From NCBI RefSeq assembly GCF_937910895.1, contig NZ_CALEMI010000085.1, positions 1 through 48,585 of the forward strand: DNA of 48,585 nt, read 5' to 3'. A program made the position numbers and the translations under genes. The notes under the pieces are model-generated. The model ran no database searches and had not been told where the DNA came from. It saw nothing but the letters and a program-made list of their open reading frames with translations. Positions within the stretch are counted from its first letter, which is position 1, and every line of letters begins with the position of its first letter. Source of the stretch: an uncultured Dokdonia sp. Lineage in GTDB: Bacteria; Bacteroidota; Bacteroidia; Flavobacteriales; Flavobacteriaceae. Shown one piece after another: positions 1-48,585 of this stretch.

Positions 1-338
1 TTCTATGTCTATTAAGCTATATACCTTTTTTTGGGTATATGCATATAGATATGTATGTCTAAAAGTGAAAACGTTTAACTATCTAATACAATCATTATGA
101 TTAAAAATCAATTAATTCTATCTGTCAATTTTACCTCTTCTGCGAATCTAATTTTGTTAAAAAACAACCTTTGTAAGAATTAAATTTGTCGATTTTACAT
201 TAGTTAAAATTTTCTTAAACAAAAACTGTAACAAAGTTAGCTTCTTAGCAACTTATGTACTTGTTAATCAACACAACATAAGGATTTGAAAATTTAAACT
301 TTAACACTCTTAAAAATTAATTAATCAATTATTGAATT
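1..338. other. A+T-rich leader region before the RHS operon
   Basis: No convincing ORF is present. The sequence is very A+T-rich. Two octamers fit the Bacteroidota -7 consensus TAnnTTTG: TAATTTTG at 149-156 and TAAATTTG at 181-188. The TTTG at 153-156 could serve as the -33 element for the second, although a spacer of about 24 nt is slightly long. A leader of about 150 nt would then precede the ATG at 339. The promoter reading is inference. Confidence 0.4.
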
Positions 339-3300
339 ATGAAAAAAACATTTGGTTTACTATTTGTTGCCTTATTAATTTCATCTTGTATTCTGGGGCA
401 AAACAGCCCAGTTTTAGACAAAACAGTTTATGAAACTGGAGCTATTGATAATACAGGAGTAAGAATTCCTTTATATGAAATAGAACTTGAAGGAATCAAT
501 CTACCTATATTTTTACAGTATGACAATACAGGTATTAGAGTAAATAGCGCTCCTTCTTCTGTAGGAATGAATTGGAATTTGAGTGCAGGAGGTATTATAG
601 AACGTGAAGTTAGAGGAATCCCTGATGAATTTAAAGGTCCTGGAAGAGAATCAGAAATTCATGGTGTAGATACTATTACAGGTTGGTTTCACGATAAAAG
701 AGTTATTGAAAGACATGATGGTACATATATGAATGATAATTGGAGTCCAGGTGCAACTACTCCAAATGTAGTTCAAGGTTATGCATTATCTATTTTCAAT
801 GATAATTCTCCTGATATTTATAACTTTTATAATTCAAATGGAGATTACTCAATATTTACCTTTAAAAAACATTTTGATGACATTGATAGCCCTATTTCAG
901 AATTTGATTTAGAAGCGATTTCTTTAGATGAAAATCAAAGATATCAAGTAATACCTAATTACAATGTTTTAGAAGATATAAGTTGTACAGATTGTGAAGA
1001 CTTTATTATTAAGAGTAATGAAGGTATAACATATTCTTTTAGAAAAGGAATCGAAAAAGAATCACCTTATTTTGACGGTTCCTTACAAGGAGGATTACCT
1101 AGTGAACAGTACTATTTTAGTTTATATGATTTTAATTTAAAAGAGATTCGTTCTGAGATCACGTCTGAAACAATTAATTTAAGTTATGGTGTTAGTACAT
1201 ATCTTAATGAATACTCTTTATATTCTCAAGCAGGTTTTTTAAATCCAAACACAGAAAATTCGTCAGGTAGCTCTGAAAACATCTTAATTTCAAATGTTCA
1301 CAGAAGAGAAGTTTCTGAAATTTCAAGCACAAAGGAGCGTATTGTTTTTAATTACACACCAGCCACTTATAGTGTTGTATCAAGTGAAGACCCCAACAAT
1401 ACTGAATATTTCCAACAAAATATTAATCTATTAGAGAGTGTATATATATTTGATCACAATCAAAACTTTATTGGAGGATATAGATTCGAATACCAGCAAT
1501 ATCAAGGACCAGATGGAAAGCCCTTTTTAGAAACCATATATAAAATCAATCCTTCAAATGAAGCCGAAATATATAGAGAGTTTGAATATTACAACCCTGA
1601 TTACGTTGCAGGTTCTTTAAATTTAGCGCAAGATGCACTTGGGTATTCCAATGGAGCTTGGGCTAATTCTACACATGATATTAATGGAGAACGAAATTTC
1701 ACTGTTAAACGATACAGGTATTCACAAGATTTTGCAGTTGAGGCTGCAGATAGAGGAATAAGTGAAGAATATCTAAAATATGGGATGTTATATTCTATGT
1801 CAAATCGATTTGGCGGTAAAACAGTTTATGATTATCAAGCTAACCAAACTAACGCAGATATTCTAGGGGGATCTGGCATTATTTACTTTGGTGGTGTTTT
1901 AGTGAAAAGCGTAAAAGTTTTTGATCAAAACAATGCTTTACTAACCAACAAAGAATATGCCTATGAGAATGGAAATGGTTTTGGAGTTTATATTGATCAA
2001 GAAAATAAACCATATTTAGGTCATTTTGTAGAAAATGACCCTAGTGAAAATCAAGATTCACCTACTAGTGGTTCATCAATTTTTTCTAATAATAACCCTT
2101 TAGGAAATTCAGGTTTCTTAGTTGTTTACGGGAATATTTTTGATGATAATCTCTTCAATACGGATTTAACGATTGATCCAATAGTAAATAACCAGACAAG
2201 AGGTGCTTTTTTTGAAAAAGTTACAGAAACAATTTTAAGCAATGCAAATAACTCTAATACTTTAGGTAAAACTGTAAGATATTATCAACCTAATTATAAT
2301 CTAGAAAACAGAACAAGTATATTAACTAAAGTTGAGAATTTTGACAACCAAAATAATATCTTAAGAAGCAATGAATATATTTATCAAGCTTTTACTCAAA
2401 ATCAAATAAACGTAATTGAACTAGATAGTTGGAGTTTTAACAGTAATGAAAATTGTTATGCAAATGAGGATGACCCTAGAATTGTAGAACATCCTGTAAT
2501 TGGAACAATATGTTTAGTCGGAACTAGCTTTAGTTTAGAAGAAGATTTCATATATGATATTGATTATAGTTTACAAGAAGAAATAAATAGAACGTATGAC
2601 CTAACTGATAATAGTTTCACATCTAATTCTATTGAATATACTTACTTAAATGATGTGGGTAGTAATCTATATTTAAAAGAAGCAATATATAAGAATAATC
2701 AATCTGAGATTTTCCAAAGAGAAAAATATTTATATCTATCTGAAATTAATAATATTCCAGTGATATATAATCAATTGTTAGAATATTCAAATCCAATTAT
2801 TGATATTACGAACTGGAAAACTGAAAATAATGAAGAGTATTTAAATAATTCTCAAGTTTATGAATATCTTCCAGATGGTAAATTAAAAAACAGGTATTTC
2901 TTATCTGTTAATAATAATGGAACAAAGTATACTTCAAACACTTATGTATTACCTTCATATGACTCAAACTCTGAGTTTAGCACAATAGCAGAACAACAAG
3001 AAAAGTATATTTATAATCAAGATGATAAAGTTGAATCAAAAATAGATTACCTCACAGGTATAAAAGAATCTTATCAGCGAAGTAATGATTATTTAGGAAA
3101 TTATATAAATGCAATTTTATACGAAAATTCTTCTTCTGAGTCTAACACAATTAGCCACTTCAAACATATAAGTTTTGAAAGTGGAAATGAAGTTAATACT
3201 GTAAGTTTTAACAATGCTTTTTCAGGTGATTATGTTTTTAGTGGAACAACGATTAGTTTAGGAACATTTGATCAAGGAACAGTGATATCATATTGGGAAT

Positions 3301-3590
3301 ATCAAGGTGGTAATTGGAATTATAAAAGGTCTATTCATTCTGGAGGAAATATTGTAATAAATAAAACACCTGGAGCTCAATATATTGATGAGATTAGGGT
3401 ACTCCCTCCTAATTCTCAAATGCGTTCATTCACTTTCAAGCCTCTTATAGGAGCTGAAACTATTGTAGATGAAAATTCCGAAGCTACTAAACAAGAATAT
3501 GATTCTTTCAATAGATTAATTCGTTTACGAGATCAGTTTGGCAATATTATAGAAGAATATAATTACAATTCAATTGGGGATAATAACTAA
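339..3590 (+). CDS. Secreted YD-repeat protein paired with a downstream RHS protein
   Basis: A 1083-residue exported protein. The N-terminus is a clear signal sequence with a hydrophobic core. I14-S15-S16-C17 fits a lipobox, but signal peptidase I cleavage around LGQ (residues 19-21) is equally plausible. The body is rich in Asn, Tyr and Ser and contains beta-rich YD-like strands. The extreme C-terminus has a clear YD repeat (SFNRLIRLRDQFGNIIEEYNY, written here as SFNRLIRLRDQF then GNIIEEYNY). It ends 19 nt before the RHS gene, so the two probably form an operon. Bacteroidota often encode such a large YD-type protein just upstream of a DUF6443/RHS protein, and an accessory surface role is inferred from that. 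I recognise no enzymatic motif and no toxin domain. Other readings are a surface adhesin or a shell component for the RHS partner. Confidence 0.75.
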   Translation: MKKTFGLLFVALLISSCILGQNSPVLDKTVYETGAIDNTGVRIPLYEIELEGINLPIFLQYDNTGIRVNSAPSSVGMNWNLSAGGIIEREVRGIPDEFKGPGRESEIHGVDTITGWFHDKRVIERHDGTYMNDNWSPGATTPNVVQGYALSIFNDNSPDIYNFYNSNGDYSIFTFKKHFDDIDSPISEFDLEAISLDENQRYQVIPNYNVLEDISCTDCEDFIIKSNEGITYSFRKGIEKESPYFDGSLQGGLPSEQYYFSLYDFNLKEIRSEITSETINLSYGVSTYLNEYSLYSQAGFLNPNTENSSGSSENILISNVHRREVSEISSTKERIVFNYTPATYSVVSSEDPNNTEYFQQNINLLESVYIFDHNQNFIGGYRFEYQQYQGPDGKPFLETIYKINPSNEAEIYREFEYYNPDYVAGSLNLAQDALGYSNGAWANSTHDINGERNFTVKRYRYSQDFAVEAADRGISEEYLKYGMLYSMSNRFGGKTVYDYQANQTNADILGGSGIIYFGGVLVKSVKVFDQNNALLTNKEYAYENGNGFGVYIDQENKPYLGHFVENDPSENQDSPTSGSSIFSNNNPLGNSGFLVVYGNIFDDNLFNTDLTIDPIVNNQTRGAFFEKVTETILSNANNSNTLGKTVRYYQPNYNLENRTSILTKVENFDNQNNILRSNEYIYQAFTQNQINVIELDSWSFNSNENCYANEDDPRIVEHPVIGTICLVGTSFSLEEDFIYDIDYSLQEEINRTYDLTDNSFTSNSIEYTYLNDVGSNLYLKEAIYKNNQSEIFQREKYLYLSEINNIPVIYNQLLEYSNPIIDITNWKTENNEEYLNNSQVYEYLPDGKLKNRYFLSVNNNGTKYTSNTYVLPSYDSNSEFSTIAEQQEKYIYNQDDKVESKIDYLTGIKESYQRSNDYLGNYINAILYENSSSESNTISHFKHISFESGNEVNTVSFNNAFSGDYVFSGTTISLGTFDQGTVISYWEYQGGNWNYKRSIHSGGNIVINKTPGAQYIDEIRVLPPNSQMRSFTFKPLIGAETIVDENSEATKQEYDSFNRLIRLRDQFGNIIEEYNYNSIGDNN

Positions 3591-3609
3591 TCAATAACTT
3601 TTACTAAAA

Positions 3610-6600
3610 ATGAAAAACTTACTATTATTTATAGTCTTATTATTTCCAGTACTAGCTATTGGTCAGACAGAATCAGAGAATTATGTAAAAACTACTCGAT
3701 ACCAAGTAGAAACCACAACAGGAGATGTATCTTCTGATAAAAAATTAGAAATTATAACTTACCATGATGTTTTAGGCAGACCCAAACAACAAATTCAAAT
3801 TGGAATAACAGGAAATTATGAAAATGATTTTAATAATTCTTCTAATTCCAATACAAGATCCTCGATTGTAGAAGGCTGGCAAATGGATTGGACAGAAGGA
3901 GAAGGAGGTACACAATTTTTTAACAACATTAGTAATGCCAATGAAAACTTACGACTCTTTGGAACTGCTCCTAATGGAAAAAGTGAATTACTTTGGAGAG
4001 CTGGAAATGATAGTTCTGCTGATCATGAAATAGGATGGGCAACAAATGATTTCACAGTGGATAAAACCTCTAAATATATCTATACTACTTGGGTAAAAAA
4101 TAGTGGTAATATAAATGACGGAAAAATCTATCATACAGCTTGGCAAGTAAATAACTTAGATGGAAGTACAAATGATAAAGCATATTTTTTCGATGGATAT
4201 CTTCCTGAATCAGACACCTGGTATTTGTTGGTAGGAGTAATACATCCTTACAACTATAAAGGAGTTAATACAGGTTTAGCAGGAGTATATGATATAGAAG
4301 GTAATAAAGTAGTGAATGGAAACGAATTAAAATGGAAAGCGGATCAAACTACCACGCGTATGCGTAATTTTTATCAACCTACAGTTAATTCAAATTCTCG
4401 TGCTTTTTTCTGGAGTCCCGAAATACAGAAAATTAAAAATAAACCTACTTCATGGGAAAGTGATTGGTTTGCTGGTGTAGGTGGAACTGCTTTTTTTAAT
4501 AAAAATGGTTCAGAAAGTGAAAATTTCAGAACTTATGGAGAAGCTCCAAATGGAGAAGATGAACTTTTATGGAAATGTGTTAATGATAGTACAAATGATG
4601 CAGATGGAGGATGGAATACTGATTATATTCCTGTTTACAAAGAGCGTTCTTATCGTTATACAACTTGGGTAAAAAAAACAGGAAACGTATCAGACGGACT
4701 TACATACCACGGAATACAGCTTGTAAATGATTTAAATGGCAAAGAAGTAAACAACCCTTATTTCTGGCAAGGGACATTACCAACTACTGATGATTGGTAT
4801 TTGTTAGTAGGAGTTGTACATCCTTATGATTATAATGGTGGAGATACTGGACAAAGTGGAGTTTATGATATTAATGGAAATAAAGTAGCAGATGGACAAG
4901 AATTTATTTGGAGAAAAGAATCTTCTAAAACACAGTTAAGAAATTATCTTTATTATGCAACAGATGTAAATACAAAGCAATACTTCTGGAACCCTCAATT
5001 TGAATTGTTGAGTGCAGAAAATGAAGATTTAGCCCTTCAGATAAGAGCGATGCTTGAAGCGGGAGGGGATATTATCTCACACTTTGAATATGATGAATTT
5101 GGAAGACAATCGAAATCATACCTTCCTTACTCAACACAAATATCTAGTGGAGGTGAAATATATCTTAATGCCAAAGAAGAACAATTAGAATTTTATAGTA
5201 CAGATAAATATGAAAACACACTAAATCCATATAGAGAAACTCATTTTGAAAATTCTCCTTTGAGCAGAGTATTAGAAGTTGCAGGATCAGGTAATGATTG
5301 GATTTTAGATGCAAATAGCGATCTTGATCATACAACCAAAAGGAGTTACACAAACAATAAGGCTTCTGATAATATTAGAAAATTTAGGGTACATTATGTA
5401 GGCGACAACATAAACTCTCCCGATTTAGTTCAAGATGGTTTTTATTTAGCCAATGATTTAACAAAAATCGTAATCAAAGATGAAAATTGGCAACCATCTT
5501 CAGGAAAGAATCATACGATTGAACAATATAGAGATGAAAAAAATCATTTAATACTAAGGCGTACTTTTAATGATGATGTTCCTCACGACACATATTACAT
5601 TTATAATGATTTTGGTAATGTTTCTTACATAGTTACTCCTGAAGGAGTAGATGTATTTAATAGTAATCCTTCTAGTACTTTAAATAATTATACTTATCAA
5701 TACATTTATGATAGAAAAGCTAGATTAATAGAGAGAAAAATGCCTGGAGTTGGCTGGGAATATATTGTTTATAACAAATTAAATTTACCTGTACTGATCC
5801 AAGATCAAAATTTACGAAATTTAAATAAGTGGGTATTCATAAAATATGATGCTTTTGGGAAAATGGCATATAAAGGGATTGCTTCTATTAATCAATCAAG
5901 ATTATGGTGTCAGGAACAAGTTGATTCAAATAGTCAAAATTTTGAGTCAAGAATTTCTAATCCAATATTCATTGACAATACTGAGGTATATTACTCAAAC
6001 ACCATATTTCCTAGTAGTGAGATTACAGAAATGCATGTTATTAACTATTATGACGATTATAATTTTAATTGGAACCCAAATAACGAGTTTAATACTCATC
6101 CTTCTGAAATTATTTCTTTTGATCAAACGCTTACTACAAATACAAGTAACCTTATTACAGGTTCAAAAATAAGGATTCTTGATTCAGACCAATGGATTCA
6201 TGAATTTATAAGCTATGATAAATTCAGAAGACCAATATATGCTACAAGTTATCGTGAAGGTGTAAAAGAAGAGGTCTTTTTAAACAGAGATTTTCAGGGT
6301 TTAATATTGAATACAAAGAAAGTCCATTACAAAGTTGGGTTTAATATAGTTGAAGTAAAAAATAATTTTAGTTACGATAAAACTAATAGATTAATTGAAA
6401 TTACTCACCAAATTGATAATCAAGAAGAACAGGTAATTACTAAAAATAATTATGATGAGTTAGGGGTTTTAACCAGAAAAGATATAGGGGGAACTTCTAA
6501 TTCCAGTTCATTGCAACAAGTAGATTTTAAATATAATATTAGAGGCTGGCTCACAGATATAAATGATGTCTATGATCCGGAAGCTGGCTCATTTGATTTA

Positions 6601-8412
6601 TTTAATTTAAAGATAAACTATAATGAATTAGATTATGATAGGTTATTACCAAAACAATATAATGGTAATGTAGCGCAAATAACTTGGAGGACAGTAAATG
6701 AAGATAGAAACACTAAATCTTATAGTTTTGATTACGATGATCTAAATCGTATGACCCGAGCTTTATTCTCTACAAAAGATGATATAAGTAACTCTTGGCT
6801 TTTTGAAAGACAACTTGAGGAAAGCGTAAATGCTTATGACAAAAACGGAAACATTCTTTCTTTAAATAGAACAGGACCATCAATACAAGGAGAAGGAAAA
6901 ACTGAGTATTGGGATTTCTTAACATATACATATGAAGGAAATCAATTAAAATCAGTGACTGAATCTCAATTACAAGAAACTCGTGATTATGTTCCTGTAC
7001 CTAATGAAGGATTTATAGATGGGAATACAGTTGGAGATGATTATTCTTATGATGCTAATGGGAATATGCTTGTAGATAAGAATAAAGGAATCACTAGTAA
7101 TATAGAGTATAACTATCTCAATCTCCCAACAAGAGTAAATGTAGATGGAGCCAATGGAGGTGAAATATTATATACATATACTGCCACTGGTGAGAAAATT
7201 GAAAAACGTTGGAGAGCTTCTGGAGATCAAAATTATAGTACTTTGTCATATATCAATGGTCTTATATATGAAAAAACACCTTCTGGTACTGAAAGTATTA
7301 AGCAAATAACACATCAAGAAGGATATGTGGTAGCTGATGAAAATAATTCATTCAAATATATATATACCTATAAAGATCATCTTGGAAATGTTCGTATGTC
7401 GTATTCTGATGTTAATGGTGATGGTTCTATTGATCAAACTGAAATACTTCAGGAGAATAATTATTACCCATTTGGACTACAACATAAAGGTTACAATAAT
7501 AATATTACACTAGAAAATTTATATAAATTTAATGGTGTTGAACATTCTCAAGTATTCAATACAGATTTATATGAGATGTCTTATAGAAATTATAATCCTT
7601 CGATAGGAAGGTTTATGAATTTTGATCCTTTGGCTAATTCGCCAATTCAAGTTGATAAATCACCTTATGCATTTGCTTGGAATAACCCTCTAATGTTTGC
7701 CGACCCTAGTGGTCTATGTCCTGATGGATGCCCTGATCCTGAGGATTATGGTGATGATGATCAATACTTTAATGAACAAGACAATGGATTTTATGTTTCG
7801 AGAGAAAATGCTCAGGGAGAAAGAGAATGGGAATTAGTTCCTTCACTTGATGAAGTAGTAGTTACGGCACCTTATGAAGTAAACGATAGTGATGAAGAAG
7901 ATTATGATGTTTATGAAGCTGGTCTTTTAGGTTTTGATGTATTCTTAGATCCTTTTGCTGATAGACATGAGTATACTGATAAATTTGTAAATATTGGTAT
8001 TGGAGCAACAGCATCTTCATTATCTCCTTTTGAGCATGCTCTCCATAAGGAAAGAGTTCTTTTAGAAGGGAAAAACACAAAAACAGCCAAGAGAAAACTT
8101 CTAAAACTTAATAAGGATATTGATAAACTAGGAAAAGTTACTAAAAAGCTTGGAGTGGCTGGAGCAGTTTACAATGGAGGGACGTTAGTTGTTGATGCTA
8201 TTTCTGGTAAAGAAATCACCACTGCTCGAGCAGTAGACACAACAATAAATGTTGTTCTTGCAGTAGTCGCAGTATCTAATCCAGTTACTTTAGGTATTTT
8301 AGCAGTCTATTCTTTAGCTGATTTGGTTGTTTCATATAGTACTGGAAAATCAATAGTTGAACACGGATTAGATGCAGTTGGAGCTAATGGTGTTATATTA
8401 AATGGTAATTAA
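3610..8412 (+). CDS. RHS-repeat protein (DUF6443) with variable C-terminal tip, candidate polymorphic toxin
   Basis: A 1600-residue protein with a signal peptide ending near AIGQ (residues 16-19). An N-terminal DUF6443-type segment (HDVLGRPKQQIQI near residues 52-64) is interrupted by two homologous modules, residues about 90-275 and 282-467. It resumes with ISHFEYDEFGRQSKSYLPYS (about 488-507). YD repeats follow. The RHS-associated core lies near 1254-1368, with YKDHLGNVRMSY, YPFGLQHKGY, GRFMNFDPL and ending in ADPSG. A DEVVVTAP junction near 1416 precedes a unique tip of about 180 residues. That tip has a Lys-rich helical part and two hydrophobic stretches. RHS proteins of this architecture often carry C-terminal toxins, but the tip matches no nuclease or other enzyme motif I know. 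A membrane-active tip is inference. A small membrane-protein gene starts 3 nt after the stop codon. Confidence 0.88.
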   Translation: MKNLLLFIVLLFPVLAIGQTESENYVKTTRYQVETTTGDVSSDKKLEIITYHDVLGRPKQQIQIGITGNYENDFNNSSNSNTRSSIVEGWQMDWTEGEGGTQFFNNISNANENLRLFGTAPNGKSELLWRAGNDSSADHEIGWATNDFTVDKTSKYIYTTWVKNSGNINDGKIYHTAWQVNNLDGSTNDKAYFFDGYLPESDTWYLLVGVIHPYNYKGVNTGLAGVYDIEGNKVVNGNELKWKADQTTTRMRNFYQPTVNSNSRAFFWSPEIQKIKNKPTSWESDWFAGVGGTAFFNKNGSESENFRTYGEAPNGEDELLWKCVNDSTNDADGGWNTDYIPVYKERSYRYTTWVKKTGNVSDGLTYHGIQLVNDLNGKEVNNPYFWQGTLPTTDDWYLLVGVVHPYDYNGGDTGQSGVYDINGNKVADGQEFIWRKESSKTQLRNYLYYATDVNTKQYFWNPQFELLSAENEDLALQIRAMLEAGGDIISHFEYDEFGRQSKSYLPYSTQISSGGEIYLNAKEEQLEFYSTDKYENTLNPYRETHFENSPLSRVLEVAGSGNDWILDANSDLDHTTKRSYTNNKASDNIRKFRVHYVGDNINSPDLVQDGFYLANDLTKIVIKDENWQPSSGKNHTIEQYRDEKNHLILRRTFNDDVPHDTYYIYNDFGNVSYIVTPEGVDVFNSNPSSTLNNYTYQYIYDRKARLIERKMPGVGWEYIVYNKLNLPVLIQDQNLRNLNKWVFIKYDAFGKMAYKGIASINQSRLWCQEQVDSNSQNFESRISNPIFIDNTEVYYSNTIFPSSEITEMHVINYYDDYNFNWNPNNEFNTHPSEIISFDQTLTTNTSNLITGSKIRILDSDQWIHEFISYDKFRRPIYATSYREGVKEEVFLNRDFQGLILNTKKVHYKVGFNIVEVKNNFSYDKTNRLIEITHQIDNQEEQVITKNNYDELGVLTRKDIGGTSNSSSLQQVDFKYNIRGWLTDINDVYDPEAGSFDLFNLKINYNELDYDRLLPKQYNGNVAQITWRTVNEDRNTKSYSFDYDDLNRMTRALFSTKDDISNSWLFERQLEESVNAYDKNGNILSLNRTGPSIQGEGKTEYWDFLTYTYEGNQLKSVTESQLQETRDYVPVPNEGFIDGNTVGDDYSYDANGNMLVDKNKGITSNIEYNYLNLPTRVNVDGANGGEILYTYTATGEKIEKRWRASGDQNYSTLSYINGLIYEKTPSGTESIKQITHQEGYVVADENNSFKYIYTYKDHLGNVRMSYSDVNGDGSIDQTEILQENNYYPFGLQHKGYNNNITLENLYKFNGVEHSQVFNTDLYEMSYRNYNPSIGRFMNFDPLANSPIQVDKSPYAFAWNNPLMFADPSGLCPDGCPDPEDYGDDDQYFNEQDNGFYVSRENAQGEREWELVPSLDEVVVTAPYEVNDSDEEDYDVYEAGLLGFDVFLDPFADRHEYTDKFVNIGIGATASSLSPFEHALHKERVLLEGKNTKTAKRKLLKLNKDIDKLGKVTKKLGVAGAVYNGGTLVVDAISGKEITTARAVDTTINVVLAVVAVSNPVTLGILAVYSLADLVVSYSTGKSIVEHGLDAVGANGVILNGN
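3877..5010 (+). repeat. Internal duplication of a ~190-residue module within the RHS gene
   Basis: Two in-frame copies, about 3877-4434 and 4453-5010, lie 576 nt (192 codons) apart. Shared landmarks are W-x-x-D-W near each start, TTWVK, then YFF/YFW followed by G-x-LP, WYLLVG with HPYxY, GVYDI-GNKV, and a closing FFW or YFW motif. The copies are clearly diverged, so the duplication is not recent. Similar aromatic-rich modules occur in tail-fibre-like and RHS proteins; a jelly-roll ligand-binding fold is my inference. Confidence 0.75.
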
Positions 8413-8415
8413 ATT

Positions 8416-8850
8416 ATGGCTCGTTATAAAATCAAAGTAGTTAATAAATTAAATGTAAATATAGGTTTGATTCTAATACTTCCTATATCGCTTTTAATTC
8501 CCTCATTCCTATTGTTTTTGAAGGTAAATTGGATTATTTATATAGTAAGTGCCATATTAATTGCTTTTTTTCTATTTAATTTATTAGAAAAAAAATCCTC
8601 ATACCTTTTAAATATTATTCTTTCTAAAGATTCTATAAGCTTTCGTAAAGATAAAAATGAAGAGATGCTCTTTGAGTGTAAATTAGATGAAATCAAGAGT
8701 TTTAAAATAAAATATATTAATAATAATTTTCCTTCATTTAAAATAATTACTCACAGTAATAATAAATTTAAATTCAATTGCAAGAATAAAGGAGATAATG
8801 ATTATCACAAATTCATTAAGAATTTTGAAAAGGCTTTTGATTCAGTTTGA
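8416..8850 (+). CDS. Small two-helix membrane protein, candidate immunity protein
   Basis: A 144-residue protein of unrecognised family. Two adjacent hydrophobic segments (about residues 16-36 and 38-56) are followed by a charged, beta-rich soluble domain of about 85 residues. That layout resembles small bacterial proteins with two membrane helices and a PH-like domain. It begins 3 nt after the RHS stop codon and is followed by a strong intrinsic terminator, so it closes the RHS transcript. Position directly behind a polymorphic toxin, together with membrane location, is the usual setting of an immunity gene, particularly against a membrane-active tip. This role is inference from context only. 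Confidence 0.6.
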   Translation: MARYKIKVVNKLNVNIGLILILPISLLIPSFLLFLKVNWIIYIVSAILIAFFLFNLLEKKSSYLLNIILSKDSISFRKDKNEEMLFECKLDEIKSFKIKYINNNFPSFKIITHSNNKFKFNCKNKGDNDYHKFIKNFEKAFDSV

Positions 8851-8870
8851 TAAATGACTAAATTTTTAAT

Positions 8871-8906
8871 AAAGAAGCTATCTAAATAAAACAGATAGCT
8901 TCTTTT
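8871..8906 (+). terminator. Intrinsic terminator of the RHS operon
   Basis: A perfect 13-bp stem, AAAGAAGCTATCT (8871-8883) with AGATAGCTTCTTT (8893-8905), encloses a 9-nt loop and runs into T residues. It lies 21 nt after the 144-residue gene. The flanking A and T runs would let it work in both directions, but only the plus strand has a gene that needs it. Confidence 0.85.
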
Positions 8907-8950
8907 ATAGCTAAGCTCAGATTATTGCTTATAAAAGTTATAATTTAAAA

Positions 8951-9340
8951 ATGAATAAACTTTTTAAGGAATACGTAAAAATTAATTTTTCAGGACAAAC
9001 TATAGGAAACCCTTATTCTGCGGAAGTAGGAACTCTTAATATCATTACTTTTGAAGTTTCCCTCGTAACTGGAGGATTTTTAATGGGTCTTTTGTTTGGA
9101 ATTGGGATGAACGAAGCATTTATTATTATCGGTATAATGTTCGTCTACATCTTTTTAATATGGAAATATTTAAAAAGAAAATTATCTCAAATGATTGATT
9201 TTGATCTAATAAAAAGAGAAACAGACAAATATTCAAGATTAAAAACAATTACAAATTTTATTTTAACGATTTTGTTTTTAGCATTGTGTAGTTTCTCGCA
9301 ATTTATATCAATAAAACTAATAATATCATTATTGAGTTAG
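8951..9340 (+). CDS. Small multi-pass membrane protein, unknown function
   Basis: A 129-residue protein with about three hydrophobic segments (near residues 37-52, 54-72 and 101-127), joined by a Lys/Arg-rich loop (YLKRKLSQ...KRETDK). No family recognised. It stands alone between two intrinsic terminators (8871-8906 and 9407-9433), so it should be its own transcription unit. Being the second small membrane protein after the RHS gene, it could be an orphan immunity protein left from an earlier toxin tip, a common pattern at RHS loci. Its unrelated sequence compared with the 144-residue neighbour does not argue either way. Confidence 0.5.
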   Translation: MNKLFKEYVKINFSGQTIGNPYSAEVGTLNIITFEVSLVTGGFLMGLLFGIGMNEAFIIIGIMFVYIFLIWKYLKRKLSQMIDFDLIKRETDKYSRLKTITNFILTILFLALCSFSQFISIKLIISLLS

Positions 9341-9406
9341 ATATAGAATAATTCCGAATGGTTACAGATGGTGCTTGAAGTCTAAATTTTACCATTTGGT
9401 TATTAG

Positions 9407-9433
9407 AAGGGTGGAATTATCTCCACCCTTTTT
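9407..9433 (+). terminator. Intrinsic terminator after the 129-residue membrane protein gene
   Basis: A perfect 9-bp stem, AAGGGTGGA (9407-9415) with TCCACCCTT (9422-9430), has a 6-nt loop and runs into a T-rich tail. It lies about 65 nt after the stop codon at 9340. Confidence 0.85.
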
Positions 9434-9651
9434 ATTTTTAAATATAACTTACCAATAAAAAATATCATTTAGAATTGTTTATAACACTAACCGCTAGAAA
9501 CCTAAGAAAAGTATTTCTAAAATAGTAGGCGATTTAAATATGGTAAAAACTATCTTATTATGTTGTTTCATCTAAGCTTTTTTAAGCTTAATTATCTCTA
9601 GTATCACCATTAATATATTGAGTCAAATAAGTAAGCTTGATATGGTATACA

Positions 9652-9929
9652 TAAAAGTGGCAAAAACTTCCAAATGCCTATTTCTCTAGAAAACGAGGAT
9701 GTTCATTAAAGAAAAATCCTCTTAAATGAGGAGAATATCATAATAGATCGGTTTTTTGATGAAAATCAAGCTTGCTTCTGCATTTCCTTATAAAAGTGGA
9801 AAAAACTTCCAAATGTCTATTTCTATAGAAAATTAAGGTGTTCATTAAAGAGCAATCATCTTAAACGAGAGAACATTTTAATTAAGGTAGTATTTTAATG
9901 AAAATTAGCTCCTCTTCTGGAATTTCTTA
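9652..9929. repeat. Degenerate 139-bp tandem direct repeat, two full copies
   Basis: Copy 1 runs 9652-9790 and copy 2 runs 9791-9929. A third copy starts at 9930 but diverges into the 100-bp array after about 20 nt. The landmarks TAAAAGTGG, AAAAACTTCCAAATG, TGTTCATTAAAGA and TTCTGNATTTCTTA-like ends occur in the same order at a 139-nt offset. Each copy contains an oligo that can fold back (CCTCTTAAATGAGG in copy 1, degraded in copy 2). It lacks any conserved reading frame. Confidence 0.75.
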
Positions 9930-9945
9930 TAAGAGTAGCAAAAAC

Positions 9946-10332
9946 TTCCATAAAACCCATTTTGTTCAGCAAAAGAGCTCCGTTGATATCAATGGAGCAT
10001 TTTGCAAAACTTTTTTATTCAGAAAAAAAACGCTGTTGTTCAGAAAAAAAGCAAAACCCACTTTGTTCAGAAAAAGAGCTCCGTTGATATAAATAGAACA
10101 TTTTGCAAAACTTTTTCATTCAGAAAAAAACGCTGCTGTTTAGAAAAAAAGCAAAACCCACTTTGTTCAGAAAAAGAGCTCCGTTGATATCAATAGATCA
10201 TTTTGCAAAACTTTTTTATTCAGAAAAAAAACGCTGTTGTTCAGAAAAAAAGTAAAACCCATTTTGTTCAGAAAAAGAGCTCCGTTGATATAAATAGAAC
10301 ATTTTGCAAAACTTTTTTATTCAGAAAAAAAA
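9946..10332. repeat. Tandem array of ~100-bp units, four copies
   Basis: The landmark GAGCTCCGTTGATAT starts at 9975, 10076, 10176 and 10277, giving periods of 101, 100 and 101 nt. Each unit contains ATTTTGCAAAACTTTTT and up to three copies of TTCAGAAAAA, so A-tracts recur along the array. In the first unit the landmark continues into a near-perfect inverted repeat, GCTCC-GTTGATATCAAT-GGAGC (9977-9998). The right arm has decayed in the later units. The array is far too long in period for a CRISPR and encodes no conserved peptide. Confidence 0.9.
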
Positions 10333-10515
10333 CAATTTACTCCTTAAAAATAGGGTGTAACGATAACACTTTATTAGAGTTTGGTACTTCTTAAATATTA
10401 CAATTTATTAATAATCAATGATTTAAACATTCAAAAAACAACTGTTTTGTCACTTTACCAAAGTCGCGCCAATGATTTTTCAACCTTTTAATCAAACTTT
10501 GCCATCAGTATGAAC

Positions 10516-10546
10516 AAAGAAGGTTAGAGAGTGCATCCTTCTTTTT
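10516..10546 (+). terminator. Intrinsic terminator downstream of the repeat array
   Basis: A perfect 8-bp stem, AAAGAAGG (10516-10523) with CCTTCTTT (10537-10544), has a 13-nt loop and a T run continuing to 10546. No protein gene ends upstream of it on the plus strand within about 1.1 kb, so it most simply terminates a transcript that crosses the repeat array. It also insulates the gene at 10596. Confidence 0.65.
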
Positions 10547-10595
10547 AAAAAAACCTAAAAAAATGTGCTAATCATAAACTGTTTAAAAAAGAAAA

Positions 10596-11069
10596 ATGAA
10601 GAAAAAGAGAAAGAAAAAACAAACACTTTACATTTTTGATCGGCAAAAATTAAAACTAGCTATAAAACAAAAAAACAGAGAACAGACCGAATATAAGCGT
10701 GAGATAAAAAAAGGGAAACTTTTAACGCTCTATAGTCTCTTTGAAAACTATCAAAATTTATTAAATGAAAAAACTACTGAGTATAGGTATGAGTACCCTA
10801 ATGTTCGTAATGACATTTCCAAAGTCGACATTGGTTCAGATACTATGCCAATGCTTTTTATTCATGCTCGCAAAATAGCTTGGGAGACTGGACATGATAT
10901 AAAAACTATTAAAAATCATATTCGTCAGCTCAGACATAAATCAAATGAATTAATCACCATTGTTGATGTTCATTCAGGTTCTAGCTTCGGAGTAAAAATT
11001 CCATATCACTATTTCATCAAAGTTTTAAAATTTAAAAGTAACGGATCATTCCAACGAAACTATCAGTAA
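10596..11069 (+). CDS. Small basic HTH-like protein of the mobile element
   Basis: A 157-residue protein with a very basic N-terminus (MKKKRKKKQ). Residues about 91-112 (ARKIAWETGHDIKTIKNHIRQL, read as ARKIAWETGHD then IKTIKNHIRQL) look like a helix-turn-helix, and a beta-hairpin-like wing follows (IVDVHSG...GVKIPYHYF). DNA binding is therefore likely. It is the first gene of a run leading to the serine recombinase and resembles the small regulatory or replication-type proteins carried by flavobacterial elements, but I cannot name a family. An A+T-rich inverted repeat overlaps its stop codon. Confidence 0.6.
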   Translation: MKKKRKKKQTLYIFDRQKLKLAIKQKNREQTEYKREIKKGKLLTLYSLFENYQNLLNEKTTEYRYEYPNVRNDISKVDIGSDTMPMLFIHARKIAWETGHDIKTIKNHIRQLRHKSNELITIVDVHSGSSFGVKIPYHYFIKVLKFKSNGSFQRNYQ

Positions 11070-11136
11070 ATTACTTAAATGTAATTTACTTTAATTATAT
11101 TCGTATTTGAATAATTAATAGGATTCTTTAAAGAAT
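11066..11136. promoter_or_regulatory. Two inverted repeats between the HTH gene and the MerR-like gene
   Basis: The first is GTAAATTAC-TTAAAT-GTAATTTAC (11066-11089), a perfect 9-bp inverted repeat overlapping the upstream stop codon. The second is ATTCTTTAAAGAAT (11123-11136), a perfect 14-nt palindrome whose last two bases are the A and T of the ATG at 11135. Either could be an operator for one of the two HTH proteins beside them. The second could also fold in mRNA and mask the start. Function is inference. Confidence 0.45.
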
Positions 11137-11680
11137 GAAAGAGGACACATCTTTATCCAAAGAGCAAATCATACAGGCTTGCGTAGAAAAACGCTTTAAA
11201 ACGCTTCATTTGCCTTTTGTGACCAATAGACAATTACATCATTGGAAAGCGACAGGACTTTTAAATGAACATCGTGAATTGGCTTCTAGTGGAAAAAAGA
11301 ATGAGTTTGATTTTTTTGAAGTCGTATGGATTCGCTGTATTGTCTTAATGCGATCTTTTGGTATTGATAATTTGCTTATCGCGAAAGTGAATAAGGATAT
11401 TACTGGCAAGGATCAAGATAGTAAAGACACATTATTATCCATATTTCAAAACAAGATAGCCGAAGCATTATTTAGGAAGCAAGGTAGCTTTCTACTTGTT
11501 TCAGAACAAGGGGATGGAAGGCTTCTTTCTAAAGAAATGTATTCAAAAGCTATTAAGGATTCTTTGATAAGACATCATTTGAGTTTAGACATAGCGCCAT
11601 TAATCAAAGAAATACTTTTGTTATTGGATTTTGACATTCATATTCAAAGAATCACAAACTATTATTTAGATAAGGAATAG
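11135..11680 (+). CDS. MerR-like winged-helix protein of the mobile element
   Basis: A 181-residue protein. Residues about 29-45 (VTNRQLHHWKATGLL) match the MerR-type recognition-helix pattern. A short wing follows (SSGKKNEFDF, 51-60), then a helix of the EVVWIRCIVLMRSFG type in which MerR proteins count helical periodicity. The remaining C-terminal 90 residues are not recognised and contain no cysteine-rich metal site. It probably binds DNA as a regulator or excision-directing factor for the recombinase two genes downstream. The palindrome at its own start codon suggests autoregulation; both roles are inference. Confidence 0.6.
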   Translation: MKEDTSLSKEQIIQACVEKRFKTLHLPFVTNRQLHHWKATGLLNEHRELASSGKKNEFDFFEVVWIRCIVLMRSFGIDNLLIAKVNKDITGKDQDSKDTLLSIFQNKIAEALFRKQGSFLLVSEQGDGRLLSKEMYSKAIKDSLIRHHLSLDIAPLIKEILLLLDFDIHIQRITNYYLDKE

Positions 11681-11770
11681 AAGTAATGCAGGAAAGGAAA
11701 AACTTTCACTGCAAGTATGGACAGAAGAACAAGATTACATTCATGTTTCTTCAACTTACTCTCTTATTCA

Positions 11771-11929
11771 ATGTCTACAGAAAATACAAATACTGAGATA
11801 TTAAAAGTCATCAGTATTGAAGAATTAAAGCAATGCGAAGGTCTTGACCATCTAACCGATGAACAAGCCTTAGAAATTATAGAAACATTAAAGCAATTAG
11901 CTTTAGTTATCTATCAAACATTAAAATGA
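11771..11929 (+). CDS. 52-residue protein translationally coupled to the recombinase
   Basis: The open frame reaches back to an ATG at 11717, but I prefer the ATG at 11771, which gives MSTENTNTEILKV and a compact acidic helical protein. The first 18 residues of the longer form look like non-coding sequence. The stop TGA overlaps the recombinase start in an ATGA arrangement (11926-11929), implying translational coupling. An imperfect stem (11687-11713, TGCAG...CTGCA) lies upstream. No family recognised; similar small acidic ORFs often precede serine recombinases in flavobacterial elements, with unknown role. Confidence 0.55.
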   Translation: MSTENTNTEILKVISIEELKQCEGLDHLTDEQALEIIETLKQLALVIYQTLK

Positions 11930-13524
11930 TCATGAACGACTTACAAGACTTTGTTTCCTTTGCAAAACGAAACACTAAGAAAATAGCTAGAAATAATAAG
12001 GCGGTTATCTATACTCGTGTTTCTGATTTTAAGCAAAAGGACAATACAAGTCTTGAAAGTCAAAAATTACTTTGTGAGGAATTTGCCTTAAAAAATAACT
12101 ATGAAGTTTGTAAGTACTTTGGAGGTACACATGAAAGTGCCAAAACAGATGAGCGAAAAGCCTATAAAGAAATGCTTACTTATGTAAAGCAAAAGAAAAT
12201 CACCAATATCATCGTGTATAGTTTAGATAGATATTCCAGAACAGGAGGTCTTGCTATCGCGACAGTAGAAGCGTTAAAAAAGAAAGGGATCAGAGTACTT
12301 TCTTTAACTCAAAATATAGATAGCGATACTCCTACAGGAACATTCATGCAAAACTTTCATTTGCTTTATAGTCGTTACGATAATGACATTCGTAGCGAAA
12401 ATACCAAAAAGGGAATGCGTCATCGTATAATGACAGGTTATTGGATGGGAACAGCACCGATAGGTTTTAAAAACAGTAGAAACGATCAAAATATTCCTAT
12501 TATCGTACAAGATGATAAAGCCCCATTTATTAAGAAAGCCTTTCATTGGAAAGCCAATGAAGGACTCACAAATGTTGAAATTGTAGAAAGGTTAAAACTT
12601 TCAGGATTGACTGTCTACAAACAACTTTTATCTAATATTTTTAGAAACCCTGTTTATTGTGGATTAATTACGAATAGTCTTATCGAAGGAAAAGTGGTCA
12701 AGGGAAATCATAAACCTATTGTATCACAAGCACTTTTCTTAAAAGTAAATGGTATTAACAGAAAAAAGAGCGCTCACAATGTCAAGAATGAAAATCTTCC
12801 TTTAAAAACCTTTATGACGTGCGCTTCTTGTAAAAGTCCGTTAACAGGCTTTATTGTTAAAGCCAAAGGGATTTATTACTACAAATGTAAAACGATTGGA
12901 TGCTCTTGTAATCGTAATGCAGAAGTATTACACACCTATTTCAAAGAACTTCTTACCAGATATCAAATTGACAAGCGTTTTTTAAAACCTCTAAAAATAC
13001 AATTAAAATACACTTTGGAATATTCTAATAAGAGCAACAAAGAGCAAGTACCACTTTTAAAAGGTAAATTAAAGGAAGTGTCTGAAAAGATAGAGAAAAT
13101 ACAAGAACGATATGTGATAGGAGAAATAGAAGCTGATTTGTATAAAAAATTCAAAGACAAGTTCTCCCAAGAAAAAGAGGAGATAGAAGCAGAAATCAAA
13201 AAAAGTGGATCATGGAGTTCAAACCTTGAAAAATATATTGAAAGCGCTTTGAAACTACTCTCTAACTTGCATAAAATATGGGAGTTAAGTGATTACACGG
13301 CAAAGCAAAAATTCCAGAAATTACTGTTCCCAAACGGAATCGAGTATCATCGTCAAAACGATAGAGTTCAAACTTTTCAAACAAATGCTATTTTAGAATT
13401 AATTCACAAGATATCAATCAATTGTACCCATAAAAAAAGCGGACAATTGTTATCTAATCAACAATTGTCCGCAGTGGTGACCTCGAAGGGATTCGAACCC
13501 CCAACCCTCAGAGCCGAAATCTGA
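11926..13524 (+). CDS. Large serine recombinase (site-specific integrase/resolvase family)
   Basis: A 532-residue protein. The N-terminal resolvase catalytic domain begins with IYTRVS, where S33 is the expected nucleophile, and has LDRYSR at 100-105. A recombinase domain follows (about 175-285), then a zinc ribbon with Cys at 299, 302, 321, 326 and 328, then a Lys/Glu-rich coiled coil (about 370-430). This is the domain order of large serine integrases. The start overlaps the upstream stop as ATGA. The C-terminus is odd: residues about 505-516 are encoded by the hairpin at 13439-13472 and the last 16 or so by the complement of the tRNA-Arg gene, giving the TSKGFEPPT tail typical of ORFs that run into a tRNA. 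The core enzyme looks intact. It probably catalyses integration and excision at this tRNA. Confidence 0.9.
   Translation: MIMNDLQDFVSFAKRNTKKIARNNKAVIYTRVSDFKQKDNTSLESQKLLCEEFALKNNYEVCKYFGGTHESAKTDERKAYKEMLTYVKQKKITNIIVYSLDRYSRTGGLAIATVEALKKKGIRVLSLTQNIDSDTPTGTFMQNFHLLYSRYDNDIRSENTKKGMRHRIMTGYWMGTAPIGFKNSRNDQNIPIIVQDDKAPFIKKAFHWKANEGLTNVEIVERLKLSGLTVYKQLLSNIFRNPVYCGLITNSLIEGKVVKGNHKPIVSQALFLKVNGINRKKSAHNVKNENLPLKTFMTCASCKSPLTGFIVKAKGIYYYKCKTIGCSCNRNAEVLHTYFKELLTRYQIDKRFLKPLKIQLKYTLEYSNKSNKEQVPLLKGKLKEVSEKIEKIQERYVIGEIEADLYKKFKDKFSQEKEEIEAEIKKSGSWSSNLEKYIESALKLLSNLHKIWELSDYTAKQKFQKLLFPNGIEYHRQNDRVQTFQTNAILELIHKISINCTHKKSGQLLSNQQLSAVVTSKGFEPPTLRAEI
13432..13472 (-). terminator. Intrinsic terminator of tRNA-Arg, lying inside the recombinase ORF
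   Basis: A perfect 13-bp stem, GCGGACAATTGTT (13439-13451) with AACAATTGTCCGC (13460-13472), has an 8-nt loop. On the minus strand it is followed by seven T residues (13438-13432). It starts 2 nt beyond the CCA end of the tRNA, so it terminates the tRNA transcript. Confidence 0.88.
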
Positions 13525-13551
13525 TGCGCTATTCAGTTGCGCCACGAGGCC
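13475..13551 (-). tRNA. tRNA-Arg (anticodon TCG)
   Basis: A complete cloverleaf on the minus strand. The acceptor arm GGCCTCG pairs with CGAGGTC (one G-T pair). The anticodon stem TCAGA/TCTGA encloses loop TTTCGGC, with anticodon TCG at 13515-13517. The T arm contains GGTTCGAATCC, and CCA is encoded at 13477-13475. It reads CGA and possibly CGG codons. The recombinase reading frame overlaps its 3' half from the other strand, making this tRNA the probable attachment site of the element to its left. Its own sequence is intact. Confidence 0.95.
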
Positions 13552-13552
13552 A

Positions 13553-13578
13553 TTTCATCCCCGCGAAGGCAGGAATCT
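13553..13578. repeat. Degenerate short palindromic repeat (GCGAAGGC family)
   Basis: CCCCGC-GAAG-GCAGGAATCT resembles the better-conserved copies at 26139-26158 and 29329-29348. It lies between yqeY and the tRNA on the minus strand. Confidence 0.45.
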
Positions 13579-13590
13579 ATCATCTAATAT

Positions 13591-14040
13591 CTAACTTAAT
13601 TTTTCTTTTACAACCTTAGCAACCGTACTCCCATCTGCTTTTCCAGCTACTTTTGCATTTACTTGTCCCATCACTTTCCCCATATCTTTCATCCCTTGAG
13701 CACCCGTTTCCGCAATGACCTGATCAACAATAGCTGCAATAGCATCTTCATCCATTTGTTGTGGAAGAAATTGTGCAATTACCGCTGCTTGTGCTAATTC
13801 AGGTTCTGCAAGATCTGTACGATTTTGTTCTGTGAAGATTTTTGCGCTGTCTTTGCGCTGTTTTACAAGCTTCTGTAATAATTTGAGTTCCTGCGCTTCT
13901 GTTAATTCTTCTTTAGCACCACTTTCTGTTTGCGCTAGTAATATAGCTGATTTTACAGCACGCAAAGAGGTTAACGCATTTTGATCTTTTGCCTTCATCG
14001 CTTCTTTAAGGGCTTTCATTATAGCAGTTTGTAAACTCAT
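13591..14040 (-). CDS. yqeY: GatB/YqeY domain protein
   Basis: A 149-residue protein of the YqeY family, which is related to the tail domain of GatB (the aminoacyl-tRNA amidotransferase subunit). Its own molecular role is poorly defined. Typical features are MKAKDQNALTSLRAVKSAI near the start, a helical middle, and the C-terminal GKVMGQV.AKVAGKADG motif. I chose the ATG at 14040 (MSLQTAIMKALKEAM), which matches family starts; the frame upstream to 14091 reads a Cys- and Arg-rich peptide not seen in the family. In many flavobacteria yqeY directly follows ftsZ. Here a RiPP cluster lies between them. Confidence 0.92.
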   Translation of the reverse strand: MSLQTAIMKALKEAMKAKDQNALTSLRAVKSAILLAQTESGAKEELTEAQELKLLQKLVKQRKDSAKIFTEQNRTDLAEPELAQAAVIAQFLPQQMDEDAIAAIVDQVIAETGAQGMKDMGKVMGQVNAKVAGKADGSTVAKVVKEKLS

Positions 14041-14122
14041 GGTGTTTTTGCTTTCACACTTTCTTACCAATTGGCAAGAAAGCATATTCATCTTTTATTC
14101 TTCTTATTAGGATTGCGAAGAT

Positions 14123-14163
14123 AAAAAAGAAACCTGAAAGCGATGATATAAAGGACAGGTTTC
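14123..14163 (-). terminator. Orphan minus-strand hairpin terminator at the left edge of the RiPP cluster
   Basis: GAAACCTG (14129-14136) pairs perfectly with CAGGTTTC (14156-14163). On the minus strand the stem is followed by six T residues. No minus-strand gene ends upstream of it before ftsZ, 6.4 kb away. Its 30-nt core (14133-14162) aligns without gaps to the hairpin just after ftsZ (20496-20525), with 24 of 30 identical by my count. Confidence 0.7.
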
Positions 14164-14209
14164 CGTGACAAAATTATCTATTGTCTTCTTTATAGAATGA
14201 TTCATCGTA

Positions 14210-14225
14210 CGCTTTCGCGAAAGCG
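14210..14225. repeat. Dispersed palindrome CGCTTTCGCGAAAGCG
   Basis: A perfect 16-nt palindrome in the leader region upstream of the RiPP precursor. It belongs to the family found across the chromosomal part of the window. Confidence 0.8.
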
Positions 14226-14404
14226 GACCTAGGTTACACCTAATTAATGTGGGTAATGAAAATTTAAAACAGATACTATAAGTTGGTTAGATGCATTAAA
14301 CCGATGTGTTGGTACAAGACGTCATATCAACATATAAATACGCAGACAGGCGTTTGCAGAAAAGCCTTTAAGAGAGTACGCAATCACTTTAAAAATCAAG
14401 AATT

Positions 14405-14629
14405 ATGAAAAAACTTGAAAGTTTAGAAAACAGCAAATTCAAGTCTAAGGAGCTTAAGAATCCTGGACATTTTGTAGGAGCGACTAGTGAAGCTGATGGA
14501 TCTACATCTGCCTACACTACCTACAGATCTGCTCAAACTAACTGTCCTCCACATCCACCTATGACCGATTCATGGACGGATAAGAGGTATGATTATGATC
14601 AGGTACCTTATGAAGAGGTGTCTATGTAG
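14405..14629 (+). CDS. gwsA: RiPP precursor peptide of the grasp-with-spasm system
   Basis: A 74-residue peptide, MKKLESLENSKF... at the start. The first 25 or so residues are a charged leader. G25-A26 (HFVGA) is a possible cleavage site for the C39 peptidase, with G32-S33 an alternative. The C-terminal part is rich in hydroxyl residues (STSAYTTYRSAQT, 33-45), then has C47 with a Pro-rich segment, then acidic residues D55, D59, D63, D65, E70 and E71. Separated hydroxyl and acidic groups are what graspetide ATP-grasp ligases join as ester or amide cross-links. It lies first in the cluster, followed by a strong terminator/attenuator. Family assignment rests mainly on the neighbours; the symbol is provisional. 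Confidence 0.75.
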   Translation: MKKLESLENSKFKSKELKNPGHFVGATSEADGSTSAYTTYRSAQTNCPPHPPMTDSWTDKRYDYDQVPYEEVSM

Positions 14630-14650
14630 TAGAAATGTAATATCCATTTC

Positions 14651-14685
14651 AGGAAGGAGTAATATGCATTACTCCTTCCTTTTTT
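14651..14685 (+). terminator. Terminator/attenuator between precursor and modification genes
   Basis: A perfect 13-bp stem, AGGAAGGAGTAAT (14651-14663) with ATTACTCCTTCCT (14668-14680), has a 4-nt loop and a T run to 14685. It lies 21 nt after the precursor stop. Partial read-through would give more precursor mRNA than enzyme mRNA, a frequent arrangement in RiPP operons. Confidence 0.9.
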
Positions 14686-14698
14686 AAAATATCAAACA

Positions 14699-15652
14699 AT
14701 GATTTTAATTAAATCAAACGAACAGGATTACTCTACAACACAAGTTATAAAATGGTTGCAGTATTTAGAAAAACCCTACCTACGTATTAATGATACAACT
14801 CCTATAAATAACATCACTACAGATGGGGATGATATCACTATTACTACTCCAACGGTATCTTTTAATACAAAAGATATTAAGCGCTATTGGTACAGACGAG
14901 GTGCATGGGCATCTACACAACGAGGGGTTTTAGGTTCTATAAAAGAGCGATGGTTGTATCTCTATCTTAAATATTTTACCAAAGAAGCAGAGAAAGATAT
15001 TGTAGAACTTATAGAAAGTCAGTTAGAAGGAAATGCTTTAAACACCTTCTTAAATTCTTCAAACATAAATAAAGTAAAAGTTCTTAAAAGTTGTAGAGTA
15101 TTAGATATTGACGTGCCTGAAACCATTTTAACAAATACGAGAGTAGGTGTTTCTACATTTATACAGGCGCACGGAGATGTGATCACAAAAGCGGTAAATA
15201 ATATAGACCCTAATATAAAAGGAGAATGCTTTGTTGATGTGACCACCAAACGAATCACACTAGAGAATGTTGAAGAATTGCCTGAAAAATTTCACATCAG
15301 TGTTTTCCAGAAGCTTATAAAAAAGCAGTTTGAAATACGTACTTTTTTCTTAATTGATCGATTTTACTCTATGGCTATTTTTTCTCAAAGTGACGATCAA
15401 ACAAAAGTAGATTTTAGGAATTATAATTTTAAAAAACCGAATCGCGTAGTTCCTTACGATCTTCCTATGGAGATTGAGAGTAAATTGAGAAAATTACTTG
15501 CCGAATACACCTTAAAAAGTGCATCATTAGATCTTATTTATTCGGAAGAAGGAGATTACATTTTCCTAGAGATTAATCCGATAGGACAATATGATATGGT
15601 ATCTGTTCCTTGTAATTATTATCTGGATCTTGAAATCGCAAAACACTTATAA
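14699..15652 (+). CDS. gwsG: Grasp-with-spasm ATP-grasp peptide ligase
   Basis: A 317-residue ATP-grasp enzyme related to the MvdD/MdnC-type graspetide ligases. An N-terminal preATP-grasp part includes the W/R-rich KRYWYRRGAWAS (about 61-72). Central strands carry EIRTFFLIDRFYSMAIFSQ (about 216-234). The metal-binding end motif is SLDLIYSEEG followed by FLEINPIGQYDMV. It should activate side-chain carboxylates of the precursor as acyl phosphates and join them to hydroxyl or amino side chains. It begins 69 nt after the precursor stop, just beyond the hairpin, and is separated by 2 nt from the next gene. The family is confident; the linkage type is inferred. Confidence 0.9.
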   Translation: MILIKSNEQDYSTTQVIKWLQYLEKPYLRINDTTPINNITTDGDDITITTPTVSFNTKDIKRYWYRRGAWASTQRGVLGSIKERWLYLYLKYFTKEAEKDIVELIESQLEGNALNTFLNSSNINKVKVLKSCRVLDIDVPETILTNTRVGVSTFIQAHGDVITKAVNNIDPNIKGECFVDVTTKRITLENVEELPEKFHISVFQKLIKKQFEIRTFFLIDRFYSMAIFSQSDDQTKVDFRNYNFKKPNRVVPYDLPMEIESKLRKLLAEYTLKSASLDLIYSEEGDYIFLEINPIGQYDMVSVPCNYYLDLEIAKHL

Positions 15653-15654
15653 CT

Positions 15655-15873
15655 ATGGAAGAAGAAGATAAAATCATAGACGCATTTAAAGCAAAAATGA
15701 AAGAAGAACCAGAACTCTTTGAAGCCATATTCTTCTTATCAGAATTTAGCGTAAAAAAAGCGCTCTTAGAAGACATGGGACATCTAAAGATGATTCCATT
15801 AAAAAAATATGATACAGAAAATTTTCCGGTAGACTCAAAATATTCAAAATCAATTTCAAGATGTTTCAAATAA
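15655..15873 (+). CDS. 72-residue protein embedded in the RiPP operon
   Basis: A small acidic, probably helical protein (MEEEDKIIDAFKAKMKEEPELFEAI...). It starts 2 nt after the ligase stop and overlaps the next gene by 13 nt, so it is almost certainly translated and coupled to both. It has no double-glycine-type leader and no hydroxyl/acidic core pattern, so a second precursor is unlikely. A leader-binding or maturation partner would suit its position, but I recognise no family and this is inference. Confidence 0.7.
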   Translation: MEEEDKIIDAFKAKMKEEPELFEAIFFLSEFSVKKALLEDMGHLKMIPLKKYDTENFPVDSKYSKSISRCFK

Positions 15874-16973
15874 ATAAAAATAACCAATCAAAATATGTAT
15901 GCCTTTTTGCTTCTTGTTTAATTACCAAAGGAGAAAACCGAGCATTACTCTCTGACACACAAAGAGGAACCTTTGAGCTTATTCCTAATGATATGGTTAC
16001 CTTTCTTGAACACGCACAACATCTTAGCCTTCACAGTATTTTTACAATGTATGGTGATGATAATAAAGATATTCTTGAATCTTATTTAGATTTTCTATTA
16101 CAAGATGAATATGTTTTTCTTACCGATGAAGAAACCAAAAATCATTTTTCTCCTTTAAAAAAACAGTGGAAATCACCACATATCATTGCAAATGCTATTA
16201 TTGATATTTCTTCATATAACACTACAGCTGTATATTATAATGATATTGTACAACAACTGGATACACTGCGTTGTCAAGCATTACAAATTAGAGCTTATAG
16301 TGTATTAACGATAGATGAAATTACACATCTCATTGCATCTGCAAAAGATACATGTATAGAGTCTGTAGAATTATATACTACCTATTCTGAGTTACTAACG
16401 CCACAAGTACTCAACACCTTATTATTTGAATACACAAAAGTTGCAACAATTATTATCCATAGTGCTCCTTATGCAAATGATATCGAAGTTGTTAAAGGAT
16501 TATCTACCATACATTTTACCGAAGAGGTTCTTGTGGGTGAACAATGTTGTGGTGTTGTTTCTAAAAAATATTTTAACCCAAATAAAGATATGTTTATGGA
16601 ATCTCAATTTCATAATACGTGTTTGAATCGTAAGATCTCTGTAGATAAAGACGGTTTTATAAAGAATTGTCCTTCTATGAGAAACCACTACGGGCATTGT
16701 TCTCAACATACATTGGAAGAAGTGATTGATAATGAAAAGTTTAAGGTACTTGGAAATATTACAAAAGATCAAATAAGCGTTTGTAAAACCTGTGAATTTA
16801 GACATGTGTGCACAGATTGCAGAGCATACACAGAAGACCCATCAGATAGCTACTCAAAACCTTTAAAATGTGGGTACAGCCCTGTAACAAATGAATGGGA
16901 AGAATGGAGTGACAATCCGCTTAAACAAACCGCCATCATTCACTATGAATTACACCAACTCATAAAAGCATAA
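15861..16973 (+). CDS. gwsS: Grasp-with-spasm SPASM-domain peptide maturase
   Basis: A 370-residue protein. The C-terminal SPASM-type region is rich in cysteine: CLNRKISVDKDG, FIKNCPSMRNHYGHC, then VCKTCEFRHVCTDCRAY and a last Cys in KCGYSP, enough to bind one or two auxiliary Fe-S clusters. The N-terminal half has no CxxxCxxC radical-SAM motif; its early cysteines (C14 and C19) are spaced C-x4-C. The barrel is therefore degenerate, or the protein acts through the SPASM clusters or as a leader-recognition partner. It overlaps the upstream gene by 13 nt and ends 6 nt before the exporter. Identity is strongly supported by context. Confidence 0.88.
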   Translation: MFQINKNNQSKYVCLFASCLITKGENRALLSDTQRGTFELIPNDMVTFLEHAQHLSLHSIFTMYGDDNKDILESYLDFLLQDEYVFLTDEETKNHFSPLKKQWKSPHIIANAIIDISSYNTTAVYYNDIVQQLDTLRCQALQIRAYSVLTIDEITHLIASAKDTCIESVELYTTYSELLTPQVLNTLLFEYTKVATIIIHSAPYANDIEVVKGLSTIHFTEEVLVGEQCCGVVSKKYFNPNKDMFMESQFHNTCLNRKISVDKDGFIKNCPSMRNHYGHCSQHTLEEVIDNEKFKVLGNITKDQISVCKTCEFRHVCTDCRAYTEDPSDSYSKPLKCGYSPVTNEWEEWSDNPLKQTAIIHYELHQLIKA

Positions 16974-16979
16974 AATAGT

Positions 16980-19169
16980 GTGAAGCAATTTCCTTTTTAT
17001 AAGCAAGCAGATTTTAAGGATTGCGGTCCCACCTGTTTAAAAATCATAGCAAAGCATTATGACAAGGTTATTCCTATCCAAAAATTAAGAACGTTAAGCG
17101 AAACTACCCGAGCAGGAAGTCACTTGATAGGTATAAGCGAAGCGGCAGAAAAAATAGGTTTCAGAACACTTGGTGTAAAAATAACCTTAGAAGACTTAAG
17201 AGATGCGCCGTTGCCTTGTATTCTTCATTGGAATAAAAATCACTATGTTGTATTATATAAAATCAAAAAGAACACGTTTTACATATCTGATCCCGCACAT
17301 GGCTTATTAAAGTATAACAAAAAGGACTTTTTAAAGTCTTGGCTAGGGCTTAATGTCCCAGAAGATGCAGAAGAAGGAATTACGTTACTTATAGAACTTA
17401 CACCTAGACTTTTTGAAAATGAATATGAAGACAAAGAAAAAAAAATAGGACTCTCTTTTATTTTAAGGTATCTAACACGTTACAAATCTTTTCTCTGGCA
17501 ACTTATCCTAGGACTTGTAGGCGCTAGTATATTGCAATTTATTTTTCCATTTCTAACGCAGAGTATTGTAGATATAGGAATTAAAAATTCAGATATTCAC
17601 TTTATCTATTTGATCCTCTTTGCTCAACTAGCACTTTTTTTAGGAAGAACAGCTATTGAAATTGTACGAAGTTGGATATTATTACATCTGAGTACACGAA
17701 TAAATATTTCTTTGATTTCAGATTTCTTCATCAAGCTTATGAAGCTCCCTATTGCCTTTTTTGATGTTAGAATGACTGGAGATATCCTACAACGGATAGG
17801 AGATCATAGTCGTATAGAACGTATCCTGACCACCTCATCACTAAACGTATTATTCTCTGTACTTAATCTTTTTGTATTCAGTATTGTACTTGCCTACTAC
17901 AACGTAAAGATTTTTACTGTTTTTATCTTAGGAAGTATATTATATTTTTTATGGATCACATTATTCCTCAAAAGACGCGCCGATCTGGATTACAAACAAT
18001 TTTCGCAGGTAAGCCAGGAACAAAGTAAGGTCATAGAACTTATTAATGGCATGCAAGAGATTAAATTACATAACGCAGAAAAGCAGAAACGCTGGGGGTG
18101 GGAATTTATGCAAGCACGCCTGTTCAAATTATCTATCGAAGGTTTAGTATTGGAGCAATACCAAAATGTGGGTTCTGGTTTCATCAACGAACTTAAAAAT
18201 ATTTTAATTACCGTCTTATCAGCGACGTTAGTTATAGATGGCGAAATCACCATTGGAGTTATGCTTGCCATTTCATACATCGTAGGACAACTCAACTCTC
18301 CTATTAGTCAACTTATTTCGTTTGTAAGAGAAATTCAAGATGCAAAAATTGCCTTAGACCGTCTCTCTGAAATTCACGGTAAAGATGAGGAAGAAACAGG
18401 CACAGAAGAGCAAATTAATACAACTACCTACCCTACCAACTTTGATCTCAAAAATGTTTCTTTTAGATATGTTGGAGCTTCAAAAAATGTATTAGAGAAT
18501 CTAAACATCTATATCCCTGAAAATAAAGTAACAGCCATAGTAGGTACTAGTGGTAGCGGAAAAACAACATTGATTAAATTACTTCTTAAATTTTATGAGC
18601 AACAAGAAGGAACGATAAAAACAGGAAATGTTGATTTAAAAAACATAAGTCCTAGTACTTGGAGAAGTCGTTGTGGTGTTGTGATGCAAGAAGGCTATAT
18701 TTTTAATGATACTATTGCCAATAATATTGCCGTTGGAGAAGACTTTATAGATAAAGAGAAACTCATTAAAGCAGTTGAAATTGCAAATATAAAAGACTTT
18801 ATAGAAACCCTTCCGCTATCATATAATACTAAAATAGGGAATGAAGGCGTAGGCATAAGCACAGGTCAGAAACAACGTTTACTCATTGCTAGAGCTGTGT
18901 ATAAAAATCCTGAATTTATATTCTTTGATGAAGCCACAAGTGCCCTTGACGCTAATAATGAACGAGTGATCATTAAAAATCTTGAAGAGTTTTTTAAAGA
19001 CAGAACCGTACTTATCGTAGCACATAGATTAAGTACCGTAAAAAGAGCAGATCAAATCATTGTCTTAGATAAAGGGCATATTACAGAAGTAGGAAATCAC
19101 GATTCCTTAATCGAAAAAAAGGGAGACTATTACCATCTCGTAAAAAACCAGCTAGAACTTGGAAAGTAA
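16980..19169 (+). CDS. Peptidase-containing ABC exporter (C39 family)
   Basis: A 729-residue fusion of an N-terminal C39 peptidase, a six-helix membrane domain (about 160-460) and an ABC ATPase. The peptidase has Q9, C15 in DCGPTC, H88 in HWNKNHYVV and D104 in SDPAHG, so it should be active and cut the leader during export. The ATPase has Walker A GTSGSGKTT (near 522), a variant signature STGQKQR (near 630) and Walker B FIFFDEATSALD. The start is GTG at 16980, 6 nt after the SPASM gene; no better ATG is available before the catalytic region. It overlaps the HlyD gene by one base (TAATG). Confidence 0.93.
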   Translation: MKQFPFYKQADFKDCGPTCLKIIAKHYDKVIPIQKLRTLSETTRAGSHLIGISEAAEKIGFRTLGVKITLEDLRDAPLPCILHWNKNHYVVLYKIKKNTFYISDPAHGLLKYNKKDFLKSWLGLNVPEDAEEGITLLIELTPRLFENEYEDKEKKIGLSFILRYLTRYKSFLWQLILGLVGASILQFIFPFLTQSIVDIGIKNSDIHFIYLILFAQLALFLGRTAIEIVRSWILLHLSTRINISLISDFFIKLMKLPIAFFDVRMTGDILQRIGDHSRIERILTTSSLNVLFSVLNLFVFSIVLAYYNVKIFTVFILGSILYFLWITLFLKRRADLDYKQFSQVSQEQSKVIELINGMQEIKLHNAEKQKRWGWEFMQARLFKLSIEGLVLEQYQNVGSGFINELKNILITVLSATLVIDGEITIGVMLAISYIVGQLNSPISQLISFVREIQDAKIALDRLSEIHGKDEEETGTEEQINTTTYPTNFDLKNVSFRYVGASKNVLENLNIYIPENKVTAIVGTSGSGKTTLIKLLLKFYEQQEGTIKTGNVDLKNISPSTWRSRCGVVMQEGYIFNDTIANNIAVGEDFIDKEKLIKAVEIANIKDFIETLPLSYNTKIGNEGVGISTGQKQRLLIARAVYKNPEFIFFDEATSALDANNERVIIKNLEEFFKDRTVLIVAHRLSTVKRADQIIVLDKGHITEVGNHDSLIEKKGDYYHLVKNQLELGK

Positions 19170-20464
19170 TGAATAATCCTATAGACAATATTAAACTTAG
19201 AAGTGAAGACGTTCAAGCAATTCTTACCAAAGTACCTCATTGGATGATCCGTTGGGGAAGCGGTACTTTCTTATGTATTATCATCCTATTATTAATATTG
19301 AGCTGGTTCATATCATATCCAGATATTGTCAATGCCAAAGCCATACTTACTACCGAAATCCCTCCTCAAAAAATCTATGCTCAAAACAGTGGCAAATTAG
19401 AAGCATTGCTAGTAAAAGATAATGATACTGTGCTAGAAGGACAGCTCTTAGGCATCATAGAAAACACGGCTGATTACAAAGATATCTACACACTCAAAAC
19501 CATACTAGACACCATTACTTTTGAGAACAACAACGTCCTATTCCCTATCAACGAACTCCCTATTTTCTTTTTAGGGGATGTAGAAGATGCCTATACAACT
19601 TTTGAAAATCAGTATATCCTATATCATTTAAATAAGAAATTACATCCCTATTCGTACGAGGTCATTGCGAATGAAACTTCACTTTCTGAATCAAGAGCTC
19701 AGTTACTCAACTTGCAAGAACAGCAAAAACTAAAACAACTAGAACTCACTCTTAAAAGAAATGAGCTTTCGCGAAAAAAAACGCTGTATGAAAAAGGCGT
19801 TATTTCTTCTCAGGAATATGATAATGATCAATTAGAGTATTACAGAGTCGAAAGAGAAATGCAAACATTTACCAACACCATTTCTCAAACAAGGGCCTCT
19901 ATAAGTAATGGCAGAAAGACATCCATTGGCACAAAAATAAATAGAGAAAAAGAAGAAATGTTGATGTATAAAAACGTAGTTCAAGCCTATAATAATCTAC
20001 AAAAAAGTATCCGTTCTTGGGAACTACAATATGCACTAACTGCTGATATTGTAGGGAAAGTAACGCTTATGAAATATTGGAAAGCAAATCAAAACATCAC
20101 ACAAAATGATTTAGTGTTTACCATCATTCCTACAGAGGATATCCCATATATTGCAAAATTAACCACCCCACCTCAAAACGCAGGTAAAATTAGAGTAGGT
20201 CAGAAAATAAATATTAAACTATTTAACTATCCAGATATTGAATATGGCGTATTACAAGGGAATGTCCTTAAAATATCTCAAGTCCCTAATGAAGAAGGAA
20301 ACTACCTGATAGACGCCAGCGTTCATAAGGATTTAATGACTTCGTATAATAAAAAACTCACATTCACTCAAGAAATGCCCGGAGAAGCGAGCATTATTAC
20401 AGAAGATCTGAAACTACTAGATCGTTTCTTTTATAATTTCAAAGAAATAACAAAACGCCAGTAA
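19169..20464 (+). CDS. HlyD-family periplasmic adaptor of the RiPP exporter
   Basis: A 431-residue membrane fusion protein. One N-terminal membrane helix (about 29-50, TFLCIIILLLILSWF) precedes a biotinyl-lipoyl-like segment (KNDTVLEGQLLGII). A long coiled coil follows (about 175-275, SESRAQLLNLQEQQKLKQ...), then the second lipoyl half and a beta-barrel region (PPQNAGKIRVGQKINIKLF). It links the C39 ABC exporter to an outer-membrane channel, but no TolC-like gene is present in the cluster. The start overlaps the exporter stop (TAATG). A GCTTTCGCGAAAA variant of the dispersed palindrome lies in the coding sequence at 19764-19776, encoding LSRK. Confidence 0.92.
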   Translation: MNNPIDNIKLRSEDVQAILTKVPHWMIRWGSGTFLCIIILLLILSWFISYPDIVNAKAILTTEIPPQKIYAQNSGKLEALLVKDNDTVLEGQLLGIIENTADYKDIYTLKTILDTITFENNNVLFPINELPIFFLGDVEDAYTTFENQYILYHLNKKLHPYSYEVIANETSLSESRAQLLNLQEQQKLKQLELTLKRNELSRKKTLYEKGVISSQEYDNDQLEYYRVEREMQTFTNTISQTRASISNGRKTSIGTKINREKEEMLMYKNVVQAYNNLQKSIRSWELQYALTADIVGKVTLMKYWKANQNITQNDLVFTIIPTEDIPYIAKLTTPPQNAGKIRVGQKINIKLFNYPDIEYGVLQGNVLKISQVPNEEGNYLIDASVHKDLMTSYNKKLTFTQEMPGEASIITEDLKLLDRFFYNFKEITKRQ

Positions 20465-20489
20465 CTTCATTCCAAACAATACAAATCCA

Positions 20490-20528
20490 AAAAAACCTGA
20501 CAGCTATGATATAACTTTCAGGTTTTTT
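20490..20528. terminator. Bidirectional terminator between the RiPP operon and ftsZ
   Basis: AAAAAACCTGA (20490-20500) pairs with TCAGGTTTTTT (20518-20528). A and T runs on the outer ends make it competent on both strands. It serves the HlyD gene (stop 20464) and ftsZ (stop 20550), which converge here. Its core resembles the hairpin at 14133-14162. Confidence 0.88.
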
Positions 20529-20549
20529 AGGATTAAGTTGGCTCTTTTT

Positions 20550-22526
20550 CTAATCTACATTATCATGTAGAAAAGAATTATTACTACGTAACTGTATGTC
20601 TTCATTATCATCTGTAGATAAGGTGGTGCGAGATAAATTCCCTTCTTTTCCAGGTGTTTTTTCATCAAGATCAATCCCCATACGTTTATATGCGGGTTGC
20701 TTCTCTATTTCTTCAATACGCGATTGATTATGATGAAACTTATAATTAAATTCCTTCATCTTGCGTTTACGCTCTGCTGCGCGATCTACCAGAAGCTTTG
20801 AAATAGGGCTGTTCATAGGATCTATTTCATCTTCCTTCATGTCTTCAGATGTTGTCTCTTCTGGCGCTATCGTTTTTTTCTCAAAAACAATGGTTTCTTC
20901 TTCTACCTGTAAGTTCTCACTGTCATTTGAAGCTTTTGCCGATGAAAGAGATTCCTCTACTTCCATATAGTCTTCTAGACTATACCGCTTCTCTCCATCT
21001 GTAGAAAGTTCTGTAACTGGAATAATCTCTATCGGATCTTTAACTTCTATTTCTGCAAGCTCTTCATTCAATTCAAAAAGAACAGGAGCCTCTGTGACTT
21101 CTTCCTTTTTGACCGGCACTTTCTCTTCCTCTTCTTCATACATTGGAAGATCAAAAGACAACATCCCTGTCGTTTCCTCTTCTTTAACAGGAGCTACTTC
21201 TTGTATTTTCGCCTCCTCTTGGCGAACGGTGGTATCTATAATTTCAAAATCATCTTCAGAAATCGCAAGTACTTCTTCATATACCACATCAATATCTCGG
21301 ATAAGATCTGTAGTAGGAATTATTTTAAAATCTGCTGCTTCTTTCTTAACCGCTATCGGAGGTTTTTCTTCAAAATCATTCAAATCCAATGTATGAACTA
21401 TCTTTTTTGGCACTACCGGTTTTTCAACAACAGGAGGTGCTTCCTTAATAATAGCTTTTGGCATTAAATCCTGTTGTGCTTTTTGCTCTTCTTCTAGTGT
21501 ATGAATGATTTTTTTAGACTCTACATTAACAATATCATCTTGTTGCTCTACATTAAATCCTGTAGCAATAATAGTCACAGAAATCGCGTCACCAAGAGAC
21601 TCATCTTCACCAACACCCATGATAATATTTGCACTATTACCAGCTTCTGCTTGGATATGATCATTAATTTCTCCTATCTCATCAATCGTAATTTCATCAC
21701 CTCCAGATACGATAAGAAGTAATACATTCTTAGCTCCCTTAATCTTATTATCATTCAATAACGGAGAGTCCAATGCTTTTGTAATTGCTTCAAAGGCACG
21801 GTTTGTACCACTTGCTGTAGAACTTCCCATGATGGCAGTTCCACTATTACTTAATACGGTTTTTGCATCCCGAAGGTCAATATTTTGTGTATAGTGATGT
21901 GTAATTACTTCGGCTATCCCACGAGAAGCGGTAGCAAGTACTTCATCGGCTTTACTGAATCCTGCTTTAAACCCGAGGTTTCCATACACCTCTCTTAACT
22001 TGTTATTATTGATAACAATCAGAGAATCTACCTGAGCTCGCAAACGATCTACACCTTGTTGTGCTTGTTCATTACGCATTTTACCTTCAAATTGGAAAGG
22101 AATAGTCACAATCCCTACGACCAGGACGTCCATTTCTCTTGCCATTTTTGCAATCACAGGTGCAGCTCCTGTACCAGTACCACCACCCATACCAGCAGTG
22201 ATAAAAATCATTTTGGTATTGGTGCCAAGCATTTCCTTGATATCTTGCGCACTTTCAATGGCGGCTTGTTCTCCCACTTCAGGATTTGCTCCTGCGCCTA
22301 GTCCTTCTGTCAGCCCTACTCCCAATTGTATTTTAATAGGTACTGTACTGTTTTCTAATGCCTGTGCATCTGTATTGCAAATCACAAAATCCACCCCTTT
22401 GATTCCTTGCTGGAACATGTGATTAATTGCATTACTACCTCCTCCACCTACACCAATAACTTTTATCACGTTACTTTGGTTTTTAGGTAGATCAAATGTA
22501 ATTCCATCAAATTCTGTCGTACTCAT
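20550..22526 (-). CDS. ftsZ: Cell division GTPase FtsZ
   Basis: The tubulin-like protein that polymerises into the Z ring. The GTPase core holds GVGGGGSNAINHM (25-37), the tubulin signature GGGTGTG (near 113-120) and the T7-loop sequence NIDLRDAKTVLS. At 658 residues it is far longer than the E. coli protein (383). The extra length is an acidic, low-complexity linker of about 300 residues after the core, rich in Glu and Lys, ending in a short conserved-looking tail (NNSFLHDNVD) that should bind partners such as FtsA. Extended linkers are usual in flavobacteria. It is the last gene of the dcw cluster here; a bidirectional terminator follows. Confidence 0.97.
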   Translation of the reverse strand: MSTTEFDGITFDLPKNQSNVIKVIGVGGGGSNAINHMFQQGIKGVDFVICNTDAQALENSTVPIKIQLGVGLTEGLGAGANPEVGEQAAIESAQDIKEMLGTNTKMIFITAGMGGGTGTGAAPVIAKMAREMDVLVVGIVTIPFQFEGKMRNEQAQQGVDRLRAQVDSLIVINNNKLREVYGNLGFKAGFSKADEVLATASRGIAEVITHHYTQNIDLRDAKTVLSNSGTAIMGSSTASGTNRAFEAITKALDSPLLNDNKIKGAKNVLLLIVSGGDEITIDEIGEINDHIQAEAGNSANIIMGVGEDESLGDAISVTIIATGFNVEQQDDIVNVESKKIIHTLEEEQKAQQDLMPKAIIKEAPPVVEKPVVPKKIVHTLDLNDFEEKPPIAVKKEAADFKIIPTTDLIRDIDVVYEEVLAISEDDFEIIDTTVRQEEAKIQEVAPVKEEETTGMLSFDLPMYEEEEEKVPVKKEEVTEAPVLFELNEELAEIEVKDPIEIIPVTELSTDGEKRYSLEDYMEVEESLSSAKASNDSENLQVEEETIVFEKKTIAPEETTSEDMKEDEIDPMNSPISKLLVDRAAERKRKMKEFNYKFHHNQSRIEEIEKQPAYKRMGIDLDEKTPGKEGNLSRTTLSTDDNEDIQLRSNNSFLHDNVD

Positions 22527-22685
22527 ATTTTTGATTTTAGCCCCTTTTATTACTTTTCTGTTTCTGTGTCCGCTTTCGTACTTCGACTCTTGCTTAGCAT
22601 CAACTTCTGTTTCTGCGTCCGCTTTCGCGAAAGCGTATATTTCTTTAATTATTTTACGTAACCTGTATTCTTCTGTAGTTCCTAA
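22527..22685. other. ftsA-ftsZ spacer with dispersed palindrome
   Basis: The spacer contains a perfect CGCTTTCGCGAAAGCG at 22620-22635. It also has a local duplication in which TTTCTGTGTCCGCTTTCG (22561-22578) recurs as TTTCTGCGTCCGCTTTCG (22610-22627). The palindrome may fold in the ftsA-ftsZ mRNA. I see no T run that would make it a terminator. Confidence 0.55.
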
Positions 22686-24020
22686 CTACTCTGCATTATC
22701 CAAAAAATCTTTAAATTTTTCTGCCCAACGATCAAAAATGCTCTTCTTTGGCGCCGATGGAGTCTTCACTGTTGTCTCTCTAGGAGCAGCATCTCCATCC
22801 TCTATTCCTACATCTTCCTGAATATTTTCTAGTACTTCTTTCTCTTCACTGTTAAATAATCCTTGCTCAAGACTATTCATCACCAGTCCTACAGCGGTTG
22901 CAAACATAGGACTTGTGGTCTCAGAATCACTATCGCCTGCAAGGTGTTCATTCGGATATCCTATACGGGTATCCATCCCTGTAATATATTCTACCAATTG
23001 TTTGAGGTGTTTTAATTGAGAACCTCCTCCTGTCAAAACAATACCCGCAATCAGTTTTTTCTTTTGCTCCTCGTGACCATAATTTTTTATCTCTAAATAT
23101 ACTTGCTCAATAATTTCTACAACTCTTGCATGTATGATTTTAGATAAGTTTTTTAATGTAATCTCTTTTGGATCACGACCTCTAAGTCCTGGAATAGAAA
23201 CAATCTCATTGTCTTTATTTTCTCCTGGCCACGCAGATCCAAACTTTATCTTCAAAAGCTCTGCTTGCTTTTCTATAATAGAGCATCCTTCTTTGATATC
23301 TTCTGTAATCACATTTCCTCCAAAAGGGATCACAGCCGTATGGCGTATAATGCCATCTTTAAAAATGGCGAGGTCTGTGGTACCACCTCCTATATCAATA
23401 AGTGCTACGCCAGCTTCTTTTTCTTCCTGACTTAATACCGCATCTGCAGACGCCAATGGCTCTAGTGTGATTCTATCTAAATTTAATCCTGCACTCTTTA
23501 CACAACGCCCTATATTTCTAATGGATGCCACTTGCCCCACAACTACGTGAAAATTAGCTTCTACTCGTCCACCATACATCCCTATAGGTTCTTTAATCTC
23601 ACTTTGCCCGTCTACTTTATATTCTTGTGGTAAGACGTGAATAATCTCCTCTCCTGGGAGCATTACCAATTTATGTACTTGATTACACAAGGCATCTATA
23701 TCTGTGCTATCTATCACAGCATCTGCATTGGATCGTGTGATGTAATCACTGTGTTGCAAACTGCGTATATGTTGTCCTGCAATCCCTACAACAACATCTT
23801 TAATTTTGATCCCTGATACATTCTCTGCTTCTTGAACAGCTTGTTGTACAGATTGAATCGTTTGGGTAATATTATTGACAACCCCGCGATGTACGCCTAG
23901 ACTTTTAGACTTCCCAATCCCTAGAATCTCAACTTTATTATATTCATTGTAACGACCTATCATAGCTACAATCTTAGTTGTACCTATATCTAGTCCTACT
24001 GCGATATTTTGCTGTTCCAT
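22686..24020 (-). CDS. ftsA: Cell division protein FtsA
   Basis: An actin-like ATPase that tethers FtsZ to the membrane. Starting at the ATG at 24020 gives MEQQNIAVGLDIGTTKIVAMIG, which matches the family phosphate-1 motif at the expected place. The 22 extra residues available upstream (to 24086) overlap ftsQ and look non-coding. Later motifs are LIDIGGGTTDLAIF (phosphate 2) and IVLTGGGSQL (adenosine motif). The 444-residue length is normal. The C-terminal SIFDRWAEKFKDFLDN is an amphipathic helix of the type that binds membrane. Confidence 0.95.
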   Translation of the reverse strand: MEQQNIAVGLDIGTTKIVAMIGRYNEYNKVEILGIGKSKSLGVHRGVVNNITQTIQSVQQAVQEAENVSGIKIKDVVVGIAGQHIRSLQHSDYITRSNADAVIDSTDIDALCNQVHKLVMLPGEEIIHVLPQEYKVDGQSEIKEPIGMYGGRVEANFHVVVGQVASIRNIGRCVKSAGLNLDRITLEPLASADAVLSQEEKEAGVALIDIGGGTTDLAIFKDGIIRHTAVIPFGGNVITEDIKEGCSIIEKQAELLKIKFGSAWPGENKDNEIVSIPGLRGRDPKEITLKNLSKIIHARVVEIIEQVYLEIKNYGHEEQKKKLIAGIVLTGGGSQLKHLKQLVEYITGMDTRIGYPNEHLAGDSDSETTSPMFATAVGLVMNSLEQGLFNSEEKEVLENIQEDVGIEDGDAAPRETTVKTPSAPKKSIFDRWAEKFKDFLDNAE

Positions 24021-24070
24021 AGTATTATCGTTTTGAGTTCTCACTATATTAAGTGGATACTCATGACTCC

Positions 24071-24787
24071 TTATCCTCTTTTGCAAACCACTTGATCAGT
24101 ATACTTAAGATTAATAAGTTGATACGTATCCAATGTTTTGTCCTTTTGTGCTTTCTGGTAGAAAGCTTTATAATTTGTAAGCTTATGTTCTAAGCTTATT
24201 ACCTCTCCTATCAAAATTTCATAATCCAATTTTCTAGGAATAAGGATATACTGATTCCCTCTTTGTTTATGAACGCCAATAATATGTTTATTCAAAAACA
24301 CATCATTTTTTATATATAAGATTAATTGTGTTACTGTAGGGATGTCTTTTTTTTCAATCCCATTTACAATAGGTACTCTTGCCGAAAAATTCTTGGAGAG
24401 TGGCATTTCTTCTCCATCTTGATCTATATAAAATGACGTAGTACCATTCACACGAGCAATAGGCTTTCGCTGCTCAATAGCGACTCCCACTGTTCCTGCC
24501 ATGGTTACATAAACATCTGCATTTTTGATAGTTGGATGCGATGTAACTCGCATCTCCATCTCATTCAAAGCTAATTTTTCTTTAGGCATACCCGTAACCT
24601 TGCCTTTACTTTGTATTAACAATTTATCAACGGTTTCTCTGGTTACAAAAGGAGTGCTTTCATCATCAAACTGAATAGCCACTTTATCGACCAATCTCAC
24701 ACTATTACGCTGTGATGCAAAGGCATATAAAAACACTGTCACCAACAGTAATCCAAAAAACCGTATGTAATTCCAGTTAATACGCAT
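24071..24787 (-). CDS. ftsQ: Cell division protein FtsQ/DivIB
   Basis: A 238-residue bitopic membrane protein. An N-terminal membrane helix (IRFFGLLLVTVFLYAF, about 8-23) is followed by a POTRA-like segment (VDKLLIQ...MRVTSHPTIKNADVYVTMAGTVGVAIEQRKPIARV, split here for reading) and a beta-rich C-terminal domain with VNGIEKKDIPTV. It joins the late divisome as part of the FtsQ/L/B control complex. It overlaps murC by 11 nt, so translation is coupled. Sequence conservation in this family is low, so identity rests on the POTRA motifs and gene order. Confidence 0.92.
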   Translation of the reverse strand: MRINWNYIRFFGLLLVTVFLYAFASQRNSVRLVDKVAIQFDDESTPFVTRETVDKLLIQSKGKVTGMPKEKLALNEMEMRVTSHPTIKNADVYVTMAGTVGVAIEQRKPIARVNGTTSFYIDQDGEEMPLSKNFSARVPIVNGIEKKDIPTVTQLILYIKNDVFLNKHIIGVHKQRGNQYILIPRKLDYEILIGEVISLEHKLTNYKAFYQKAQKDKTLDTYQLINLKYTDQVVCKRG

Positions 24788-26126
24788 CTTTTAAAAATTG
24801 AGTTACTTTTTCTATTTCTACACCTATATCTCCAGCCCCCATCATTACCACCACCTTTTGGGGCGCTTTTTTTATGTTTGCAGCTAAAGCATCCTTTGTT
24901 ATTAATCGTTTTTTATCGAGTTTTATTTTTTCTAACAACGCTTCACTTGTCACTCCTTGAATAGCTACTTCTCTTGCAGGATATATATCCAGTAAAAAGA
25001 CTTCATCAAATTGTGAAAGTTGCATTGCAAAATCATCCATAAAATCTTGTGTTCTACTATACAAATGCGGCTGAAAAACTGCTAAAACGGGTGTATCCGG
25101 ATACATTTCTGTAACACTTTGATATACCGCAGCGATTTCTGTAGGATGGTGTGCGTAATCATCTATAAGCACACGATCTTCTGTTTTTATACGATATGTA
25201 AAACGTCTATTCACACCAGAATAGCTTAATAAAGCTTTGGGAAGCAAGCTGGTCGGGGAACCATAAAGCATCGCCATACCCAAAGCTGTTATTGCATTAG
25301 ACAAATTGTGTCTGCCAGGCAGGTTAAATTGCATTTGAGAAATCACCCCATCAGGGTGTTTAAAATCAAAATGGTACACACCATTTTCTACCGTTATATG
25401 CTGTGCGCTATATAAAGCATCATCTTCTATTCCTACCGTAAGCCCTTCTAAGGGTAATCCATTTTTGATAAATAAATTTTCTTTCGGAACAAGATTGCCA
25501 AATTCTTTAAATGTATTTTCTAGCGTAGTTGCATCTCCGTAAATATCCAAATGATCTGCATCCATCGAGGTGATACAACCGATATTTGGTTTCAGTTGTA
25601 AAAACGAACGATCAAATTCATCTGCCTCCACCACAATTACCTCATTTCCTTTTTGAATCAGATTGCTATTATAATTATTGGTGATTCCACCTATAAAAGC
25701 CGTCACTTTCGCACCCGTTTCTGCAAGTAAATGTCCTAAGATACTAGAGGTGGTTGTTTTTCCATGAGTACCTGCTACTGCCAGACTGTAATGTGCATTT
25801 GCGATCATACCAAGTACTTCGGCTCTTTTTTTAATGGTATATCCGCTTTCGCGAAAGCGTACCAATTCTCCAAAATCTTTGGTAACCGCAGGCGTATATA
25901 CAACGAGCGTATCTGCAGGTTTAAAATTTGCATCTACCCGATCTCCCAGATCTTCAAAATGAACAGCAATCCCAGCCTTTTCAAGAGAACGGGTGACATC
26001 ACTAGGCGTTTTGTCATAGCCCGAAACATGTTTTCCACTTTTGTGAAAATAGAATGCCAACGCACTCATCCCGATCCCTCCGATCCCGATGAAATAAAAA
26101 TGCTGTATGTCTTTTAATGCGTTCAT
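24777..26126 (-). CDS. murC: UDP-N-acetylmuramate--L-alanine ligase
   Basis: Adds L-Ala to UDP-MurNAc, the first amino-acid step of cytoplasmic peptidoglycan synthesis. The 449-residue protein has FYFIGIGGIGMSALA (10-24) at the nucleotide-sugar-binding N-terminus, the ATP loop GTHGKTTTSS, VVEADEFDRSFL and DDYAHHPTEI, all typical of MurC. It overlaps ftsQ by 11 nt. A perfect dispersed palindrome (25844-25859) lies within the coding sequence and encodes RFRES (from VRFRESGYTIKKR) without disrupting the frame. Confidence 0.97.
   Translation of the reverse strand: MNALKDIQHFYFIGIGGIGMSALAFYFHKSGKHVSGYDKTPSDVTRSLEKAGIAVHFEDLGDRVDANFKPADTLVVYTPAVTKDFGELVRFRESGYTIKKRAEVLGMIANAHYSLAVAGTHGKTTTSSILGHLLAETGAKVTAFIGGITNNYNSNLIQKGNEVIVVEADEFDRSFLQLKPNIGCITSMDADHLDIYGDATTLENTFKEFGNLVPKENLFIKNGLPLEGLTVGIEDDALYSAQHITVENGVYHFDFKHPDGVISQMQFNLPGRHNLSNAITALGMAMLYGSPTSLLPKALLSYSGVNRRFTYRIKTEDRVLIDDYAHHPTEIAAVYQSVTEMYPDTPVLAVFQPHLYSRTQDFMDDFAMQLSQFDEVFLLDIYPAREVAIQGVTSEALLEKIKLDKKRLITKDALAANIKKAPQKVVVMMGAGDIGVEIEKVTQFLKDAY
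25844..25859. repeat. Dispersed palindrome inside murC
   Basis: A perfect CGCTTTCGCGAAAGCG in the murC coding region, read in frame as R-F-R-E-S. Its presence in an essential gene shows the motif is tolerated or favoured in coding DNA. Confidence 0.85.
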
Positions 26127-26138
26127 ATATTTCTTTTC

Positions 26139-26158
26139 ATTTCCGCGAAGGCGGAAAT
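26139..26158. repeat. Short palindromic repeat ATTTCCGC-GAAG-GCGGAAAT
   Basis: A perfect 8-bp stem with a GAAG loop in the spacer between the lipoprotein gene and murC, on the shared minus-strand transcript. A second copy with loop GTTC is at 29329-29348 and a degenerate one is near 13553. Confidence 0.75.
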
Positions 26159-26164
26159 CTCATG

Positions 26165-26995
26165 CTATTCACTAGCTTTTGTATAGTTTATTAAATCCAT
26201 ATCGTTTTGGTCATAAAGCGTTACATCTCCTTTGTCACTTAACTCATAATACCAACCAAAAGGTTCTTTCTCTATGCTATAGATTTTTGGATTTGTCACC
26301 GATTGTATAAGTTTTTGAAGTCGGCTGCCTGATTTCTTATAAATAGCAGCGTCAGACATCTTTACAAACTCAAAAGTTCGATCACTTTTTTCATCTTTAC
26401 TAGTTTCTATATACCAACTTCCTAAGATCTTTTCCTCTCTAAGCTGTCGTAGCTTTTTCTCATATTTTAACGCCACTTCTAATTGAGAAATCACAAATCC
26501 CCCCGTTGATTTATTGAGTCTCTCAACTAAATATGGATATCTTTCTTCTTGCTCAAAAACTGAATAATCATACAATACACCTACAATACTTTCCAATGGA
26601 TAAGAAGGATAGCCTATTTGATCTACAACCCCTCCCATCTCTGCACATTTTACAATGACTGGCCAATAGGCAAGATTTGCATCCTTATTGTAATTATGAC
26701 TTAACGTAAATACAGGGACAGGACCTTTCTGTAAATATGATTCTTTTCCTGGCACTTCAAAAAGAAGTGCTACACGAATCATATTACTTATAGAAATTGA
26801 ATCATAAGTCGCTATATTGGTTTCATTTAATAAAACCTCTTGATCTATTCTTTCTAATTCTTTCCAATATGCATCAACTTCTTCTTGTGTTTTCAAGGTT
26901 GAGATTTCTTTACCATATCGATCAGCAAGACTAGGCGTACAACCCGCTAATGCTGTAAAACCCATCAAGAACAATATGTTATAGACTAATCTCAT
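26165..26995 (-). CDS. Lipoprotein of unknown function inserted in the dcw cluster
   Basis: A 276-residue protein with a lipoprotein signal sequence ending in LAGC (C19), so it should be lipid-anchored and face the periplasm or surface. The mature part is mostly helical (STLKTQEEVDAYWKELERID...). A C-terminal segment of about 80 residues (GSWYIETSKDEKSDRTFEF... to GWYYELSDKGDVTLYD) looks like a lipocalin- or META-type small beta domain. I cannot name a family. It lies between murG and murC, 22 nt after murG's upstream neighbour boundary and 38 nt before murC, so it is probably co-transcribed with wall synthesis genes. A role in envelope biogenesis is possible but rests only on position. Confidence 0.7.
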   Translation of the reverse strand: MRLVYNILFLMGFTALAGCTPSLADRYGKEISTLKTQEEVDAYWKELERIDQEVLLNETNIATYDSISISNMIRVALLFEVPGKESYLQKGPVPVFTLSHNYNKDANLAYWPVIVKCAEMGGVVDQIGYPSYPLESIVGVLYDYSVFEQEERYPYLVERLNKSTGGFVISQLEVALKYEKKLRQLREEKILGSWYIETSKDEKSDRTFEFVKMSDAAIYKKSGSRLQKLIQSVTNPKIYSIEKEPFGWYYELSDKGDVTLYDQNDMDLINYTKASE

Positions 26996-27017
26996 TCTCT
27001 ATTTTCTACTTTTTATC

Positions 27018-28115
27018 TCACACTCTATTCGGCAACAACTTCTCCACTTCATCTACAATATGCTTGGTGGCATCGGGTAAGGCTAGTGTCTTAATAGTAG
27101 CACCTAATGCGTCTCTTCGCTCTTTATCTTGAATCAAACTTTCTAATTCAGTTTGAAACTTTTGATCTAATTCGCTCTGACGAATCAATACGGCTGCATT
27201 TTCTGAGGTAATCGCCAGTGCGTTTTTAGTTTGATGATCTTCGGCAACATTGGGCGACGGAATAAACACCGTGGCTTTCCCAACGATACATAGTTCAGAA
27301 ACCGATCCTGCACCTGCTCTTGAAATGATAATATCTGCCGCAGCATACGCCAGATCCATCTGGTTGATATATGCCATTACTTTGACGTCCTCAGATGCTA
27401 AGTGTTTGTATTGCTCGTAGTATAACTTCCCTGTTTGCCAGAGCACTTGAATGTGATGCTTTGCAAAAAAATCAAGTTGTTTACTTACCAATTCATTAAT
27501 TGCTCTAGCACCGAGACTTCCTCCAATAATCAAGATCACTTTTTTATCTGAAGACAATTGATATGTTGATAAAGCTTCTTCGCGCTTGTTTGCAATCGTT
27601 AATAAGTCTTTACGAACAGGATTTCCTGTTTTTATGATTTTTTCTTTTGGAAAGAAACGATCCATGGCATCATAGGCAACACAGATTTTCTGTACGCTTT
27701 TTGATAATAATTTATTGGTAATCCCTGCATACGAATTCTGTTCTTGAATCAACGCTGGAATTTTTCTACTGGTTGCTTTTTTTAGTAACGGACCACTCGC
27801 AAACCCTCCTGTTCCAATCACCACATCTGGCTGGAAACGCTTGAGAATTTGATTTGATTTCGTCAAGCTACTTAACAGTTTAAGAGGAAATTTAAGATTC
27901 TCTGGAGACAATGAACGCTGGATTCCAGAAATCCAAAGCCCTTCTATATCAAATCCTGCTTGTGGTACCTTTTCCATTTCCATACGATCTTTGGCACCTA
28001 CAAAAAGAAACTCCGTATCTGGGTATCTTTTTTGAATTTCGCGCGCAATTGCAATGGCAGGATAAATATGTCCTCCTGTCCCACCGCCGGATAATATGAC
28101 TTTATAAGGTCTCAC
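27018..28115 (-). CDS. murG: UDP-GlcNAc:lipid I N-acetylglucosaminyltransferase
   Basis: Converts lipid I to lipid II on the inner face of the membrane. The 365-residue GT-B enzyme begins with [18 protein letters not shown] (8-25), the hallmark glycine-rich loop. It has [27 protein letters not shown] and the C-terminal donor site [13 protein letters not shown] with [14 protein letters not shown]. It overlaps ftsW by 14 nt, consistent with tight coupling between the lipid II maker and the polymerase gene. Confidence 0.97.
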
Positions 28116-29316
28116 TTAATATATCTAATGGATTTAATTCTTCTTCTTTTTCTGTGTTTACTTCCTGTACTTGATCACGTTTTGCACTCACGCTTAATAC
28201 AATTCCTATAGCGAGACACGTCATCCATATTGAAGTTCCTCCACTACTGACTAAGGGAAGCGTTTGTCCAGTTACTGGAAATAATTCTACAGCAACTGCC
28301 ATGTTAATAAGTGCTTGAAATACAATAGGCATTCCCACGCCTATCACTAATAGTTTTGCAAATATGGTTTCGGCTTTGTGCGCGATGACGGTGATCCTAA
28401 ATAGTAGCAACAGATATAATAACATTAAAAACAAAGCGCCTATAAGACCAAATTCCTCCACAATAATTGCATATATAAAATCTGATGATGATTGTGGTAA
28501 GAAGTTTTTCTGTACGCTTTTACCAGGTCCAAGTCCAATAATCTGACCTGAGGCAATAGCTATTTTTGCTTTCTCAATTTGATAATCGGCATCGGCGTCT
28601 ACTTCATCACTTGCAAAATTCTCCACTCTGCTGATCCATGTATCGACTCTATTTGGGAATACGCCTGGAAAGGCTTTTGCTATAAGCACAAAAAACAGGA
28701 GTGCTACAATTCCTGTAGCAATGATAATTCCTAAATATTTTAAAGGATATCCACCTAAAAACACTAGTGTAACAATCATTAAAAACATAATGGCGGTGGT
28801 CGAAAAGTTGGCTGGTAAAATCAATGCGAGTACAACACCCACAGGAAGCCATAATGGAACCAGCGTTTCTTTAAAAGTCACCGCTTTATCTTTGATTCTA
28901 GAAAGATACCTTGCCACATATACCATAAGCACTACAGCAGCAAGGGTCGAGGTTTGAAAACCAACACCCATAAATGGAATCTTAATCCATCTCGCTGCAT
29001 TGGCGCCAGAAACAGTTGTTCCTTGAGCTAATGTTACAATTAATAATAAAATAACTAACGGTAAAAAGATGACTGAAAGCCCTTTAAAATAATGATAGGG
29101 TATTTTATGCACTCCATAAAGCATGGCAAAACCAAGTACAAGATGCATCCCATGTTTAATAAGGAATCGTATGGTATTTCCATCACCCCGTATGTAAGCA
29201 AGATTACTTGCAGCACTATACACTGGCAAAAAAGAAAACAAGGCAAGTAGAGCGACAATAGCCCAGATGGCTTTATCCCCTTTTAATCCTGCGAATATTT
29301 TTTTTGCGTTAGACAT
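28102..29316 (-). CDS. ftsW: SEDS-family peptidoglycan polymerase FtsW
   Basis: A 404-residue polytopic membrane protein with about ten hydrophobic segments that polymerises lipid II at the septum with its PBP partner. SEDS signatures are visible: [10 protein letters not shown] in the first half, [23 protein letters not shown] followed by IVEEFGLIG, and the C-terminal PLVSSGGTS. The PBP encoded at 33568-35559 is its probable transpeptidase partner. It overlaps murG by 14 nt; a 180-nt repeat-bearing spacer separates it from murD. Confidence 0.96.
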
Positions 29317-29496
29317 ATCTTCTATTACATTTCCGCGTTCGCGGAAATCTCATTATTTATAACTTATTTAATCGTTACGGTATTTTCTTTACTCTATATT
29401 CTTTACTCTAGTTATCAAAACACTTTGACAGGCTTAGTTTGATCATTTTTTGCTTTCGCCAACCTGCCTACCGGTAGACAGGAGCGAAAAAACTAG
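29317..29496. other. ftsW-murD spacer with several small repeats
   Basis: The spacer holds three things. A perfect inverted repeat, ATTTCCGC-GTTC-GCGGAAAT, lies at 29329-29348. A short direct repeat, TTTCTTTACTCTA / ATTCTTTACTCTA, lies around 29385-29412. A second inverted repeat, CCTGCC-TACCGGTA-GACAGG, lies at 29465-29484, framed by TTTCGC (29457-29462) and GCGAAA (29486-29491). These look like REP-type mRNA hairpins. None has a convincing minus-strand T run for termination. Confidence 0.6.
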
Positions 29497-30837
29497 CTAC
29501 AGATTACGAACGGCATTTTTAAACTGACGTCCTCTATCTTCATAATTTTCAAACAAATCAAAACTTGCACATGCTGGTGACAACAACACATTATCTCCTT
29601 TTTCTGCCACCTTATAAGCGATTTTAACAGCTTCGGTCATGGATTGTGTTTCTACAATGATATCTACCATATTTCCAAAATGACTCATAAGCTTTGCGTT
29701 GTCTACACCTAAGCAAATAATTGCTTTTACCTTTTCATTTATCAAAGGATATAAATCCCGATAATCGTTTCCTTTATCCACGCCGCCAACAATCCAGACC
29801 GTAGGTGACGTCATACTATCAAGGGCATAAAATGTAGCATTTACATTGGTTGCCTTACTATCATTAATGTACCTCACATTCCCAATTTTTAGGACTTGTT
29901 CTAAGCGGTGTTCTACGCCTTGAAAACCTTCTAAACTTTCACGTATAGTGGCTTTTCTGATATTTAAAAGGTTAGCAACAGTAGATGCTGCCATGGCATT
30001 TTTGGTATTGTGTTGTCCTTTTAATGCTAATTTTTGGATGGTCATAGTAAAGTGGTTGTTATCTGTATGTATATGTATCTTATTGTCTTCTATATAGGCG
30101 CCTTGTTCAAATTTTTGATGCATTGAAAAAGGCATTAATTTTGATTTTACTGGATGCTTTTCTAACCAGTCTGTAATCACAGGATCATCTGCGTCGTAGA
30201 TGAGATAATCATCTGGGGTTTGATTCATTGCAATTCGAAATTTAGAAGCGATATAGTTATCAAACTCATACTGGTACCGATCTAAATGATCTGGTGTAAT
30301 ATTGGTAATGATCGCTATATGCGGTGCAAAATCTACCACGCCATCTAACTGAAAACTACTGATTTCTAATACATAGATATCTTTAGATTGCTGCGCTACC
30401 ATTTTTGCAAAACTGTCTCCTATATTTCCTGCAACTCCCACATTTTCTTTTGCTTGCTCAAGGATATACCCAAGTAGCGATGTGGTGGTTGTCTTTCCAT
30501 TACTCCCCGTAATCCCAATGAGCATTGCATCTGTATATTTCGCTGCAAATTCTATCTCAGAAATCACAGGAATACCATGTGCTACGATGGTTTTTACAAT
30601 AGGTGCTGTCTCTGGTATTCCAGGGCTTTTCATTACTACCGTTGCTTCTAATATGGAAGCTTCTGAGTGTCCGCTTTCTTCCCAAACAATGTCAAAATCT
30701 GTCAGCACTTTTTTATAGGTTTCCTTTATTTTCCCGAAGTCTGAAACTAAGACCTCGTATCCTTTTTGTTTTGCCAGAATCGCTGTGCCTACGCCACTTT
30801 CTCCTCCTCCTAATATTGCGATCTTCTTTGTATTCAT
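29497..30837 (-). CDS. murD: UDP-N-acetylmuramoyl-L-alanine--D-glutamate ligase
   Basis: Adds D-Glu to UDP-MurNAc-L-Ala. The 446-residue protein has IAILGGGESGVGTA at the N-terminus, the ATP loop GITGSNGKTTTTSLLG (about 111-126), ITNITPDHLDRY and YINDSKATN, which together identify MurD. It lies 32 nt downstream of mraY, with the dispersed palindrome TGCTTTCGCGAAAGCG (30851-30866) in the gap, and is transcribed in the same direction. Confidence 0.97.
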   Translation of the reverse strand: MNTKKIAILGGGESGVGTAILAKQKGYEVLVSDFGKIKETYKKVLTDFDIVWEESGHSEASILEATVVMKSPGIPETAPIVKTIVAHGIPVISEIEFAAKYTDAMLIGITGSNGKTTTTSLLGYILEQAKENVGVAGNIGDSFAKMVAQQSKDIYVLEISSFQLDGVVDFAPHIAIITNITPDHLDRYQYEFDNYIASKFRIAMNQTPDDYLIYDADDPVITDWLEKHPVKSKLMPFSMHQKFEQGAYIEDNKIHIHTDNNHFTMTIQKLALKGQHNTKNAMAASTVANLLNIRKATIRESLEGFQGVEHRLEQVLKIGNVRYINDSKATNVNATFYALDSMTSPTVWIVGGVDKGNDYRDLYPLINEKVKAIICLGVDNAKLMSHFGNMVDIIVETQSMTEAVKIAYKVAEKGDNVLLSPACASFDLFENYEDRGRQFKNAVRNL

Positions 30838-30850
30838 ATCATTTTTTATA

Positions 30851-30866
30851 TGCTTTCGCGAAAGCG
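30851..30866. repeat. Dispersed palindrome in the mraY-murD gap
   Basis: TGCTTTCGCGAAAGCG, with a perfect 14-nt palindrome at 30852-30865, filling half of the 32-nt intergenic gap. Confidence 0.8.
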
Positions 30867-30869
30867 TAT

Positions 30870-32108
30870 TTATCTAATTTTTAAGGTAACAATGGTTAGA
30901 ATCGCGAGTAAAATCCCTACGATCCAAAACCGAGTGACAATCTTACTTTCATGGATTCCTTTTTTCTGGTAATGATGGTGTAATGGGGACATTAAAAAAA
31001 TACGTTTCCCTGTTCCTGTCTTCTTTCTTGTATATTTAAAATAACTCACTTGCAACATCACAGAAAGTGTTTCCATAAAGAACACTCCACATAGGATAGG
31101 AATTAACCACTCTTTACGTGTTGCAATAGCAAGGACTGCGATAATCCCTCCTATGGTAAGACTCCCTGTATCTCCCATAAACACTTGAGCCGGGTAGGTG
31201 TTATACCATAAAAAGCCGACCAGTGCTCCTACAAAAGCTGTGATAAAAATTACCATCTCCCCACTGTTAGGGATATACATGACATTGAGATAATCACTAA
31301 AAATAATATTACCCGAAACCCATGCAAATATGCCCAAAGTCAATACGGCTATAGCACTTGTTCCTGCTGCGAGTCCGTCAATACCATCGGTTAAGTTGGC
31401 GCCATTAGAGACTGCAGTGATGATAAAAATGACGATAGGAATAAAAATAATCCAAGCATATTTTGCCCAGTTTGGATTGATCCAAGTGATTAGTTTTGAA
31501 TAGTCGAGTTCGTTATTTTTTGCAAATGGAATCGTTGTTTTAAGGCTCTTCTCTTCTTTGGTGAATTTTTCAGCGCTTTGACCTGCTGAAATTTCAATTT
31601 GCTCAATACCTTGTTTTTCTACACGCTCTTCTTTAATGGTAATATCAGAATGAAAAAACATCGTTGTTCCTACAATAATCCCAAGACCTACCTGACCGAT
31701 GACTTTATATTTGCCAGAAAGACCATCTTTATTTTTTTCCATCTTCTTTTTATAGTCATCTATAAAACCGATGACGCCCATCCAAAGCGTGGTCACTATT
31801 AATAAGATGATATAGATATTGTCCAATTTTGCAAATAACAATACGGGCAATAGCGTTGCAAAAATGATAATCAAACCACCCATCGTAGGGGTTCCTGCTT
31901 TTTCTGCTTGTCCTTCTAACCCTAAGTCACGTATGGTTTCTCCCATTTGTTGACGTTGTAAAAAACGAATGATTCGTTTTCCGTAAATCGTAGAGATGGC
32001 TAGTGACATTAATATGGCAACAGCAGCTCTAAACGTGATAAACTGGAACAATCCTGCTCCTGGCAGATTATAAGCTTCATCTAGATATTTGAATAGATAG
32101 TACAGCAT
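30870..32108 (-). CDS. mraY: Phospho-MurNAc-pentapeptide transferase
   Basis: Transfers phospho-MurNAc-pentapeptide to undecaprenyl phosphate, giving lipid I. The 412-residue protein has about ten membrane helices. Signature motifs are [16 protein letters not shown] (catalytic Asp pair), [12 protein letters not shown] and [14 protein letters not shown]. It is about 50 residues longer than the E. coli enzyme because of a charged extramembrane insert (about 165-210, rich in Glu and Lys), which is common in Bacteroidota. Start and murE stop share one base (TAATG). Confidence 0.97.
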
Positions 32109-33571
32109 TATTTTTCCAATTGTTTTAAGGTTTCTTCTACAATTTTATAATCATCAAAATCAAAGCGTTCTCCTTTGATTTCTTGATAGGTCTCATGCCC
32201 TTTTCCTGCGATGAGAATAATATCATGAGGATTTGCTAATTGACAAGCCGTTTTAATTGCCTGTTTTCTATCTGCAATGGATAGTGTTTTTTTATAGTTA
32301 AGTGGTTCTACACCTGCTTCTATTTCTTCAATAATCTTAGCAGGATCTTCACTACGAGGGTTATCACTTGTGAAAATAGCTTTGGTACTTAGTGCAGAAG
32401 CGATATGTCCCATCTTAGGACGCTTTGATTTATCTCGATCTCCTCCAGCGCCCACGACTGTAATCAATTGTTCGTTTTTAGTTCTGATATCGTTAATGGT
32501 TTCCAATACATTTTTTAAGGCGTCAGGTGTATGCGCATAATCTACGATAGCCGTGATATTTCCTTTAGAGATCAGATATTGAAAACGCCCACTCACACTT
32601 TCTAACTGACTCAGTAGTTGCAAGTTTTCTATAGGTTCTAAACCGAGTAATTCTCCAGTAGCATATATTGCCAATAAATTATAGGCATTAAAAGACCCAA
32701 TTAAACGCACCCAAACTTCTTGATCCTTTATTTTAAGCAATAAACCAGAAAGCTCATTTTCTAAAATCTGTGCTTTAAAATCGGCAACGGTTTTTAAGGC
32801 ATATGTCACTTTTTTTGCTTTGGTGTTTTGAACCATCACAGCACCGTTCTTGTCATCTATATTCACAAGTGCAAAAGCATCTTTGGGCAGTTTGTCAAAA
32901 AACTTTTTCTTTACATCTCTATATTCAGCAAATGTTTTGTGATAGTCTAAATGATCATGACTCAGATTGGTAAATATGCCTCCTGCAAATTGTAATCCTT
33001 CTGTTCGTTTTTGATGAATTCCGTGAGAACTCACTTCCATAAAGCAATATTCTACCCCAGCAGTATTCATCGTTGCTAGATATTTGTTGATTGTCAGTGA
33101 ATCTGGTGTTGTGTGTGTTGCTTTAAATTCTTCTCCAGCAATCATCACTTTTACCGTAGAGAGTAAACCTACTTTATATCCTGCTTTTTCAAAAAGTTGA
33201 TATAACAAAGACGCAATCGTTGTTTTTCCATTCGTTCCCGTGACGCCTACTAATTTTAAATTACGGGATGGATTTTCGTAATAATTAGCCGCCATTACCG
33301 CTAGCGCAGAAGCACTATCAGTTACTTTTACATAGGTAACTCCGTTTATGATTTGCTCAGGAATCTCTTCACAAATCACTGCAATCGCTCCTTTTTCTAT
33401 CGCTTTTACAATATAATCATGACCATCACTTTGAGTGCCTTTAATAGCAATAAACACATCATTTAACTCCACAAGACGAGAGTCAAAATGAAGATTTGTG
33501 ATAGCGACACCCGTGTTGCCAACAACAGTATCTAAGGGTACTTTATATAATATATCTTTAAGTAAGATCAC
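32108..33571 (-). CDS. murE: UDP-MurNAc-tripeptide synthetase, meso-diaminopimelate type
   Basis: Adds the third stem-peptide residue. The 487-residue protein has the ATP loop [14 protein letters not shown] (about 110-123), [15 protein letters not shown] and [12 protein letters not shown]. The substrate motif DNPR, in [11 protein letters not shown], indicates meso-diaminopimelate rather than lysine. It overlaps the PBP gene by 4 nt (ATGA) and mraY by one base, so three successive genes are translationally linked. Confidence 0.97.
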
Positions 33572-35559
33572 AGTAATTCTAGTGTAATAGTTTGATTTTT
33601 GACTAATTTTTCTCCTGGTTTCAAGGATTGTGTACTCACTTTTCCGCTTCCGCGAAAGCGAACATTCAACCCTACGTTTTCTAATAGAGCAATGGCATCC
33701 ATACCACTCATTCCCTTTACATTAGGAATGGTTTTAGGATTGCTATTTACCTTTTTGTAATATGCTTCATAATCACTCTCTATAGTCTTCGAATTTTCTT
33801 TTGCAAGGATTACCTCATCTACAATCGGAGTATCTTTATAAATCTTCTGTGCAATCTGCTGGAACACGGGAGCTGCTACTATATTTCCGTAGTATCCTAT
33901 TGATTTTTCTGGTTTGTGAATGACCACAATGCAAGAATACTTAGGCTTGTCTGCTGGAAAATATCCTGCAAATGAAGAGATATATCGATCTGCTTCAATC
34001 CAATATTCTACTTGACACGTTCCTGTTTTTCCTGCCATTGAAAAGTCTGGGCTATATATATTTTTTGCCGTACCACGACGCACGGTATTTTCCATCATGG
34101 CTTTGACCGCATTTATGGTAGACTGTGATGCAATACGCGGATTGATCACTTCTTTTTCAAAAGTCTCTACCGTGACATCCCATTCTTTTACTTGTTTGAT
34201 GAATCGAGGTTTTACCATTTCTCCATCATTGGCAATGGCATTATAGAAGGTCAGCGTTTGTAATGGCGTAAGTTCTACTCCGTATCCAAAAGCCATCCAC
34301 GGTAATGTGGTACCATACCAATTCTTATCTCCTGGGTATGGAAATTTCGGTTCTCCCTCACCTTTAATTTCCAGACCCAACTTTTCATTAAGCCCCATGT
34401 TAAAGAGTCGGTCTACAAATCGCTTTGGATTTTTTGCATAGGGTTCATTAATCATTTTCGCGAAAGCGGTATTACTGCTTAACTCAAAAGCCTTCGCAAC
34501 ACTGATCTTCCCATATCCTCCCCATTTGGAATCGACGGCTGTACGGTCGTAAAATTTAATACGTCCATTTTCTGTATCGATGACTTGGCTGGTATCAATC
34601 ACCTTGTCTTCTAGGGCTGCTACCATTGCCATCAACTTAAAAGTACTTCCAGGTTCATGCGACTCCCCTACGGCATAATTAAGGCGTTCATAATATTTTC
34701 CTTCTGATGTACGCCCCAAGTTAGAAATGGCTTTAATCTCACCAGTGGCAGTTTCCATCACCACCACACAACCGTGATCTGCTTTAAATTTTTCCAGACT
34801 TGTCAATAAGGCATTATGCGCGATGTCTTGAATATTTACATCGATGGTTGAAATTACATCATACCCATCACGAGGTTCTACGATATTACCTATACCAATA
34901 GGTTTCCATTCTCCTTTGGCTATTTTTTGTTTGAGACGGCGTCCTTCTTTTCCCCTTAAGTAGTGTCCATACGCACCTTCAAGACCTACACGGGTGTAAT
35001 AGCCGCTATCATCTTTACGCTCATACCCAACGGTACGCTCTGCCATTTTATCTAAGGGATGTTCTCTTTCCGTATGTTCTTCTATAATAATACCCCCTTT
35101 AAACTGCCCTTTATTAAAGAGTGGTAATGACTTTATCTTTATATAATCACCATAACTAAGGTTGCGAGCCACAAATAGGTATCTATTTTTGGTGGCGCGT
35201 GCTTTACGAAGACGTTCTTGGTAATACGACTCTGATTTCCCTAAAAGGCCTGCCAATCCATTACTAAGACCCACTACATATTCATTAAAATCTGTATCTG
35301 ATGGAGAAACAGCATCCCATCGTATATCATATTTAATCACCGATGTTGCTAGTAAACTTCCGTCTCCTGCATATAGATTTCCACGAGTTGCTGGAATCGT
35401 GACCATTTTTTCTGTAGCTGTGGTCGCCATCTCTCTGTATTTGGCTCCTTGAAAAAACTGAATAGCAATTAATTTGTACGTCACGAGAAGGGCGAAGATG
35501 AACATACATCCTGCCACAAAATACAATCGGTTTAATATGTTCTTCTCGTTGGTTGCCAT
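33568..35559 (-). CDS. ftsI: Division-specific penicillin-binding protein with PASTA domain
   Basis: A class B PBP (transpeptidase) of 663 residues acting with FtsW at the septum. One membrane helix near residues 12-30 is followed by a dimerisation domain and the transpeptidase. Active-site motifs are SxxK in GSTFKLMAM, SxN in SSNTAFAKM and KTG in AGKTGTCQVEYW. The last 60 residues (IPNVKGMSGMDAIALLENVGL, then VRFRGSGKVSTQSLKPGEKL) form a PASTA domain. Two variants of the dispersed palindrome fall in the gene: 33645-33660, encoding RFRGS in the PASTA, and 34455-34468, encoding TAFAK at the SxN motif. Confidence 0.96.
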   Translation of the reverse strand: MATNEKNILNRLYFVAGCMFIFALLVTYKLIAIQFFQGAKYREMATTATEKMVTIPATRGNLYAGDGSLLATSVIKYDIRWDAVSPSDTDFNEYVVGLSNGLAGLLGKSESYYQERLRKARATKNRYLFVARNLSYGDYIKIKSLPLFNKGQFKGGIIIEEHTEREHPLDKMAERTVGYERKDDSGYYTRVGLEGAYGHYLRGKEGRRLKQKIAKGEWKPIGIGNIVEPRDGYDVISTIDVNIQDIAHNALLTSLEKFKADHGCVVVMETATGEIKAISNLGRTSEGKYYERLNYAVGESHEPGSTFKLMAMVAALEDKVIDTSQVIDTENGRIKFYDRTAVDSKWGGYGKISVAKAFELSSNTAFAKMINEPYAKNPKRFVDRLFNMGLNEKLGLEIKGEGEPKFPYPGDKNWYGTTLPWMAFGYGVELTPLQTLTFYNAIANDGEMVKPRFIKQVKEWDVTVETFEKEVINPRIASQSTINAVKAMMENTVRRGTAKNIYSPDFSMAGKTGTCQVEYWIEADRYISSFAGYFPADKPKYSCIVVIHKPEKSIGYYGNIVAAPVFQQIAQKIYKDTPIVDEVILAKENSKTIESDYEAYYKKVNSNPKTIPNVKGMSGMDAIALLENVGLNVRFRGSGKVSTQSLKPGEKLVKNQTITLELL

Positions 35560-35566
35560 GGGAGAA

Positions 35567-35887
35567 CTACTCTTGCTTGGTTTTAACTTTTATTTTTTGA
35601 GGCGGTGTGGTCGATGGCTGAATGCCTCGTGGTTCCATCTTACGCGCCACATTACTTTCTATTTTTAGTTTCCAGAGTTTTAAGCGGGCATCTACAGACT
35701 CACTTCGCAACTCTTGCACTTTTTCTTTGAGCCTTGCTATTTCATGTACTTTCTCATCTGCACGATGCGAACTCGCAATCATGATGAGCGCTAGCACTGA
35801 AAGAAAAATAATCATACGCCAATTTTTAAAAGCCTCTTCATCTACCAGAAACTTTCCTTTGAGTATGTTATTTATTTTGCTCTTCAT
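35567..35887 (-). CDS. ftsL: FtsL-like cell division protein
   Basis: A 106-residue bitopic protein: a short cytoplasmic N-terminus, a hydrophobic helix (MIIFLSVLALIMIASS, about 26-41), then a periplasmic coiled coil (ARLKEKVQELRSESVDARLKL, written here in two halves ARLKEKVQELR and SESVDARLKL) and a basic, Pro-rich tail. It sits between rsmH and ftsI, the standard position of ftsL. The family is poorly conserved in sequence, so identity comes from topology and order. It ends 7 nt before ftsI and begins 4 nt after rsmH. Confidence 0.88.
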   Translation of the reverse strand: MKSKINNILKGKFLVDEEAFKNWRMIIFLSVLALIMIASSHRADEKVHEIARLKEKVQELRSESVDARLKLWKLKIESNVARKMEPRGIQPSTTPPQKIKVKTKQE

Positions 35888-35891
35888 CTTA

Positions 35892-36800
35892 TTAGATTCG
35901 TTCTGCTATACGCAGTTTTGCACTTCGTGCTCTATTGTTTTCTTTTATCTCTTTATGATCAGGAATAATCAGTTTTCCTACTTTCTTAAAAGGCACTTCA
36001 AAATTGCCATACACATCTTTTTCTGGTTCTCCTTCAAACAATCCATTTCGGATATACCGTTTTACAAGTCTATCTTCTAGCGAGTGGTACGAAATCAAAC
36101 TTAATCGACCTCCTGTTTCCAATAGATTCTCTGTTTGTAGCAAGAACTCCTTTAATACTTCTATTTCTTGATTTACCTCAATACGGATTGCTTGGTAAAT
36201 TTGTGCTAGGATTTTATGCTCTCTATGTTTTGGCAAAAATGGCTGTAAGACCTTTTTAAAATGCTCACTGGTTTTAATACGAGCCTCTTTACGTTCAGCT
36301 ATGATGGTTTGTGCAATTTTGGGCGCATTGCGTAACTCTCCGTATTGCCAAAAAACTTGTCGTAATGCTTCCTCTTCATATTTATTTACTACATGGTATG
36401 CAGAGAGTGAATCATTCTGGTTCATTCGCATATCCAGATCACTTTCAAATCGTGTAGAAAATCCTCTTTCGGCAACATCAAACTGATGGGAAGAAACTCC
36501 AAAATCTCCTAAAATACCATCTACTTTTTTTACATTATGAAAGCGTAAAAACCGTTTGATGTATCTAAAATTTTCAGGAATAAGCGTAAACCTATCGTCT
36601 GCTATAGCATTTTGCTGAGCGTCTTGATCCTGATCAAAAGCATATAGCCTCCCTTGATCACCAAGTCGATTCAAAATCTCCTTAGCGTGCCCTCCTCCAC
36701 CAAAAGTTACATCTACGTAAACACCATCTGGTTTTATATTGAGTCCGTCTACCGTCTCATGAAGTAATACAGGGTTATGATACTCCATCTGGCTCATCAT
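35892..36800 (-). CDS. rsmH: 16S rRNA (cytosine(1402)-N4)-methyltransferase
   Basis: The SAM-dependent methyltransferase long known as MraW. The 302-residue protein contains YHNPVLLHETVDGL, the SAM motif VDVTFGGGGHAKEIL, FGVSSHQFD.AERGFS and SYHSLEDRLVKR. ATGs at 36800, 36797 and 36788 are all possible. The first is used here because flavobacterial homologues often have a few residues before MEYHNPVLL. In either case the start lies inside mraZ, overlapping it by 14-26 nt, so translation is coupled. Confidence 0.96.
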   Translation of the reverse strand: MMSQMEYHNPVLLHETVDGLNIKPDGVYVDVTFGGGGHAKEILNRLGDQGRLYAFDQDQDAQQNAIADDRFTLIPENFRYIKRFLRFHNVKKVDGILGDFGVSSHQFDVAERGFSTRFESDLDMRMNQNDSLSAYHVVNKYEEEALRQVFWQYGELRNAPKIAQTIIAERKEARIKTSEHFKKVLQPFLPKHREHKILAQIYQAIRIEVNQEIEVLKEFLLQTENLLETGGRLSLISYHSLEDRLVKRYIRNGLFEGEPEKDVYGNFEVPFKKVGKLIIPDHKEIKENNRARSAKLRIAERI

Positions 36801-37248
36801 TTTGGTCTCCCATTACTTCTTCTGCTAAATCTGCAAAATCTAATGCAGCTTCATCAATCGCTTTTTCATACATATCCTTATCCCATATTTCTAATACGTT
36901 GATTGCTGCGTTGACAACAATCTCTTTCTTGGTCTGCGCAAAGGCATGCAAATCTTTTGAAATAAGAATACGCCCTGAACTATCTATTTCCACAAGTTTT
37001 ACCCCTGCATTGAAACGACGTATAAACTCATCATTCTTTTTATTGAATCTGTTGAGTTTGTTTACTTTTTGTGAAAGTGCATTCCACTCTGCCATAGGAT
37101 ACAGTTCTAAACATTTTTGAAACACAGCACGCTTGAGCACGAAGCCGTCCTGAAGGACAGATGCTAACTGCTTTTTAAATGCTTGAGGCAGCATGAGCCT
37201 GCCTTTAGCATCTATTTTACATTCGTATGTTCCAATTAAATTAAGCAC
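36775..37248 (-). CDS. mraZ: Transcriptional regulator MraZ
   Basis: The first gene of the dcw cluster. The 157-residue protein carries two AbrB-like half-domains: IGTYECKIDAKGRLMLPQAF near the N-terminus and VEIDSSGRILISKDL near residue 90. In other bacteria MraZ binds repeated sites in front of its own gene and regulates the cluster. A candidate minus-strand -7 element, TATATTTG at 37285-37278, lies about 30 nt upstream of the start. I did not find a clear repeated MraZ box. Confidence 0.96.
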   Translation of the reverse strand: MLNLIGTYECKIDAKGRLMLPQAFKKQLASVLQDGFVLKRAVFQKCLELYPMAEWNALSQKVNKLNRFNKKNDEFIRRFNAGVKLVEIDSSGRILISKDLHAFAQTKKEIVVNAAINVLEIWDKDMYEKAIDEAALDFADLAEEVMGDQNDEPDGVS

Positions 37249-37554
37249 TCGTTTTCTAGAAAATCAGGTTTATCAATCAAATATATAAGAAAAAACTGCA
37301 CATTTTACCACTTTATTGCACTTTGTTGATAAGTTTTACCACTAGAGGGGCTTTATACACAGACTGTTTATAACTATTTGGAGTGAGGCTAAGAATGTTT
37401 TCGCGAAAGCGCACCTCTAAAATGTATCAGCCTGAACACGCTCTTTTTTGTAAAAAAACAAGGCAACTTTTTACTTTTGAAGCATTTACAAAATAAAGAT
37501 TGCAATACGGGGGAAATACTTATATTTGCGATTGGCTTAGGCTTAATCACAACT
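37249..37554. promoter_or_regulatory. Divergent promoter region, mraZ and alpha/beta hydrolase
   Basis: Minus strand: TATATTTG (37285-37278) fits the TAnnTTTG -7 consensus for mraZ, without a clear -33 TTG. Plus strand: TTG (37500-37502), an 18-nt spacer and TATATTTG (37521-37528) form a good Bacteroidota promoter for the hydrolase. The region also carries GTTTTCGCGAAAGCGC (37397-37412), a variant of the dispersed palindrome. Confidence 0.65.
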
Positions 37555-38319
37555 ATGAAGCACGAACTAAAAACCGAAGGCAAATTCACATATTTAGAAG
37601 AAGGTGAAGGCACTCCTATTATCATCCTACACGGACTGATGGGGGGCTTGAGTAACTTTGACAAAGTCACTGACTTCTTTTCTGGAAATGGCTATAAAGT
37701 CGTTATTCCTGAACTACCTGTGTATTCTATGCCGCTTATAAAAACAGGTGTAAAAAGCTTTGCAAAATATCTCAAAGAATTTATAGACCATAAAAAATAC
37801 AAAGAGGTTATCTTATTAGGAAACTCTATGGGAGGTCATGTAGGCCTGTACCACAGCAAAGTATATCCAAAAAAAGTAAAAGCACTTGTTATTACTGGAA
37901 GTTCTGGTTTATATGAAAGTGCCATGGGTGAAAGTTATCCTAAACGTGGTGATTATGAGTATATTAAAAAGAAAGCGCAAGGTGTTTTTTACAATCCAGA
38001 GATTGCAACCAAAGAGATTGTAGACGGCGTATATGATACTGTCAATGATCGAAATAAATTACTAAAAACACTCGCTATTGCAAAAAGTGCTATAAGACAT
38101 AATATGGCACAAGATCTTCCTGAAATGCATACACCCACTTGTATTATTTGGGGAAAACAAGATAGTGTTACACCACCTGAAGTTGCAGAAGATTTTAATA
38201 AACTGCTTCCTGACTCTGATTTATTTTGGATAGACAAATGTGGTCATGCCGCTATGATGGAACAACCAGATGCTTTTAATGAGATCTTATTAAACTGGTT
38301 AAAAGATCGCAATTTTTAA
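37555..38319 (+). CDS. Alpha/beta-fold hydrolase
   Basis: A 254-residue hydrolase. Visible motifs are HGLMGG (oxyanion region), nucleophile elbow GNSMGGH with the catalytic Ser, a probable Asp in IWGKQDSVTP and the catalytic His in CGHAAMMEQP. The substrate is unknown. I chose the ATG at 37555 because a good promoter (37500-37528) lies just upstream. The ATG at 37477 would sit in front of that promoter and adds a segment unlike the family. It ends 12 nt before engB, so the two are probably co-transcribed. Confidence 0.9.
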   Translation: MKHELKTEGKFTYLEEGEGTPIIILHGLMGGLSNFDKVTDFFSGNGYKVVIPELPVYSMPLIKTGVKSFAKYLKEFIDHKKYKEVILLGNSMGGHVGLYHSKVYPKKVKALVITGSSGLYESAMGESYPKRGDYEYIKKKAQGVFYNPEIATKEIVDGVYDTVNDRNKLLKTLAIAKSAIRHNMAQDLPEMHTPTCIIWGKQDSVTPPEVAEDFNKLLPDSDLFWIDKCGHAAMMEQPDAFNEILLNWLKDRNF

Positions 38320-38331
38320 TATCCCTTTCGT

Positions 38332-38937
38332 ATGCAAGTCAAATCGGCAGAATTTGTAGTAAGCAACTCTGATGCTTCCAAGTGCCCTAACACGATGATT
38401 CCTGAATATGCTTTTATAGGAAGGTCTAATGTTGGAAAGTCTTCGTTAATTAATATGCTTACCAATAAAAAAAGTCTTGCAAAAACGTCTGGGCGACCAG
38501 GAAAAACCCAACTGATTAATCATTTTTTGATTAATAAAAATTGGCACCTTGTGGATTTGCCTGGGTATGGATATGCACGTGTTTCCAAAAAAGACAAGAA
38601 GTACTTTCAGAAATTCATCACTGATTATTTAGAACATCGCGAACAGTTACTTTCTGCTTTTGTGCTCGTAGACTCACGTCACGAACCTCAACCTATCGAC
38701 ACTGAATTTATGGAATACCTTGGAGAACGAGAGATTCCGTTTTCGATCATATTTACAAAAGCTGATAAGCTGAAACCAAAAGCGCTTGAGCGAAATATAG
38801 AAGCTTACAAAAAGACCTTGCTAGATGGGGTTTGGTTTGAATTTCCTAACTACTTTGTAAGTAGTGCTTCTAATAACACTGGGAAAGATGAAATCCTCAA
38901 CTATATAGACATTATAAATGCTAATCTTAAGCAGTAG
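38332..38937 (+). CDS. engB: Ribosome-biogenesis GTPase EngB (YihA/YsxC)
   Basis: A 201-residue essential-type GTPase involved in large-subunit assembly. All G motifs are visible: GRSNVGKSSLINML (G1), GKTQLINHF (G2), DLPGYGYA (G3), TKADKL (G4) and SSASNNTG (G5). It follows the hydrolase by 12 nt and overlaps the convergent minus-strand gene by 11 nt at its 3' end, leaving no room for a terminator between the two. Confidence 0.96.
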   Translation: MQVKSAEFVVSNSDASKCPNTMIPEYAFIGRSNVGKSSLINMLTNKKSLAKTSGRPGKTQLINHFLINKNWHLVDLPGYGYARVSKKDKKYFQKFITDYLEHREQLLSAFVLVDSRHEPQPIDTEFMEYLGEREIPFSIIFTKADKLKPKALERNIEAYKKTLLDGVWFEFPNYFVSSASNNTGKDEILNYIDIINANLKQ

Positions 38938-39307
38938 TATCTAATTGCTTTATAAATCTTTCGATTCTCTGTATTAACATCTCTACCGAAACTATTTCTT
39001 GAAAATCTTGAGCTATCATAAAAGGTTGTAAGCCCTGCGCATCAGAAATGAGAATAACAGGAAAGGTGTATTTAGGCAACCACTTTGATTTATATTTTTT
39101 AAGAAATTGATCTTTGTAGAGGAATTCCATATCAATAAGATGTGTATCACGAAATTTCTTCCAAGTTCGCTTCTCTGAAAAACGTCCATGAGTTAAACCA
39201 CACAAATCACACGCATAAGTAGTAGGACTGACTATTTTATGAGCGATGTCTACCCACGTGTTTACCACTCCAGAATTTGCATTGTACACAAAGATGAGTT
39301 TTCTCAT
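38927..39307 (-). CDS. Small CxxC-containing protein, unknown function
   Basis: A 126-residue protein. A CDLC motif (C33-x2-C36) lies in TYACDLCGLTHGRF, followed by a basic stretch (KRTWKKFRD) and a segment (LPKYTFPVILISDAQGLQPFMIAQDF) that alternates like beta-alpha structure. The CxxC could bind metal or be redox-active, but the placement is not that of a typical thioredoxin. It is 10 nt from gldC and on the same strand as gldC and gldB, so it may end that operon. Family not recognised. Confidence 0.65.
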   Translation of the reverse strand: MRKLIFVYNANSGVVNTWVDIAHKIVSPTTYACDLCGLTHGRFSEKRTWKKFRDTHLIDMEFLYKDQFLKKYKSKWLPKYTFPVILISDAQGLQPFMIAQDFQEIVSVEMLIQRIERFIKQLDTTA

Positions 39308-39317
39308 TTATATAAAA

Positions 39318-39656
39318 TTACTCCTTCTTAAGATTAAGATGTTCTGCAAAATAATCGCAAAAATCTTGCATGGTATCACTCATCTTATCGTTACCCGTAG
39401 CTCTTCTAAAGGTGTTTGTCATCCCTACGAGGGTTTGATGAAAAAATACTTGCATCTCATCTACAGGCATATCTTTGGTCCATAGATCTATACTTACTGC
39501 TTCTTGATTTTGATGATCCCATAAAGAGAGTAACATAGATTTTGCAGGTTCATTTGCGACGCCTCCATCTCTAGCAGTCCATGCCATTTTTTCTGGCACT
39601 CTGTTTTCATCTAACGCTACTTCTATTTTTATATGTGTCTTATGCTCAATTGCCAT
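39318..39656 (-). CDS. gldC: Gliding motility protein GldC
   Basis: A 112-residue soluble protein recognisable from HKTHIKIEVALDENRVPEKMAW and from DLWTKDMPVDEMQVFFHQTL. It is one of the gliding-associated Gld proteins of Bacteroidota and is usually encoded beside gldB, as here (2-nt gap). Its exact biochemical role is not established. Presence suggests, but does not prove, that the organism can glide or has the linked type IX system, whose other genes are not in this window. Confidence 0.92.
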   Translation of the reverse strand: MAIEHKTHIKIEVALDENRVPEKMAWTARDGGVANEPAKSMLLSLWDHQNQEAVSIDLWTKDMPVDEMQVFFHQTLVGMTNTFRRATGNDKMSDTMQDFCDYFAEHLNLKKE

Positions 39657-39658
39657 AA

Positions 39659-40606
39659 TTAAGGTTTATATTTTGCATTATTAAAAATTGTTTCTGCGTC
39701 TTGCAGTAACATATTTTGAAGAGAAATCTCATTTTTATTCATATAAGAGGCTACAATCTTATATCCGATATATCTTCCTAGCCTTCCTGGAGTTTCATTA
39801 TCAAAAGCTAACTGAAACTTAGAAAAAGGAGCAGGATCTATAAATCGTGAGAGTAATTTTTTATCTGTACTATACAAGCTTTTACTTGACACAAAGTACT
39901 CCCACATACTTACTTCATTTTCTTCTGCAAACGCATATTCATCTGCGGTGTATGAAAAAACTTCATGGATTGGTTTCTGACTTAACAAGGTTTCCATGAG
40001 ATACAACTGCTTACCTTCGTAAATCATTTGCGCTAAAAATGTAGCCATTTGTGGTCGGGATACCTTCGCTTTCGCGAAAGCGGACGCCACATCCACATCA
40101 ATCTGTTCTTTTCTAAAGTTTTTTGATTTATATTTTTGAACCCCATCGTAGAAGTAATGGTCTTCTCCTAAATAGTTATCTAATCCTATAAGCAATAACG
40201 TGTCTGCCAACACCACTTTATTTCTGACTTCTGTAATAATCGTAATCACTTTAGGCACTGGAGTTTTAGGAAAATAATACTGTATATGTTTATACAACAA
40301 CTCTAAATCTTCTTCTATCTGATCGGTATCTTTAAAAGCGACATCCACCTCTGTCTCTAACTCTTTTTGTAATGTATCTGACAGTTTTTCCACCCAAAAG
40401 TCATCACTATATTGCTTTGAAAACAAATATGGATACTTACTTTTCAAGTCGGGCAACTCTGCTGGAGTCGTATTTGCAAACAGCCTATCAAAACGATCTA
40501 TCTTTATGTCTACAGACATAGCCGCTATATCTGGATTTAATTGAGTGTCGTTTTTGCAGGCTACAAAAGCGACTAAAATCAACATCATACCAAGTATTTT
40601 CTTCAT
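39659..40606 (-). CDS. gldB: Gliding motility lipoprotein GldB
   Basis: A 315-residue protein. Starting at the ATG at 40606 gives MKKILGMMLILVAFVACKN with a lipobox-like FVAC (C17), so it is a lipoprotein. The longer frame to 40654 would put 16 basic residues before the signal sequence. Later motifs include IDRFDRLFA, GLDNYLGEDHYFYDG and RLGRYIGYKIVASYM. A candidate promoter -7 element lies at 40686-40679. A perfect dispersed palindrome (40067-40082) lies in the gene and encodes SAFAKA. Confidence 0.92.
   Translation of the reverse strand: MKKILGMMLILVAFVACKNDTQLNPDIAAMSVDIKIDRFDRLFANTTPAELPDLKSKYPYLFSKQYSDDFWVEKLSDTLQKELETEVDVAFKDTDQIEEDLELLYKHIQYYFPKTPVPKVITIITEVRNKVVLADTLLLIGLDNYLGEDHYFYDGVQKYKSKNFRKEQIDVDVASAFAKAKVSRPQMATFLAQMIYEGKQLYLMETLLSQKPIHEVFSYTADEYAFAEENEVSMWEYFVSSKSLYSTDKKLLSRFIDPAPFSKFQLAFDNETPGRLGRYIGYKIVASYMNKNEISLQNMLLQDAETIFNNAKYKP
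40067..40082. repeat. Dispersed palindrome inside gldB
   Basis: A perfect CGCTTTCGCGAAAGCG in the coding region, read in frame as part of SAFAKA. Confidence 0.85.
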
Positions 40607-40678
40607 GTGAATTTGTATCTTTAGGCTTCTTAAACGTAAGAAAATAAAATTCATTTTTTAACCTGTCATTTAAAAATG

Positions 40679-40686
40679 CAAAAATA
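40679..40686 (-). promoter_or_regulatory. Candidate -7 element for the gldB-gldC operon
   Basis: TATTTTTG on the minus strand matches TAnnTTTG and would start transcription about 65 nt before the gldB ATG. No well-spaced -33 TTG was found, so confidence is limited. Confidence 0.4.
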
Positions 40687-40712
40687 CGGGTTACAAACTT
40701 AAAGACATCGAT

Positions 40713-41504
40713 ATGCAAGAGGATAAAGTAGTAGATTATATTGTAAACTGGTTAAAAGAATATGCTACCAATGCTAAGATGAGTGGTTTTACAGTTGGGA
40801 TAAGTGGCGGGATAGATAGTGCGCTTACTTCTACACTTTGCGCTAAAACTGGGTTTCCAACACTTTGTGTAGAAATGCCTATTCACCAAGCTCAAAGTCA
40901 GGTTTCAAGGGGGCGAGAGCATATTGCACAACTCAAAGAGCGCTTTCCCAATGTCTCTAGCATAGAAGTAGACCTCACTCCTTTTTTTGAAACCTTCAAA
41001 ACGGCAGTTCCTGATGCATCTGATAATGAGAATTTATTTTTAAGTCTTGCTAACTCACGCGCAAGAATGAGAATGACCACTTTATATTATTTTGCAGGAT
41101 TACACAAGTATCTTGTAGCTGGGACTGGGAATAAAGTAGAAGATTTTGGTGTTGGATTTTATACAAAATATGGAGATGGTGGTGTTGACCTCAGCCCAAT
41201 TGCAGATTTAATGAAGTCTGACGTATTTAAACTTGCGGCGGCTGTTCAAGTTCCTGAGCGTATTTTACAAGCAAAACCTACTGACGGATTGTGGGGTGAT
41301 GACCGTACCGATGAAGACCAAATAGGTGCCACGTATGATCAATTAGAATGGGCTATGCAACAAGACGAAAAAGGAAAAATTGACAAGGATTTTGAAGGCG
41401 AAGAAAGACGTGTTTTTGCACTTTATAAAAGACTAAATAATGCAAACCAACACAAAATGTTACCGATACCTGTATGCGAAATACCCGTTCATCTATTTAA
41501 ATAA
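40713..41504 (+). CDS. nadE: NAD+ synthase, ammonia-dependent type
   Basis: Amidates deamido-NAD to NAD. The 263-residue protein has the PP-loop GISGGIDSALTS (28-39), NSRARMRMTTLYYFAG, GTGNKVEDFGVGF and TKYGDGGVDLSPIADL. It lacks an N-terminal glutaminase domain, so it should use ammonia. It is divergent from gldB with a 106-nt gap, an arrangement seen in other flavobacteria. Confidence 0.96.
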   Translation: MQEDKVVDYIVNWLKEYATNAKMSGFTVGISGGIDSALTSTLCAKTGFPTLCVEMPIHQAQSQVSRGREHIAQLKERFPNVSSIEVDLTPFFETFKTAVPDASDNENLFLSLANSRARMRMTTLYYFAGLHKYLVAGTGNKVEDFGVGFYTKYGDGGVDLSPIADLMKSDVFKLAAAVQVPERILQAKPTDGLWGDDRTDEDQIGATYDQLEWAMQQDEKGKIDKDFEGEERRVFALYKRLNNANQHKMLPIPVCEIPVHLFK

Positions 41505-41625
41505 ACGTTTTGTCGATTTATAATTAAAAATCATTACATCCGATTCTTTTCTTTGTAAATTCGAAAACCCTAAACAAGTTCCCCCTTAAATGACTTGTTC
41601 TGTAACATATTGAAACACATATTCT

Positions 41626-42267
41626 ATGGACAAAGTTCTAATTGCGGACCATCACCCAATCACTAGAAAGGGGATTACCTCAATTTTAAACAACGAAGGA
41701 AATTATGAAGTCATCAGCACCATAAGTGATGGAAATGATTTATTAAAAGTACTTACAAAAACTGAAGTGGATATTCTAATACTTGAAATAGATATCCCAA
41801 ATCTCAACAGCATTACAGCTATAAAAGCTATAAAAAGAGAATTCCCTCATGTGAAAATTCTCGTACTAAGCTGCCATCCTGAAGAAATGTACGCACTTAG
41901 CGCTATTAAGTATGGTGCTGCTGGATATGTCTCAAAAACAGCTTCTATACAACGCGTGCTTGATGCTATAAATCAAATTCAACGTGGTGGTATTTACCTG
42001 AATGAATCGTTAAGCAAACGACTTATAAGTGACGGTAATACGACACAAGGGCTTGCTTATAAATATATGAAGTTGTCTAGTAGAGAGATCGAGGTTCTCA
42101 ATCTTTTATCAAACGGAAAGCGAAACAAAGAGATCGCAGCCAACTTAAATATCAACGAAAAAACGGTAAGTACTTATAAAATGCGTTTGCTTAAAAAACT
42201 TGAAGCTCAAAATGTAGCCGAATTAATAAAGCACGCTCGTTTACTACAAAACACCACAAATATTTAG
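41626..42267 (+). CDS. NarL/LuxR-type response regulator with atypical receiver
   Basis: A 213-residue protein with a receiver domain (1-120) and a LuxR-type HTH (150-207: LSSREIEVLNLL, NKEIAANLNINEKTVSTY). By alignment to the NarL pattern (D-L-I-L-L-D-L-N-M-P) the phosphoacceptor Asp is replaced by Glu54 in DILILEIDIP. The acidic pair is also reduced (ADHHP, D8-H9 in place of D-D). The conserved Ser82 and Lys104 remain. It may therefore act without phosphorylation, with Glu imitating the charged state. No kinase gene adjoins it. It overlaps dnaG tail to tail by 4 nt. Confidence 0.92.
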   Translation: MDKVLIADHHPITRKGITSILNNEGNYEVISTISDGNDLLKVLTKTEVDILILEIDIPNLNSITAIKAIKREFPHVKILVLSCHPEEMYALSAIKYGAAGYVSKTASIQRVLDAINQIQRGGIYLNESLSKRLISDGNTTQGLAYKYMKLSSREIEVLNLLSNGKRNKEIAANLNINEKTVSTYKMRLLKKLEAQNVAELIKHARLLQNTTNI

Positions 42268-44234
42268 AATATAACGCTTATACCTAGTTTTTCTGCTAGC
42301 AATTTCAGAAGCTGTCTGTATAAAAGTATTTCTTCTATGATTTCTCTATTATTTGAGTTATTAATACACTTATCCATGAGTCCCTTAATTCTTTTTTGAA
42401 TAAGATAGTATCTCATTTTCCAAATAGTTTGTGTTACTTTCCGAACAACTTGATCTTCCAATTTAACCACGAAAACTTGTTGAGAATCCCATCTATGGAG
42501 TGGAATTTGCTCATACTTCATAAGAATAGTAGATACTAAAGAACTTTCATCATTATTTAAATCTTTCAACAACTCATCAAGTTTAAGCTCGCTATTAGTA
42601 TTACAGTTTAAGATTATTTTGTTGTATATATTTTGGAAATCTCTATTAGAAAATTCAATCTCATCTTCCTGCAAATCAAGATATATCTTTTCATAAACTT
42701 TTAATTCTCTTTTTACTTCTTCAAACAAGTTTTCAGGATCGTCAGAATCTGATATAAATATTTCCTCATAAATGTCTTGTTGATTTGAATGTAAAATCAA
42801 TGATTCAATTAATATTTTTTCAAGTTCAACAATACGGTCTACTTTTTCAATCGTACCTTCTCTTTGATCTGGTACTTTAGAAAGAGCGTCTGAAGCCCCA
42901 CTTGTATTTCCTTTTTTTACCGCTTCTTTTTTATTCTTATTAAGGATTTGAGCAAGTGTATTATACAACACAGCTTCCGAAATCTCCATAATACGAGAAC
43001 ACTCTTGTACATAGATTTCTCGTTTAATGGTGTCTGGTATTTTCGAAATACTCTCCACCATATCTCGCACCGTGCTTGCTTTCTTCACAGGATCACCTGC
43101 GGCTTCTTCCACAAGCAAGTTGGCTTTATACTGAATAAAATCTTTTGAATTGGCATTAAAATAAGCCAGAATATCTTCTTTGTTATGCTTTCGCGAAAAG
43201 CTATCAGGATCTTCTCCCTCTGGAAATGAACATACTTTAACGTTCATTCCTTGTTCCAGAATTAAATCAATTCCACGTAACGCGGCTCTTTGTCCTGCGG
43301 CATCGCCGTCAAAGAGGACTGTAATATTTTTAGTAAGCCGATTGATTAATCGTATTTGCTCTGGCGTAAGTGCTGTTCCAGAAGAAGATACTACATTTTC
43401 TATCCCCGATTGGTGCATCTGGATCACGTCTGTGTATCCTTCTACCAGATAGCAATTATCTTCTTTAGCTATGGATTGTTTTGCGTAGTAAATTCCATAC
43501 AGCACCTTACTTTTATGATAGATATCACTCTCTGGCGAATTAAGGTATTTTGCTGCTTTTTTATCACTCGTTAAAATACGTCCTCCAAATCCAAGAACAC
43601 GACCACTCATTGAGTGAATAGGGAACATCACACGTCCTTTAAAGCGGTCAAATTGCTTTTCATCCTTGACAATGGTAAGCCCTGTTTTTTCTAAGAATTC
43701 TAACTTATACCCTTTACGTAAAGCCTCACTTGTAAAAGCATCCCATTGGTCTGGATTATATCCTAGCTCAAACTTCTTAATCGTTTCTGGTGTAAACCCA
43801 CGTTCTTTAAAATAAGTACCTCCTATGGCTTTTCCTTGCTCTGAATTTAATAATGTTTTGTGGTAGTAGTCCCGTGCATATTCACTTACGATGTATAGAT
43901 TTTCTCTAATGGTCGCTTGCTCTTTTTGCTCATCGGTTTGCTCGGTCTCATCGACCTCTATATTGTATTTTTTTGCAAGGTATTTAATTGCTTCAGGATA
44001 GGTAAAGTGCTCATGCTCCATTAAGAATGCAACAGAGTTCCCTCCTTTTCCACTTGAAAAATCCTTCCAAATCTGCTTTACAGGAGAGACCATAAAACTA
44101 GGCGTACGCTCATCAGAGAACGGGCTTAATCCTTTAAAGTTACTTCCTGATTTTTTAAGCACCACAAAATCTCCGATCACCTCCTCTACACGAGCAGTTT
44201 CAAAAACTTTATCTATGGTTTCTTTTGAGATCAA
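42264..44234 (-). CDS. dnaG: DNA primase
   Basis: Makes RNA primers for replication. The 656-residue protein has the N-terminal fold (FKGLSPFSDERTPSF, KDFSSGKGGNSVAFL), an RNA-polymerase core (LNSPESDIYHKSKVLYG read as two pieces) and Toprim motifs VEGYTDV and LFDGDAAGQ. The four zinc ligands of the usual CHC2 ribbon are absent: by alignment Cys, His, Cys, Cys are replaced by S37, S40, D58 and S61. The rest of that domain is well kept. I believe this is a lineage trait in flavobacteria. A variant palindrome (43187-43201) encodes SFSRK. Confidence 0.95.
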   Translation of the reverse strand: MISKETIDKVFETARVEEVIGDFVVLKKSGSNFKGLSPFSDERTPSFMVSPVKQIWKDFSSGKGGNSVAFLMEHEHFTYPEAIKYLAKKYNIEVDETEQTDEQKEQATIRENLYIVSEYARDYYHKTLLNSEQGKAIGGTYFKERGFTPETIKKFELGYNPDQWDAFTSEALRKGYKLEFLEKTGLTIVKDEKQFDRFKGRVMFPIHSMSGRVLGFGGRILTSDKKAAKYLNSPESDIYHKSKVLYGIYYAKQSIAKEDNCYLVEGYTDVIQMHQSGIENVVSSSGTALTPEQIRLINRLTKNITVLFDGDAAGQRAALRGIDLILEQGMNVKVCSFPEGEDPDSFSRKHNKEDILAYFNANSKDFIQYKANLLVEEAAGDPVKKASTVRDMVESISKIPDTIKREIYVQECSRIMEISEAVLYNTLAQILNKNKKEAVKKGNTSGASDALSKVPDQREGTIEKVDRIVELEKILIESLILHSNQQDIYEEIFISDSDDPENLFEEVKRELKVYEKIYLDLQEDEIEFSNRDFQNIYNKIILNCNTNSELKLDELLKDLNNDESSLVSTILMKYEQIPLHRWDSQQVFVVKLEDQVVRKVTQTIWKMRYYLIQKRIKGLMDKCINNSNNREIIEEILLYRQLLKLLAEKLGISVIF

Positions 44235-44378
44235 TCTTTAAAAAAGTTAGTCTGTAAAAATAGGAAAAACCTCGGTCATAGATCAGAAAACTGCGAGTAA
44301 AGAAAATTCCGCTTTCGCGAAAGCGGAACACTTACACGAAAACGGAACTTCAATAAAAACAACCTAGCTTCTTTATGC
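44235..44378. other. Gap between the outer-membrane protein gene and dnaG, with a long palindrome
   Basis: The dispersed palindrome is extended here to a perfect 22 nt, TTCCGC-TTTCGCGAAA-GCGGAA (44307-44328). On the minus strand it is followed by TTTTCTTT, so it could act as the terminator for the outer-membrane protein gene (stop at 44379). A weak dnaG promoter should also lie here. Confidence 0.6.
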
Positions 44379-45500
44379 TTAATCCAAATCAAAGCGAAAA
44401 CCTAGTGAAATATTACGCTCTTCTACAAGATTGTCTTTAAAAATAGGGTTGAGATCATACTTTACATACAATCCTATATTATCATATCCTACGTAACCGC
44501 TCAACCCATATATAAAATTATTAGTGTTGAATCCTCCACGTTCTTTTAATTTTACATCATTCCCTTCTGCACTGTCAAACTTTAACTTTTGCATGGTTCC
44601 AAGATTTAGTCCTGCATATCCTCCTACTCCAATTTTAAATTTATTGTGTGTAGAAAAACGAATGTCATCTCCTTCTCCACGTCTTTTTGCTGGACCAAAT
44701 TCAAAATGCACAGGAACGACTAGATTTCCTAATCTCAATTTACTTTTATCCAAGTCACGATCAAATTCTTGAAGAACTATTTGATCTCCGTCCCTTACAA
44801 AGAATTGATTATCCTCAGGCTTTAATCCGTTAAATTGAAAAGATAATCCGTATTTAAAACGTAACCAGCCACTATTTTCAAAAACTCTTGTTGTCCAAGC
44901 AACACCAAGCTCAGCAAAACGGCTTCCAGCGACTTTATACGGAGAATCCTCTAGTGATCTACCATCAGCAAGAGCATTGTTCAAACCAAACGCAAACACA
45001 AAATCTGAACGGGTACGCCTGTCGTGATTTACGCGTCTTACACCTTTGCCATTATCTATGGCAACCCCAAAAACTCTTTTGCCATCTGCATCTTCTCCAC
45101 CAAAACCTACAGACACTTGTGTTGGCTGATTCTGAACTCCATTACGCTCTACTAATGCAATTTGAGCATCGATAATCGTCGTTTTATAATCAATATTTTT
45201 AGCAACGTATTCTGCCCATTCTTTCTTCTCTGCTTCCCCTTCTTCAGCGGTCATATTGTCTTTTTCAATTTGTTTATTAATATAACTTACTCGCCCTTTA
45301 AGTTGATCTTTTTCAAATTGAATAGCCTCTGCTCTTTTCTGTTTTAAATATTCAATACGTTCTTTTTTCTCTTGCTCTTTTTCTTTTCTATACTCAATTT
45401 GAGCTTGTGTTTCTGTTGTTTCTGATGTGTCTTGGGCATTTATATTTTGACCAAAGATTCCCATGCTCGCCACTAGGGCAAATCGTATTAATGTTCTCAT
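44379..45500 (-). CDS. Outer-membrane beta-barrel protein with N-terminal coiled coil
   Basis: A 373-residue exported protein. The signal peptide probably ends at NINAQ (residue 23). A strongly charged coiled coil follows (about 35-110, EKEQEKKERIEYLKQKR...), then a domain of about 230 residues with alternating aromatic strands (VSVGFGGEDADG, FAELGVAWTTRVFE, LRFKYGLSFQFNGL, YGLSGYVGYDNIGLYVKY) ending in aromatic-hydrophobic FRFDLD, typical of an outer-membrane barrel. It lies downstream of an anti-sigma-like gene and sigma gene on the same strand, with a 71-nt gap. Family name not recognised. Confidence 0.8.
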   Translation of the reverse strand: MRTLIRFALVASMGIFGQNINAQDTSETTETQAQIEYRKEKEQEKKERIEYLKQKRAEAIQFEKDQLKGRVSYINKQIEKDNMTAEEGEAEKKEWAEYVAKNIDYKTTIIDAQIALVERNGVQNQPTQVSVGFGGEDADGKRVFGVAIDNGKGVRRVNHDRRTRSDFVFAFGLNNALADGRSLEDSPYKVAGSRFAELGVAWTTRVFENSGWLRFKYGLSFQFNGLKPEDNQFFVRDGDQIVLQEFDRDLDKSKLRLGNLVVPVHFEFGPAKRRGEGDDIRFSTHNKFKIGVGGYAGLNLGTMQKLKFDSAEGNDVKLKERGGFNTNNFIYGLSGYVGYDNIGLYVKYDLNPIFKDNLVEERNISLGFRFDLD

Positions 45501-45571
45501 AATTGTGTGTTTTATGCTTTTGGAAGTGCGCTTGATGAAGGCTTTCTCAAAAGCGAATTGATGAATTAATT

Positions 45572-46405
45572 TTAATTATTTCTATTTACGACTGCGTCTT
45601 TTGTTCTTTCAAATCCTTCAATAACTGCCTCGAAGATTTTGTTTCTAAAAGATGTTGGTGCTACTTCTGCTTCTACGTCTAGGAGCAATGCGTTTGCATC
45701 TACAGTGTTCGTTTTTTGATTAAATGTTTGTTTGCTTATAATTTCTCGTTGTGCATTTTTAAGAAGTGCTTCAATTTCTGCATCAGTTACTGAACTTTTA
45801 TCTTCTGCTTGAGCAACAACTATATCTTCTGTTTTTGCTTTCGCGAAAGCTTTATCTTCTTTTACATCCACACGGCTCTTCATCTCTTTACTTTCAGTTT
45901 CAGCAATAACAACTTCTTCTGTCATAGCCTTCTTTTCTAGATTCGATTCTAAACTGTTTTTATTTTGCTGACTTCCTTGAACAACTACTTCGTTCTTTTC
46001 TAAAGAAGTATTTTGAGAACTCGTGGTTGTTTTTACAGTTGATTTTTCATTTTCGATAGCTTCTTGTTCTAATACAATCGCTTCTTTTATTTGCTGTAAG
46101 TTCTCTACTTCATTCTCCTTCGGTGTGATAATTTCTTCTGTTGGATCTATAAATACAGGATTTTCATTTGTATCAACTAGTACTGGTGCTGTATCTGTAT
46201 TCATATTTTGAAATAAAAATAAGGCTACCAATGCGCCTCCCACAAAACTAGCCGCAATAGACATCCATAGGACGCGTTTACTTTTTTGAACCCCTTGTTC
46301 TGCGTCAAGTTTGGAAGAAATTCGATCCCAAGCCGCCATGGTAGGCTCAATGGTGCGCTCTTCTAAACGCTCTTTCATATTATCTTCTAGCTTAATCGGT
46401 GCCAT
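45572..46405 (-). CDS. Anti-sigma-factor-like membrane protein
   Basis: A 277-residue bitopic protein. The short cytoplasmic part (1-44, LEERTIEPTMAAWDRISSKLD) resembles the N-terminus of Bacteroidota sigma-linked regulators. A membrane helix follows at about 46-66, then a long, low-complexity acidic periplasmic region and a C-terminal helical part. It overlaps the ECF sigma gene by 14 nt, the usual sigma/anti-sigma arrangement. The classical zinc anti-sigma motif is absent, so the inhibitory role is inference. The dispersed palindrome (45837-45850) lies in the acidic region and encodes KAFAKAK. Confidence 0.78.
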   Translation of the reverse strand: MAPIKLEDNMKERLEERTIEPTMAAWDRISSKLDAEQGVQKSKRVLWMSIAASFVGGALVALFLFQNMNTDTAPVLVDTNENPVFIDPTEEIITPKENEVENLQQIKEAIVLEQEAIENEKSTVKTTTSSQNTSLEKNEVVVQGSQQNKNSLESNLEKKAMTEEVVIAETESKEMKSRVDVKEDKAFAKAKTEDIVVAQAEDKSSVTDAEIEALLKNAQREIISKQTFNQKTNTVDANALLLDVEAEVAPTSFRNKIFEAVIEGFERTKDAVVNRNN

Positions 46406-46955
46406 AACTCAACTTATTTTCTGCGTTTAACTTAGATTGTAATAACTTACGTGCTTTAAACAATTGCGACTTTGAAGTCCCTTCTGAAATCCCTAATGAC
46501 TTTGCTATTTCCTGATGTTTATACCCTTCAATAGCATACATAACAAAAACAACACGGTATCCTTCTGGCAATTCGTCTATGAGTTGCTGTATATGAGACA
46601 CATCCAACTCATCTTTAATATTATTTACACTATCTCCTGTTTCAAAATCTCCATCGTCTGAGAAATACATTTTTTTGACAGTTCGCAAATAAGAAATACT
46701 CTCTCTTACCATAATTCTTCGAATCCATCCTTCAAAGCTTCCTTCTCCTTTATAACTATGTAAATGTGTGAATACTTTTAAAAACCCATTACACATGGCT
46801 TCTTCTGCTTGATGAATATCTTTTATATAATACCTGCAAACGCTCAGCATTTTTCCTGAATGCAACTCATAGAGACGTCTTTGAGCAGCTCGATCCTGCT
46901 TAATCGCCTTTTTAATGAGTTGTTTTTCGTTTGTAAATTGTATGACTTTCATCAA
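46392..46955 (-). CDS. ECF-family RNA polymerase sigma factor
   Basis: A 187-residue sigma-70 family factor. Region 2 is about residues 20-90 (YELHSGKMLSVCRYYIKDIHQAEEAMCNGFLKVF, then GSFEGWIRRIMVRESISYLR). Region 4 is about 120-175 (LPEGYRVVFVMYAIEGYKHQEIAKSLGISEGTSKSQLFKARK). No region 3 is present, which defines the ECF class. A second Met follows immediately and could be the start. It leads a three-gene run with the anti-sigma-like and outer-membrane protein genes, suggesting envelope-stress or surface regulation. Confidence 0.93.
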   Translation of the reverse strand: MMKVIQFTNEKQLIKKAIKQDRAAQRRLYELHSGKMLSVCRYYIKDIHQAEEAMCNGFLKVFTHLHSYKGEGSFEGWIRRIMVRESISYLRTVKKMYFSDDGDFETGDSVNNIKDELDVSHIQQLIDELPEGYRVVFVMYAIEGYKHQEIAKSLGISEGTSKSQLFKARKLLQSKLNAENKLSYGTD

Positions 46956-47090
46956 TGTTAAAGATGGTTTCTATGTATATAGACGCACCCTTTTTAAAAA
47001 AGGTTGCCTGATGGATAAAAAATTAAAGGTATTAAACTCCAGAGCAAGCTCTGGACACTAAAAATCGACCTAAGAGTTAAGGTATTAAAG
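46956..47090. other. Gap between rsmG and the sigma gene with small hairpins
   Basis: CCAGAGC-AA-GCTCTGG (47039-47054) is a perfect 7-bp inverted repeat downstream of rsmG. A near-palindrome, ACCC-TTTTTAAAAAA-GGTT, lies at 46987-47005 in the leader of the sigma gene. AAGGTATTAAA occurs twice, at about 47026 and 47080. The first hairpin may end the rsmG transcript, but its T run is weak. Confidence 0.45.
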
Positions 47091-47720
47091 CTACCCTTTA
47101 TATTTCATAGGGAGGTACACCACTTTTTTGGTTTCAAAAAAGTCTTCTCCATAATAGTTAGTAAGATCATAAATTTGAGCTGTTGTATACTTTGCAAGTT
47201 CTTCTGTAAGATCTCCACCTTTGAGATATAAGATTCCGTTTTTAAGTTCGTGTACGCTTTTCTTTTTTATGTGGTTTCGTACCCAACGTACAAAGGTTTC
47301 CATTTGCGCTACTGCCCTACTTACGATAAAATCATAGTGTCCTGAGACATTCTCTACACGATCGTTTGTTGTTTTTACGTTGGTAAGTCCTAGCCCAGCA
47401 ACGACCTCATCTACCACTTTGATCTTTTTACCAATACTGTCTACCAAATGAAATTGAGTTTCAGGAAATAAAATAGCCAAGGGAATCCCAGGAAACCCTC
47501 CACCTGTACCAACATCCAATACCTGAGCACCAGGCTTAAACTCCATCACTTTTGCAATCCCCAAAGAATGAAGCACATGACGCAAATATATATCCTCTAT
47601 ATCCTTACGGCTCACCACATTAATTTTAAGATTCCAGTCTTGATATACATCTTTAAGGGTTGCAAACTGTTGCGTTTGCTCTTCAGTTAGATTCGGGAAG
47701 TACTTTGTAATGATATCCAT
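47091..47720 (-). CDS. rsmG: 16S rRNA (guanine(527)-N7)-methyltransferase
   Basis: A 209-residue SAM-dependent methyltransferase (formerly GidB). It contains DWNLKINVVSRKDIEDIYLRHVLHSLG in two joined motifs (NVVSRKD, RHVLHSL), the SAM loop LDVGTGGGFPGIPLAI and FIVSRAVAQ. The ATG at 47720 (MDIITKYFPNLTEEQ) matches the family start. The frame upstream to 47771 would add a Cys-containing segment and overlap the divergent promoter zone. Confidence 0.95.
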   Translation of the reverse strand: MDIITKYFPNLTEEQTQQFATLKDVYQDWNLKINVVSRKDIEDIYLRHVLHSLGIAKVMEFKPGAQVLDVGTGGGFPGIPLAILFPETQFHLVDSIGKKIKVVDEVVAGLGLTNVKTTNDRVENVSGHYDFIVSRAVAQMETFVRWVRNHIKKKSVHELKNGILYLKGGDLTEELAKYTTAQIYDLTNYYGEDFFETKKVVYLPMKYKG

Positions 47721-47800
47721 AGGTAAAAGGTATTGGGCAAAAGTACCTAAATTACACGTTAATTTTAACACAAGACAGTTACGAATCTGGAATATATCGT

Positions 47801-47808
47801 TATTTTTG
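47801..47808 (+). promoter_or_regulatory. Candidate -7 element for the desaturase gene
   Basis: TATTTTTG matches TAnnTTTG, with TTA (instead of TTG) 19 nt upstream at 47779-47781. Transcription would start near 47815, leaving a leader of about 100 nt before the ATG at 47914. Confidence 0.45.
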
Positions 47809-47913
47809 TGTAAAAAGTTTTGAGTTTCCGCTTTTCATAAAGCTACCCCCTTAAAACAAGTATTATATACCTTGCCAAGTTCGTAAACAAATCAAGGTGC
47901 TATTTAAAATTAT

Positions 47914-48585
47914 ATGGAAACCAATATTAAATTTTCACGCGCAGATTCTGCTAAATTCTTCAGAACTCTAAACAAGCGCGTAAATTCATACTTCAAAGAA
48001 AATAATATAAAACGTACTGGAAACTGGAAACTCTATGGCAAAGCCATTGTTATGTTCTCTATGTATCTAGTACCTTACTTCTTGTTCTTAACATTAGATA
48101 TGCCAGGCTGGATTCAATTACTCTTAACATTTGTAATGGGTGTAGGAATGGCTGGTGTAGGAATGAATGTGATGCATGACGGAAACCACGGCTCTTTCTC
48201 AAGTAAAAAATGGGTGAATAAACTCATGGGAGGAAGTATTTACATTCTAGCTGGGAATGTATACAATTGGCAAGTGCAACACAATGTATTACATCATACA
48301 TACACCAATATACATGGACATGATGAAGATATGGAAGCAGGGAGAGTGTTGCGCTTTTCTAAACATGGAGAGTGGCACAAACACCACAAATTTCAACATT
48401 ACTACTCATTTATCCTTTATGGATTATTAACGATCAATTGGGTGATCACTGCAGATATTACTCAAATGAAACGTTACATTAAACGTAAATTATCTTACGG
48501 CAAATTACAAAGTCCTACCAAGCAATGGAGTACACTTGTAATTACAAAAATTATATACATAAGTATGTGGATTGTAATACCTCTT
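47914..48585 (+). CDS. Fatty acid desaturase, 3' end cut by the window
   Basis: 224 codons are visible, beginning METNIKFSRADSAKFFRTL, with no stop before the window end. It is a membrane di-iron desaturase: two membrane segments (about 44-75) are followed by histidine boxes HDGNHG (about 89-94) and HNVLHH (about 126-131), with TNIHGHDEDME after the second. More hydrophobic segments follow, and the third histidine box would lie beyond the window. The family acts on acyl-lipid, acyl-CoA or sphingolipid chains; this part does not settle the substrate. It is divergent from rsmG. Confidence 0.92.
   Translation, partial: METNIKFSRADSAKFFRTLNKRVNSYFKENNIKRTGNWKLYGKAIVMFSMYLVPYFLFLTLDMPGWIQLLLTFVMGVGMAGVGMNVMHDGNHGSFSSKKWVNKLMGGSIYILAGNVYNWQVQHNVLHHTYTNIHGHDEDMEAGRVLRFSKHGEWHKHHKFQHYYSFILYGLLTINWVITADITQMKRYIKRKLSYGKLQSPTKQWSTLVITKIIYISMWIVIPL

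Follow-up and report, generated by a model that had tools for sequence, protein, structure and literature searches.

A Dokdonia operon of the grasp-with-spasm type with a predicted new family of RiPP precursors

The window analysed here is a complete contig of 48,585 nucleotides from the 4.8-Mb genome of an uncultured Dokdonia sp. Between positions 14405 and 20464 it carries six plus-strand genes that form a compact operon, in which the genes from the second onwards lie only a few bases apart or overlap slightly. The first gene encodes a 74-aa precursor peptide (14405..14629) without a match to any model. It is followed by genes for a 317-aa ATP-grasp ligase of the graspetide synthetase type (14699..15652; TIGR04192), a 72-aa small protein (15655..15873) recognised by its conserved position and by a profile of its counterparts, a 370-aa SPASM protein (15861..16973; TIGR04193), a 729-aa C39 peptidase-ABC exporter with a GTG start (16980..19169; PF03412 at 3.3e-35, PF00664 and PF00005) and a 431-aa HlyD-family adaptor (19169..20464; PF13437 at 2.2e-08 and, below the cut-off of that model, TIGR01843 at 2.5e-26). 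Two RNA-level features accompany these genes on the same strand, namely a weak match to the DUF805b RNA (RF02914; 14348..14378), 26 nt before the precursor ATG, and a terminator-like hairpin in the gap between the precursor and ATP-grasp genes (14651..14686).

Both enzymes exceed the curated cut-offs of their models, the ATP-grasp ligase with 263.9 bits against 230 for TIGR04192 and the SPASM protein with 337.1 bits against 175 for TIGR04193, which upholds the call of a grasp-with-spasm cluster made in an earlier note on this DNA. Judged from its sequence, the region 14405-20464 belongs to the grasp-with-spasm systems of Bacteroidota, a known type whose chemistry is uncharacterised. With these systems, as outlined in the passages of Makarova 2022 (PMC8939145) that deal with its branch 5, the operon shares the two enzymes, the host phylum, an upstream precursor with an MKKL start and a small protein encoded directly upstream of the SPASM gene. 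It differs in that its precursor matches no model and has GA in place of GG, and in having its own C39 and HlyD genes. The grasp-with-spasm type is probably graspetide group 14 in the grouping excerpted from Carter 2026 (PMC13097080), a link made by SPASM co-occurrence only; neither 'grasp-with-spasm' nor TIGR04192 was found by name in our literature search, subscription papers lying outside it, and TIGR04193 is named in one paper.

The same six genes occur in the same order in another genome of this genus (locus L004, genome G213), with ATP-grasp ligases 87% and precursors 91% identical, and the precursor, ATP-grasp, small ORF and SPASM genes recur without the exporter in three Kordia genomes (L005-L007). 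The operon is therefore more than a chance arrangement. The earlier note had described a complete set of precursor, ligase, SPASM protein, C39 exporter and HlyD adaptor; all five are present at the coordinates given above, but the small ORF at 15655-15873 had been left out, and C39 and HlyD are not fixed parts of the system, as tblastn found them in L004 only among 13 loci.

In the window and in L004, the operon is flanked by yqeY and ftsZ. A yqeY match was found in 17 of 18 genomes of the genus; ftsZ comes next after 60-201 bp in 15 of these 17, and in the remaining two, the window's genome and G213, the operon sits between the two genes. This comparison indicates that the operon is a unit gained or lost at one site. 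To the left of yqeY, a serine recombinase gene (11926-13524) overlaps with its 3' end a tRNA-Arg gene on the opposite strand (13475-13551); this region is probably an integrated element separate from the RiPP operon. A second grasp-with-spasm locus of the same genome, on contig C124 (L072), has its own small ORF and SPASM protein, lacks the exporter and encodes a 70-aa, S/T/D-rich precursor with GG that is unrelated to the window precursor. Two Kordia genomes (L073-L078) have four TIGR04192 matches apiece, with unrelated precursors alongside.

The ORF between the ATP-grasp and SPASM genes has a counterpart at the same position in all five close loci. We scored it with a profile built from 22 hand-picked counterparts at other extracted loci, which is distinct from the published LPL profile. 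The window protein reached 12.0 bits, compared with 8.3 bits for the best of 500 shuffles, and the five close small proteins scored 24.2, 17.9, 17.5, 12.0 (window) and 10.1 bits. According to the branch 5 passages of Makarova 2022 (PMC8939145), an 'LPL' protein is encoded directly upstream of the SPASM gene at nearly all loci of that branch. By position and profile score, the 72-aa protein is a diverged member of these position-equivalent small proteins, the 'LPL family' of that source.

The precursor consists of a leader (residues 1-26, MKKLESL...VGA) and a predicted core (27-74). The leader has an MKKL start and an unusual hydrophobic spacing, and it ends in G25-A26 rather than GG. Over codons 1-66, the window and L004 genes differ mostly by silent changes (dS 0.56, dN 0.03); this low dN relative to dS, together with homologues in other genomes, rules out a chance ORF and marks the precursor as a real gene. 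A single-sequence search returned the window alone among 199 genomes of the taxonomic family. A five-sequence profile returned the window alone among 395 genomes of the order (a sample without G213) and a match in three of 11 Kordia-genus genomes, so that the peptide family is found in five genomes, two of the window's genus, which was sampled in part, and three of Kordia. No NCBIfam model matched any of the five members at E 10 and no Pfam model matched the window copy at E 0.1. These model searches agree with the earlier view that the core is not a recognised graspetide, and at the level of sequence the precursors are a new small family.

The five precursors align without gaps over positions 1-65, where T27, D31, G32, S35, T39, R41, T45, C47, P48, P49, H50, P51, M53, D55, D59 and D63 are invariant and a hydroxyl residue is kept by class at positions 34, 42 and 58 as well. 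Past position 65, the tail varies in length and sequence, with P68 as its sole invariant residue. The three blocks described previously, S33-T45, C47 with prolines and D55-E71, are present, but the acidic block of 55-71 was drawn too wide, because D55, D59 and D63 are its only invariant acidic residues and the tail is variable. The search for conserved Thr/Ser and Asp/Glu positions that the note had proposed yielded S35, T39, T45, D55, D59 and D63 as invariant in five sequences, but in their conservation the S/T and D/E columns do not clearly stand out from other core columns. By hand count, class is kept in 4 of the 6 acidic and 7 of the 12 hydroxyl core columns, and 8 of the 21 other columns are invariant, numbers too small to establish an enrichment. 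We also scored 27 hand-picked precursors from sister loci with the profile of five; three of them exceeded all 540 shuffles (12.9, 10.7 and 10.5 bits; best shuffle 6.7), scores that fit a shared leader at most and leave a relation of the cores unsupported. By eye, the core resembles the 'TSC..DSD' cores at L024 and L034, but the profile gave this likeness no support: L024a scored 4.8 bits, at shuffle level, and L034 lay outside the top ten.

ATP-grasp ligases of this superfamily form hydroxyl-carboxyl cross-links, as summarised in the excerpted text of Carter 2026 (PMC13097080), and in view of this chemistry such cross-linking may fairly be expected here. The invariant residues narrow the likely candidates to the hydroxyls at 35, 39 and 45 and the carboxylates at 55, 59 and 63. 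On the simplest reading of the core, three upstream hydroxyls would be paired with three downstream Asp residues spaced by four. The linkage pattern itself is a guess, given the similar conservation of other columns in five sequences from two lineages. A comparable arrangement is found in rosaritide (graspetide group 21), for which the same excerpt of Carter 2026 (PMC13097080) gives S8, S9 and T11 with D22, D24 and D26. Its ATP-grasp ligase also needs a partner protein, and its three upstream hydroxyls and three downstream Asp residues correspond to the pattern predicted here; it differs in its PpiC-type isomerase partner, where the window has a SPASM protein, in residue spacing and in its origin from Actinomycetota.

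The SPASM component is usually described as a radical SAM enzyme, a description that our comparisons put in question. We compared 41 family members; three of the 30 first extracts (L045, L055 and L058) were fragments and were left out, L145, of 42 aa, was excluded too, and two pieces from one genome, L151 and L154, were not included. An N-terminal CX3CX2C-type (or CX2-7CX2C) motif was found in none of the 41, the window protein included, and in only six does the loop that follows the first barrel strand contain any Cys. The seven cysteines of the SPASM region (C254, C270, C308, C311, C317, C320 and C337 in the window protein) are kept in 33-40 of the 41 members, and so are, in part, C19 (35/41), C138 (27/41) and C230 (33/41). 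A structure model of low confidence places an RRE-like region at 10-98 and a radical-SAM-like half barrel at 103-230. Foldseek returned nothing at E 0.001 with this model, and sequence profiles gave chance matches only among PDB sequences, with no radical SAM enzyme. In a second structural comparison of the same low-confidence model, the top rows were RRE/radical-SAM/SPASM maturases. With SuiB and other such maturases (5v1q, 8vpo, 6efn), the window protein shares the SPASM cysteine set and, in this low-confidence model, an RRE-like N-terminus and a radical-SAM-like barrel; unlike them, it has no CX3CX2C motif and no sign of SAM chemistry. TIGR04193 matches at L052, L053, L054, L148, L149, L152 and L153 fall below the cut-off, and in the first three of these the SPASM region has no CX2CX5CX2C set, a hint that more cluster sites have been lost.

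Lacking the cysteines of the SAM cluster, the SPASM protein probably performs no radical chemistry and is probably a leader-binding partner. More broadly, and tentatively, since we rate this slightly below an even chance, grasp-with-spasm SPASM proteins may descend from radical-SAM maturases, their SAM cluster having been lost, and may now serve as RRE-bearing partners that load precursors onto the ATP-grasp ligase. If so, partner-dependent graspetide synthesis would have a second form that spans a whole family, and the use of a single ligase lineage for so many unrelated precursors would be explained. We found no relevant report of a SPASM protein without a radical domain in the literature searched, which did not extend to subscription papers. 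It is unlikely, in our estimate, that the protein is instead an active enzyme that uses the SPASM clusters, possibly joined by a third one on C19, C138 and C230, for a redox or thioether change at C47. The wide conservation of those three and of the seven SPASM cysteines would fit such activity, as would the single invariant precursor Cys in its fixed CPPHP context, and thioether formation by the SPASM enzyme is proposed for this branch in the passages seen of Makarova 2022 (PMC8939145). Against this stand the missing SAM-cluster motif in all 41 members, the rarity of a Cys in the loop that follows the first barrel strand and the sister-locus precursors, of which 14 of the 27 hand-picked ones lack [ST]xC and several lack any Cys, so that Cys is not a general target.

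Taking the partner role as the preferred reading, we consider it reasonably probable that the locus is a grasp-with-spasm RiPP operon making a cross-linked, secreted peptide via the SPASM protein, the 72-aa protein and the ATP-grasp ligase. A DUF805b-type element just ahead of the start codon would provide high-level translation of the precursor, and the hairpin would pass only part of the transcription on to the enzyme genes. The SPASM protein would hold the leader (MKKLESL..KFKxKELKN) through its RRE-like N-terminus and, together with the 72-aa protein, would present the core to the ligase. The ligase would then phosphorylate Asp carboxylates, D55, D59 and D63 being the best candidates, and join them to upstream hydroxyls, for which S35, T39 and T45 are the best candidates, giving up to three ester rings with a predicted loss of 18 Da per ring. 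Finally, the C39 exporter would cleave after G25-A26 and, with HlyD, secrete the product. We think it very improbable that C39 and HlyD act on another peptide and merely adjoin the enzyme genes: their absence from Kordia and the other loci scanned by tblastn would agree with separate functions, but only 6 bp separate the SPASM and C39 genes, the C39 and HlyD genes overlap, and all six genes are kept together in L004 and move as a single insertion between yqeY and ftsZ. As to its role, the product most likely inhibits proteases or serves as a weapon against other bacteria. Haem-regulatory motifs of the Cys-Pro type are known, and CPPHP with M53 is the longest invariant stretch of the core, both of which would suit a metal- or haem-binding peptide with C47-PPHP as its functional site and rings that merely stiffen it; the operon has no haem or metal uptake genes, and we give this role little credence. 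The cross-linked, secreted peptide that we favour would extend a widespread RiPP type of Bacteroidota, for which no solved product was found in the literature consulted, by a precursor family whose donor and acceptor positions are fixed.

The terminator-like hairpin between the precursor and ligase genes has a 13-bp stem followed by a T run (-22.8 kcal/mol, z -6.5; none of 200 shuffles as good). Hairpins of other sequence occupy the same place in L004, L005 and L007, and none is present in L006. The DUF805b match in the window reaches 17.0 bits (gathering score 35.6; E 0.0079 in 111 nt), and its counterparts in L004, L005, L006 and L007 reach 20.4, 27.8, 32.4 and 29.1 bits, all below the gathering score; in all five precursor loci, the element ends 21-26 nt before the precursor ATG. 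A stable fold of the 5' leader was rejected (z -1.3; 20 of 200 shuffles equally good), and a candidate H-type pseudoknot was drawn there by eye.

Of 14 grasp-with-spasm and flank loci scanned, four (L015, L024, L061 and L062) have a DUF805b match above the gathering score ahead of a precursor; the element was not found at the second grasp-with-spasm locus of the window's genome (L012), nor over the cut-off in 14 named control genomes. It is not specific to grasp-with-spasm operons, as ten genomes contain from at least 5 to 58 matches each at E 1 and many matches precede ordinary exported proteins. At 24 of 25 DUF805b loci (within L098-L137), an ATG frame of at least 30 aa starts 17-26 nt downstream, compared with 89 of 2000 random points that have such a frame at 15-28 nt, and at 12 of the 25 the product is a short peptide with a GG or GA leader. 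Among the 16 matches listed of 28 at E 1 in the window's own genome, 14 are followed by an ATG frame at 17-25 nt, and 7 precede genes for GG/GA peptides. The DUF805b RNA looks like a translation-start element common to RiPP-like precursors and other Flavobacteriaceae genes. Our search, subscription papers aside, found no publication on this RNA, and its position just ahead of the start codons of many small-peptide genes provides a lead. One region of the window's genome (L135, C31:21300-27900) encodes at least four small GG/GA peptides in an array, each preceded by a DUF805b element, and one of these peptides scores 20.6 bits with the class I lanthipeptide leader model, the cut-off of which is 22.
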